Position numbers and translations under genes: made by a program
Notes under the pieces: generated by a model
What the model saw: only the letters and a program-made list of their open reading frames with translations
The model's database searches: none
Told to the model about the DNA's origin: nothing
In this document: positions 1 through 64,000 of the stretch, one piece after another
How positions within the stretch are numbered: position 1 is the stretch's first letter
How the letters are laid out: each line of letters begins with the position of its first letter
From: Dromaius novaehollandiae
Lineage: Eukaryota; Chordata; Aves; Casuariiformes; Dromaiidae
Reading direction: 5' to 3'
Length of the DNA stretch: 64,000 bases
Assembly: GCF_036370855.1 (NCBI RefSeq)
Contig: NC_088117.1
Span: 2,418,001-2,482,000, forward strand

Positions 1-3000
1 GTGGAGATGAATCAGGAGAGACTTAACAAGTGTCACTTAAAAGCAGTTTTGTATGAATGATACAAACATTCCCAATTATGCAAAGAGCAGGAGAAACACT
101 GTTTGCCCCATAAGCCCAATATTAATCTATAGGATCAGGAAAAAGCCCAGAGAGACGAACAGTGGGAAGAACAAATGTGGTCTCCACCTGAATATGTTGT
201 TCAGTCTCTCTCTGTAGGCAGTGGAGAGGCCCAGGCACTTCCATGTCCAGCCCCACTCCTCCTGAGGTAGATATCTAAAAGAGCTCAGGCCAGTGGCAGC
301 AGAGAAGGGCCTGCTTCTCCCCTTCTGGCTGTAATGGGAGCTCAGATGACTCACACACCATTAATCCCAGCAGGAACACCCACACTTGTCCGTTTCCCCT
401 ATCCCTGAGTATTTTTAATAGATTTGAGGAAAAGCAGGAAAGTGGAGAAAAATCAGAAGAGAAAAAAGAAATGGAAGAAGAATAGAATAGATAATACTCC
501 AAAAAATACATATCAGAAAGTTTTTACAGGCTAGAAAACGTGAAAATCAAACTTGAACTTACTGCATTCCCTTTGAAATGAAAACAGCTTTGAAATTTCT
601 ATGTATTGCATGAAACTACTTTCTAGTTGCCCAACAAGCTTGCATCCAGTAGTTGCAAAATGCTGCTTAAACTGATCCTGGCTTTCCTGAATGTCATAAC
701 TATATATACCCCAAGGTTCAGAGAAACAAATTTCACAATGAAGTTGTTTGTCAACAATTTGTTTTAACATCTGATGTTTTACTTCAGTGTGTGTGAGACA
801 ACCAGCACGGTATGTTAATTCATTTCAGGTGAACTGCTTGTCAAGCACTGTCCCTGAAGTGCTGCTACAAGTGCTTTAAATTTGAGCTGCCATGGGTCAT
901 AACCTGCTCCCCTCAGATCAGGCACGCAGTGAAAATGCTCCCAATTACAAATCAACAATTCGCCTTGTAAGACATTCTGGGGGCTTCACATCATTTGCTC
1001 TCCTCTGAGTATTCCCTGTGCTCGCTGAGACTGCCAAAATGTGAGTGTGGAAATCACTCACAGCAATCTAGTTTGGAAATGCAAATCTGAACTGAAGAAC
1101 AGCTTTCTGCAATATCCACCTATCTCCTGCTGAAATCCAAGTGCTCAGCCCTGTGCTTCCTCACTTAACTCTTTTTCTGCAAAAGAAAATACTGTCTGAG
1201 GCTGAATCTAGACCTCGAAGTGGATGCAGGTGACTCTCAATGTCATTTCATCTTTTTCAAATATTAGTAAGTTTTTACAAGATCCCTTTGGAAAAGGACA
1301 GAGATGTAAATTATCCCAATTTACACATGTGGAACAGAGACACAGAAATAATAGTCTATGTTGTCCACTCTGGTGGACCAGCATGAGAAGGTCAGAGTCT
1401 GATTTTTTGCAGTGCTTAGCCCATATGGAGTCCACAACGGGCTTTCCATAATGATGGATATCATAGCAATGTTCACCAGTCAGCTGCCTTTACCATGAGA
1501 ACTTGCTCTCTCCAACAAACTCCAAGAAGTTCCCTGTTCACCTTCCACTCACTCAAAGGAGAAAGAGATTTCAGAGACTCTTTCACTGTGCAGGCTGGTT
1601 TATCCCAGGACTATGCTGAGCGAGGCGAGGATCTTGGTGAAAAAACAGGGAATCATTTTATAAGATGTATTTACAAGGAGGCCAAACAAAGACTGCCAAG
1701 CCTGAGTGTTTAGCTTCACAGTTGCAATACTGTTTCTAGAACAAGTAGTTCTTTGAAGACTGGGAGTATTAAAGCTTGCTTCCCTTAGGTCTCTTCATCG
1801 AAAGACTGGCTACAACTGATGGACTGCTATGCTTGACTTGAGATGCTCTGAGAGCATCAAAAGAAACTGGGCAAACCTGTCTGTGCTGAAGCCCTTGCCT
1901 TTCCTCCCCCTGTCAGCCTGGACTTGGGAGTACCATAATTAACTCTGAGACTTCAACTCTCTGTGAAATATAGCTAAAATTGGCTGGTGCCTTCAAAAAC
2001 AATCAGGGGTATACACAAAGTGATCTTAAAAGCTTGTTTCCATAGAAACTAAGATGAAAGATATAATTTCCTGAATTAAAAAATAAATAAATAAGCTGAT
2101 TACTGAAAACCAAAAAGGGATTCAGATGAATCTCCCAGTATTGCACCAGCAGGGTCGTCCTGTCCTGCACAGAGCCTTTACAGTGTCCTGTCCACACTTG
2201 CATTGCCAGATCCACACCAGTCCTTTGCCCTTGAGCTAATGAAAGGCAACTGGCAGCAGAGGAGCGAACTGTTGCCTTCTACTTGGACCTGTCCTGTGGG
2301 TTGGGGGCAGGTGCACTCTGTGCTCCACTCCACTTCCACCTTTGCTGTGCCTCCCAGCTCCTGCTGGTCCCCTGTTCAACATCCTTGCACCCTGCTCCTC
2401 TCCCCACTCAGTCCTCGCTTTTGCCCCAGCATCTGCCTGCAATTTCCATCTCTGTAGGGAACTCAAAGCCCTCAAGGCCCCAGCTGTCTTGGAGGGGTGG
2501 AGGGTGCATGAGACCTGCATGGCAGGGATGCTCCGAGGAGTGAGACATGCTTGGTGCAGGCAGATGGCCTGCTTGCCAAGTCCCTGCTAGGTGAGTGCAC
2601 CTCGCAGTCCTGCACCTGCCAAACACCCACAGATACTCAGGGGGAGGCATCTCCCTGCCACCACAGTGGGTTGCTCCTCTAGATCTGAAAGACAGTTGGG
2701 GTTTTTTTAGAGTCACTTTTGCTGAAAACATATTTCAAATGGGAAAAAACAGCTGAAGTGGACGCTGAATGGGAAACTCCACACCCCCTCAGGGTGAGTG
2801 TGGCAAATTCAGCACAAGCTCTTACTGTGGAAATGGCAGCTAATCTGCTTCAGTGAGCACAGCTCGGCTGAGAAGAAACTGGACTGATAACTGTGCGGAT
2901 ACCCTCCTCCCTGGCATCATGTGCAGTGTGGCAGGGTCCCCCTCAGTGATCCCCCCTCTAACCAGCATCCTTCCACAAGGCGGCACGAACCAAATCCCCT

Positions 3001-4244
3001 CTGCGTATTTTCTGCCTTCTGCTGCACCTCCCCCTTGGTTTGCCAGCTCTGTTATCATCCCTTTCCTTTCTAACAGTGCCTGACAGATCCCTGACGGGGC
3101 ATGCCAGAGCTCCCGGCCCACGCTAGCTACCGCTTCTGTCACTGCCATGGCCACTGCTTGCTGGTCGTTCTACCATGATTTTACCTGCTGGGGAGATATG
3201 ATGGCCTGCTGCTGCTCCAGCAGAGAAGTCCTGCTGCCTGGGTATCTGGGAGCCTGCTGCTCCTCACCTCTTGAAATTTGGCTTCATTTAGCATGTAGGC
3301 AGAGTGACTATTTTTGCACTGAACATTTGCATTTGTGAATATTCACATTTTCCAAAGATGTATTTATTCTTTGAAACAGGCCTGATTTCAATCACTAAGC
3401 TCATGCACCTGAACAAAATTGTCCCCAAAGGCTGCTCTAACAGCAGGGCTGTAATGGCGTGTGAATGGCCTGGTCCTGCTAAGCTGCTCCCTTTGCCTTT
3501 GGTAACTAAGAAGAGTCCTTGCAAGATCAGCTGTTAGCTGAGAGCATGCAGTGGAAGAGCCAGCCATGGCAGCATCTCAGCACACAGGCCAGGGCATTGC
3601 CCACAAACCTGGCATGAACCAGCCCTCTGCATACAGCAGGACTTCATCCAGACTGACCCCTCTTGGGTTTCCATAAAGACAGACACTGGTTTGCGCACCT
3701 GGAATTTGAAGCTCTTTCTTGAGCGTTGGCCAGACTGAATGTCATTTAAAGCCTTGGGATAACTTCTTAGTCAATTCTGTTATCTCCCCTACCAATATCA
3801 TATAAGCCCAGAAAGTAAAAGGAACTAAATAACCTTCAAACTCCAGAGAGCTCCTGCCCAATGTACAGGCATCACTAGGATCCTCCCGCACCTTCACAAG
3901 TTCTCCCCATCTGGGGAGCACCCAGGATGCTCCAGCTATCACTAGTGAGCAGGGCAGGAGCTAGTTGATTCATTTGATTTGGCTAAAGAGCAATGAGTCC
4001 AGCAGCCTGAGAGAGAAACGCTGCAGAAATCATCCAGCACTATGTAGGTCAACACTGACAGCTGTGAAAAAATAACGTACAAGGGAATACAAGAGAAAGA
4101 GAGGGAGCTGCACATTTAACTGGAGAGGGTGGATAGATGGATGAATAGACATACAGACATATAGATAGGCAGGCTAGCGCAGACATCATTAACCCTCCTG
4201 ATGGGCACTCTTGATTTACACCACATGTATGAGGTACTATACTA

Positions 4245-4430
<186 letters not shown>

Positions 4431-6550
4431 TCACAGGAGCACATCGGCCATCGAGTGTGATTTTCCTTTTCTTTTCTGCAAGGTTAAACAGCCCCATGTT
4501 AACATGATAAGATCATTCGAATAATCGGAAACAGCATAGCAACAACTGCACTGGGGAGCATGTCCCAGCGATGGTGTGGAGAGGGCTGTTTGCAAGCCTG
4601 TCGCTGCCTCAGACTGCAGCCCACTCAGAGGCAATGGGTCTGTTCAGAGTTGCATCTTAATGGAAAAGCTGTGCCTAGCTGCTCGGCTTGCTAAACTAAT
4701 AACTTTCATGGATTACAGATTAAAGGGAAACATCTCCCTTACAGTCACACTGTGTAATGCGATTTCTTTAACCACACATTTAATACTCAGTTGTAATTCC
4801 CCTCTGAGGACTATTACAAACAGAGTGGTCAGCTGGGACTCCGAGCAGGAGAAAGAGTGCAGAGCCACAGAGCAAATCAGCCATCTGGCCCTGAACATCC
4901 ACAGAAATCAGAAAGTCAGAGAGGCAGAGGGGGGCAGAGGGGGGATCATCAGCTCTCAGGCACGGAGAGCTGGAATCTGCCCTCAGCACACCTGGGCAAC
5001 ATGGGGCAGGTTCATGGTGATCTATTCCACTTAGAGATCTGGGTTACACCAAAATAGAGGAGCTGTTATGAAAGGGCTGGGAGTTTGATCTCCAACAGGA
5101 TCCTATTTTGTTTTTAAACTGAGGGGGAAGGAACCGGGTAATCCCTGGGGGATCCTTTGTTACAATAATGCACTTTCACAGCACAGGGAATGACCCCAGT
5201 TGGTGACAGCCACCAGGTCAGAGCTCCAGCTGGGGTAAAATCAGTGCAAGGAATTTGATATCAAGGAGGAAGTAACATTTCTTCCCTCCTCCAAAGATCT
5301 GCCCAAGCCCCAGGACATGCTCTGCACCAAGGCTGGAGGACACCTTGCTGGGAGAGGAGAGGATGATGAAAAACACCTCAAGCAGGGGGCCTTGAGAACT
5401 GTGTGGAAAGGTTGATGATACTGCCTGGTACTGGGTGGGAGAAGGCAGAGGGTGCAGAGAGAGCTGGTGGCAGGGGTTGGAGACCTTACTGTGAACAAAA
5501 GGAGGAATTACCCAGAAAGGGGTGTGGGGACATCACCTAATGGCTGTGGAGAAGCAGGAGGAGAAGTCCCCAGTGCAGCACTCATGCCTGACATGAGGAG
5601 ATGGGGAGGGAGGCTGGCAGAGGGAGAGGAGAAGGGAGCACTTGGCAGGGCCGGGGCAACCAGAGCCGGGAGGAGGACGGCGGAGTGTGGCTACGCACTG
5701 GGACCTTGAGGAACTGGGTTTGGGCAGGGATCTGGACACAGGAGGGAGAGGCTGGAGACTGTGCGGGCGCAAGAGCTACACTGTGCGGCACAACAGCTGA
5801 CAGAGAGGAGCCATTTTGCATGCGCGGGCTTCCAGGCTTTCCTCTGCCTCACTGCCCCCCCTGCTCAGGCTTAGCGCCAGCAAGCAAGGACAGAGCATGA
5901 CTGTGCCCTCCCCATGCAGGGGCAGCAGAGCCAGGAGACTCCCTGCCCCCCAGGAAGGCATAGCCACGCCACAGCGCCCTGACTCCTAGAAAGTGAGACC
6001 TGCAGCCCCCCTCCACGCTACCGGGCTGTCACCCTGGGACGTCACAGAGACAGCTGCCCCTGTACCCCCCAGAGCGGGACTGCAGCCTCTCTGCACAAGC
6101 CCACCCACCCCACTGCCCACACGGTGGCCCATGGGGGCAGCTACCCTGCCCAAGTCAAGATCAGCACCAGCCCAGGGCTTCTCCAGGTTTGTCATTGGGG
6201 CAAGGCCTTAGAGGTGGCATGTATGCACAGATACCGATTAGCTGGGTTGCTTAAATGAAGCCTCATCCCAGCCATGACTCCTGACCCGACTGAGCCTTCT
6301 CTCTGTTCCCAGCCAGGTACCAAATATCTTTTACAGGTTGCTCTGTGCTTCCTGCCTGGCTCCTACAGCATCCCTGGGGATCTCTCCAACCATCCTTCAT
6401 CTCGACATTAGGAAGCTGATCTGTGAATGTGTCAGCTTTGCTCTGCTTTGCACCTCCTGCCCCTCAGCTCCCTTGCCCCTCGCTGCCTTTGTGTGTGCCA
6501 TACATGAATTTCTGTGCACATGTTGGTGAGCATGAGTCTGTGTGGTGCAT

Positions 6551-11900
<5,350 letters not shown>

Positions 11901-11904
11901 CAGA

Positions 11905-12170
11905 CAGCAGTTGAACATGATTTTCGAAAACAAAGAGCCAATGTTGTCCTTGGATGTATCCCTGATGTGTTAGAGTAGTAGCAGGCAATGATGGAGTTTC
12001 TCTACGAAGCACTGAGGATTCCCAGATGGAAACATTGCCAGATCTGGTGACTATATTCTTTACAAGGAGGCTGAAAACCTGGTGAAAAGGGCCCCAAAAA
12101 TATTTGGGAAAAAACTGTCATAAGCTGCTATAGAAGAGGTAAGGTTGAATAAAGTCTGCCTGTCAACCCT
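11905..12170 (+). mobile_element. Decayed CR1-clade LINE fragment, end of the reverse-transcriptase region
   Basis: The plus strand at 11934-11960 reads RANVVLGCI. It is followed by a decayed frame resembling the post-catalytic part of CR1-family ORF2, where a segment like KANxILGCI leads into a region ending near an EYC/FW motif. Stops interrupt the frame, for instance soon after PDVLE, so this is a dead relic. The limits are approximate. The family assignment rests on this short amino-acid similarity and on the presence of another CR1-type copy nearby. Confidence 0.55.
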
Positions 12171-15100
12171 CAGAGCATGCTGGCCTGGAGTTCCAAGATT
12201 TGTCACCTACCAGGAGCAATGACAGATCACTGCCTTTTTGTGGATGCTTTCCTAGGGTTTCTGAGCACTTCAAGAACAGTAATGCATGACTTTTCCCATG
12301 CAAACAGCCAGATCAAGTATTATGAGCTGCAAGTGAGGCATGTGGTGCACAGACCTTCATCTGAAACTCTTGCTGGAGACAAGTGTTGCTTGTGAGCAGT
12401 TTAGACCTTGCGATCACCCCCATTCCCCCATCTCTCAGCCGCAGAATCTAGGGCAATGCGGAGAGTGGCTGAGCCAGCCTTTTCAGAAGGCCATAAAATC
12501 CTATGGATTTACTGTGAAAACGTCATCAACTTAGTAAGACAAAGCTCTACCTTAGCAGAATGAAGTGTTTATGATGAAAATGGAATTGTTTCACTGCCAC
12601 ACTTGTGAGCGATCTGTCTGGAAGGGGAAGGACTTCCCATAGTTTTCTCCAGAGGGGCAGAACGTGTGAGGGTTTCCCTCAGCTGCAGGCCTAATTGCTG
12701 AGAGTAGAAGTGGAGCATGTGGACGAGCAAGACTGCAGCATCCCCAGCCAGCAGGGCCACACTGCTCACCTGGTAGTCCCAGCTGCCGGGACTTCTAGGC
12801 CAGAGAAACTATTTCTATAGTCATGCCCTCAATGGGGAGCACTGCTGTGGGATGGCTCCAGCATAGACTGGGTAGGTTCACTGGGGCAGCAGGATGGTGA
12901 ATTTGGAATGAGGCTTTCCTGATGTACTGCATCCCTCCCCTCCTCCTAGGCCAGGGCCTCCTGCCCAGCTTCATCACCTCGCATGTTTCTATTGCTCTGG
13001 CACCTTGATGCCATCCAGGGGCGTCCCATGCCCTGGATACCCTGCAGATAGAGGAAATCAGGCATTGATGGCTCTCAGCCACGTGACCAGCACAAGCAGG
13101 ACCTGGGCCAAGGACAGAGAACAGCAGTAAGCCCTCAGCACAGGGTGCACGGTGGGCTACAGGTGGTGGTCAGACAGCTGTCAGGGATGATGGAGAGGGA
13201 AGGCAGTGCAGAGGCTGCCTGTGCCTCCTCACTGCCTTCCTGGAGTCACAGTGCAGCACACTCCTCTCCACTCAGCCCGCCAGGGATACGATTTGCGTGA
13301 GCAGCTGGGACGCTGGGGAGGGACGTCCCTGTCACATGTCTGCGATCCAGTCAGACTGACAGGCAAGGCCCCTGCGTCTGCCTGGGGAATAACTCACCGA
13401 AAGGCATTATTTCTTTGGCAGGGGGGCAGGGAGGACCATGGGATGGAGACCAAGGTGAACATGTCTGAGCAGCTGTTGGAATTGAGCTGCTGCCATTTCA
13501 CATTCTGTCTCTGACTCACAGTCTCCTCCAGCTGGTACCTGGAAAGGACACGCTAGATGGACTGCAAACCCTAAGCAGGTCTTACACTCTCCCTAAATGC
13601 TTTCACAGCCAAGAGGGACTCAGCACAGCTTACTCTGCATTTCAGATGTGGCCTGTGTAGTTGCTAGGCAGCACGGCTCCCTGCTCCAGTGCTGGGGACA
13701 GCACAGAGCTGTCCTTCTAGCAGTGGGCATCACTGTTGGGTTTGCTCAGCTTTCCCTGCAGGGCACAATAGCTAGGGCTCAGAGAGCCCTTGCCACCCTC
13801 TCAATCACAGCATACGTCATTTCTGCAGTCCCTGTCATCACGTGAAGAAGTCAGAGCAGCAGCATCCTACAGCATGAGAGGAGACTTGAGATGATCTCTC
13901 TCCCCCTCCATCACCAGGCCACTCTGCATCCGTTACCTCATCACTGGGTTACCCAGGTGTAGGAGTAGTTAGTTATACCACCCACCAGTGCTTTGCCTTC
14001 ATCCAGAGAAGCCAGGCATTCACTAGGTTGGCTGTAGTTAGCCCAGTTTTGGGTTATTAGAGGGTTCCAGAGGGGGCAGGACGTTCTGGTGGTTAGAAAG
14101 AGAGAAGGATGAGACGCAGAACCTCAATGACCTGAGGCAAAGATGATGAGAAACACAGAAACAGCTTATGTGAAATCAGAAGGAACTGAGTGGACATAAA
14201 CACACAGTCAAATATAAACTACAAATGGATGGGAATTTCCACTGGAATAATTTTTCTGACAGAAAATAGCATTCACATGTTTGAAATCCTCTGTAGGGAA
14301 CCTCTCATTTTGACAAAAAAAAAAATCCATTTTTCTACTGAAAAATCATTCCCAGCTGAGAGGTTCCTGGGCTTTGGCTGCCTGCACATCATGGCCCTGC
14401 ACTGCAGTGGTCCCAAAGGGCTCTCAGGAGATGGGACATCCACCTTCAGAGACCTCCAGCTCCCTGGGCCCACTGCATACCTGAAGCTGAAAAGGAGCTT
14501 TCAGAAAGAGCCATCACTGCTAACGAGGCTTCCTTCAAATCAGTCTTCATCTCAGAGGATGCTGGAGCCTGGGCTTGGGTCATGCATTTCATGATGCAGA
14601 ACAGCCTGAGGTTGGAGGGGGAGAGATCTCCTCAGTCCTCACTAGCATCGGATGCTGCTGCTCTGACTTCCTTGTGTGCTGGCTGGCCATCCAGTGAGAT
14701 TCTGACATTTGCTTTTCTTTCCTTCGGTGGGAGCACTACCTAGGTCGCCACTGTCTTTCCCAATGTGGATTTGGCAAAGCTCTGCGGGAACTCTGTAATC
14801 CCAGAGACTTCTCTCCCTGCCAAGGCATGATACAGCACTGCCCACAGGGCAGCCTGCATGGCATACTCTGCAGATGACCCAGCCCTCTTTCAGCCTTTGG
14901 CCTCACTGCACTCAAAACAGAGCATGTTGGGGAACTTCAGCCACCACACAGTCCTTCATGCTTTCCAGCAAACACTGCTCCACACTGTCTACTCTCTACA
15001 TCCTCCTACAGCCCCTCGCCCTCCTCTCTGAACTCACCTGTCAGACACACTGCCTTTCCTCCTGTCAGCGAGTTGAACAAGACTCACAGCCAAGAGGCCC

Positions 15101-18100
15101 ATCTCAGGGTCCTTGGCACCACTCAAGAGGAGCAGAGCTAGACAGGCCAGGGTGTCCACAATAACATGATAAATCTTGCTGTTGGGATGTGACTGCCCTC
15201 CTTGGTGAGATATTGCTGACTTTCACGACTACCAAATTTGCTTCCTTTGTCTCCAGGGTCTCTCCTCTGGGGACAACATAGGCTGCTGTTGCACCAGAAA
15301 AATCTCAGTCCTGCTCATTGCAAGATATGGTGGCGTGGGCCCCAAGCAAGCATGTGGAGATGGCCCAGACATTTGAATAGGCTGACTGGAGGCATATGGA
15401 AAGGGCCATATTCCATGAGAAGGGTGCTCACCTGGCCAGACAAGGTCCTCCAGAAGGCTGTAAGTCCCCAGCAGCATCCAGGTGGTGACAGCCTTCACTG
15501 GTAGGCAAAAGTTCCAGCTTGTTGTGCCCTACCAAGTGGAAAGTGAGACCTCTGTGCACACCTAACCTCTTTGGTGGGCCCAGAAATGAGCAAGAGTTCC
15601 CACCTTCACATCTCTAAAAACCTACTTTTGGGATGAGACAGCACTCATCTAAGCAGAGCCTTTTTACCTGCATCCTTGAGCTTCCTGCCTCCCCCACACA
15701 CACACCAGGAACTCATCACAATGCTCAGACCTCCCTTCTGCTCTGGAGCCCAGCTCTGTGCTGCTCCAGCCTAGTTTCCCAGGACTTGTGGGGATGCCAG
15801 GCTGTGGGAAGCTGCAGGCTTGGCATGGGTAGAGCTATTGGGGTGCCTGGGAAGGACAGCCCTTCCCCAGGGCCTTTGGTGGCTTCAGTTTTGGAGCTTC
15901 AGCTCCTGACTTGATATGGATCTGTGTCCCCCCACCCAGCAGTGAACAGTGCCTAGGACATCTGAGTACTCCTGGCTTCATGCTGCTCCTGGGAAGTTTT
16001 CATGTCTTTGCATACGTTTGACTAGCTGCAAGGCCTCCCCAGGCCAATCAGCTCCCATGTGAAAGCTCTCTACTGTGGGAGAACAGAAAAATAAGAGTGT
16101 GGCTTTCCAACCTGCCAGATGTGGCTTTTCAAAGACACTAAACATGATAAATGTGAGACATAAGGCCTCAGGAATAGCCTTGGAAGATGGCAAGCAAACC
16201 AGATAAAGCCAGAGCTGACCCAGTTGTGCTAACACAGCATGTAGCAGCAGGAGCTGAGTGGCACTAGAGTTTCTGCTGCATTTGATGTACTTCACCCCAG
16301 GAGCCATCTGGCAGTCTCCAGAGTGGCCTGGGTGTGCACCAACATGCGCCCAGAACAGATAATTAGTGGATTAGGACTCAAATCTAAAATTGAAAGTCCA
16401 AGAATGTGACAGTGAACATGTATCCTTTGAGCTCTGTGCCTCCCTGTCATGTGTGATTGACATTTGCAAGAAAATTAAACTACCAACAGATAGAAAGATT
16501 GATTGCACAACTTTTGTTTTATTATGAAATCAGTCTAAAAACAAATACGGACATGATGAAACAAGGTCTAACAAGCAGTACTTCTGAAGAAAATACTGTT
16601 TTTTACCTCATCCACTTCTCTTATGGTATCTATAACGTATTCACAATTCAGTACATCTGGAAAGCAAGACAGTCTCAAGGTGGGCCTCCTGGAAAGAGGA
16701 ACACACAGTTAGGGTTATCTTGTGAAAAAAAAAAAAAAAAAAATCACAAATCCCTGTGGCCAAGAATGCAGGTCGCCAAGGTTTCATTCTCCTCCTGTAG
16801 TTGTGCGAATTGTCCTTTACTTCCTACTTCAATTGCCATGTCAAAGGAAATGTGGAAAAGTAAGGATACACTGGAAATGTTTGACTTCATGGCCTTAAAC
16901 GTCTTTCAAACTTATTTGAAGGAAATGAAAGGTATTTATTTAATCAGATCTCCTGGAAACTGAAAAACAAACTACATTCTTCTCTTCTTATCTAGAGACA
17001 TAATGTCTTTCCCTCTGGGCAATTTCACTACACAGGACAGACCTCTACTAGTGGAGTAAGGGCTGTGTAATATACTATTACCCTGCATGTGAAACAGCTT
17101 CCAGAGAATGAAGCACAGGGGAGCTCACAGCTCTACACTTTCTCCAAGAAATGTGGAGATCTGTTCCTGGTCTGGGGAGAGGAACATCTAGCCCACACCT
17201 CCATTTCTGGTTTGGAGCATCCTTGACAAAGGTATACCCTGTGGGATAGCTACTGCCAGCTCTACTCAGTGCTGTCATGTGTGACTCTCAGGGGTCAGCT
17301 GATGCTGCAAGAGTTTTCATGAAGAAACGTACCTCCTAGGTCTGCCGGAGACCAAGCCCCTTCTCTAATGCAGAGATGCACTACAAAGTCTCAGCCAGTA
17401 TAAGGATTTCTGGTATTAACAAAACACCACATTCTTCCTCTACTTATTTTTTTTGTAGAGTTAAACTTTGTGGTTGCTTCAAACCAGCTGAATCCACTCT
17501 ACCAAACCCTGGAAGTGGAGAATTCCAGTCTGAATTCAGCAAACTCATAATTGTGCAAATTCATAAGCATACAAAGTCAGGGGTTTGTAAATGGTGGCAG
17601 GTACCCAGCATCTGTAACCATAGACACTACTTCAAATCCCAAACAAATTTTTCTTTTATTATATCTGTTTGCTATGTACTAGCCAAAAGAAGACTCTGAA
17701 CATATCTTAAAAATAAATACAAAGATAAAAGCCTACAGAAACCACAATTACCTCAGCAACATTTAATTACACTCAGTTTACATGATTTACAGAAACATTC
17801 ACTAATCCCTAGACCCAAATGTTCCAACTTCCTCCTCTTCCATTTCCTAATTATGTCTTGAGATGGTCCTGCTGGAAGTCTTTGCCCCACTTTCTGTGGG
17901 AAGTTAAGAATGAAAGGCAAATCTTTGCACTGAATTTTGTTCCCCTCTAGTGTGGGCTGTGTTTCAGTCTAGTACTGACACTCCCCAGCAGATACATGAG
18001 CCAGACACATGAGAAAGCAGGAGAAGACAAGGTAGCGCCATGTCTTACATGTTCTCGGAGGTCCTGCATTACTCAACAAGCTCTCTGGGTGCTCCTGCCA

Positions 18101-18850
18101 TTATCCCCAGCCAGGAACTCCCAACACCACGTTATGGATCCTTTATGTCCAATCTATAAATATCTTTTGCATTCAGTCTCTAACACTCAGGGCTTCTGGG
18201 TAGCCTTCATATATTGAGGGCTGTGTACATCACGTCTGTTGCTTTCCCCAGCCTGTGCATGCACTCCTCCTTTTTCCGTGCCTGGGGAAGACACGGTTCC
18301 CACAGTGCCATGCCAGGTGTGCCCTGCTGCTTCCCTGCCCAGGAGTTGTCCTTGTCCCAAAGGGGTGCAGTGTGTGTCCTGGATTTCTTGTTTTTTGCTT
18401 GCAAGGTGTCCTGGGAGAAAGACATGTAAGATGTCTTGGGAGAAAAAGTGAAGTGGAGGTGCTGGTAAAGGCTCCAGCCAACAGGTTCTTTGACAGAGCC
18501 CTTTAACAGAGCCCTTTGACAGAGCAGCTATTGCTGCTGACTCTACGCACCAGCACCCAGGGACTCCCAGTGTCTCCCATTTTTCCCTTCTTTCATTTTC
18601 TGGTATGCCTCCTACTTGACCCGTTATGCCCACTCATATCTTCCTTTAAACTTGGTGAAGGGTCAAATATGACCTTAAAAAGAAAGTGCTAGGCTGAGAC
18701 AAAGATCCAGCTAGTTCAGGGACTAGCAATGGATGCATATAGTCACCTTCTAATTTTTAAGACTCCAAGTCTATTTATTCCATTTTTTCCTCCTGTGGCA
18801 GCCATTCCCTACTCCTAATCACTTTTCTACTTTCTCTGTATCTCTTCTAG
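12171..18850. other. Intergenic stretch, no gene seen
   Basis: Mixed-composition DNA with short unrelated frames on both strands. The longest, a 168-codon plus-strand frame starting at 16457, crosses a 19 bp adenine run that it reads as lysines and has no recognisable domain. I found no splice-phased exon set, RNA gene or promoter that I could defend. Confidence 0.55.
16725..16743 (+). repeat. Adenine homopolymer, 19 bases
   Basis: Nineteen consecutive A residues. No gene-like sequence or target-site duplication was recognised next to it, so I do not call it a retrocopy tail. Confidence 0.85.
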
Positions 18851-20970
18851 GTTTACTCCATCCAAAATGAGGTGGTCACTATTGCATATCTTATGCAACA
18901 TGAAGTAGACCAACCATGTGCAGATGTTTTCTGCTATGTTCTCAATTACTTTCCTAATTATTCTTGAAGGAGTGCTATTATGCCTGAACACTTGTCAGCT
19001 TTTTCCAACTATATCAGCTGGTCTAACAGAAAATATTATTGTCCTCCATGGACCTTGCCTCTTTTACACACTTAGATCATCATGGCTAAAAAAAACATTA
19101 ATACCAATTATTCCTAACATTGGCTTTGTCTTTTTGAGAAGAATGGACCAGTGAGTAGATACATTCAGAGAACAAGTCAAGTAATGCTAGATCCCTTTAC
19201 GAGTGCTAATTACTAGCTCACCTTTTCTTGTGGGTTTTTGTCACATGCATTATATTTCACTTGCAGAGACTGCTGTTTACATACCAGTCACTTAAGAGAT
19301 TTGTAAGGCTTTCTTTTGCATTAGTTCATGGTCAGCTTTACATTTTACTATACTGAATAATTTAGAATCATCTTAATCAGATGATTTAAATATCTATTTG
19401 TCTTGTTTGGGATGAGTCTTTATGAATATGCTGAACACTGAAACAAATGCAGATCCCTGCTCTCCACTGTAGTTGAACATCTGCTCCTTTTCCTTGTTTC
19501 CTATCTTCTAACCAGTTAGTAACACAGAAGAAGACCATCCCTGTTATTTCAGGATTATTTAAGGGCATTCTGCAACAGACCTTATAGGAAGTGTCTTGAA
19601 AATTAAAGTGAACAAAGTATTAATTTATTTGTTGACTTCTCCAGAGGACTCAGATATTTGAGACATGACTTCTCTTTATAAATGTGATGTTGACTCTTCC
19701 CCAACAGAGCATATTAATTCTTGTGTCTCTTCATCCCTTTATTGCAATGTTTAATGGATTTACCCATTACAGAAGTAAGGCTTATTGGTCTGCAGTTCTG
19801 CAAATCACTCCAGGAGTCCTGTTTAAAAATCAGTGTCACACTTATCATGCTCCATATTCTAGCACTTAGAGAAGTTTAAGCAACAGCCTGCACACCCTGA
19901 TTCATCATTTCAATTATTTAGAAAGTTTTGAGTAGCTCTTAGTCCTGATGCTTCATCAGTGGTAATTTTATCAGTCTATCTATCTCCAAGACCTCATCAA
20001 CAGAGACTTGCATTCGAGATTCCATAGATTCCAGATTCCAATTCCATAGATTTGGCCTCCATTAGACAAAAGTTCTGCTTTGAGAACGTCTCTGATTCCT
20101 GCCATGGTGATTGCCAACTTCAGGAATGAAGGTAACATTTCTGCCGTGGCTTTGACTTCTTCCTGTGACCCTTCTATTGTTCAGTCAAGTTGTGGCCCTA
20201 ACAGTTCCCTGGGGTTTTTTGCTACTGATGTATTTATTATGTGATTTTATGCCCTTAGCAAGTTGCTCTTGAAAATCCTTCTCTGACCTGTCTTATTCTG
20301 ACTTTATGTTTCACTTGCCAGAGTTCCTGGTTTCCTCCTTTTCTTCATTCAGACAGGACTCCTAGACTTCTGAAGGATGTCTGTTTACTTTTACTGTTGT
20401 ATTCAGCCTACCACTTAACTACACCGGCATTCTTCTCTTAAAAAGACTTCCAGTAGATCATATATATTCATCTGAACCTTTAATGTGAGGTCTTCAAGCA
20501 ATTCATCCTGTCTGATTTCCTCTTTTTTAGTTGGTCATTCTAATTTTGCTTCAGCCAGCTGTTCCATTTCTATGTAGTTTTCCCTTTTAAATGACTTAGT
20601 AGTATTGTGGGTATTTGGGGTCATTTCTGCTCCTAGGAGGGTCTGACTATAACTACATGATTCGCGATAATGTTTTTTCTGCAATTACCTCTTGAACCTA
20701 AGTATGCCTTAGGACTAAATCAAACGTTACTTTTCTGCCTCACTTTACCGGCAAACTGACATGTGTAATAGCCCAGTCTTTGGTTTCCCTGTCACTCCCT
20801 GATTTAGCCTCTCTTCACAGAAGGGATCCAAGCCCTGCACCATCCCTGTGTTCTCTGTGTTGGTACCTGAGCTGGTTGTGTGCTCTGTGGGACATGTCAG
20901 AGTCCTGGTCAGGTGGCCAATATTATAGCCACCCCCAACATCTGGTTCCCCCTTTCTAAGCATGAAGTAC
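18850..20970 (-). mobile_element. Ancient CR1/L3-clade LINE ORF2 remnant, antisense (endonuclease end through reverse transcriptase)
   Basis: Read on the minus strand, this 2.1 kb stretch keeps the order of CR1-clade ORF2. At 20710-20724 it encodes FDLVL, and after a stop comes VQEVIAEK, like the C-terminal endonuclease segment DLVL...VQEV. At about 19783-19845 it encodes TLIFKQDSWSDLQNCRPI, which follows the family's reverse-transcriptase start PIFKKG...NYRPVS. Near 19340-19400 the nucleotide text resembles the FADDTK catalytic region but is badly decayed. Stops and frameshifts are everywhere, so it is inactive. Ends were estimated by similarity. This is the largest repeat in the window and fills most of the DNA upstream of the Rieske oxygenase gene. 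Confidence 0.75.
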
Positions 20971-21204
20971 CAGCTCAGAAGGGTGAGGTGGTATTTATTG
21001 ATCTAATTAATGTACCTGTCCTATTGCAGAGCCTTCTGGCGCTCCACTCTCACAAGGAAGAATTTTTTTACATGCAAGTGGAGTTCCCTTTGCTGCCACT
21101 TGTGCTCATTGCCTCTTTTGCTGTGCACCCCTGAGAGAGGCCCGGGTCCCTCTGCTCTGTAACCCCTCTGGCTAGCAGAAGACTGAAGTTAGACCCCACC
21201 GTTT

Positions 21205-21285
21205 GCCTCCCGTTCTCCAGGAAGGACAAACCCAGCTCCCTCAGCCTTTCCTCCGCACTCCGCCCCTGGACCCTCTCTGCCGAGC
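21205..21285 (-). mobile_element. Possible CR1 3'-end fragment just upstream of the Rieske gene promoter
   Basis: The plus-strand text CTCCAGGAAGGACAAACCCA, followed by GCTCCCTCAGCCTTTCCTC, resembles the antisense of a well-known CR1 3' segment (ctccagactgaacaa...ctccctcagcctttcctc). The match is short, with unclear ends. If right, it lies about 120 bases upstream of the TATA-like box. Confidence 0.4.
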
Positions 21286-21403
21286 ACCCCAGCTCGCTGG
21301 CCTCCCCCTTGCACCGAGGATGCCCAGGACGGATGCCCCTGGGCCGGGGCCCGGGGCGCGGCACCGCGGCGGGGGCGGAGCGGGGCGGCGGGGCCGGCCG
21401 GGC

Positions 21404-21410
21404 TATAAGG
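21404..21410 (+). promoter_or_regulatory. TATA-like box
   Basis: TATAAGG stands out as the only AT-rich word in a very GC-rich background. If it works as a TATA box, transcription would begin about 30 bases downstream, near 21434. That almost coincides with the first in-frame ATG at 21438 and favours the next one at 21507 as the true start. Confidence 0.5.
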
Positions 21411-21437
21411 GCGCGGGGCGGCGGGGCCGGGCGGGCC

Positions 21438-21762
21438 ATGAGCGGCGGGCGGTGGCGGTGGCGCGGAGCGGCGCTGCTGGCGGCTGCGGCGGCGGCGGCG
21501 GGGCTGATGCGCGGGGCGCTGCCCGCCGCCGCGCTGCTCTTCCTCCTCCTCCTCCTCCTCCTCCTCCTCCTGGTGCTGCTGGCGTGCGCCCGGCCGCTGG
21601 CGCTGCGGCGCGGCCCGGGGCAGGTGGGCTGCCTGCCGGCGCCTGGGCTGCGCCGCGCCCGCCGCCCCGGCGCCGTCCCGCCGCCCTACCCCAACGGCTG
21701 GTACCGCCTGCTCGACTCCCCGCAGCTGCCCCGCGGCGCCGTCCGCAGCCTCGCCCTGCTCG
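21438..21762 (+). CDS. nvd: Neverland-type oxygenase exon 1: membrane anchor and N-terminal region
   Basis: Encodes residues 1-108 and the first base of codon 109. A basic stretch, RWRWRG, and an alanine-rich run lead into a hydrophobic segment made almost wholly of leucine (about residues 33-49), encoded by a CTC repeat at 21538-21571. This suits an N-terminal membrane anchor, as in Neverland and DAF-36. After RPLALRR the conserved family segment begins (PNGWYRLLDSPQL). The donor is CTCG|GTGAGT. The start is uncertain: ATG at 21438 gives 424 residues, and the in-frame ATG at 21507 (Met24) gives 401 with the anchor right at the N-terminus. Confidence 0.88.
21538..21571 (+). repeat. CTC trinucleotide repeat coding for poly-leucine
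   Basis: About ten CTC codons in a row inside exon 1 form the core of the membrane anchor. Slippage here would lengthen or shorten the anchor without a frameshift. Confidence 0.9.
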
Positions 21763-21769
21763 GTGAGTG

Positions 21770-22130
21770 CCCCCGCCCGGGCTCCCCCCCGGCACCGCCG
21801 GGTCCCCGCCCGGGCTCCCCCCCGGGGCACCGAGGGCATCTTGCACCGGGCTCCCCGCCGGGACATCCCGGCCCGGACTCCCTGCCGGGGCACCGGTGGC
21901 GTCGCGACTCGAGCTCCTTGCCGGGGTACCGGGGCATCCCCGCCCGGGGTCCCCCAGGGGCTTCCCTGCCCAGGCTTTTCCCTGAGGCATGGGGGCATCA
22001 CTGCCCAGATTCCCTGCTGGCCTACAGGGCATCTCGCTGCCTGGGCTCCCTGCCAGGGTATCAGGGCATCGTCCCTCAAGGTCCCCACCAGGGTACAGGG
22101 CGTCTCACTGTCTGGGCTCTCCTGGGCACA
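21770..22130 (+). repeat. Degenerate minisatellite, about 35 bp unit, at the start of intron 1
   Basis: Around 10-11 imperfect copies follow the pattern GGCTCCCTGCCNGGGTACC then NGGGCATC and a short C-rich spacer. Copy starts can be followed at roughly 21778, 21811, 21847, 21874, 21910 and 21945, and then into more diverged copies to about 22130. CpG density falls from left to right, as expected if the right-hand copies have lost CpG by methylation decay while the left-hand ones are protected by the island. It begins only a few bases after the exon 1 donor. Confidence 0.8.
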
Positions 22131-22160
22131 GTTGCTGCCCACAGCTCCCCCATGTCCTGT

Positions 22161-22176
22161 GGGGGGGGGGGGGGGG
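22161..22176 (+). repeat. Run of 16 guanines
   Basis: Sixteen consecutive G residues lie in intron 1 just after the minisatellite. This is the second such run in the window and is likely unstable in length. Confidence 0.9.
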
Positions 22177-22179
22177 TCA

Positions 22180-25101
22180 GGCTGCTTCGGAGGGGTCTTG
22201 GGCTTGTCCAGGGTCCTGCAGTCTTGGCAATGAGCTGGGCTTGTGTAAGTGCCTTACTCCTCAGCAGGGTTGTTTCTGGGTTAAAAGCCCTCTGATTCAG
22301 CGGTGACCCTTCACTACTACGGAGTGGTGTTTCCTGGGTGTGTTTTCAAAATCCGTCCTCTCCTGTCAAGTTTTTTTCATCTAATGGGAACAATTCATTT
22401 CGATATTTGTGTCCTGGAGAGCCACCGCCAGTCTGTCTGTTACCCTAGAACTTTCTTGGTTGTCTGCCCAAAGCCTGGTTTCTGGGACTCAGTTCTCTGG
22501 ATCTGACTAAAATGTGCTGGTAAAAAACACTTGTAGTCACAGAATGACAATGCAGACCGCAGAGCTTGCAGGCAGTGTTTTCCTCTTATAGGAGTCAACA
22601 CCTGCAGTCCTAAAACCGTGTACGGTGCCCAGGGACAGGTGAGTGCACAGGGCTGGGGCCTTTCCTAGCATGGCACAGCTTATCGTTCACAAAGTAAGGC
22701 ATGAGGTGGCCTAGGGGAATCTCAGGCTTTGGCGTGAACATCCATTAAACAAGGATAGTGACTGCACTAAGTTCTTGCTCCCTAAGCTACTAGGTTAACA
22801 GACCTCCCTGAACAACCCTCGTCTCGAATCAATACTTGTTGGCGTTTGGGAATCTTGCCTTGTGAAGATAAGCCTTCATGGTGTGTTTCTGTAGTCTGGC
22901 CATACTTGAATCAAAAAGTTGTACCTATACTTCCCTTCTGTGATGCATCCTGAGAGCCTCGGCCTGTGAACATCCAGATTCAGCACCTTTTCAGAGATGG
23001 CTCTAGCTGCCTGTGTGTCAGGGCTTCCTCTCATGCAAAGTGGGGTAGGGCCAAGGGAGGCATGTGGTGTCCTGTCCTGTTGTGCCCTGGTACGGAAGGG
23101 GGACAGAGCTGGCCTGGGAACTCAGAAGCACACTGGGGTCTGTTCATACAGATGTGGCCACTGAGAGCAGGTCTAGGTTTGCTTTCAGGCCAGGTCGCTG
23201 ATGAACAACCGCTGTCCTCTTTGAGGCCTCTGCACTACGTGCATGCTGGCAGGGATTTCAGTATTGCAGCCCTCGCAGGTGTGCTGCTGTCTCAGAACAG
23301 CTTCTGCTGGTGCCAGGAAAGCACTTGGCATGTATTCAGTCCCTCCAGGTAGAGTGTTTATTTAGACAGTACTGTGGCATGCAACGTAGTGATAGCTAAC
23401 TTGCACAGCTGGGCAAAGAGCAGTGCCATGAACAGACCTACGGCTATTGTGCAAGTACTCGCTGTCTCTCCGTAAGTCAAAGCAAACATTTTAATAGTTT
23501 CTTGCTCAGCTAACACGGTGCTACCCTGCGGGTGGGGACGAAGAGAGAGATCCCAGAACTGAACACTGACAAATTCTGGCAGGGCAAATCTCATATTGCT
23601 TCAGCAAGCACAAGCAATCAGACCCAACCATAGAGAAAAGACAGGCTGAGTGCCAGAGCAGTACAGTCCAGCCCAGCCATGTCAGCTCCAGCTCTCTCCT
23701 TTCATTCCCTGCATGGAGCAGAACAGTCCAGTGCCTCCTTCTGCTAAACTAGAGAACTTCCATTTGCTACAAAGTTGTCAGTGTTTTGGTTCATAGTCCT
23801 TGGCCATTTCTCCCCAAGGGATGGGATTCTCTGTCAAGCTGCAATGCAGACTGCTCTTGGAGTTCAAAAGCACACCGTGGCACATAAAAGAGGGTACTCC
23901 TTTCTGCTAATGTTACCAAAACTCCCCAAAATGTGTAAGTCCATAGTGTCTCCTCTAGATGCCCCTCACCAAATGTGGCCCATGACAGAAGCCTCACTTC
24001 TCGGGTGAAGGGGTGAGAATGGGCTTCTCTTCAAACGCAGCGGGCTGTGCTCTGCTCTGTGTGCAGCCCGCCTTTAGCAGAGGAACAGTGTAAATCTTTA
24101 AACATTTGTGTGGCAACACCTATTATGCCAGAGCTGAAACAGGCTCCAAGAGCTTGCACACCAGGGCTGAGGGTTACGGCCACAAGATTTTAGAGGTGAG
24201 TGGGCAAAACTGTGCTGCCCACTGCCCGGAGAAAGGAAATGGCCTCAGCACAGATGAGTTTCTGCTCTCCAGCAGCCTCCCTGGGAAGCGGGGTGGCTAC
24301 CCAGCTCTGCGGTGTGCTGACATGCTGCAGGAACCTCTGGCATGAAGGGCCCATGGCATGACCGATCGCTGCAATGGGATGTGTTTTAAACGAGTACCGT
24401 GAATCGATGGCCACCAAACGCAAAGCCTTTGCTGCAGCATCTGCCGCGGCCCAGCAGGGACTCTCTGCCATCAGCAAATACCTCCTGCCTCCAATCTGCT
24501 TGGAAAGAACCTCCTGTCTGGGAATGTCTCCCCAGACCCTGCACGGTGTCTTTTCTCATACTCAACTCTGGGCACTAGCAGGCTGGCTCTGGCAGCAGCC
24601 TAGTGCCATCTCGTGGCTGAACAACTTATCTAGAATAAGCCTATTTCTGTCCTGCAGCTGTCCTTCCTCTAGAAACCTCTAATAATAACTTTTAACAGTG
24701 TATTTCCCCCCAGGATCCAGGATACTTCTGGATATCTTTGCACAGGCAGATGCATGCAAAATAGTAGAACAGTTTGTTAAACTCGCCTGTCAGGCTGCTG
24801 TCGGCTGATTGCACAGTCTTTTTGCAAATTGTCGTACTAAGATATCAGCTGGGTTTGGGTCTGCTGATGACCCAAGGCAGCACAGCTAGGGAAATCCAAC
24901 AGAACTGGAACTACTAGGATAAAAAAAGAAAAAATATATATTATTTCTTCTTCTGGGAACTTTTGCATGGCCCTGCTCTTACTTGTCTCTGCTGCCTGTT
25001 CGGAAGAGTCTGAGCAATATGTGTCTTACCTGACTGCCTCATGTGGGAATGTTGTTTTCACAGATGATCTTACAACCTCATATTTCTGCCTTAACGTTCA
25101 G
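22180..25101 (+). other. nvd: Remainder of Neverland intron 1
   Basis: Intronic DNA between the minisatellite and exon 2. Exon 1 joins exon 2 directly to give [12 protein letters not shown], so no further coding exon is needed here. The only element I single out is a CTCF-like motif at 24601. Confidence 0.8.
24601..24619 (-). promoter_or_regulatory. Candidate CTCF binding motif
   Basis: The minus strand reads CAGCCACGAGATGGCACTA. Its core CCACGAGATGGCAC differs from the CTCF core CCASYAGRKGGCA at one position. It lies 480 bases upstream of exon 2, between the GRIN1 and ZNF618 promoters. Motif only; occupancy is unknown. Confidence 0.4.
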
Positions 25102-25290
25102 GAGAACAGCTTGTCGCATTTCGCACCCAGGATGGACAGGCGTATGTGGTCGACGCTTACTGCCCTCACCTTGGTGCTAATCTTGCTATGGGTGGTCGTG
25201 TCATTGGCAATTGCATCGAATGTCCATTTCATGGATGGCAGTTTCGAGGAGAAGATGGAAAATGCACCAGTATCCCATATGCTGAAAAAG
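25102..25290 (+). CDS. nvd: Neverland-type oxygenase exon 2: Rieske [2Fe-2S] domain
   Basis: Encodes residues 109-171 and one base of codon 172. It carries the full Rieske signature. [17 protein letters not shown] supplies Cys129 and His131, and [19 protein letters not shown] supplies Cys149 and His152 (C-x-H, 17 residues, C-x2-H). The segment [10 protein letters not shown] is diagnostic of the Neverland/DAF-36 branch. The acceptor follows a pyrimidine-rich tract (GTTCAG|GAGAAC) and the donor is AAAAG|GTGAAC. The spliced codon 109 reads GGA, which restores the family sequence [10 protein letters not shown]. Other frames here are open but meaningless. Confidence 0.96.
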
Positions 25291-27555
25291 GTGAACCCTC
25301 CCCAAATCTGCAGAAAGCATCCACAGTAATGGCCGTGCCCAGTATGTCCTCACAAAAAGCTACTCTACTATGGAAATGTAGTTTTTATAGTAACTCACCC
25401 TCCCTACTCTTCCCCTATTTCATGCAGTGCCCTAACTCCCCTCTTGAGTTGCCTGTGTCCTTGTGTACTTTCCAGTGCACTTTCATATGTTAGGTGATAA
25501 CTAGGACTTTAATCTGGTTAAATAACTACCCTTTTCAATGTTGATAGCCCTGCAATTCCTGTATTTAGCAAGCAGTGTATCATCAAAAGAACATTTTTAA
25601 CTCTGAATTATGTATTTCACCACAAGCCATGGAAACAAAAAGCATCTGAGTGATGGATCCTGAGGAACTATTGGGTTTCAGAATTTATTCTGTACTCTGC
25701 AGTAATAGTCCATACGTGTCAGTGCTTGAATCTGTCACCTTAACATGACAGAACAGTCTCTAAATGGCAATTTTTTTCTCCTTTTTAGGTTTAAAGAAGT
25801 TTTTTAGTTAGAATCTAGGAAAGCTCTTCAAACACACCTACCTTTTGAATGCACTCTGCATTGTGTAGGAAGAATATCTTACATAAAGTTCATATGTAAG
25901 AATTACTTTATCTTGTTTCCTTAATCAATTTAAAGCACCAATTTGAAATGCAGCTGAAATCAGCAAGCAGATTTAAAATACTTTGAATTTTGCTTTGGCT
26001 TGTGCTTCTTAAATATTTTCCTAAAGAAGTTCAACTTTCCGTGATTGGGATAGCAATGAAAATATCAATTAGCAGCAAAACTCAGTCTTTCTGCCAAACA
26101 GACCATTTTTCTCAAAGCAGAAGAAACATTTTATCCATATGTGATAATATGAGCAATTTATAGATCTCACCAAGCAACAATTCCTATTTTTTTATTTTGT
26201 CAAAAAAGATTAATACTGTATTTTTTCTGTTCATATTCACTCAGGAGCTGCGTTTGAATGAAAATTTGATTCCAAGTAATGAGCAAAGAGTGTTTCATTA
26301 TAAAATGACAAAGAATATTCCAGTCATAGGCAAACGCTTGCCAAAATGCATTGTTCTGCTTGAAACGGCTTTATTAAAAGACATGGTTATCTGCTGTTAT
26401 TAAGAGTGCAAAACTGCAAACAGCTGCCCTGCTCCCGTTCCAGCCCAAATGGGTCAGGTTGATTTAAACAGATTAAAAAGCCATCTGTGTTCATGCAGGT
26501 CACTTTGGGAGCGAGCTACGTCAGCGCACTGGGATGGGCAGCCCTGCTGCCAGGCCTGGGGGCAGCCCCGGGCACCGGCGTTACCTGCCGCGGGTGCCAG
26601 CCCGTGCCTCGGGCGTGGCAGGGTGCGGAGAGGGGCAGTGTCTGCGGTCCAAAATGCTGAGGGTGCCCGGGGCCGGCAGAGGCAGCACTGGGCTTTCAGG
26701 AGGCCTCCAGCCAGGCAGGAGGGTCACAGAGCCTAATATGGCACTGGATGTCAGCAAGCAAACAAAGCCCTCTTTAAAAGCGATGAATCCCCCCTGCCAC
26801 GATCACCAGATTTTCAGTTAGAAATAGTAGCGGCGATCTCCTGCCTCATTTGGTATTCGCGGATTGAAAAAGAAACATAAGCTCTCCTGTTATTTCACCT
26901 CCCAAGTGATTTTATAATTCTGAATAATAAGGAAGCACTAGTCTCTCTGTGCTTGCTTGCAAATTGAGAAAAAAAAGAAGTAATTAAGGCAAAAGATTTC
27001 CATCCAGTAAGAAGCTAAGTGTTCTGACACTTTGGTAAATGTAAATAGGAAAATACATTTCACTGGAAAAGTTGCAGATATATTCTTAAAGGAACAGATG
27101 ATACTATAATATTAAAACAGAGAATGACTTGAACTCATGAGTTAAAGACAGCTTTTACTGTCAATATACCTATAACTAAAAACATTGCCTTTTAACTTAC
27201 GAAGCTTGAGGAGGGTTCATTGATGCAGAATGTGTTTGCTTATTTGAATGGTTTTAAGAGTAGTAGAAGTAGCCTATAGAGAAAATAGCCATACTTTCAG
27301 CTTATTCCTTAGAAGACTTATTCAAAATACTAAATTGAAATAAAACTGATGCAAGGGAACAATCTTCTATGAGCCTCAGGCTCATATGCTGAGCATCAGT
27401 ATGCTGAAAGGTTACAAACTCCCCTAGAGAGCCTGTGTCACATTAATATCACCCGTACAGATGAGCTCTTAGCTGCAGTTCAGGACAAGGTGATGTTTAA
27501 CCAGTGTCAGCTTGGGAAACACCTCTTTTAACCAATGGCTTGCTTTCTTCTGCAG
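25291..27555 (+). other. nvd: Neverland intron 2
   Basis: Mostly AT-rich intronic sequence, with a local GC- and CpG-rich patch at about 26500-26740. I found no exon signature in that patch, and exon 2 joins exon 3 in phase without it. Confidence 0.8.
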
Positions 27556-27734
27556 TGCCAGATTTTGCAAAGGTTCGGACCTGGCCCTCCTGTGAAGTGA
27601 ACGGGATGCTGCTGGTCTGGTATCACTGTGATGGGGTCAGTCCGACATGGGCTGTCCCCGAGCAGCAGGAGATCACCACGAAAGAGTGGGTGTTTCGTGG
27701 GCAAACAGAGCATTTCATCAATGCCCACATCCAG
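27556..27734 (+). CDS. nvd: Neverland-type oxygenase exon 3: start of catalytic domain
   Basis: Encodes residues 172-231. It begins [17 protein letters not shown] and continues LLVWYHCDG, typical of the part after the Rieske domain where W and R residues are conserved, and ends [14 protein letters not shown]. The acceptor is CTTCTGCAG|TGCCAG and the donor CCAG|GTAGGG, phase 0. The first two bases complete codon 172 as GTG (Val). Confidence 0.96.
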
Positions 27735-29185
27735 GTAGGGGAGCTTGGCAGGGTCTGGTGCCTCCGTGTGTGACTTGGACACTGAGAAATGATGTCCTAG
27801 GCAAGGTGCAAGAGGGCTCAGCTGTGATTCATGAGCCTGTGGTTTAGGGTAACTTGCACCTCTTTCCTTTTCCTTCTTAAAAACGTCTTCCACGGTTAAG
27901 CAGAGAGGATTTGGCAGCACCGTGGAGACATGTGGCCATGTCCATGTCTGGTGTCATCTTGTATAGCCCAATTCAGGCACAACTCTACCAGTTACCCGGT
28001 GCTCTGGCTGTGCCCAGTGCCACCAGGTAGTCCCAGTACTGCCAGCAGAGTTTAGAGAGAGAATTATGTCACTGTGATACATACAGAGAATACAGCGTAT
28101 GTTCTCCAAACACAGAACACGTACTTCTTGAATAAAGAACAGATGTTCTGTGTATTTAAAGTGAATTTGTCAATTTACTTTGACTTAAAATTGATTTAAT
28201 TTTTTAAAAAAAAGATTCTCTAAGAATTGCAGTCAGGAGGCTTTTCAACTGAATAATAGGCGTGGAAGATCATGATTATTTTGCTGTTAATCTTCATAAT
28301 CATCATTATATGCTAGCAAATGTGCCACGTAGAGCTACCCTTCTCCAAAAGGCCTATTGCTTCCATTGGCTCTCAGTGAAAATGGGGCTGGAAATGTGAA
28401 AATGTTTTTTTGCTGTACCTGGTCTGCTTGCTAAACCACTGTAAAGGTAGGTGGATTAGAAAGAAGTGAAGAAGGTGCAAGAGACATAGGAGATATAGCT
28501 TTGGGATTGAGCAGAAGTGTGAGAAGTGGGGAGAGCAGGAGAGACTGATAGGATAGTAAAAGTTATTTCAGTGCAAACCATCATGCACATCATGGCTTCC
28601 ATTCTGGGGCCATTCTCTGCTGCTTGCCAAGATGGTAAGAGACTGGCATATTTGAGTAAAGAAAGCAGTTAAAACTTCTTAAGAAGTGACATAATGGGGG
28701 CAGGCTGGTGTGGTTGAAAGGTTCCAGCTGGTTTAAAAATATGTGAAAGCCAATCTAGGAGCACAATCACAGACGTGCTTTATTCCTTACAACGCTATTG
28801 TTACAGGGCCAGATATAAGGACTTGTTTGAGTACCCTGCTTCTGTGATTGCAAATGTTAACATGGTTAGATTACTTTGAGCTTAAAATCAACCCTGAATT
28901 TTCTGTTACACACGTTTAAATTATTCTCATGCACTAGTTAAAAAACTGGTCCCAAGTCAGTGTGTGCTAAGAGGCCCCTTCCTTCACTCACTTGCCTGCT
29001 TCATCCTCTTGCTACGTCTTGTACCTGAGAGCATCTGTGCTGTGGTTGGAGCAATGTGCCCTGATCTGTATTGCAATAACACTATCTGATGTTATTGCAA
29101 TACCGTTATTAAATATGTCAGAAAATATAGGCAGCTTGTATCCAAGTCAGCTATCAGACAACTGCAAATTGTTCCCCAATGGCAG
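27735..29185 (+). other. nvd: Neverland intron 3
   Basis: AT-rich intron with no exon needed between HIQ and EIPENAAD. It contains the perfect inverted repeat at 29068-29103. Confidence 0.8.
29068..29103. repeat. Perfect 14 bp inverted repeat with an 8 bp loop
   Basis: The arm GTATTGCAATAACA (29068-29081) and its exact reverse complement (29090-29103) flank CTATCTGA. Each arm contains ATTGCAAT, a C/EBP-like palindrome. It lies 82 bases upstream of the exon 4 acceptor, so in RNA it would form a hairpin near the 3' splice site. Confidence 0.9.
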
Positions 29186-29311
29186 GAAATCCCTGAGAAT
29201 GCAGCTGACACAGCTCATCTGACTTTTCTCCATGGACCAGCTATTCTGAGTGGAACTGATCTGAGATATACAAGGTCCAAGCTGTGGGATTTTATGAAGC
29301 ATATCTGGAAG
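29186..29311 (+). CDS. nvd: Neverland-type oxygenase exon 4: mononuclear iron motif
   Basis: Encodes residues 232-273 and carries the catalytic iron motif of Rieske oxygenases. [19 protein letters not shown] gives Asp239, His242 and His247 in the D-x2-H-x4-H spacing. The rest, [20 protein letters not shown], is the conserved follow-on. The acceptor is CCCCAATGGCAG|GAAATC with a weak pyrimidine tract, and the donor is GGAAG|GTAAAA. Both ends are phase 0. A stop in another frame (HLTFLH overlaps CATCTGACTTT) cuts the longer open frames, which makes this exon easy to miss. Confidence 0.95.
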
Positions 29312-29630
29312 GTAAAAGAATTACTATGACTCCCCTATTAGCTGGAAGTCTTCCAAGCCAGGTCTCCTTTCTGCTTCAAAGCTTTCCATGAGTCCTGCCT
29401 CATCCCCTCTGTCGCATCCCCTGCTTTTCAGAGCAAGCCTCTTTTTCCTGTCTGTGAGACTTTTAGCTGCACTCTCTGGTCTGTGCTTGTCTCTACATGG
29501 TCTTCACAGCCAGCTGCTTCTACCAGTGTTTTGGTGTTGCCTCTTTTGTGATCTGCAAAGGTCACACTGCCTTAGTTTGTACTACTGTTGTCTTGGGTCT
29601 TGGGACTGAGTCATTTCTCCATCCCTTCAG

Positions 29631-29750
29631 GCTGAATGGCAGCCAGAGCCAGAGCCAAACAAGCACTGCTCCCAGTTGCTGGTTAAACACCGTGCAACCG
29701 TGTTTGGGAAACATTTCTCCTTGCTGGATTTGACTGTTTCTGCCAGACAG
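29631..29750 (+). CDS. nvd: Neverland-type oxygenase exon 5
   Basis: Encodes residues 274-313. It reads [18 protein letters not shown] and ends [16 protein letters not shown]. This matches the family's segment after the iron motif, where a WxP...H start leads to a conserved FGK...LLDLxVxARQ end. The acceptor is CATCCCTTCAG|GCTGAA and the donor GACAG|GTATGT, phase 0 at both ends. The exon is 120 bases and the intron before it is only 319 bases. Confidence 0.94.
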
Positions 29751-31087
29751 GTATGTGACATGCTCCGTCAAGCACCTTGCGTAGATACAAGGAAAGCAGA
29801 TGGTTCAGTGATCCATAGACAAGGGTGCCTGGCCTCACTTGGCATTTAATCTTTATTGGTAACCTTTAATTACCTGTGACTGTGTTTCATACTCATAAAA
29901 AGATTCATTGCTGCTTTGGCAAATCAGGCCCATGGAGACTGCTCCTGAAGATGCAAGGTGCAAAATTTGCCACAAACAAAACAAAAAAAAAACTGTCATG
30001 AAGTAAGAAAGACTTTCTGTTTCCACTTGTGGAGAGAATCCAGACCCCGGGACATTATGGTGCCTGGAAGAGCACCAATATGCCAATATTCTCAATGGCT
30101 AATCAGGACCCTGCAGCGATGCAAAGGACCAGTGTGCAGGGAAATACAACAGAGCTGTTTTTCCCGGCAATGGCTGCAATACAAGTGCCCTGCTCACAGC
30201 AGTGCAGCAGGGGCTGGAGCTGCTGCAGCTGCAGGCATGAGGCAGAGGTAGTCAGCAGCACCTTTTGGCTTCTGCTCCTTGCACCAGCCTTGGCTGGCCC
30301 CCTCATTTCAAATAGTGAGGATTACTACTTTTAACAGTCTCTGTGGCTGGTGAAACGTGGTCAGTCCTCAGCATCAAACGCAGAAAGGTAACTTATGAAG
30401 AGCTCAAGGGCAGGACGCAGTCCTAATCATATATTCCTCTGTGTTCAGTGTTGAGTACAAGCTGCATGATTGGAATTATGGGAATTCCTACGTCGTGTGT
30501 AACCCAGGAGGTCAGACTAGTTTGTTGCTGTGATCCTTTCTGGCCTTACCCAGGAACCCTGCACACTAAAAGCTCTAACCGGGGGGGTCTTGCAGTTCGT
30601 CTTGGAAAAACATTCCCTGAGTATCCTGTTGCGTTGCTGGGAAGTTTGGTGTGCACGCTAAGCTTGTGTGACAGCCTCAGTGGGTGGAGGCTCAGGCAGG
30701 GTGGCAAGAGCCTCATGCTAATGCCTCGATCTGGAGGCTTTGCTCTGGGAAAGTGTCCTGTCCTGGGTCTCTGTCCCAGTCCTACCTAGAGCAGTCAATG
30801 GCTGCATAAACAGGATGCGCTGGGCAGAATAGAGGTGTTCACCCACTGCCCTTCTGTGCCACAGCTGTGTTCAGTCTTTGAGGAGCAGAGAAAAGGCTCT
30901 AGGAGGTACTCCTGTTGCCCTTGCTCCTGATAGTAATCCCACCTAAGCAAGAACTTGGTGAGGCAGATAGTCCCTCTGTGTAGCCCATATCCTGACATCT
31001 TAAGCAGGTCTCAAGCTGTGGGAGCTGCTGTACCAGAGATCTGGAGCACTGGAGAATATTTCGTAAGGGTGCTCTGTCATTCTGCAG

Positions 31088-31264
31088 GTGGGGCCAGGAC
31101 TGGTTTTCCTGATTTTTGAGCATGCTTTCCTGGGCCGTGGGATCATCCTGCAGACTGTGACTCCCGTGGAGCCTCTCCTGCAGAATGTTGTCCACAAAAT
31201 CTACTACCAGAAGAACATGCCACCCATAATCCCCAAGTTCATCCTGAAAGCAGAGTGCATACAG
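31088..31264 (+). CDS. nvd: Neverland-type oxygenase exon 6
   Basis: Encodes residues 314-372. It begins [18 protein letters not shown], then [20 protein letters not shown], and ends [15 protein letters not shown]. The GPGxV...F...G.G.. pattern with TPVEP is typical of the C-terminal catalytic fold in this family. The acceptor is CATTCTGCAG|GTGGGG and the donor ACAG|GTAAGG, phase 0. Confidence 0.96.
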
Positions 31265-32754
31265 GTAAGGTTTCTGAAGAAGACCAGCTAAAGAAGGGCC
31301 ACTGGAGCTCAGCAGATAGAAGTCACTGAGGAGGAAGAGCAGCTGTCTGTCTGGGCTCAGATACATGCCAGAGCAAAACGCTGCGGGATAGATCCTTTCA
31401 CTGCTCAGCATGATCTCCTAGTTTTAGTAGCCCAAAGAATTAAACTGGAGCTCTTTGAAGCTGTTTCTCATGGAAAGAGGGTCCCTGCAGCATCTCATCT
31501 GTTAAAGATGGCAAAGAAAGAGGTGCTATCCCTCTCCTGTGCATGGACAACTGAAGCACAAGGCTCAAGCAACCTCTCCCAAACTGCAGGAAGTCTTTGA
31601 CAGACCTAATAATTGAATCTAGATTTCCTCCATCCCAAGCCAGTGCTTTAAGGACAGCCTCTCCCCTTTGGTAAGAACTATGCCAAGAAATCCTCCTCTT
31701 GTTAAACTGTCATAAGATTTGGCAACTCTTGCCCCTCCAAAAGAGTTTTTCTAGGTCCTTACTACAGAGAGTCACAGAATTGGCAGAAGGACCTTTCAGA
31801 AGTCTCCAGCCCAGTATCCCAGTTGGAGCAGGACTGTTGCCAAGGTCAGCTCAGACATGGGCTTGTTTAGCTTCAACTAAGAGCCTTGAAAATATCCTAC
31901 TTTGCAGAATGCTCCCCAGCTCTCTGGGTGACCTGTTCCATTATTGCCCTACACACCTTCTTAACTTTTTTTTCCCTAATGTCCATCTTGAACCTCCCAA
32001 CCTGCAGTCTGTGGTTGTTACTCCTTGTTATACCATCTGGCACTACCAAGAAGAATTTGATTCCATCATTTTTTAACTCCCTTTCAAGTAGTTGTAGGCT
32101 GCTGTCAGAATAGTTCATGCAATTCCCTTCCGATGTCACTGTTAAACCTTGGAAACTTTTTGGTCTGACCAGAGAGAGTTTCACTGGCACTACAGTGAAA
32201 ACTGCTGAAAGACAATTTTCAGCTGCCAAAAACCCACCCAAAATCAAACTTAGCTGTGCTAGCTCATATTGTAGAAATGCTGGCTTAATATTATGCATTC
32301 TTACTAAGGTGAATGAACAGCACTCATTTCGGCAGAGACTCCACAAAGGAAAACTCCACAGACTTTATAACATGTTTCTGAGTAGACTTCAAGATGTGGA
32401 TGCTTAATTTATAAACTCCTGGTTGGCTTTCACAAGAGAGTACCAGTGGAGATACCGCCTAATGATTCAAAATCTCAGGCGGAGCATCTTCGAACCTCAC
32501 AACTGTCTCTTGCAGCATTATCTATGATGGGGACATTGTCCAAGCTGGAAATGGCTTCTTCTTTGGCGCTGCAACATGGCAAACATGTCTGCTACCCACA
32601 GACAGAGACCTGTAGTGTTATCAGTTAAAAATAATATAAACAGTCCTACACTGGGCATTTGGGAGAAATGCTAAAAATAAACCTAGTGTGCAAGTTGCAT
32701 GCACAGGTTGGTTCAGCTTCCTCACCTGAATGTGACCCTCCTTCTTTCCTACAG
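31265..32754 (+). other. nvd: Neverland intron 6
   Basis: Intron holding an antisense CR1 LINE 3' end (31769-32112). No coding sequence is needed, since exon 6 joins exon 7 as ECIQ-FERDITIW. Confidence 0.85.
31769..32112 (-). mobile_element. CR1 LINE, truncated 3' end, antisense in Neverland intron 6
   Basis: The plus strand begins GAGTCACAGAATTGGCAGAA and keeps the order of landmarks of an antisense CR1 3' end: a ggacct segment, a CTCTCTGGGTGACCTGTTCC segment, a pyrimidine run with TCCCTAATGTCCATCTTGAA, then GGTTGTTACTCCTTGTTAT. Several substitutions suggest an old insertion. CR1 copies are typically 5'-truncated like this, which also supports a bird or reptile source. Confidence 0.88.
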
Positions 32755-32913
32755 TTTGAACGTGATATAACCATCTGGAATAACAAGCAGTATCTCCCTA
32801 AACCCCTCCTTGTAAAAGAAGACTCCACCATCCAAAAGCACAGACGCTGGTATGCTCAGTTCTACAGCGAGAAAAGCATGAAGTTCACCGTGCACGAGGG
32901 CCTGGACTGGTGA
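32755..32913 (+). CDS. nvd: Neverland-type oxygenase exon 7, C-terminus and stop
   Basis: Encodes residues 373-424 and ends with TGA at 32911-32913. It reads FERDITIWNNKQYLPKPLLV, then KEDSTIQKHRRWYAQFYSEK. The ERDxxIWNxKxYxxKPxL pattern followed by RRWYxQFYSE is the conserved C-terminus of Neverland/DAF-36 proteins. The acceptor is CTTTCCTACAG|TTTGAA after a good pyrimidine tract. Confidence 0.97.
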   Translation, partial: FERDITIWNNKQYLPKPLLVKEDSTIQKHRRWYAQFYSEKSMKFTVHEGLDW

Positions 32914-34240
32914 GACCCTCACTCCCCTCTGCTGAAGGTGACCAAAGGCCATCAGGTGGCTCTTGCCCATCCAGGCTGGAGGGCAGCAGTGTTGGGCAGG
33001 TCTGATTATTATAATGGATTCAGGCACCAGCACAGAGAGGTGAGGCTGAGCCCTGGAGTTCCCCTCCCTGCTCAGGTCATCAAAGCTCAAGGGGTGTAAC
33101 ATGCTTCTTATATCTGCACTGTAATATGTGAACTGAGCGTGAATATAGATAGATAGACCTCCCTCTAAAATGTCCTTGTCTCTCACTGCTGCCATCCCTT
33201 CAAGTGGCAATGTGAAATCCCTTTCACATGGCCTTCTTTTACCTGAAGTTTCCCTTCCCAGCAATGCCTGCTGTTGCTTCTGCAACATCACCTCGGCTGG
33301 GGCAGGGTCCGGCTCTCCAGAGAAGCCCTGGCTGATGCCTGCATGGCAGTCAGAGGTGCAACTGTAAAGCCTCTTCTTTCTTTCTGACAGCAGTCAGGGC
33401 AGCCTGGGTTTTAATTGCCTACCATGCGGGGAGCACATGTCCTTACCATCCCTGCGGGCCTCCTGGGGCCTACTGAGCACTGCATGAATGGCTTCCTCAT
33501 GCAGCTATTGCACCTAGCCATGAAGCAGAGAGACTATCCTGATGACAAAACAAGACCAAGCCACTTAGGCACAAAGCACCAGAGAATCTAGAACAGTTTT
33601 AGCCAGATTTGCAGCCTAGTTTTCATATATTAGCTTAATTTTTGATTGCAGTGACAGTAAGAGATACCAGTGATCTTGCCATGAGACAAAAATTTTTACG
33701 GCCAGTCGGTACTGCTGGATTCCATGGCGTTTTAAAGCAGGATCTTACTCACATCTGTGACCTGCAGAACTGTTCTCTAAGTGCTCTGTATTGAAGGGTG
33801 AAATTCTGCCCTACTGCACTCCCTAAAGAAACCTGAATTCTCCATAGAAGGAGTCTGCCTTGTATTTGCAAGACTCAAACTGTCTCAAAGTTACTTTATG
33901 CCAAGAGCTAGAAAAAACGAATGCTCAAATCAAGGAGCTTTCCAAATAGGCTGGTTGCTACTGTTGTGCACACACGCTGACAGGGCAGGACAGTGCTTGC
34001 TTGTGCCTTTTGAATTTTGCACTTTACTGCGGCTTCTGTTTCCTTGCCCACCATTAACCCATGAAGTGGGAGCCAGGAGCGAGGAACATGCCACCTCAGA
34101 CCTCTGCCAGTGCACAACCCTCAAAACCTGGCAGCTGGATAACAGCGTGGCAAGCCCCCTCCTGATAGCCACGCTTTCACCTTTCACGTCAGGCTTTTGC
34201 ACTGTTAACATTTCACTATTAAAGTCTTTTTAAAACTGAT
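32914..34240 (+). other. nvd: Probable 3' UTR of the Neverland-type gene
   Basis: Non-coding sequence from the stop codon to the first convincing polyadenylation signal. The length, about 1.3 kb, is inferred from that signal only. Confidence 0.5.
34218..34223 (+). terminator. Candidate polyadenylation signal (ATTAAA)
   Basis: ATTAAA is followed about 25-40 bases later by a GT-rich run, GCTCGTGGTTTGTTGTTC, a standard downstream element. It is the best signal on the plus strand after the stop codon. Transcript data would be needed to fix the true end. Confidence 0.55.
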
Positions 34241-36980
34241 CTCATGCTCGTGGTTTGTTGTTCTTCACGGCTTTGTGGCATGAACCTAAGGAAGCGTCTG
34301 TACTTGGACACATTTTACATGGGATGATACGAAGACCGTATGTGTAGAAATGTCCCGGGGGGCTTCCTTGCACAGGAGAAGTGATTCTGTAGCCTACCTA
34401 TGTTGTCCTTCTTCAGCAGTCACAGGGAACCCCTAGCAAGGGACATTAGGCAGCCTGGACAAGGAGCACTACCTGACCCACAGCCTGAGCCGCTTGGTGT
34501 CCTGAGGGCACCAACAGGCCTTAATGGCCCTGCTCAGCTTTACCAGGGACCCCCACACTCCTGCCCAGGGTCCAGGACCCCATTTCAGCCCAGTCCAGGG
34601 CTGTCAGTCCCTGGTGCTGGTCTCCAGCTCTGCCACAGCCCCACCAGTCCTGACCCAGGCTTGTGGGCCTGTCCTGTCTTTGGCTCATCCCCCGTCCCCA
34701 CAGCCCTGCCCAGCCTCGGCCGTTCCTGTCCCCGCAGCCCTGCCCAGACATCGCAGGCTGGGTCTGACCCTGGTTATTCGCAGCAGATCTGGTCCTGGCG
34801 TGTGGCTTGACATCCCAGCTTGACCTTGGACCTGCTTCACCAGCACAAACCTCCCTGAAGATCTGGACTCTCGGTTGAACCTGGCCATGATCTCCGTCTG
34901 CCCTGCCCATCCCACGTTGGCTGGTGGGATGGGGCCTGGCCAGCGAGAGCCCTGCCCTGCCAGCTGGGTTATCCACTCGGCTCCCATCCCCTAGGGAGCC
35001 GCGGGCCCACGCTGAGCCCTGACAGAGCTGGTGGGAGGTAGATGTAGACGGAGCAAGATGCAGAAATTGCAGTTATCAGGACAGAGATGTTACAGTACGT
35101 GGATTAGGCAAGATGTGTTGTTCATGTGCATGTTTGCTGGGGCACATGGCCAACACACACCAGTTCAGAGGCTTTACCTGCACAGCCCACACATCTCCGT
35201 CCCTTGTGCAACACACCTGGGCTGGACTCCCATTCCTCAGTGTGCTCCCCCATGGAGGGTCCCAGGATGAACAAAACTCCAAGGAAGACAAATTATAGAT
35301 GATCAGGTAAGAGCTGGTGAATTAAATTAGCTTTGCTAGATTCATCAGTCCCTCTGAAATTAAAGGAAACTATAGGTTACCTCCAGCAGAAACTAAATCC
35401 TGAGTTAACATTTCCTTTGCTACTAAAACCAAAATGTTTTTTTCTCATTTAGGCAAAAATCAGAATTCGGAAATAAAATAAGATTAGCTTAAGCCTATTA
35501 TGTTCCCCTTGCAATCTTATTCATTCTTTTAAAAGGGCCTTCCAAGCAGGACACACTGGCCGGCCAAGGAGGACTCTCCTCCAGTCTTGTATGCCTTTTA
35601 GCTATGTATTATCCACTTTACATATTTAGATTTCTGAACAAATCCTAACCCACATCTGCTTAGAACATGAGGGCATCTAATCTTACTGTTTACTGAAATC
35701 ACTCATTTACATCAAATCTACTGCAAAACTACACCCATTCTTAATACTATATCCTGATAGCTTTGTTATTGTGGCTTATCCTCACTTGACTAACCAAGAT
35801 AATTCTACCCAATTGCCACAACTATTTTTGTATCATGTCTTTGAGTTCTGTTTTTTTCCCAGCCAACAAATTCACTGCAGACTTCCTACTTCTTAGCTAA
35901 CTTTCAAGCAGTTTTTTTTTTTTTTTTAGGCTAGAAAACACCAGAGGAAATCAAAACAGGTCAAAGAAAAGGATACATCAAGGGTGATGGACAGTGCACC
36001 ACAGATTTGACAGCAGTGGCTTGTGCTCCATCTCCTCTGAGCCGTGGTCTATATGCATGTTCCACTCAGGACAATTACCAAGTAGTTTCTGGTTCATTTA
36101 GAGGTGGCTCCTGGCGCTCTGGACAAACAGCGTCAGCAGGACTGCAATTCCACATGCAGCGCCCGATACGGAAGTTTTGGCAACGCCACAGTGTTTGATG
36201 ACATGGAGTGACTTCTCGATGGCTCCCAGGAGGTATTTTCCACATAAGGCCCTGGATGGTGCCAAGCTGCCAGGCTGATCCCCATTCACCACTCTGTCGC
36301 TGTGACCCTGGGAGACGCGTTGTCACGGGTCAAGACTTAGTCTCTAAACAAAGATTGATATTTTGGCATTACAAATAGCTATTAAGGATCTTGTCCTGTA
36401 GAAAAAGGAATGAGCCTACCTAGTGCCTGTTGAGTGCCTGATTGCTTCTGTTCTCCCAGGGTGAAAACAAGCTGGCAGATGAAGCTGCTGATACAAGTGA
36501 AAATCCCTGACTACGCTGGACAGGAATATGGCATGTGTCAGTTAGACTATTCTGCCAGATATCAGCCTACACTGCTTCTGCAGCATAACTTTCAGCTGGA
36601 CTGAACCTGTCCTGGCAGTGTGAATACAGATACCGCATTACAAGAAGCCACCCACCCGCCCATCCAGCTGACCACAGAGAGTCTTGGTTCATAGAGCACT
36701 TTCTGCTATATGTAAGTATTGCAGTGGTAAGAGAGCAGCACATTTGCTGCACTGGCAGACAAGCTTGAGACAGAGGATGCTCTAGAAACCGTTCTAGGGA
36801 GCATTAGGTGCACAAGGGATGTAGGGAGAGGTCCCCTGCTGAGTTTTATGGCTGATGAAGTCCATCAAAGAAACTCCTGCTGCCCTGTGAGATATGGTAA
36901 TGGATATTCTCTGTCTTCAGACTGAGACGCTCAGTAGCAAGTGAGGTCCCACACATGTACTTGGAAAAGAGAACACCCCA
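34241..36980. other. Intergenic gap between the convergent genes
   Basis: About 2.7 kb. The left part (34440-35000) is GC-rich and strikingly repetitive in words such as CAGCCCTGCCCAG, which appears twice at 34709-34748. It may be an old interspersed repeat that I cannot name. The remainder is AT-rich with a 15-base thymine run near 35915. I see no gene. Confidence 0.55.
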
Positions 36981-37007
36981 CACACTTCTTTTTTTCCTAA
37001 AGGTCGT

Positions 37008-37013
37008 TTTATT
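37008..37013 (-). terminator. Candidate distal polyadenylation signal of ZNF618 (AATAAA)
   Basis: The minus strand reads ACAATAAAACGACC. About 20-40 bases downstream comes AGTGTGTGGGGTGTTCTC, a very good GU-rich element. This is the strongest such pair on the minus strand between the stop codon and the convergent gene. Confidence 0.65.
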
Positions 37014-37568
37014 GTAAAACCATAAATACAACACTGACATGAAAATCCTCAAGCAACGGATGCTTTCTTACAGTTACAGTTTGTCTTCTGCCTTGGCATC
37101 AACTCTGAAAAGAATGTTGCAGAAACATGTCTCTAAGATACCTCTCCAAATAACTGAACTCTGGCCTGGAGCTCTCAGCTAGTTTGGAACCTAAGTGGAA
37201 TTATTCCTTCTCTCTTGTGGAATATTTCCATTCAGACAGCAACAGACTTGTAAAAACAGCAACATTTAAACACCTTGTTTTTTTTTTAATAATCCTTTTC
37301 ATTTGACGTCAGTCTAAGTTTCAAACAGCACTGAATTTATTTAGCTGTAAAAAATGAAACAAAACAAAAAAAATCCTAAAAAGAAAAAATCAGAAGAACT
37401 TGAGTTGGCCTCAAGCGTTCATATATCACAACGAAAATCAGCAACTCAACCCCGTGCAATATTGCTCTCTATTGAGTCATTCGATCCACACCAACAATAC
37501 ATGAGACTTCAAACAGGTTTTGTTTTGTTTATTAACACAGCAAGTGTGACATTAGATAACCTTTTAAA

Positions 37569-37576
37569 TACAGTAC
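37569..37576 (-). promoter_or_regulatory. Candidate miR-101 8-mer target site
   Basis: The minus strand reads GTACTGTA, the perfect 8-mer for the miR-101 seed, about 560 bases from the presumed mRNA end. Sequence match only; one 8-mer in 8 kb is not rare by chance. Confidence 0.3.
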
Positions 37577-39589
37577 ATGGTACAGTGCGGGGCCAGCTGC
37601 CCGCACATTTCCACATTATGAAGACAAAGCCAGCGGTGGCGGTTTATAAAAATATTGTGTTGCTACAAAAGTATAAATTAATGCTACCGGTATTAAGAAA
37701 TATTAAACACATAAAACTTATAAGGATTAAGAAAAATATTCATTAATACCTGTAGAAAACTCTGGCCTAAAAAAGATATTTTTTGTATATTTTTTGTATA
37801 TTTTTTTTTGTATTTTTTAAGATGACATGAGATTCTTGCACTCGCAGGTAGAGACACACGCAGGTGCATCTGTGGTATTGCCTAGAACATCTGCATCTAC
37901 AGAAAGGAAGGAAATGCACAAAAGTTACTGAGGGAGGGGAGGGTGAGGAGGGAAAGGAGAACATTGTTTTCTTGGTGAAACAGCAAGAATTCAGCTCCCA
38001 ACAGGAGGTTTCAAAAAATGAACATACGAACGAGGAACAGCTTCTCTTTTCAGACTGGCTGCAAACAAGGATTTCCTGATGGTTTGATTTGTCGGCATGA
38101 CACTCTCTAGCTACGGCGTGGACCAGAATCCTCACAGTCTGGACGATGTGCGTTCCTCCTGGATTTACAGCCTTGGCTAGTCACCTGTCATGAATGTTTC
38201 AGTTTATCCACTACTGGTTTTCCTTTTAAATAATTAAAAAACAATTAAAGTCCCCAAAAAGGTTAAAGGGACTTTGGAAAACAGCTCCTAAGACTGTTGC
38301 TCCTTCCAGAACACAGGCCTCCTTCCTAGAGCGGAAAGGTTCTTCTCCATAGATAGCAAGGAAAAAAAAATTAAAAAAGAAAAACATCTCCCCCCCGCCC
38401 CCAACATCCTGGAAAAAAAAAAAAAAACCCGTCCTATCCACACACATTGCAGAGACCACCACAAGAACCCCTAGAAGACTGAAAACAAGCATTCAAGGCT
38501 GATGAGGCTGGAAGTGTCTTTGTAAGGAACTTTGGTTGTAAAAAGCAAGGGTTTGACATGCCTGTACTCATCAATTCCACTGTAAAATATTCCTATCGTT
38601 AAGGCTGTGCTGCTCAGCTGGGCACCAAGACATGCTGACCACTGTCAGTGACGCTAAAGTGATGGGAAGAAAGAAAATCCTTTCAGTCAGTGGTAGATGT
38701 TGTGCATGAACAAGCCATTTATGTGACTCATTTCAGAAGCTATTCTAAAAATTCAAACTCAGCTGCCTACAGATCATTAAACCCTAAAGGGTCTACTGGA
38801 TACACCGTTGTCTAATGTGAGCAAAACTCTTCTGTCAAGTTATAAAACAAAGGACTAACAGGAGTAGTAAAAAACCCAACTAACCAGCCAAACAAAAAAA
38901 TTAAACAGAAATCCCCAAAACATTCAATATATAAAATTAAATTTCAGGGCAATACACTCTCATTGGTTTACCATTTCTGGCCTAGCATAAGCAAACTATC
39001 CCACAGTACTAAAGAGGCATTCAACTTGGAGCTGTGCTTGTTTTTACCTCTCTGTATTTTATTGTTTATTGGTTTGTTCTGTGAAATTTCCAGAAGCCCC
39101 AGGGAAGATGATTGCCCATGGCACGTGCACACGTCCCGTGCACTGCAAAGGGGAGTTCTTATTGCTAGAGGGCAACATCTTCAAAAGTTTCTGACAAAGG
39201 ACCTTGAGCCTCACCTGAGGGTTCTGGGGATTCACAACGGATCCCAAGGACTCAAGATCACTGCGTAGCACAGAAAACGCACAGCAGAAGCAGCAAAACA
39301 CTTAATAATCTCCTCCACTCCCAGTTTCTCTCACCTTGGCAGTGTAAGGGTTGACAAGACTGGTGTTGTATCTTCTGCCCCTCCTGCCAGTCAACTAGCT
39401 CCTTCCATTATGAAACCGGGTAAATATATATATATAGTGCTGGGAAGGGTTTGGTGGCTGTGGTGAATGGGAGGATGTGGAGGAAGATGCTCTATGGACC
39501 CTTTTGGACCTATCAGCTGTTGTGCAGGACTGGACTCAACCACCAAAGCAATCATGCCCAGGCTCTACACCCAGTCTCCTCTCTCGGTA

Positions 39590-40050
39590 AGGTCCAAAGC
39601 AGTGATGTGCCTTACAGAGTGTGCTCCAGTTATTTGCACAGCTTAATTTTAAATGATAGGACTCAGAAAACATTCTCACAACAGACTATTCCTACATGAA
39701 GAGGTTTCTCCTCAGTAAAAGGTTGCCCAAAATCTGTTTTTAGTGTCTTTTTGTTCACTTTCATCCAATTATTCCTAACTATTCCGTAGGGAACTTTTCT
39801 CTCCTGTGTGTGCTCCTGAATGCTCACAGGAGCTTCTCTCCTCCCCTCCTTTAGCCAGAGAGATTCACTTAGAGATATGAGTCCTTCCTTAATAGAAAAC
39901 AGAACTACTAGCCCTTCAGTAGCTTTCTGGCTGCTCTTTTCCTTTCTTTTATCAGTAACTTGGTGCTTTCTAGAAATGAACACAGTATTCTCTGAGTAGC
40001 ACAATGTCTCACTCATCCCACTCCTGTGCAACACTACATCCTGGCTCACC
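39590..40050 (-). mobile_element. Degenerate CR1/L3-like LINE 3' fragment within the ZNF618 3' UTR region
   Basis: The plus-strand text follows, with many changes, the landmarks of an antisense CR1-clade 3' end: TTCATCCAATTATTCCTAAC, then TTTCTGGCTGCTCTTTTCC, then ATGAACACAGTATTCTCTGA. Much more diverged than the copy at 31769. Boundaries are approximate. Confidence 0.45.
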
Positions 40051-41647
40051 TACTGTGGGATTCAGCATGTGGAAATGATTCTTCAGACTATGTAAGGCCA
40101 CACAGACTCATTCACCTATAAAAACATATGTAGTAATTTCTACTCACACAAAACCTTCCATGTTATTGCAAGCAGTTGGAGAAAAACAAACCAACCAACC
40201 TGAGACATCTCACTAAATACTGTAATAATACTCAGATATAACAACTTAGGGCTCAAGCAAAATTCAGAATTGTCTCCGATCTATTTTCAGTGATTCTTGG
40301 GCTTTGAGCATAATTGCCAAAACTTCATTTGCAAAATTCACTTAAGGGTCCTCACTCCCTGAGCTGCTTATGAAAGCATTCTCTGATCAGCAGCGGAAAA
40401 CACCCAGCAAGCACAATCTAGTGAAACCAATGCAGGCGCTTTATGTGGATGCTTATCTCAAAGTTAAATTGGTTCAACCAGTAATTAACAGAGATCTGAG
40501 TTAGGCAAAGTTTAAACCCATTGTAGGCTTTCACAGCAAGTTTTCTAGATTGCACTAGTTCACATCAAACCAAATCAGTTTTCCTAGAACAGAGAAAGCT
40601 TTGACAAAAAGAAAAGTTTACTTCTATCTGAAACCTAACCAGTTCCAAGATGCCAAGCCCATCTTGCAAGCCAGACCACTAGAGACATGGAGAGAAGAAA
40701 AGACATAGAAAAAAAAATACGGGTTCCAAGTTCTTCTCCACTAACCATCTGGCTGCCATATTCACACAGAAACAACCCTTGATTTTGAAGAGCTATACCT
40801 TTGTTCCCTACTTTTTGAATTTTCTATTTTTAACAAGGATCTTCAGACAGGACATGAAAGCCTTTAATTCTTAACAGTTCATCTTCTGCTGGTGCTTGCT
40901 CCCCACCTGAAGGTTGTAACCATTCTCAAAACAAACTGTGAAGTCAGAAAGGGAAGTCTGTAAGGTCAGGCATAGAGTAAGCAGCAGGAACAGATGAATT
41001 CCTGAAGGACAGAGATACCATTTTAATATCCAAATACATTTCTCAAGTGTGAATAAAGGAAACAGAACAAGTAGAAGGTAAATTCTCAACACCAACTACC
41101 ACAGGATGATCCCACTTCCGAGGATTTCTCCTCCCAGCCAAAAGGAAGCAGAATCTCATGACAACTCTTGCCAAACAAAGAGACTCTCCCCTTTCCTGTC
41201 ACAGAATGAGCAGCACTCCTTGCAGCACATGTGCTGCTCTACAGAGAGAGCTCCTGCTGAGCCAGTCCTAACAACCTGGCAAATGAAGGGTTTCTGAAAT
41301 TCAGACCTCAGTAAAGTATCTGCACATCCTGAATGCAAACAGGAATCCTGAAAAGGGCAGGACAAGCAACAGCAAAAACTTTGCACGTGGAGCAAGTACA
41401 TGTGCTCCAGATGTGCTTCTCTCCTTTTAACAGACACGAAGCATGGGGCATTAGTACATCAGATACATCTCACAGAGCACTGATAAGCACTTTCCAGTGG
41501 AATACCCTGTGACCTTGTGCAGCTTCACGAAAAGCTGCAGAATCTTCCTTTGCCTAGCTGGAGAAGGGGGTGGCCAGCCAGCTTCTCTTCTCACTGATTT
41601 TCCAGGTTGCTCAATTTTAACCTTTTAGGATTGGTGGATTTTTTTGG

Positions 41648-41670
41648 TTTTTTTTTTTTTTTTTTTTTTT
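41648..41670 (+). repeat. Thymine homopolymer, 23 bases
   Basis: Twenty-three T residues, so poly-A in the direction of ZNF618 transcription. Inside a presumed 3' UTR this could cause internal oligo-dT priming and false 3' ends in cDNA data. Confidence 0.85.
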
Positions 41671-44600
41671 GCTTTTTCAGCTGCTAAGTTGAGTTTTTAA
41701 GTCTTTAGGAGAACTGCACCTAACAGACATTGCTGCACGTTTGCTTAATGTCCATCTTAGCATTAGTACAACCAGAACCAAAGTAGCCTTGGAGGTGATA
41801 GTAACTTGGACGGGGGAGAGGGCCAGTCAATCCCTCTCTTTGGTCATCACAGCGAGAAAGCTCCAGATCCGATGCCAAGACCATACGGTAAGCTGGGGAA
41901 GAGGCATGGCTGGGGGTTAAGGGTGGCTGTGGCCTCTCCGTTTGTATGCCTTGGTTGTGCAGCCAAGGTCCAGCTCAACGCTATGCACAACCTGGCATTA
42001 AATGATTGTACACACCACTGCAATCTCACTTCATTCTTAATTCCAGGACTTTAAACCTGTGCTAACTCTTTTGTCCACTTCCCCATCCTTTATGCCTTGC
42101 AGATAAAGACAACACAATAGGCCTGAAATGAAAAATCACACAGAAGTTACCAGCCTGTCCCTTAGCAAAGAAGTTTCGGGTTTTGGAGCCTTCTTTTCAA
42201 AGGAATGCAAAGGTGTTATGCCAGCGTGACAAGGAGCTTGTGAGTGGCTCTTCGAGTCTCAGGCTAACCAGGTAAAAAGATGTAACATGCCATTTGGAGA
42301 AAACTACAGATCCTGTCCCCAGATCTGCCCATCAGCTGGGCTGCACAATACATGTTCTGCAGCCTCAAAAGCTAATCTTGCTTTGGACCTCTTCAGTAAA
42401 GTTTTCTTGATGCGGCATCCCTTGGTTTTTATTCAGTGGGACCTACAGCATAGCACAAACATTTCAAAATCAGCACACCTCTTGCCTGTTATTTTTCTTC
42501 CTCTCTGTAGTCTGAGACTTAATTTTTGTTTGCTACAGGTTTCCCCTGAACTGCAAGTGCAAACAGATGTGTTACCCGTGGGCCCAGCTGTGCTTGCCAA
42601 GCAGGTAGCATTTATATGGGAGAAAACAAAACCAGCAAGAAGGGATTGCTCTACAACCAACACGTCTGTTTGCCAAAGCCACTGCCAGAGAAATCAGACC
42701 TACAAACACCTCGCCTCGCTGGCAGCTCATCTTTAGGTACTGTTATTCCTGCAGCTGGTAGCGGCGTTGTGCAACTGTGTCTTTTAGAAACCGGTTAGGA
42801 TATCTACACCCAGAACTTGCATTTAGGAGATCGCCAGTTTTGCCCTGATGCCATTAACAGTGCTGAGAGGTTCCGCCAACCCAAACTCTGGACTCTGGCT
42901 AGCAGTAGATCCTGCTTCCCAGGCCGAAAAGGGCAAGACTCATCTGGAGAAGACAGCTGGCTGTGAAGAGTTATCCTCAGTGACCTCTATCTAGGGAAGG
43001 TCTCTAGTTCCCCTGTCTAAGCCTCATGGCAAGGAAGCTACCAGTGCCTTTCAGGATCAAGACACCTGAACACAAAGCCTGAGAGACCAGGTGGGTAGAG
43101 CTGCAAGCTAGCTGACTGTGTTTGCCATTTCTCACATGTCTTGGGACTTATAACTTCTATTACAACCAGAGATGGGCTGGTGCGATCTTGGTTTAATGTC
43201 TGTTCAACAGCAGCACTTCAAAGAAGGCCCTCAGTCTCACAACTGCATTGTCGGCAATCAGAAAACACCCCTGCTCTGTTCAAGGGCTTCGGTCTCAGCC
43301 TTCCTGGTCAGAGCTGAGCACGTTCCTGTTCAGTCCATCCACCTAAACCTCCAACGCTGCTCTGCTGCCTCTGTGACTGCAGCTCCAGAGCAGACTATTG
43401 GAAGCAGGAGAGATTACTTCAAAAATAATAATTTGCCTCAATTTGCCTCTGGGATACAAATCCCAGTGATGAAAAATTAACAGTTTGGCATCAGAAGTTG
43501 GGAATTGTCCAAGAGGCACCAAATCTGACAGCCTGCAGAAATCTAGTCCAGCAGCGCACTGAACTGTGCCTACAGGCACTGGGCACATCTGAGCACTGGT
43601 CCTGACTGACAGCAGAGTGACTGAGATGTTTCTGCTTTATGATGATCTCTAATTGCAATTGGGGTGAGCCAGTACGTGCGAATGTTTAAGGGCCCATGGC
43701 CTTCCTAGCCAGAACAATTCAACAACATAACAAGTAGTGTAATGCACTATAGGTATTAAAAAGACATTCGTGCTACTAGAGGAAACCATTCCAAATAAAA
43801 TGGGAAGGTATTCTTTGCACTCAATTGGGAGCACTTACATTCAAAAGGATCTTTGAGCTGATGCACTTCTCTAAGCTTCCTTCAAACCCCAGTTTGACAA
43901 AACTGATGATCTTTGTTCCCCTGAAAAATCATACACCTTGGTTTGTCCTTGGCCATGTGAAGGCTATTTTGAGTGTGTGTACAGGGAAGGCTTACAAAAA
44001 GTTTAGGTACAAGGGTTCTCAACAGCAGCTGTCAGACCCTGACAAGCTCACTGATGGCCCACAGACCTGTACTGTCACCGCTTGCTTGCTTTTGCTGGTT
44101 TCTAGCTTTTCCATATAAGCAACTGCTGCGGTTCCCATAAGGATGTTATTTAATCACAAATGGGCTACTCTATGAACAATTTGAGAACCCCTGTTGTACA
44201 GAATTCACAGACAAGCTAATTTACACTGGGAATTCAGAAAAGAAGTTATGCTAAAAAAAAAAAAAGAAAAGAAATCCAAGAAAAGTAACAGTTACAGACG
44301 TTTTCTGCCATGAATCATTTCTCTTAATTTTAAATCAAACTTATAATCACTAGCTAACATGTTAAACTCAAAACTGGGAGTGGAGACAGAAGAGTAACTT
44401 TTGTTGTTTGGAAAAACCTTATATGAAAAAGTTAGAATTAAAATAGAATAAAATAAATCCTTGAAGTCTCCCTTCCTGATTTCTAAAGATACTGGTGTTC
44501 ATAAAACACAGCTGCCCTGATAACATGCACCGTATGTCAAGAAGGCTGAAGACAAATGCCCTCAAGGTGTACAGTTATTCAAAGGAGCAAAGTCCAGTGC

Positions 44601-45019
44601 AGAACTGGTCTGTTCAATGTAGTCTGATTATCCATGGCAAGATGGCCCAGGGGACAAGAGGAAAAAGGTGGGGTGGAGGAGAAACAAAAGAAACTTCAAG
44701 TCACTTTAGATCTCAGCTGCCTGAAGACTTTAGAACATCAGCCTCCCATTGGTCTGCCCACTTGAAAACATTAGAAAGTCTGTCAAGTCCACACACTATC
44801 TATGGAAAGGAGCACGTTCCTGGCAGAGGGCTGTCTCTCTCACGTGCTCAGCTTTCCTTTCAAACTTAATTTTATATATATTTATATTTTTATATATATA
44901 TAAAAAAGCACTTGGTTTCCAGGGGCATTCATAATGAGGTCCACAGTGTTTAGAACTTAAAATTCTTTTTCTTTGTTTGGAACAGTGTTTTAAAGTTTTG
45001 TTTTAATTAAAAGACAGTC

Positions 45020-46533
45020 TTAAAGCATGTTGGACTTCAAAAACATGAGTTTGTTCATGTCTTCGGGACTGAGTAGCCGTCTCCTTTTGATTAAGAGAGC
45101 CTGCTCACACATATTTACACATTCACTTCTGGCACCAACAGCAGGCACTGCTAAGAGCCAAAAGGCTAGCTTGGCTAGTTTTGTATGCTTTTGGGTAACA
45201 CACGACCAGTACTGAAACAGGTCAGGGGTGGCCTGGAAGAGAGGTTCTTGCAAATAATCATAGACTTCATTTTTCCCAAACCAATCTTCTTCCTGAGCTG
45301 CTGTGGCTTCCCCTGCTGCCCGGGGTTTCTTGGTCGAAGGTTCAAATTCTGTTTCTTCTGCCCAGGACTCTTTGACCTCATTGATCAACTCACAGACCTT
45401 GCCAATGATCTCTTCGTGTTGGTATGGTGGGACGGGCCGCAGCTTCTGCTGGGGGTCTAAGATCATGGCTACCTTGTGTGCCGAATGAACTTTGAAGTTC
45501 TCCTTCAGCGCTTCCAAGAAGAGGTGGCAGAGTTTGCTGACTACGCCAGCATCATTAGCTTTGGAAGTGAACAGTTTCTCCAGTTTGACGTAGGTGGGCA
45601 GTACCAGCTGCAAGGTGGGCCGGCTCTCATTGCTCAATTCAATCACTGCCTGTTTCACCGGAGCCAAAATGGCTGCCAGGTTGCTGAGCAGGTGTTTGTT
45701 CAGGTTTTGGATGAGGTTCATCTTCTTGGCCCTGCTGTAAAACTCACAGATCTGCTCGTAGCGCTCGTGGACAAGCAGGAGGGAGTCGGTCACCGAGTTC
45801 CAGCAGGGTGGGGGAGAGGTCTCCTCCAGGGAGCCAAAGGTCTCCTTTGAGAGGCCCGTGGATCCCGCCAAATCTTCACAGACATTCAGGAGCTCGATTA
45901 CTTCATGCATGTTGCGAGCCTGTAGTGTTCGCTTATTCAGCACACTCTGCACTACCGAGTTCAAGGCACAGGCCGAGCAACGCAAGCACATGCCTGCCTT
46001 GGAGAACGCGGAGGAATTGACTTTGCAGTCTGTGACATACACCGTCCTGATCTCTGACATCACAAACTCCGAGAGCACATTCTGTACCCAGTGATGGATA
46101 AAATCACCGTTATCTCGAATGTCTACACCTTTAATTCCCAGGACGTAACTCTTGATGTGGTTGCCTTCCACCTGATAAGCTGTCAAGATGTAGCAAGAAT
46201 CGGGACCGATGCTCTGAGAGTGGCAAGTGACACCAATGCCAAGGCATGCATTGCTGCCCAGGGCGCAGGTGACTTTCACTTTCACTTGGTTGTACATCCG
46301 AGGCAAATGCTTCAGAGCCAGTGTGTTGAAATTGCCAAGGATTTCGGTGACTGAGAAGGCACCATAGCGAGCTCCACTATCCACCAGAGTCTGTGCTAGC
46401 TTGATGAATTCTTTCCCACTCACCACACTCAGAGCCCCAAGGTCAGTGCACATCACCCTCAGGAGCCTCTCGGCAATGTTCTGCCGCTCCTTCTCTGGGA
46501 TCGCGCTGTTCCCTACCGAACCACTCGCAGATG
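45020..46533 (-). CDS. ZNF618: ZNF618 terminal coding exon: domesticated hAT-transposase domain
   Basis: Encodes the last 503 residues, nearly identical in wording to the mammalian protein as I recall it. It starts SASGSVGNSAIPEKERQN, continues ERLLRVMCTDLGALSVVSG, and ends DMNKLMFLKSNML with TAA at 45020-45022. The fold is that of hAT transposases. An RNase H-like core includes VYVTDCKVNSSAFSKAG then LRCSACALNSVVQ, where active elements have an acidic residue in a VTDNA-like motif. The C-terminal dimerisation region includes PDLFQYWSCVTQKHTKLAKL. ZNF618 is reported to bind UHRF2 and aid 5-hydroxymethylcytosine reading. The acceptor is TATTTCACTGCAG|CATCTG; its first two bases complete a Thr codon from the exon before. 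Confidence 0.97.
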
Positions 46534-47700
46534 CTGCAGTGAAATACAAGGAGGGAGAGAAAGCACCAGATCAGAATTGCTCCTCTGCAACACAAGCAGG
46601 GAGGAAATCACAAAACGATTCTGAGAGAGACCCCAGCAGGTCCAACATCCCACACCACCCAGCAAGTGGAACATGCCCAGATGATGGAAGAGGCGATTCC
46701 AACCTGGATTTCTTTCCCAAAGTGTTTCTAGGCAGAGGCACTTCCAGGGACAGGTCTTGTCCTTGCTTAGAGCAGCAAGGAGCTTATTTGCATGCTTTCC
46801 CTGATGTGGGAACTGAAACAGAGTACACATCATCTACTTGGAATTCAGTGCCTCACCAGCAACATCTTTGTGTTGTTCATTTAGGAACTGCCTAGGTAAG
46901 CTATAATCGTGTGCTGTTTGCTAATCATGTCTACGGCGGTCACAGCTCTACCCATGTGGTTAGCTCAGCTGGAAGGCTGAACTTCTTCCTGCTTTTTGTA
47001 AGTTAGGCCTTGCCTTTGAGCCAGTTCTTTTAGGAGGAGTTGCTTCAGTGAAAATTCCAGCTTCTTCCACCACTTTACACGGTGTTGAAGCACAACTTTC
47101 AAATTCTTCCTCCGATGACCAGTGATCTCACTTTTTGTCACTGATTCTGGGCTAAATGATTGTCACTTTTGGCCACATCAGAACACACAAACACCATGTT
47201 TTCTTATCACCCTTCTCCCCAGTTGCTTAGCTCAAGAACCTAGGAACTGCTTTCACATGGGGCTCTATTTTAACATTAGCTGTGTTGAAGCACAAGTTCA
47301 CAGGAGCAGTTGAGGATAATGCCACACATTGGCTGCCTGCCAGCCCATGAAGCGACAGGTTATGCCTACATCACACAGAGCCAAATGGAGTAATTTCTTA
47401 ACTCCAGACTGCGAAACCTGACCTTAAATCAGAAGTTGGCTTTAGCCAGGAGTTCCCAAATAGATCTCCTGTACAAACCTTTTCCTACTGGCTCCCTGGG
47501 ATTCCCAATACTTTTTGCATACCAGCGCATCTGTAAGGGGAATGGGTGCTCTGCTTTGCAGGGTACCACACGCATTACAGATGAAATCAAGTGCAGTCAG
47601 GTGAAGACACTGGCCTTGTACAATGCCTGAGTCACTGCTGCACACCATCTCTGGAAAAGTCACTGCTTCAAAGCTGATAGGAGCAAACAGCATTACGTAC
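46534..47700 (-). other. ZNF618: ZNF618 intron before the terminal exon
   Basis: Flanked by a GTACGT donor and a GCAG acceptor in matching phase 1. No further feature seen. Confidence 0.85.
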
Positions 47701-47802
47701 TATTGTTGGCGTTGTTTCTTTGGAGCTGTGGTTTCCACTTTTCTTCAACAACAGCTAGAGGTGATCTGGGCTGGCTAGAGGCAATATTGTTCTCGTTGTC
47801 AG
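47701..47802 (-). CDS. ZNF618: ZNF618 linker exon
   Basis: 102 bases, phase 1 at both ends, encoding DNENNIASSQPRSPLAVVEE then KWKPQLQRNNANN. It links the last C2H2 finger to the hAT-derived domain and matches the mammalian ZNF618 linker in my memory, with a few substitutions. The acceptor is CTTGCCCCACAG|CTGACA and the donor AATA|GTACGT. Skipping it would keep the frame because its length is a multiple of three. Confidence 0.93.
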
Positions 47803-50800
47803 CTGTGGGGCAAGAGACAGGGACGTGTTAGAAGCACAAGATACTAATGCTTAAAACGCAAAGCAGGAGAAACAATATCCATCAGGTTAGCATTTACACT
47901 CATGTTTCCCTTAACTAAGGTAACAATCTATTATGCTCTCTTAAGTTTTTAAGTGGTTTTCAGTGAGATAGCACAGCACAATCAGAACCTTGAAAATTGT
48001 CTTTGATTTATACCTCATCGCCTCCGAAAATGCAGCTGAAACGACACCAGCTTTTTCTGTGCATCAGTGACATTGATGCCATCAGCACAGCTTGAGAAAT
48101 GTCTCTCAGTCAACTGGAGCTGCACACCAGGAGGAATAAGTCATGATGTTGCTTGTGCAGCCTAACTTGTGCCATTTGCTTGCTTTTGAAATGAAAGCAA
48201 ATGTAGCACACTTATCCTTCTTCTGCCCTACTGACTCTCTTTCTGCACGACAACTGACTTCTCTTGTCTTTACTGCAGCTACTTCAGTTTCTAAACCAAG
48301 TTCAGCTCCTTCATATCTAAGATCTTATTAGAATCTTCATATACTGTCTTCCCACTGTACAGAGAGGGCTAATCTCCTCTCAGGCTGCCCACTTCTGCCT
48401 CAGAGTGTAAGCAAAAATGAAAATCAAGTTTTTAGAAGGAGACCAAAAACTGTTCCTCCTTAAGGCTGCAAAGATAGCGACTCCCCTAGGTCTTTGTGTT
48501 CATACTCCACTTTCCTTGTATGTGACAGCTAAACACTTTGGCTGCCAGCCTTATGGGATTTTTCAGGAAAACACAGTCAAGATCAGTAAATTCTGTGTTG
48601 TATTCGCATCTCTTCCTCTCCTGTTCCCAAGAGCTTTGTCCCCACCCTGGTGAAGTCTGCCAGTCCTTACTATGTTTCACTACGAAATTGTGCTCTGAAA
48701 TAGGCTGTGAAGCAACATTAAAATGTACAATGAAGAGAGGTGGAAGAAGAAGGAGAAATAGTAAGAGAGAGATGACTAGGCTGAGTGGAAGGATGAAATC
48801 AAAAACAAGGAAGACAAAACAAGTCCTTCACTCATCACAGCTGGACTCATCTTGCCTAATTTTGGACATCTGTTAGAGGCACCTCTCTTCAAGGTGGCCC
48901 CTTGTGGCTCCTTTTACACTCAGTGGTGTGAAACAGGCATGTTTAGAGTGTGATTCATTCATCTAGCCAGAACCTGATGACTTGTAGTATGAGATCTATC
49001 ATAATCTGAACTCACCTGGAAACAACGACTTCTTCTGATTATAGAGGGAGTCCAAGGCAACCAGCTCAGGTGGCAACATCTATAGTCTAGACACACCAAC
49101 TTGCAGTCACATGAATCCTGCCCCAGCACTCAAGAGGGCAGAGTATGAACTAGAGGAACACCTTCTTAAGGCATGCACAGGTGCTTTTGCTCTGCAGCCC
49201 TGGTGTTGGGCAGAGCAGCGGGCATCAGAATGAATAGGAGAGGGCAAAGTTGCTTTCCTTCGTGCATGGCAATGGCCTGGGAGAGAAGGGTAAGGGTCCA
49301 GAGACAAGCAATAATATGATGAAACTCTAGTGCCCTCTTCCATACAAGCAAGTCCTCTCAAATTTGAGCAGCTCCACATGCTAACTACCGGGGTGTTCTC
49401 AAATCTAGCTGATAAACAGCTGCAAATTGTGCAGTTACTAGATCAGGCCATTGCACTGGCCATGGACTGGATCAATACCTAAGAGAGGCAAACACAGAAC
49501 CAGAGCCCAACCAGGGTAGATTCTGGGACTGCCTGGAGGACTGTACATGCCCAGATAATTCAGGGTACAGTGTGGTGGTTGGTTGTTGGGGAGGATTGCC
49601 AGGTTCAGGACTGCAGTCAGAGGTGGGTGTGGAAGAGAAGAGATGAGCTACAGCAAATGCCAGCAATCAGACACAACGCATCTGTTTTCCCCCAATATTT
49701 GCCTAGTCTACTTGCTCTAGAGCTTATGCCACAAGTGGTCTCAACTCCAACACCTTCAGGTGGGCAAAGAAGAATGCTGGGTGCTCGCTACTAACTTTGT
49801 TCACAGTTCAGGACTAACATCATGAAGGCTTCCTTGTCTTGGTAGGGGAAACAGTGGGAGACCACCCTCTGTTTTTCCTCCTCCCCAACCCTTTATCTAT
49901 TTCACAATAATAGGGGGTTAATTATGTGCAACTATCCGTTAGCATTCTATATGGCATTAATGAGATTCGTGCACTTCAGTCTCACCTTCCTTATCAGGCA
50001 GTCTACGAACTATACAGATCATGCTTCTTTAATTTCTCTTCTTGCCTCCAATCCTTTAATCCAGGTTCAGCCTAGCTGTCCTTCTATTTTTTTAGGTCTA
50101 GATTGTTGGAAGGGCATTATATGGTAGCATTCGACCTGAACAAAATACCTTAAAGGGAGTCAAAGCTGTATATTGTACAGTATAATTACAGAACAGATTT
50201 TTTTGCCTTGTACTCTGCTGTTCTATTTCTGCCTTTCAGCCTCCAATTTACATTCTAATTGCTTCTTCTCATTGTGTAGCTGTTTTATCGAGCTGTAATC
50301 TCCCCTTATTACCTTTCAGCCTCCAGATTCAGCCCTCTGAATGACTTGAAGTGCCAGTATGTCCCTGCTTTTGCTCCTCAAAGCCAGCAGTGCATTCCCT
50401 GTCTTCAGTCACTTGTGAGAAGGGCTCAGTCACACGTCACATTCATTTGGAAAAGATGAACCGTTTGCCTCAAATACGATTGAGCCAAAACGGATTTCTG
50501 AACACACTAGCTGAGAAAGGTTTGACACACATGGGCTTGCTGGCGCTCCACATCCCTGTCACGAAACATTCCTTGAGCACAGGCATATGGTCTGGTACAA
50601 ACTGCTGCTACGCCAGCATCCCCATTATGGGGATCCTCTGCCACCAGTTCTGCTGACTACTGCAAGGCTTCTGCCTCTCACACTGAGGAGATGTTGTGCT
50701 GATGCTGACCGGTGACTATTTCTCAGATATGCAAATTCCCAGGTGCTAACGGGCTAGATGGTAACAAACTCTGTGACCAGAGTAACTATAAGCCCTGTGT

Positions 50801-52911
50801 AATCTCTACTGCTGCTCTGACTAAGCAAGACTTCCAGAACCGGACACCCACCAAAGCCGCCTGTAGTTCTTATGCCTCATCATTTTGTTTCGCCCTCATC
50901 TCACAAGACCTGGAAAATAAATCCTGCACAGCTCACATCAAGTTGCACAGATCTGGAGGAAAGGCTGACACTTCCTCCAGACAGAGGCACGAGCACAGCA
51001 CACAGGCAAGCACCACGTACAGACACCCCACGGGAAGGGACAGGCTGCTTGTTCACACGGGGTGGTTTGGGCGACGGGCGGGAGAAAGCATTCAAGGAAG
51101 ACAAGGACACGTTTGCGGTTGTCATACCAGTGAGACACTGAGGGAAGTAGCTCAGCAGAACGGTGATTTACAGACAGACAGAGCAGGGAGAGGTGAGAAA
51201 ACACAGTTTAACCAGAATAACCCTGAGTGAGGGAGAGGGGATTTACTCATGGATTTAAGTGCATCTCTGCTAACACTATACATGACAAGAGATACCTGCT
51301 TCCTCCAGGCCTGTTCCATGTCCAGAGTAACTGAAGTGTGCAAGCCTGGAGGCCACATCTCATTTGTAAAGGAGAAGAGGAAGAAGCTGCAGATAGCACT
51401 AGCCTAAACTCCTCAGCAGCTCACACTGCCAGTGAACTGCCACTCTTCCCTTCGGCACCCTTAGCCTTGGTTGCACCTTCGCAGCGCCTCTCCGCAACAG
51501 TGTCACTGAGAGCTGTAACTAAAAATGCTGCATTTCATTACCGGAAACCAGAACAAGGAACAAGGTGGCCAGGACACAGCTGGAAGGCACGTAGAGATTG
51601 CCTTCGACAAATGGCAAGAGCAGACGCCAACACCATGGACTCATGCCAGCCACAATCCCGAGCTGAGCTTCACTGCTCCTCAGCGTACATGAAGTCCAAT
51701 TACTCCGCATTAACCAGCTTACACTCTAATATAACATAACATCCACACAGCTCAGCTCATACTGTTTTATAATAAACCACCATAAATGACTATTTGTAAT
51801 ATTATGAAGATGACAAATAAAGTAGCTGCTGAACCACACACAAAACTTGCACTAACATTGACCAATGAGAACTTGACTTGAGGAGCCATCTTCACAGATG
51901 AAGAACTCAAATAACACTTTCATTAAAGCTAGGACTAAAACTAAAACATGAAACAAAATAAGAACTTCAATTAATTCACTACTGCAGAACGGAAAATACG
52001 CTTTTCCTCGAGCCACTTGTCCTTCCTTGCCATATTACTCAGGGCCTATTTGTAAAACGAGTGCAAATGCAAGCACTGACTATACACCTTGACAGAACGC
52101 CTGTCTGTTGGAGAACACAGGCCTGCCAAAGGTGAATTAATTTCTAAACCTGCGTCAATCTGCTTTAGTTCTCATTCAGGAGAAAAAACAGAAAATTCTG
52201 CCAATATCCCAAAGAGTCTGTCTTGACATTTTTGAATATTCTGAATGCTATGTTTGAGACAGCTTTTGTTTTGAAATTTAAAAATCTTCTCTTATATATC
52301 AGGTAGAAAACAAAAAAGGTGGATTAGAAACAAAGTAATTCAATTGTTACTCCTCAGAATAATATTTTGTGGATAGATTAGAATGAAATGAACACAACTG
52401 CTGAAATTGCACCCTTTTTTTTCCAGAACACACTTCAGTCCTTTGCAGAACTCCAGGAAACACAAGCACAAGAAAATACTTGAGCGGGCAAAGGCTCTGC
52501 TGCCCTGCAAGAATTTTTGCTTTGTCTGCTTCTATGAGAATCACCCTTTCTGCAGGAGGAGGGATGTTATCTGCTGTAGAAGTGAGTGACCCATTAGCGC
52601 TTATGAAATGAGCATTTCCTAGATACCTTTGGATAAAGGGTAGTTTGAACTGCTCCATGCTAGCGTGGCACATGTTTTTCTGCTCCTCCTATGGAAAGGA
52701 ATAATATACGTGATACACCCTGAGCCTTGCACTGTTGCAGCCACTGCTATGTGCTCCAGGCTTTGAATCTCTTTTTTTCCTGCAGGTGAAAGTACTGGGG
52801 CTTGGGAAACCGTGAGCACGGGAAGCTCTATTGACACACAACGGGGTCAACATCAGGCATCAGCGCAGAATTTAATTCTCCGCTTTAAGTGAGTCGAAGT
52901 GCCCAGCTTAC
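47803..52911 (-). other. ZNF618: ZNF618 intron between zinc-finger and linker exons
   Basis: 5.1 kb with phase-compatible ends. I found no zinc-finger signature or exon in it; open frames are short and unrelated. Confidence 0.8.
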
Positions 52912-52989
52912 CTGCATGGGACTGCATGTGCTCCAGGAGATTGTTATAAAACTGGAACTGGATTCCACAAGCTCCACAGGTGTAAGGTT
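52912..52989 (-). CDS. ZNF618: ZNF618 C2H2 zinc-finger exon
   Basis: 78 bases, phase 1 at both ends. It encodes EPYTCGACGIQFQFYNNLLE and then HMQSHA, one complete C2H2 finger (C-x2-C-x12-H-x3-H). It joins the linker exon as MQSHAADNENN. This is the most C-terminal finger of mammalian ZNF618. The acceptor is ATTTCTCCCAAACAG|AACC and the donor CATGCAG|GTAAGC. Earlier fingers must lie upstream, mostly or wholly beyond 64000. Confidence 0.95.
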
Positions 52990-55900
52990 CTGTTTGGGAG
53001 AAATCAGTTCAGAAGAATTATACAGAGTATGCAGGGAAGCAGCACACGTGCATACTTCAGTTCGTACAGTAGCTGTGCAGTGCCTTAGGGCCCAGTCCCG
53101 TCACCTTGGCCAACTTGGGCACTTCACAGCAGTTTCTTAGAACTGAACCCGCAGGGTTCAAGCTGGGACTCAGGGCAGTGCTAGGGCACGTGACTGCTTC
53201 CTGAATGCGGGTCAAGCATGTAGGCATGAGCTTCACTTTACTCCCGTGAGAAGGTCCTAGATGGCAGAGGGACTGCTCACGCACTAAAGTGAAGCACCTG
53301 CAGGTGTGTTTGCGCGGGTGGGATTATAGTCAATCGAATGACTTGAGAGGCTGTTAGCTGACCAACAACAGGGTTTACTAGCCCACGCCTGTTGCAGGTT
53401 GTTTTAAGCATATTCTTGGTTTAAGCCTCAGTGCAGAGGTGAATTCATTTTACATCCAGTTCTGTCGAATTCCAGCCTCTGCTGCCTTTTTGGAATAAGA
53501 CAGGGAGCACCGGGCTGTGAAAAATCCTGTTGCTTGGAAGCTGGGACACAAAGAAGTGTCACATGGGGAGTAAGGTGAACTTTTTGTGGCTGTCAACAAG
53601 TGCAGCGAGACTGGGGAATGGTGAGTGCCACTGGACTCAGTGGCAGCCAGTTGCCAGGGTAAGCAGAGGTGGAGGGGAAGAAGCACAGAAATCAGAGCTG
53701 TGCCAGAAGGCCAAGAGCAGAGCAGGAGAGCCATGTTGCCAGAGTAATACGGATGAGCTGGAGTCAGGGAAGAGCTGGGTGCACGACTCCCGTGTGAGTT
53801 GAAAGATATGCTTAGTTCTAATCTGCCAAGTATACTGAAAAATCTTTTTTTTCCACTGAATTAACTTCATAGTTTATGTTTGCAGTTGCTCAGTTTAAAC
53901 AGTATTAGCTGAGTGCTTTAGCTGACAGATGTAATATCAAACTACAGAGAGATATGTTAACACTGCAATTTCCTTCTTTACCTGCAGGTATGCCAGCACA
54001 CTGCCACCATGTACGCTGTGGCGTTGTATTTCGCAACAGTAGAAGGGACAAATGAGAGCATTTGGCATATAAAAAATTTTGCATATAAATGCCTGGCGCA
54101 CACACAGAGCAATTTTTATTGCTACAATATACCAGAAATCTGTATCTATGTTTGAAGGGAAAAACACATGCTGTGTCAATGAAACATAAGTAATCTACTG
54201 CACATATGCAAAAGTGCTAGTATCCAGTGTGGAAGAGCCTTGTACAGGAAAGTACAAGCTTGACTTTGCTATAACCTATGAGATGTCTCTGTCAGGTAGC
54301 AAAGAGCAGAATTTATCAGATGGCCACAGGAAGTTGAGAGGAAAAACACAGAGAGTCCTAGAATGGTTAATAGAAGGTATACTTATATGCCATAAGGTTA
54401 AACATTCTGCTGTGACTTTCCCCTAAAACCTACAGCACTTTGAAATGATGGAGCCAATTCCAACTGAAAGGGCTCTCCTCAATGTTTTATTTAACTTAAC
54501 ATATTTTCTTGTGATGCTACTGTTATATTTTGATTCTAGTGACGAAACTTGGAAATACCGTAACTAGATAACTGTGGCTCTAGAGAAAAGCAAGAGACTT
54601 GGCAGCTGAGTGGCATGTATAAGGATTTCAGGATGGGAGGGATTAACATATGGACTGGACATTTCTGTTGAAATCATCAGTAGTGAAAAAGCTGTGGTAA
54701 AATGCCATAAGAGGTAGGATTCCTCATTCAGAGCAAGACATTTATTTGATCATTTAGACTCCTTTTGTCATTATCAGAAAGGAAGAGACCCCCACACAGG
54801 TGAAAATCATCACTTTTAGTAAGTATCTCCATATGCCAGATGATTCACGTTACAGACGCACTTATTTCTCACTGCTGTTTATATGAAGGTAGTCTAGACC
54901 GCTCATTTGGATGAAGAGGTCTCAAACTAAGTGAGATTAACCAAATACTAATTTTGACACCGAAGTGGGATTTATCTACCTAAAGGAAGTCACCTTCAAA
55001 GAGCCTGCTGAAGTTTGACAGGCTCTTGGTAGGGCCAGAAGATCTCTGGTGCCCACAGCCAGAGCCACTTACAGAGCTACCAGTCCCTGTTCTCTGCCCC
55101 ATTGCTCTGCTGGAGACTCCTACCCCTACGACTAAATTGGGAGAACAGAACACACTGCACATCTCTGGTGTTCCGGAAAGTCCAGCTTTTGGAGATGGCG
55201 AACCTTGGTCCCCTGGGATACTTTCAGATCTCAGCATGCCATTTAATGTAAGTGGGCACATGCAGCCCCTTCTGCCATCTCTGCCTGTAGTAACCTTGGG
55301 CAGAGAAGGAATGACAGAGCACTGTACCCTTCACTGCTGAAGCCCGAGGACTCTCTTCTCTGCTCCCAGACAAGTACACAAACTCCACGATTCCCCTAAA
55401 CTCAAGCTTCCAAGAAGCCAACAGCACAATCCTTTCCCTAACCTCATTTACAGGGCACTTCTCTGGGAAGTGCAATTGCTCATATACAGCCAGCACTCTC
55501 CACACAGCATGTTCCTCACATCTATAGTAAAACAGAAGAGAAAAACCTCCTCACTGTTCCTTCCCAACCCTTTTTGTCTCACTGAGCTGCTTTATCTTTC
55601 TCTTGTTTTATTCTCAGCTATTCTGCTATCATAAAGCTGTGCCTCCTTTCTTCTAGCCTCTCCCTTTGCCTGTCTCCCCTTCACTCCCTTCCATCTGCCT
55701 CTGCTGGGCTCTCTCCATCCCCATCCATCATGTCAGGTCCATCAGGGTCTCCACAGCCTTTCGCCTCCAACTCCTCCCTCTGCCACTACAACGTACTGTG
55801 TCTCCAGTGTGCTCTGTGAAAGGCCTCTCATTTGTGATTCTTTTCAGAAAAATACTTTCATTTTTAACCTATTTCCAAAAGCTTCCCCTTCTGCCTTGCT

Positions 55901-58900
55901 ATGGAAACATCCAGCCCTGGAAACAAGACCAAATTCTTTATGTGTTTGGCTCTTGTTCTCACCTCTCCGGCCTAACCAAATGCTGGCCGTAGCTATGGGT
56001 CCACCTAATAAAGTGGGTTAGGAAACAGATGTTTTCTTGTTCACAGTTGTTATGGGTTTTTTTTCTTTTTTGGTCATAAGGTATGTCCACCATTGAAGGA
56101 TGATATCTAAAAATAGTCCACCTATGTGAAATAAATTTGAAGGGTTTTTTTTTTCCAAAATATACAACAAATCTCAAGTGAAAAGTGCATTCGAAAACTA
56201 ATTTCTCATTCTAAAAAAGCTTAAAAACATTTAAATACTTCCTTCCAATATTTTACGACAAAGATCCATATAAGTCTATGGTTTGCCAAAAAAGAAAATA
56301 AATTGAATTAAAATCAGAGTAAAATTTAAATTCATCAAACAATTCAAAAGTGTTGCTTGTGGAGGAGGGAAGGGATGCTTGGGGAAGACGTGCAGAGTCT
56401 CTTTGGGAATAAACTCACTTTATTTCCCAGTGCTTTCTTGACCCTCACACTTTTCAGATTCCAACCTCTAAGTCCCTTATGCTCCACAGTGCAGAGAGCT
56501 GGGAATAGTTAGGCCAAGTTGGAAAGAGGGTGGGAGGCGTCCTGAGCTAAAAGAGGAAGGAAGAGGGGTCTGAAAGGTGGAGAGAAGAAAGGAGGACTCT
56601 TTTGTTTGAAGCCAGGCAAAAAGTCACAACTGGAAGAGAATTGCTCAACAGGCTTGCACTCACAGCAAGTAAATCCTCCCTCCATTTGATTTCTACTTGC
56701 AACTCAAAAGGCAGAATTAACTGGAAAATCTATTTGACAAAAATGCTCTCAACACCTCTCTGAGCCATGCTTGTGCTCCTTTCTTCTCCCTTGGAGAACA
56801 GCCCCTTTCATGCCACTGCGGGACCTCTGCTTTTCCCTTCTCTAGAGGGAATTTCAGCTCTGCTCTTCCATGCTCAGACTGAGTTTTACAGCAACCAGAA
56901 AGGATCTGTTCTCCAGCAAGTGGTTTGAACTCAGCCAGATGCCCGCAGATCCCCCCATGACAGCAGTCCATGACCAGACTGCTTAAGACCAATGCACTCT
57001 CTAGAGAGATTTAAACCAATCTCTCTCCTATGCAATGCAATAAAGCACTTGAAAAAAAGGGTTTTCAGATACAGTCAATGTGCACATCCTTCTTCGCTGC
57101 TTCCAGAATGCCATAGTGCAATCGTGTGCCCGAACCTCCACCCGGCTTCCCCAGCACAGCACACCACTCCTCCTTTGAGGACATTTTTCAACCTCCATGG
57201 CTTTTCTGATCCTCTGTTCCTGGACTTCTCCTGTCCCACTATTGCTCTTATAACATGTAAATGTTAGTTCTAGCATATGAGGTAAGAAATATTAGTTCTC
57301 TAAGGCTTCTCTTCTGTAATAACCCTTCAAATGACTAAGCCACATATTCATACAAGAAAGAGTCCTGTCACTGAGGCAATGTACAGTTTATAAATAGGCC
57401 AGATGTGCCCTCACACATCTCCTCACATGAAAGATAAGGTGAGCAGGGGCCTCTGGGAGTTGTTTCCAGAAAAGCACATCTGCTATCACATCACCACCCC
57501 CCTGGTCCGATGGGGCATGTATGCCAGAATGGCTTCACACACCCCATCACAGCCAGGACCTGAACCTTTCCTTTCCATCTCTGCTTTGTCAGTGGAGGTA
57601 TAAGGAAAGCTATAAACCACCGGCACTGCCCACACCAAGCCCCCAAGAAGAACAGCTCTGCTCTCCAACAGCCCCAAATGGTTTTGGTGGCTAAAACAGG
57701 CCTCACATATGAACGAAGCAGGAACACCAGTTATGCAGGCGGCTGAGAAACAGCTCAGAGATTTCTGAACTTCAGCAGGACTTCCCAGGAAGCCTGTTCC
57801 ACACTACTGGGCTGCATGGACTAAAGAAACCTTCTCCCTTCCTCGTTACCCTCATTCCTTTCACCATTTCTCAGGAACCAACTCTTCTTTCTGCTCCACA
57901 TCTGAGAGGGCCAGGAGTTGTGGCAGAAGCAATACTACCCCCTTTCAGTGAGAGATGCAGCCATTCACCCGATGTGCTCAGACAGGCTCCTTGATCTAAC
58001 TTGGAGCCATCTGCCTCTTACCAATGCCAGGTGCTGCGAACTTTGTAGCTCCATTCCCTGGGGACGGGCTCAGGAGCAGGGTGTTTGTCTTTCTCCAGGC
58101 CACCTCCCTGTTTGCATTCGTGGAGGCAGCTGGCAGCTGCGAACCATGTGCTGTTGCCAGCTGCTCTCTGGCTGTGCACTTGGCTTGCTCAGGGAGTGGG
58201 TTGGGACTCTGGTTCACATCTGTAACAACAGCTCCCATAGCCCCATGTTCAACAACCCTGGGCTGTTCTAGGGTGCTGGGCTACAGACACAGCAAACACT
58301 ACTGAGGGCATGGAGGGCTTGGTGAGGGCGCAAGCTCCCTCCACCTCTGGAACATCTCCCTGGTGGCTTCCCCTCTCTGCCTCCCAAAGTTGCAGCTGTG
58401 CCAGAGCAGCACAACACTTATCCTGGGTCTGAGGGGCTTATACCAGCAATATGAATTCAGCAAACCCTGCATGAGAAAGCTGCACATGTGCTGCCACTCT
58501 GTGTACCCAGAGAGCCCCCCACCCCTCAACCCCAAGACCACTGTAATTCTCAGTAGACTCGCAGTGGCTGCCACACTCACAGATCTCCAGAGCTCCATCA
58601 ACTGCTACAGCTAAGGCTAAAAAACAACTATACTCCTCCAAAGACCGGAGCTGGGCACCACCTGTCAGCCCCTGACCAGCAAGCTCCAGGTGACAGGGCA
58701 GTTAGACCTCATTTGGCACAGACACGTAATTTCCTATCCCTTCTGTCTAGGTCCTTCTTTCCCTGCTTTGAAGAGAGGGCTGCTGATATCTGACCCTTGG
58801 ACGCTCCCCATTTGGCCTCATGCACAGGCCATTCCCCTTAGCAGTCTCTCAGATTCACCGTCTACCTGCCTTTCAGACTAACAGCCAGGGGCTCCGTGGC

Positions 58901-61900
58901 CTCAGCCCGTTACATGTCCTTTGGTGACACTCGATACCTCTTAAGTCATTATAACAAATAAGAGTTTCCTGTCCTGCTCAAGGGCCTGGATCAACCTTTC
59001 TGACTCCACACAATCTTCTTCCACACTTGCCTCTCAAGGGATTGGGGGATAAACTCACCAGGCTGCACCACTGCATGAGGAACTGGCTTTCTTTTCCCTT
59101 GTTTCTGCAGCTTGCTCCTTCTAGCTGCAGCTCAACATAAAGCGGCTGGGCGATGGGAGGGAAGGGGTGAAGCAAGCCCAAAATTCACTGTTATACAATC
59201 ACAAAAGGTAGCACTGCCTCAGAGCACTTCCCCTTCACAGACTGAAATCCCAGCCTTTGGGTGATTTTGCTTTGATGGCTAGGCTGTGACCTGTGCAGAA
59301 GATCCTGCAGTTAGCATGTGGCAGACTGTGGCCTTACTGCTACTAAATGAAAAAATATCCAGATGAGACTGCTAGGCCACTGGCTCCCCTAGACACCTTT
59401 GGAAAGCAAACCTTTCACACAACACAGACCAAAGGCATCAAACTGGGGGAGCAATCAAAGATGCTGGTCAAAGCAATATTTTCTGTACGACTTGGGCTAC
59501 TGCTGGAGAAGTCAGGGAAGCTGGAGAGCCTGCACTGCAGCAGCAGCAGATCAGCTCTACTTGATCCCTGAAACATGTTGCTGAACATGGAGTCTTGCAG
59601 AGTAAGGCTTTGGGCATCTCCTGTCCTCCATGCTCTGCCCCTTCTCACACATAGCTGAGCTGCTCGCAGGAGACTGTTGCAGAAGGGGTGGAAATAGGCT
59701 CCGAGTCTTCACAAAAGAGTAGGCAGATCATGTACTGGACCCTCAGAGAGTTCAGGCTGCCACGCTAGCCCTGCTGACTCCTTGGCTCTGTTATTGCTAT
59801 ATGTTCAGAAGCTTTCTGCAAGACAGCAAGCCTGAAGCCTAAATTTGGCAGCAGAAAGTCTGTTCATGAAAAGGCAAATGTTGCGTGGGCCGGTCCTGTC
59901 CACATGCCACCAGGGAAGGCAGGGAGAGTATACGATAATGAACATATGACAGGTGCCTGGCTGCACAGTGCCTACACTGGTCCCACTGACCCAGCAAGCT
60001 TTTCTCTTGAGCCAGGGAGCTGTTGCTGTGCCACCCCTTTTTCACTGCCTGACAGCAATTTACTTATTGCCTCAACTCTTCCTCACTGGAGGAGGAAGAC
60101 AGAGCAAAGACAGAATTGAGGAGGCTGTCGCAGAACGTAGCAGCCTCTCGCACCCTGCAGCCAGCGTTAAGTCCAAAGAACAGTCATCTCAGCATCCACT
60201 GGACAAGGCTGCCAAAGAGGCAGAGACACAGCCTGGCCAGTAGCACCTGCTGCTTTACATCAGGTTAAAAGAAGAGCGAACTGCTAGACATCTCTAGTTT
60301 CCCAGATACCTGCATCCCTGTTGTGCTAGGACACACATGACAGCGGGCCAAGGCTGTGACAAGCAGAGTCCCAGTGCTCTGAGATGGTCACCTCTAAAGT
60401 GACAAAGCTACTCTTCAGCAACATTTGGATCCCGCTGCACCAAGCCAGCAGCCTAAGTCCTTAGAGCTCTTCTGGGGTAAAGTATTTGGAAAATTGGAAC
60501 AATCATGAAATTACCCCATAACATGTCCTGACCGCCAGCAGAAAAGGGCTACTCTATGGTCAACAGATCTCAGTAGAGTCTATCTCTCATTTCTGAGTTT
60601 TCCCAACAAGTGGGTACATACTGCAAAGTGCAAACAAATAAGCTGCAAGCAAGAAGTGACAGGGCACTGCAAACACCCATCCCAGGGCGTTTCCAACAGA
60701 CTCACAAATTCAGTTAGAAACTCAAACACTGTAGTGTCCCCATGCAAGGGTAATGGCTGGTAGGCACAAAACAGTATCCTTTCCCAGGAAGACTCTTCTC
60801 TTCACGCCTCTCCACTCTGAACAAGGCATGCTATCTTGGGTCACCCTGACTAGTTGGCCAAGTGCTCTCCGACACCTTTATAGGAACTTAGAGCACCAGC
60901 AGTTGCTGAATCCCCCTAAATCTTTTGAGCCACGTGGAACTAACACTCACAGGCAGTTGCACAATTTAAAACATGTTTTCCCAGGGCTATTATTAGACAC
61001 TTTTATTAGTGCTTTCAGTATATATATCTGCAGTGAACAAAGCTCCAGAGTAAGACAGCAGGCTGTATAAGCCAACACAAAAAAACCAGCATTTGTGCTT
61101 AGGTTAAATAAATCACCCTAGTTCCTATGTTAACTCGTGTTGCCACATCTAAGCCAGAGAAAAGAGCAGAACTCAGTTTGGGGCCAAGAGTGAATATAAG
61201 TCAAGAGCTTTTAATAGGAAGTATTCTGCCATTTAACAGAAAATGCCCTGAGCTCACTGTACACAAGCTAAATCCAGCAGCCAACTGAACAACCGATGTC
61301 AGCGCAGGGAGGCAGGGTCCCCAGGCAGTGCTTTCCTCCACAGAGAACACCCACATTTCAACACTCCCATCCACATTTTGATGAAAAACAAATGCAAAAG
61401 AACTGTCAGGAAAGCTGCTCAACATTTTCTCTCCAACATTTCCATTAGCTAGAGTCACTGTATCTTCACACACCTTTGACCTAAACTGAAGAAACAATAC
61501 ATTTCAAATCAGCAGCAGCTTCTTAGAAAAATGCCACCACACACCAAAATAAGTGGAAGTTTCTTGAAAACAGAACTTTTGTCATTTCCACACATCTCAA
61601 ACAGTAGAAGGTATTATGAAGCAACCTTTTAAAAAGGGAAGCCCCAAACACAGTTCTTAAACTTGTTGGCACCGAATCCGATTTCTGTTCTGATGTGAAT
61701 GTTCATGTTCCGAATGAAAATCTCATTCATTTCTCAGATTTGTAAATGGGAAAAGAACAAGTGTTCTCTCCCATCACAGCCATGTTCCGAGCACACCATC
61801 CCGAAACATCCAAACAGTCACGGCTGATTCACGCTAAGTGACAGCAGTCCTAGGTTGTGAGCTTGGCACAGGTAGGCTCACCCCCCAAAACCAGACACAA

Positions 61901-64000
61901 GCCGAGCAGTAGCAAATCACGTAAGATAAAGGAAGAAGTTCCACCTATTAGAAACATCAGGGACACAGGGCAAAATCTTGAGTGGAGGCCACCTGCGCCA
62001 GCCCATCTCAAACCTGCTCTTGTGCATTTGCTCACCACCATGCCCTGGGCTCCCATTTCTCATCTGCAGACTTAGGCCAAAGGGAATTGTCTCTGGTCAG
62101 TTTTTAGTGAGTTCAGACATCAGAACGAGTTTTCCTGTGTATAAGTGTAACTCAAACATGGGTTCTTTTTCAATCTTCAAACCTTGGTCTTTCAGAATAG
62201 GTACTATTGGCATATTTCATAAAACTTAACTCCCAAAAGGCTGTGAGTCCAAGTGGTTTAGCAGCCACATATTGCACTGAAACACCCTGAAGGATTTCTG
62301 TCACCTTTGAACCTGAAACCAGAGCTATGAAAGTGAGGCATTTATTCTTTGACATCTGGACTCATAATGAAAAACATTTATTCATGAAAAATGCTAACAG
62401 GGCAGGCCAGCAAGGCTGCAGGGTGGAAGTCCCCGCCTATGCGCATCACAGACATCCATCACACTTACTTTGTAAAAGCGGGAAAGGATTTGAAATCAGG
62501 GGACTTGCGGTTTCTGCAAAAAAGAAAGAGATTTAAATATTGAGACTGGCAGAGACCTTGCTGCATGCTACACAGCTCTGCCTATCTGCTCACTTATCCT
62601 TATGCTTACTCCGCACTTCCAGATTTAACTGTGGCAGGATGGGGCTGGCCATTTATAGCAAATTTCTACACGTCCAGCTGTGAGTTTTCTCTCAGCATCT
62701 TGCCAAGTTTCTCATGACTGGGAATCTGCTTCTTCCCTTCCCGTTTTGAAATGTCCAGAGATTTTTTCTAACATACACCCTATGCTGCAGTAGTGGGAAC
62801 AGTCAAGTGATGAGGGCCAGCAAAAGAAAAGCTGCAGGGGATGGGGGGAGGAACCCTTTACAAATGCTCTTGTTGGGGCCCCAGGTGCAAATTTCCAGGT
62901 GCAAAAACCATGCACCTTCCTCAAACTCCCTGTGTGCCTGGAAGGCTGGGAAGGAAAAACAGGGTGTTTTTAACCTCACTGGATGAAGTGACAAAGGAAA
63001 CGGTTCCTAAGCGGTACATGTTACTTCACGGCCAGAATACACATTTTCTGTTGAGCACAGAAGACCGCAAATTGTCTTATCTTTGAGATGTGACCAAAAG
63101 GAATAGAAACCCTGGATTCTCAGCCGGCCCTCGGTCAACCCCCAGGGGCTATGTGCACCCCATGCCATAGTGCCCTGGAACAGAAGCTGTAAATCTCAGC
63201 ACTTCAGACTGGCCTCTGCAGTTTCCTACAGTTGCAGGTGAGATCCCTTAGCGTCAAAGCCATGTGGAGGGGAAGAAACCACTACAGTGTTAATTATTCA
63301 GTCATCAATTCAGTGCATTTATGAAATGGTCCCAGGTACAATGTTCTAAATTGATGCCTCAGTGAAAGAGGCCCTCAGGGCTGACAAACCTGTACTGGTT
63401 TGTTTGGAAGGAAAACCTGACTGGGTCTTTCTTGACAACCTCAGAGGCCAAGCGTGGTGAGGCTCTGCACTAAATATTTCAGTGTGACAAGAACCTGTGC
63501 TGCCAAAGAGGCTTCAGCTGGCAGGGCCAGCTGGTAACAAATGGAAATGAAGGCATGGATGATGCTAGGCAAAGACATGAACAGACAGTGCTATGGAGAG
63601 GTTATGCATGGAAGGCACTGGCAGGATACAGAATGCTGCCAATTGCTTAACACATCTGTATCATCTGCTGAGGCACTACGAGTGCCATTTACAGCTCATA
63701 AAGTCTGTATCTAGAGGAAGATCTTCACTGAAATAGGTTCCTAAGCTGGTCCTACAGAGCAGTTGAATAGGGCAGACTCCTGTAGGCACCACTCTTACTA
63801 TTTGAGCTCTCCTTCTCTGCTTTGGGAAGCATCGCACATATTCAGTGGACAAAATGGATGCTCACTAGTCAGTCTTAGAGCTTCAGTCTTAAAGGGCCCT
63901 CTCAGCATCCAGAAGCAAGTAAGCTTCTGAAGGTCAAAAAGCAACATTCTACCTTCCACCCAGAAGTAAACCTGACCTGGAAGGACAGTAGGGGCATACA
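52990..64000 (-). other. ZNF618: ZNF618 upstream intron (no certain exon to the window end)
   Basis: I searched the minus strand for the other ZNF618 finger exons (for example C-x2-C followed by YKYY) and for the serine/asparagine-rich segment before the last finger, and found neither. The stretch has mixed composition and no clear gene on either strand. A single splice-bounded candidate micro-exon is listed at 62469. Confidence 0.65.
62469..62513 (-). CDS. Candidate 45 bp micro-exon in the ZNF618 intron
   Basis: On the minus strand an excellent pyrimidine tract and acceptor, CTCTTTCTTTTTTGCAG, is followed 45 bases later by a perfect donor, AAA|GTAAGT. In phase 1, the phase of the neighbouring ZNF618 exons, it is open and reads TASPLISNPFPLLQ. 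It could be included or skipped without a frameshift. In phase 2 it reads NRKSPDFKSFPAFT. I do not recognise either peptide in ZNF618, so this may be a decoy pair of splice sites. Confidence 0.25.

Follow-up and report, generated by a model that had tools for sequence, protein, structure and literature searches.

Neverland of insects and DAF-36 of C. elegans are cholesterol 7,8-desaturases whose product feeds into ecdysteroids or dafachronic acids. To our knowledge, vertebrates make neither of these. Compared by description, the two enzymes have the same Rieske motif and non-heme iron domain as the protein studied here. The oxygenase component of bacterial 3-ketosteroid 9alpha-hydroxylase, KshA (PDB 4qdc and 2zyl), also has Rieske and KshA_C domains in common with this protein; it hydroxylates ketosteroids in steroid breakdown, a role that differs from the one proposed below. 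In the accessible part of PMC4064121, KshA is said to cluster with Neverland.

Neverland in vertebrates is already known. The accessible text of a 2011 review places nvd orthologues in ascidian, zebrafish and chicken and not in mammals, and that of PMC4967820 (2016) gives orthologues in 'vertebrates, except mammals'. PMC7609953 (2020) lists, in its accessible part, the Gallus gallus protein XP_425346.2, with Yoshiyama et al. 2006 as its source, together with proteins of Anolis, Podarcis, Pseudonaja, Xenopus and zebrafish; it is also a source on the Ciona and sea urchin genes. The surprise at a vertebrate Neverland that was implied by an earlier, sequence-only reading of this DNA is therefore not supported, since proteins from chicken, Xenopus, zebrafish and reptiles have already been published. 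The gene described here is most likely the same gene as that of chicken, the counterpart expected in a relative that is likewise a non-mammalian vertebrate and has the same family; the two are likened by listing, not by sequence. Among the literature titles retrieved, with few subscription journals within reach, none on a tested function in a vertebrate animal was found. The gene is thus not newly discovered in vertebrates here, and what is left to ask is its function there, so far poorly known.

The window, which is the whole 64-kb stretch of DNA that was analyzed, corresponds to C20:2418001-2482000 of a 1.468-Gb genome. Splicing and translation of seven exons between 21438 and 32913 gave a single frame of 424 residues with one terminal stop at 32911-32913 (Table 1). 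All six introns have a GT donor and an AG acceptor, and the outgoing exon phases are 1, 1, 0, 0, 0 and 0. The seven phase-consistent exons encoding 424 residues that had been proposed from the letters are confirmed by these borders and by the one open frame. The acceptor borders of exons 2 and 5 could shift by 1 and 4 residues, respectively, because alternative AG acceptors (25105 and 29643) also preserve the open frame, giving 419 to 423 residues. The start codon may differ as well. A TATAAG sequence (21404-21409) precedes the ATG chosen here (21438) by no more than 34 bases, and for this reason the true start may be the next in-frame ATG, at 21507 (residue 24); a start at that position retains the membrane segment.

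Table 1. Features of the gene in the window
Feature	Position	Strand	Remarks
CpG island over the 5' end of the gene	21201..22000	.	GC 0.76-0.84; CpG observed/expected 0.65-0.96, four 200-base windows
Exon 1	21438..21762	+	N-terminus, hydrophobic membrane segment (residues ~31-51), PPPYPNGWY motif
Exon 2	25102..25290	+	Rieske [2Fe-2S] ligands Cys129, His131, Cys149, His152
Exon 3	27556..27734	+	End of Rieske domain, start of catalytic domain
Exon 4	29186..29311	+	Bridging Asp239, iron ligands His242 and His247
Exon 5	29631..29750	+	Catalytic domain; in-frame alternative acceptor 29643
Exon 6	31088..31264	+	Catalytic domain
Exon 7	32755..32913	+	Third iron ligand Asp376 (codon 32764-32766), stop
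Possible poly(A) signal ATTAAA	34218..34223	+	Pattern match only

An N-terminal membrane segment is a feature of Neverland and DAF-36, and the protein encoded in the window has a predicted one. It is a strongly hydrophobic stretch, with a best 19-residue hydropathy of 3.49 compared with a maximum of 1.53 from residue 61 on. The poly-Leu stretch of exon 1 is partly encoded by a CTC repeat (21537-21571). Downstream of the stop, four ATTAAA-type matches were found within 3.1 kb, the first of which is the one in Table 1. No RNA families or tRNAs were found within the 64-kb window at the thresholds used, and a scan of positions 21300-21500 for promoters and terminators of bacterial type, with models ill-suited to vertebrate DNA, returned nothing.

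Pfam analysis of the spliced protein revealed a Rieske domain at residues 88-175 (E=6.6e-22; 77.7 bits against a cut-off of 20.3) and a KshA_C domain at residues 192-409, spanning exons 3-7 (E=5.3e-33; 115.3 bits against a cut-off of 23.3). A sequence search of the PDB gave KshA oxygenases as the best relatives (E=5.1e-41), with 34 distinct sequences at E<=0.01. Judged by these scores, the Rieske, KshA_C and PDB matches are not due to chance. The best NCBIfam match, to 4beta-methylsterol monooxygenase, reached 47.5 bits, far under its 600-bit cut-off.

In Rieske oxygenases, an aspartate bridges the Rieske cluster and the mononuclear iron; the title of a phthalate dioxygenase study names a bridging residue of this kind. 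The iron ligands of KshA are given as His181, His186 and Asp304 in the accessible text of PMC4064121. Upon alignment with 2zyl, the first and second His of the motif fall on His242 and His247, and Asp304 falls on Asp376 in exon 7, so that a 2-His-1-carboxylate set is present in the KshA_C-type domain. Because the KshA ligands align with these three residues, Asp239 is assigned by alignment to the bridging aspartate, that is, to the electron bridge and not to the iron ligands. The Rieske motif of Neverland, defined in the accessible text of the 2011 review as C-X-H-X16-17-C-X2-H, is found here as C129-X-H131-X17-C149-X2-H152. Cys129, His131, Cys149, His152, Asp239, His242 and His247 are all located where the sequence-only reading had put them. 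Its D-x2-H-x4-H iron motif stands in part: the two histidines are ligands, Asp239 is the putative bridge, and the carboxylate ligand, Asp376, had not been listed.

Conservation was assessed in an alignment of 64 of the 80 bacterial relatives that were fetched. Asp239, His242 and His247 are kept in all 64, and Asp376 is kept in 63, with Glu in the remaining one. The four Rieske ligands also are kept in 64/64, a count that is partly built in because the frames were picked by a Rieske pattern and one scan peptide lies within the motif. Judged from the sequence, the active site looks complete: none of the eight metal and bridge residues is missing. The description of the gene as 'complete, apparently active' thus holds for completeness (an open frame and every ligand, Asp376 included); for activity, the ligands are the evidence.

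The relatives came from a scan of prokaryote genomes that returned 90, of which 80 were kept, and the tree accordingly holds bacterial rows and the window protein. The best relative by E-value is a Chitinophagales (Bacteroidota) protein from a metagenome-assembled genome (MAG) (L010:1944-3197), which combines Rieske and KshA_C domains with the PPPYPNGWY motif and an N-terminus that is hydrophobic. A tree built with 31 of the 80 relatives placed the window protein together with 12 bacterial rows at a support of 100/99: the Chitinophagales protein, three Nannocystis, five Gemmatimonadota, one Binatia, one Dadabacteria and one Acidimicrobiales. The remaining 19 rows comprise the other 10 of the 11 actinobacterial rows and the Luminiphilus group. 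The window protein is thus separated from all but one of the 11 actinobacterial rows, none of the rows being a proven KshA and long branches being flagged. Its exact place in the tree is unsure because the branches, its own included, are long and the composition of the Chitinophagales protein is odd.

In the rows inspected, the Chitinophagales, Nannocystis (L014, L015 and L017) and Gemmatimonadota proteins have the motif PPP[YF]P[ND]GWY and the same ligands as the window protein, and the bacterial Neverland-like proteins are ~33-35% identical to it over the best segment. Of the 14 relatives' genomes searched for squalene epoxidase, 5 gave a match, which in one case was weak (E=3.5e-6); both Nannocystis tested are among the 5, whereas none was found in the Chitinophagales genome. 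The two Nannocystis strains (L014 and L015) thus carry a Neverland-like gene and a squalene epoxidase in the same genome, and their enzyme may, for that reason, act on sterols that the cell itself makes. Sterol desaturases resembling Neverland may exist in bacteria. In two further MAG loci (L068 and L077), the Rieske part is 42% and 53% identical to that of the window protein, the C-terminal part is in another frame, and the middle part is unmatched or shorter; these may be shortened forms, genes that are broken, or the result of faulty assembly.

Across the genome, the KshA_C profile matched a single place, which is exon 7 of the window gene, and the VanA_C profile had no match in that genome. 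A protein search for a second copy in the 1.47-Gb genome, which scores the best candidates only (24 here), found none; the seven matches at E<=0.01 are the gene's own seven exons. The sterol-reductase family has 13 matches in the genome, on three contigs. The last exon of the match on contig C5 is presumably that of DHCR7, and with the DHCR7 family encoded, the reaction opposite to that of Neverland probably is available in this genome.

We favor, with a probability of roughly 0.8, the reading that the gene is a single-copy neverland/daf-36 orthologue and that its product is membrane anchored and converts cholesterol to 7-dehydrocholesterol, opposite to DHCR7. Domains, ligands, layout and literature agree with the earlier assignment to the Neverland/DAF-36 type of Rieske oxygenase in a vertebrate, and the likely function suggested by the sequence is that of a cholesterol 7,8-desaturase; we infer strict orthology, as we do membrane location, substrate, reaction and physiological role. 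The N-terminal hydrophobic helix would anchor the protein in a membrane, probably that of the ER. The Rieske cluster (C129/H131/C149/H152) would take electrons from a reductase, and these would pass via the bridging Asp239 to the mononuclear iron, whose ligands are His242, His247 and Asp376. The iron would activate O2, and the C7 and C8 hydrogens would be removed from cholesterol or a close sterol. The expected product is 7-dehydrocholesterol, made in the reverse direction of DHCR7. The unsure start codon counts against this reading, and so does a cell experiment: in the accessible text of PMC7425431, the zebrafish and Xenopus forms did not slow the growth of human melanoma cells, unlike the silkworm enzyme, and the measurements of 7-dehydrocholesterol are confined to the enzymes of silkworm and worm.

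A role in vitamin D supply is a reasonable idea, neither supported nor excluded by these data. In non-mammals, birds included, the enzyme might work against DHCR7 and in this way add to a local pool, either of provitamin D (skin, preen gland) or of a 7-dehydrosterol that serves as a hormone precursor; as a specific proposal, we regard this as doubtful. If it were true, loss of the gene would have left mammals with the restraint of DHCR7 as the sole way to keep the pool. The active-site assignment is now completed and the gene is confirmed to be intact, the search of this bird-like genome having shown no second copy; the job of vertebrate Neverland can therefore be tested in an ordinary bird.

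The alternative that survives best keeps the protein in the Neverland family and gives it, in birds, another sterol or an oxysterol as the main substrate, such as a precursor of bile acids or steroid hormones, with 7-dehydrocholesterol not the main product. Vertebrates have no need of ecdysteroids or dafachronic acids, the searchable relatives include a 3-ketosteroid hydroxylase (KshA), and the absence of a growth effect of the vertebrate forms in melanoma cells (PMC7425431, accessible part) points the same way. The family is, however, named cholesterol 7-desaturase throughout the accessible text of PMC7425431, PMC4967820 and PMC7609953, and we consider a different main substrate rather unlikely. 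Decay of the gene in birds, with the frame still open and expression or constraint gone, would parallel the loss of the family in mammals (PMC4967820 and the 2011 review, as far as accessible). The absence of any stop or frameshift, the six clean introns, the CpG island at the 5' end and the retention of every ligand residue make it highly improbable next to a cholesterol 7,8-desaturase.

Rieske domains do occur elsewhere in the genome and the relatives from the protein scan are bacterial, but bacterial contamination or a bacterial insert is ruled out by the six introns and by GRIN1 in the same window, and a different Rieske protein of vertebrates (AIFM3 or UQCRFS1, for example) is ruled out by the KshA_C match, which is confined to the window gene, with the UQCRFS1-like and AIFM3-like matches sitting on contigs other than the window's. 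GRIN1, the gene for NMDA receptor subunit 1, has its first coding exon on the minus strand, from 8267 down to ~8007 (86 residues compared; E=3.5e-46), and this match shows a vertebrate context. A CGGCT repeat (8354-8431) adjoins the exon. Elsewhere in the window, an open frame of 516 residues on the minus strand (45023-46570) has a hAT dimerization domain (E=3.1e-6); we take it to resemble ZNF618 and perhaps to be the final exon of a host gene similar to ZNF618.

The Rieske profile had 10 matches in the genome at E<=1, among which we recognize, besides the window gene, what we take to be UQCRFS1 and two AIFM3-like loci. The best PDB chain for the UQCRFS1 frame is 3cwb_E, presumably from a chicken structure, with 421 bits; the next best chain scored 383 bits. 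On these scores the host looks like a bird or a near relative of birds. Two weak Rieske-profile matches lie on contigs C33 and C35 (L006 and L007) in stretches of 3120 bases that are identical base for base, which may reflect recent duplication, repetitive DNA or a stretch duplicated in the assembly.
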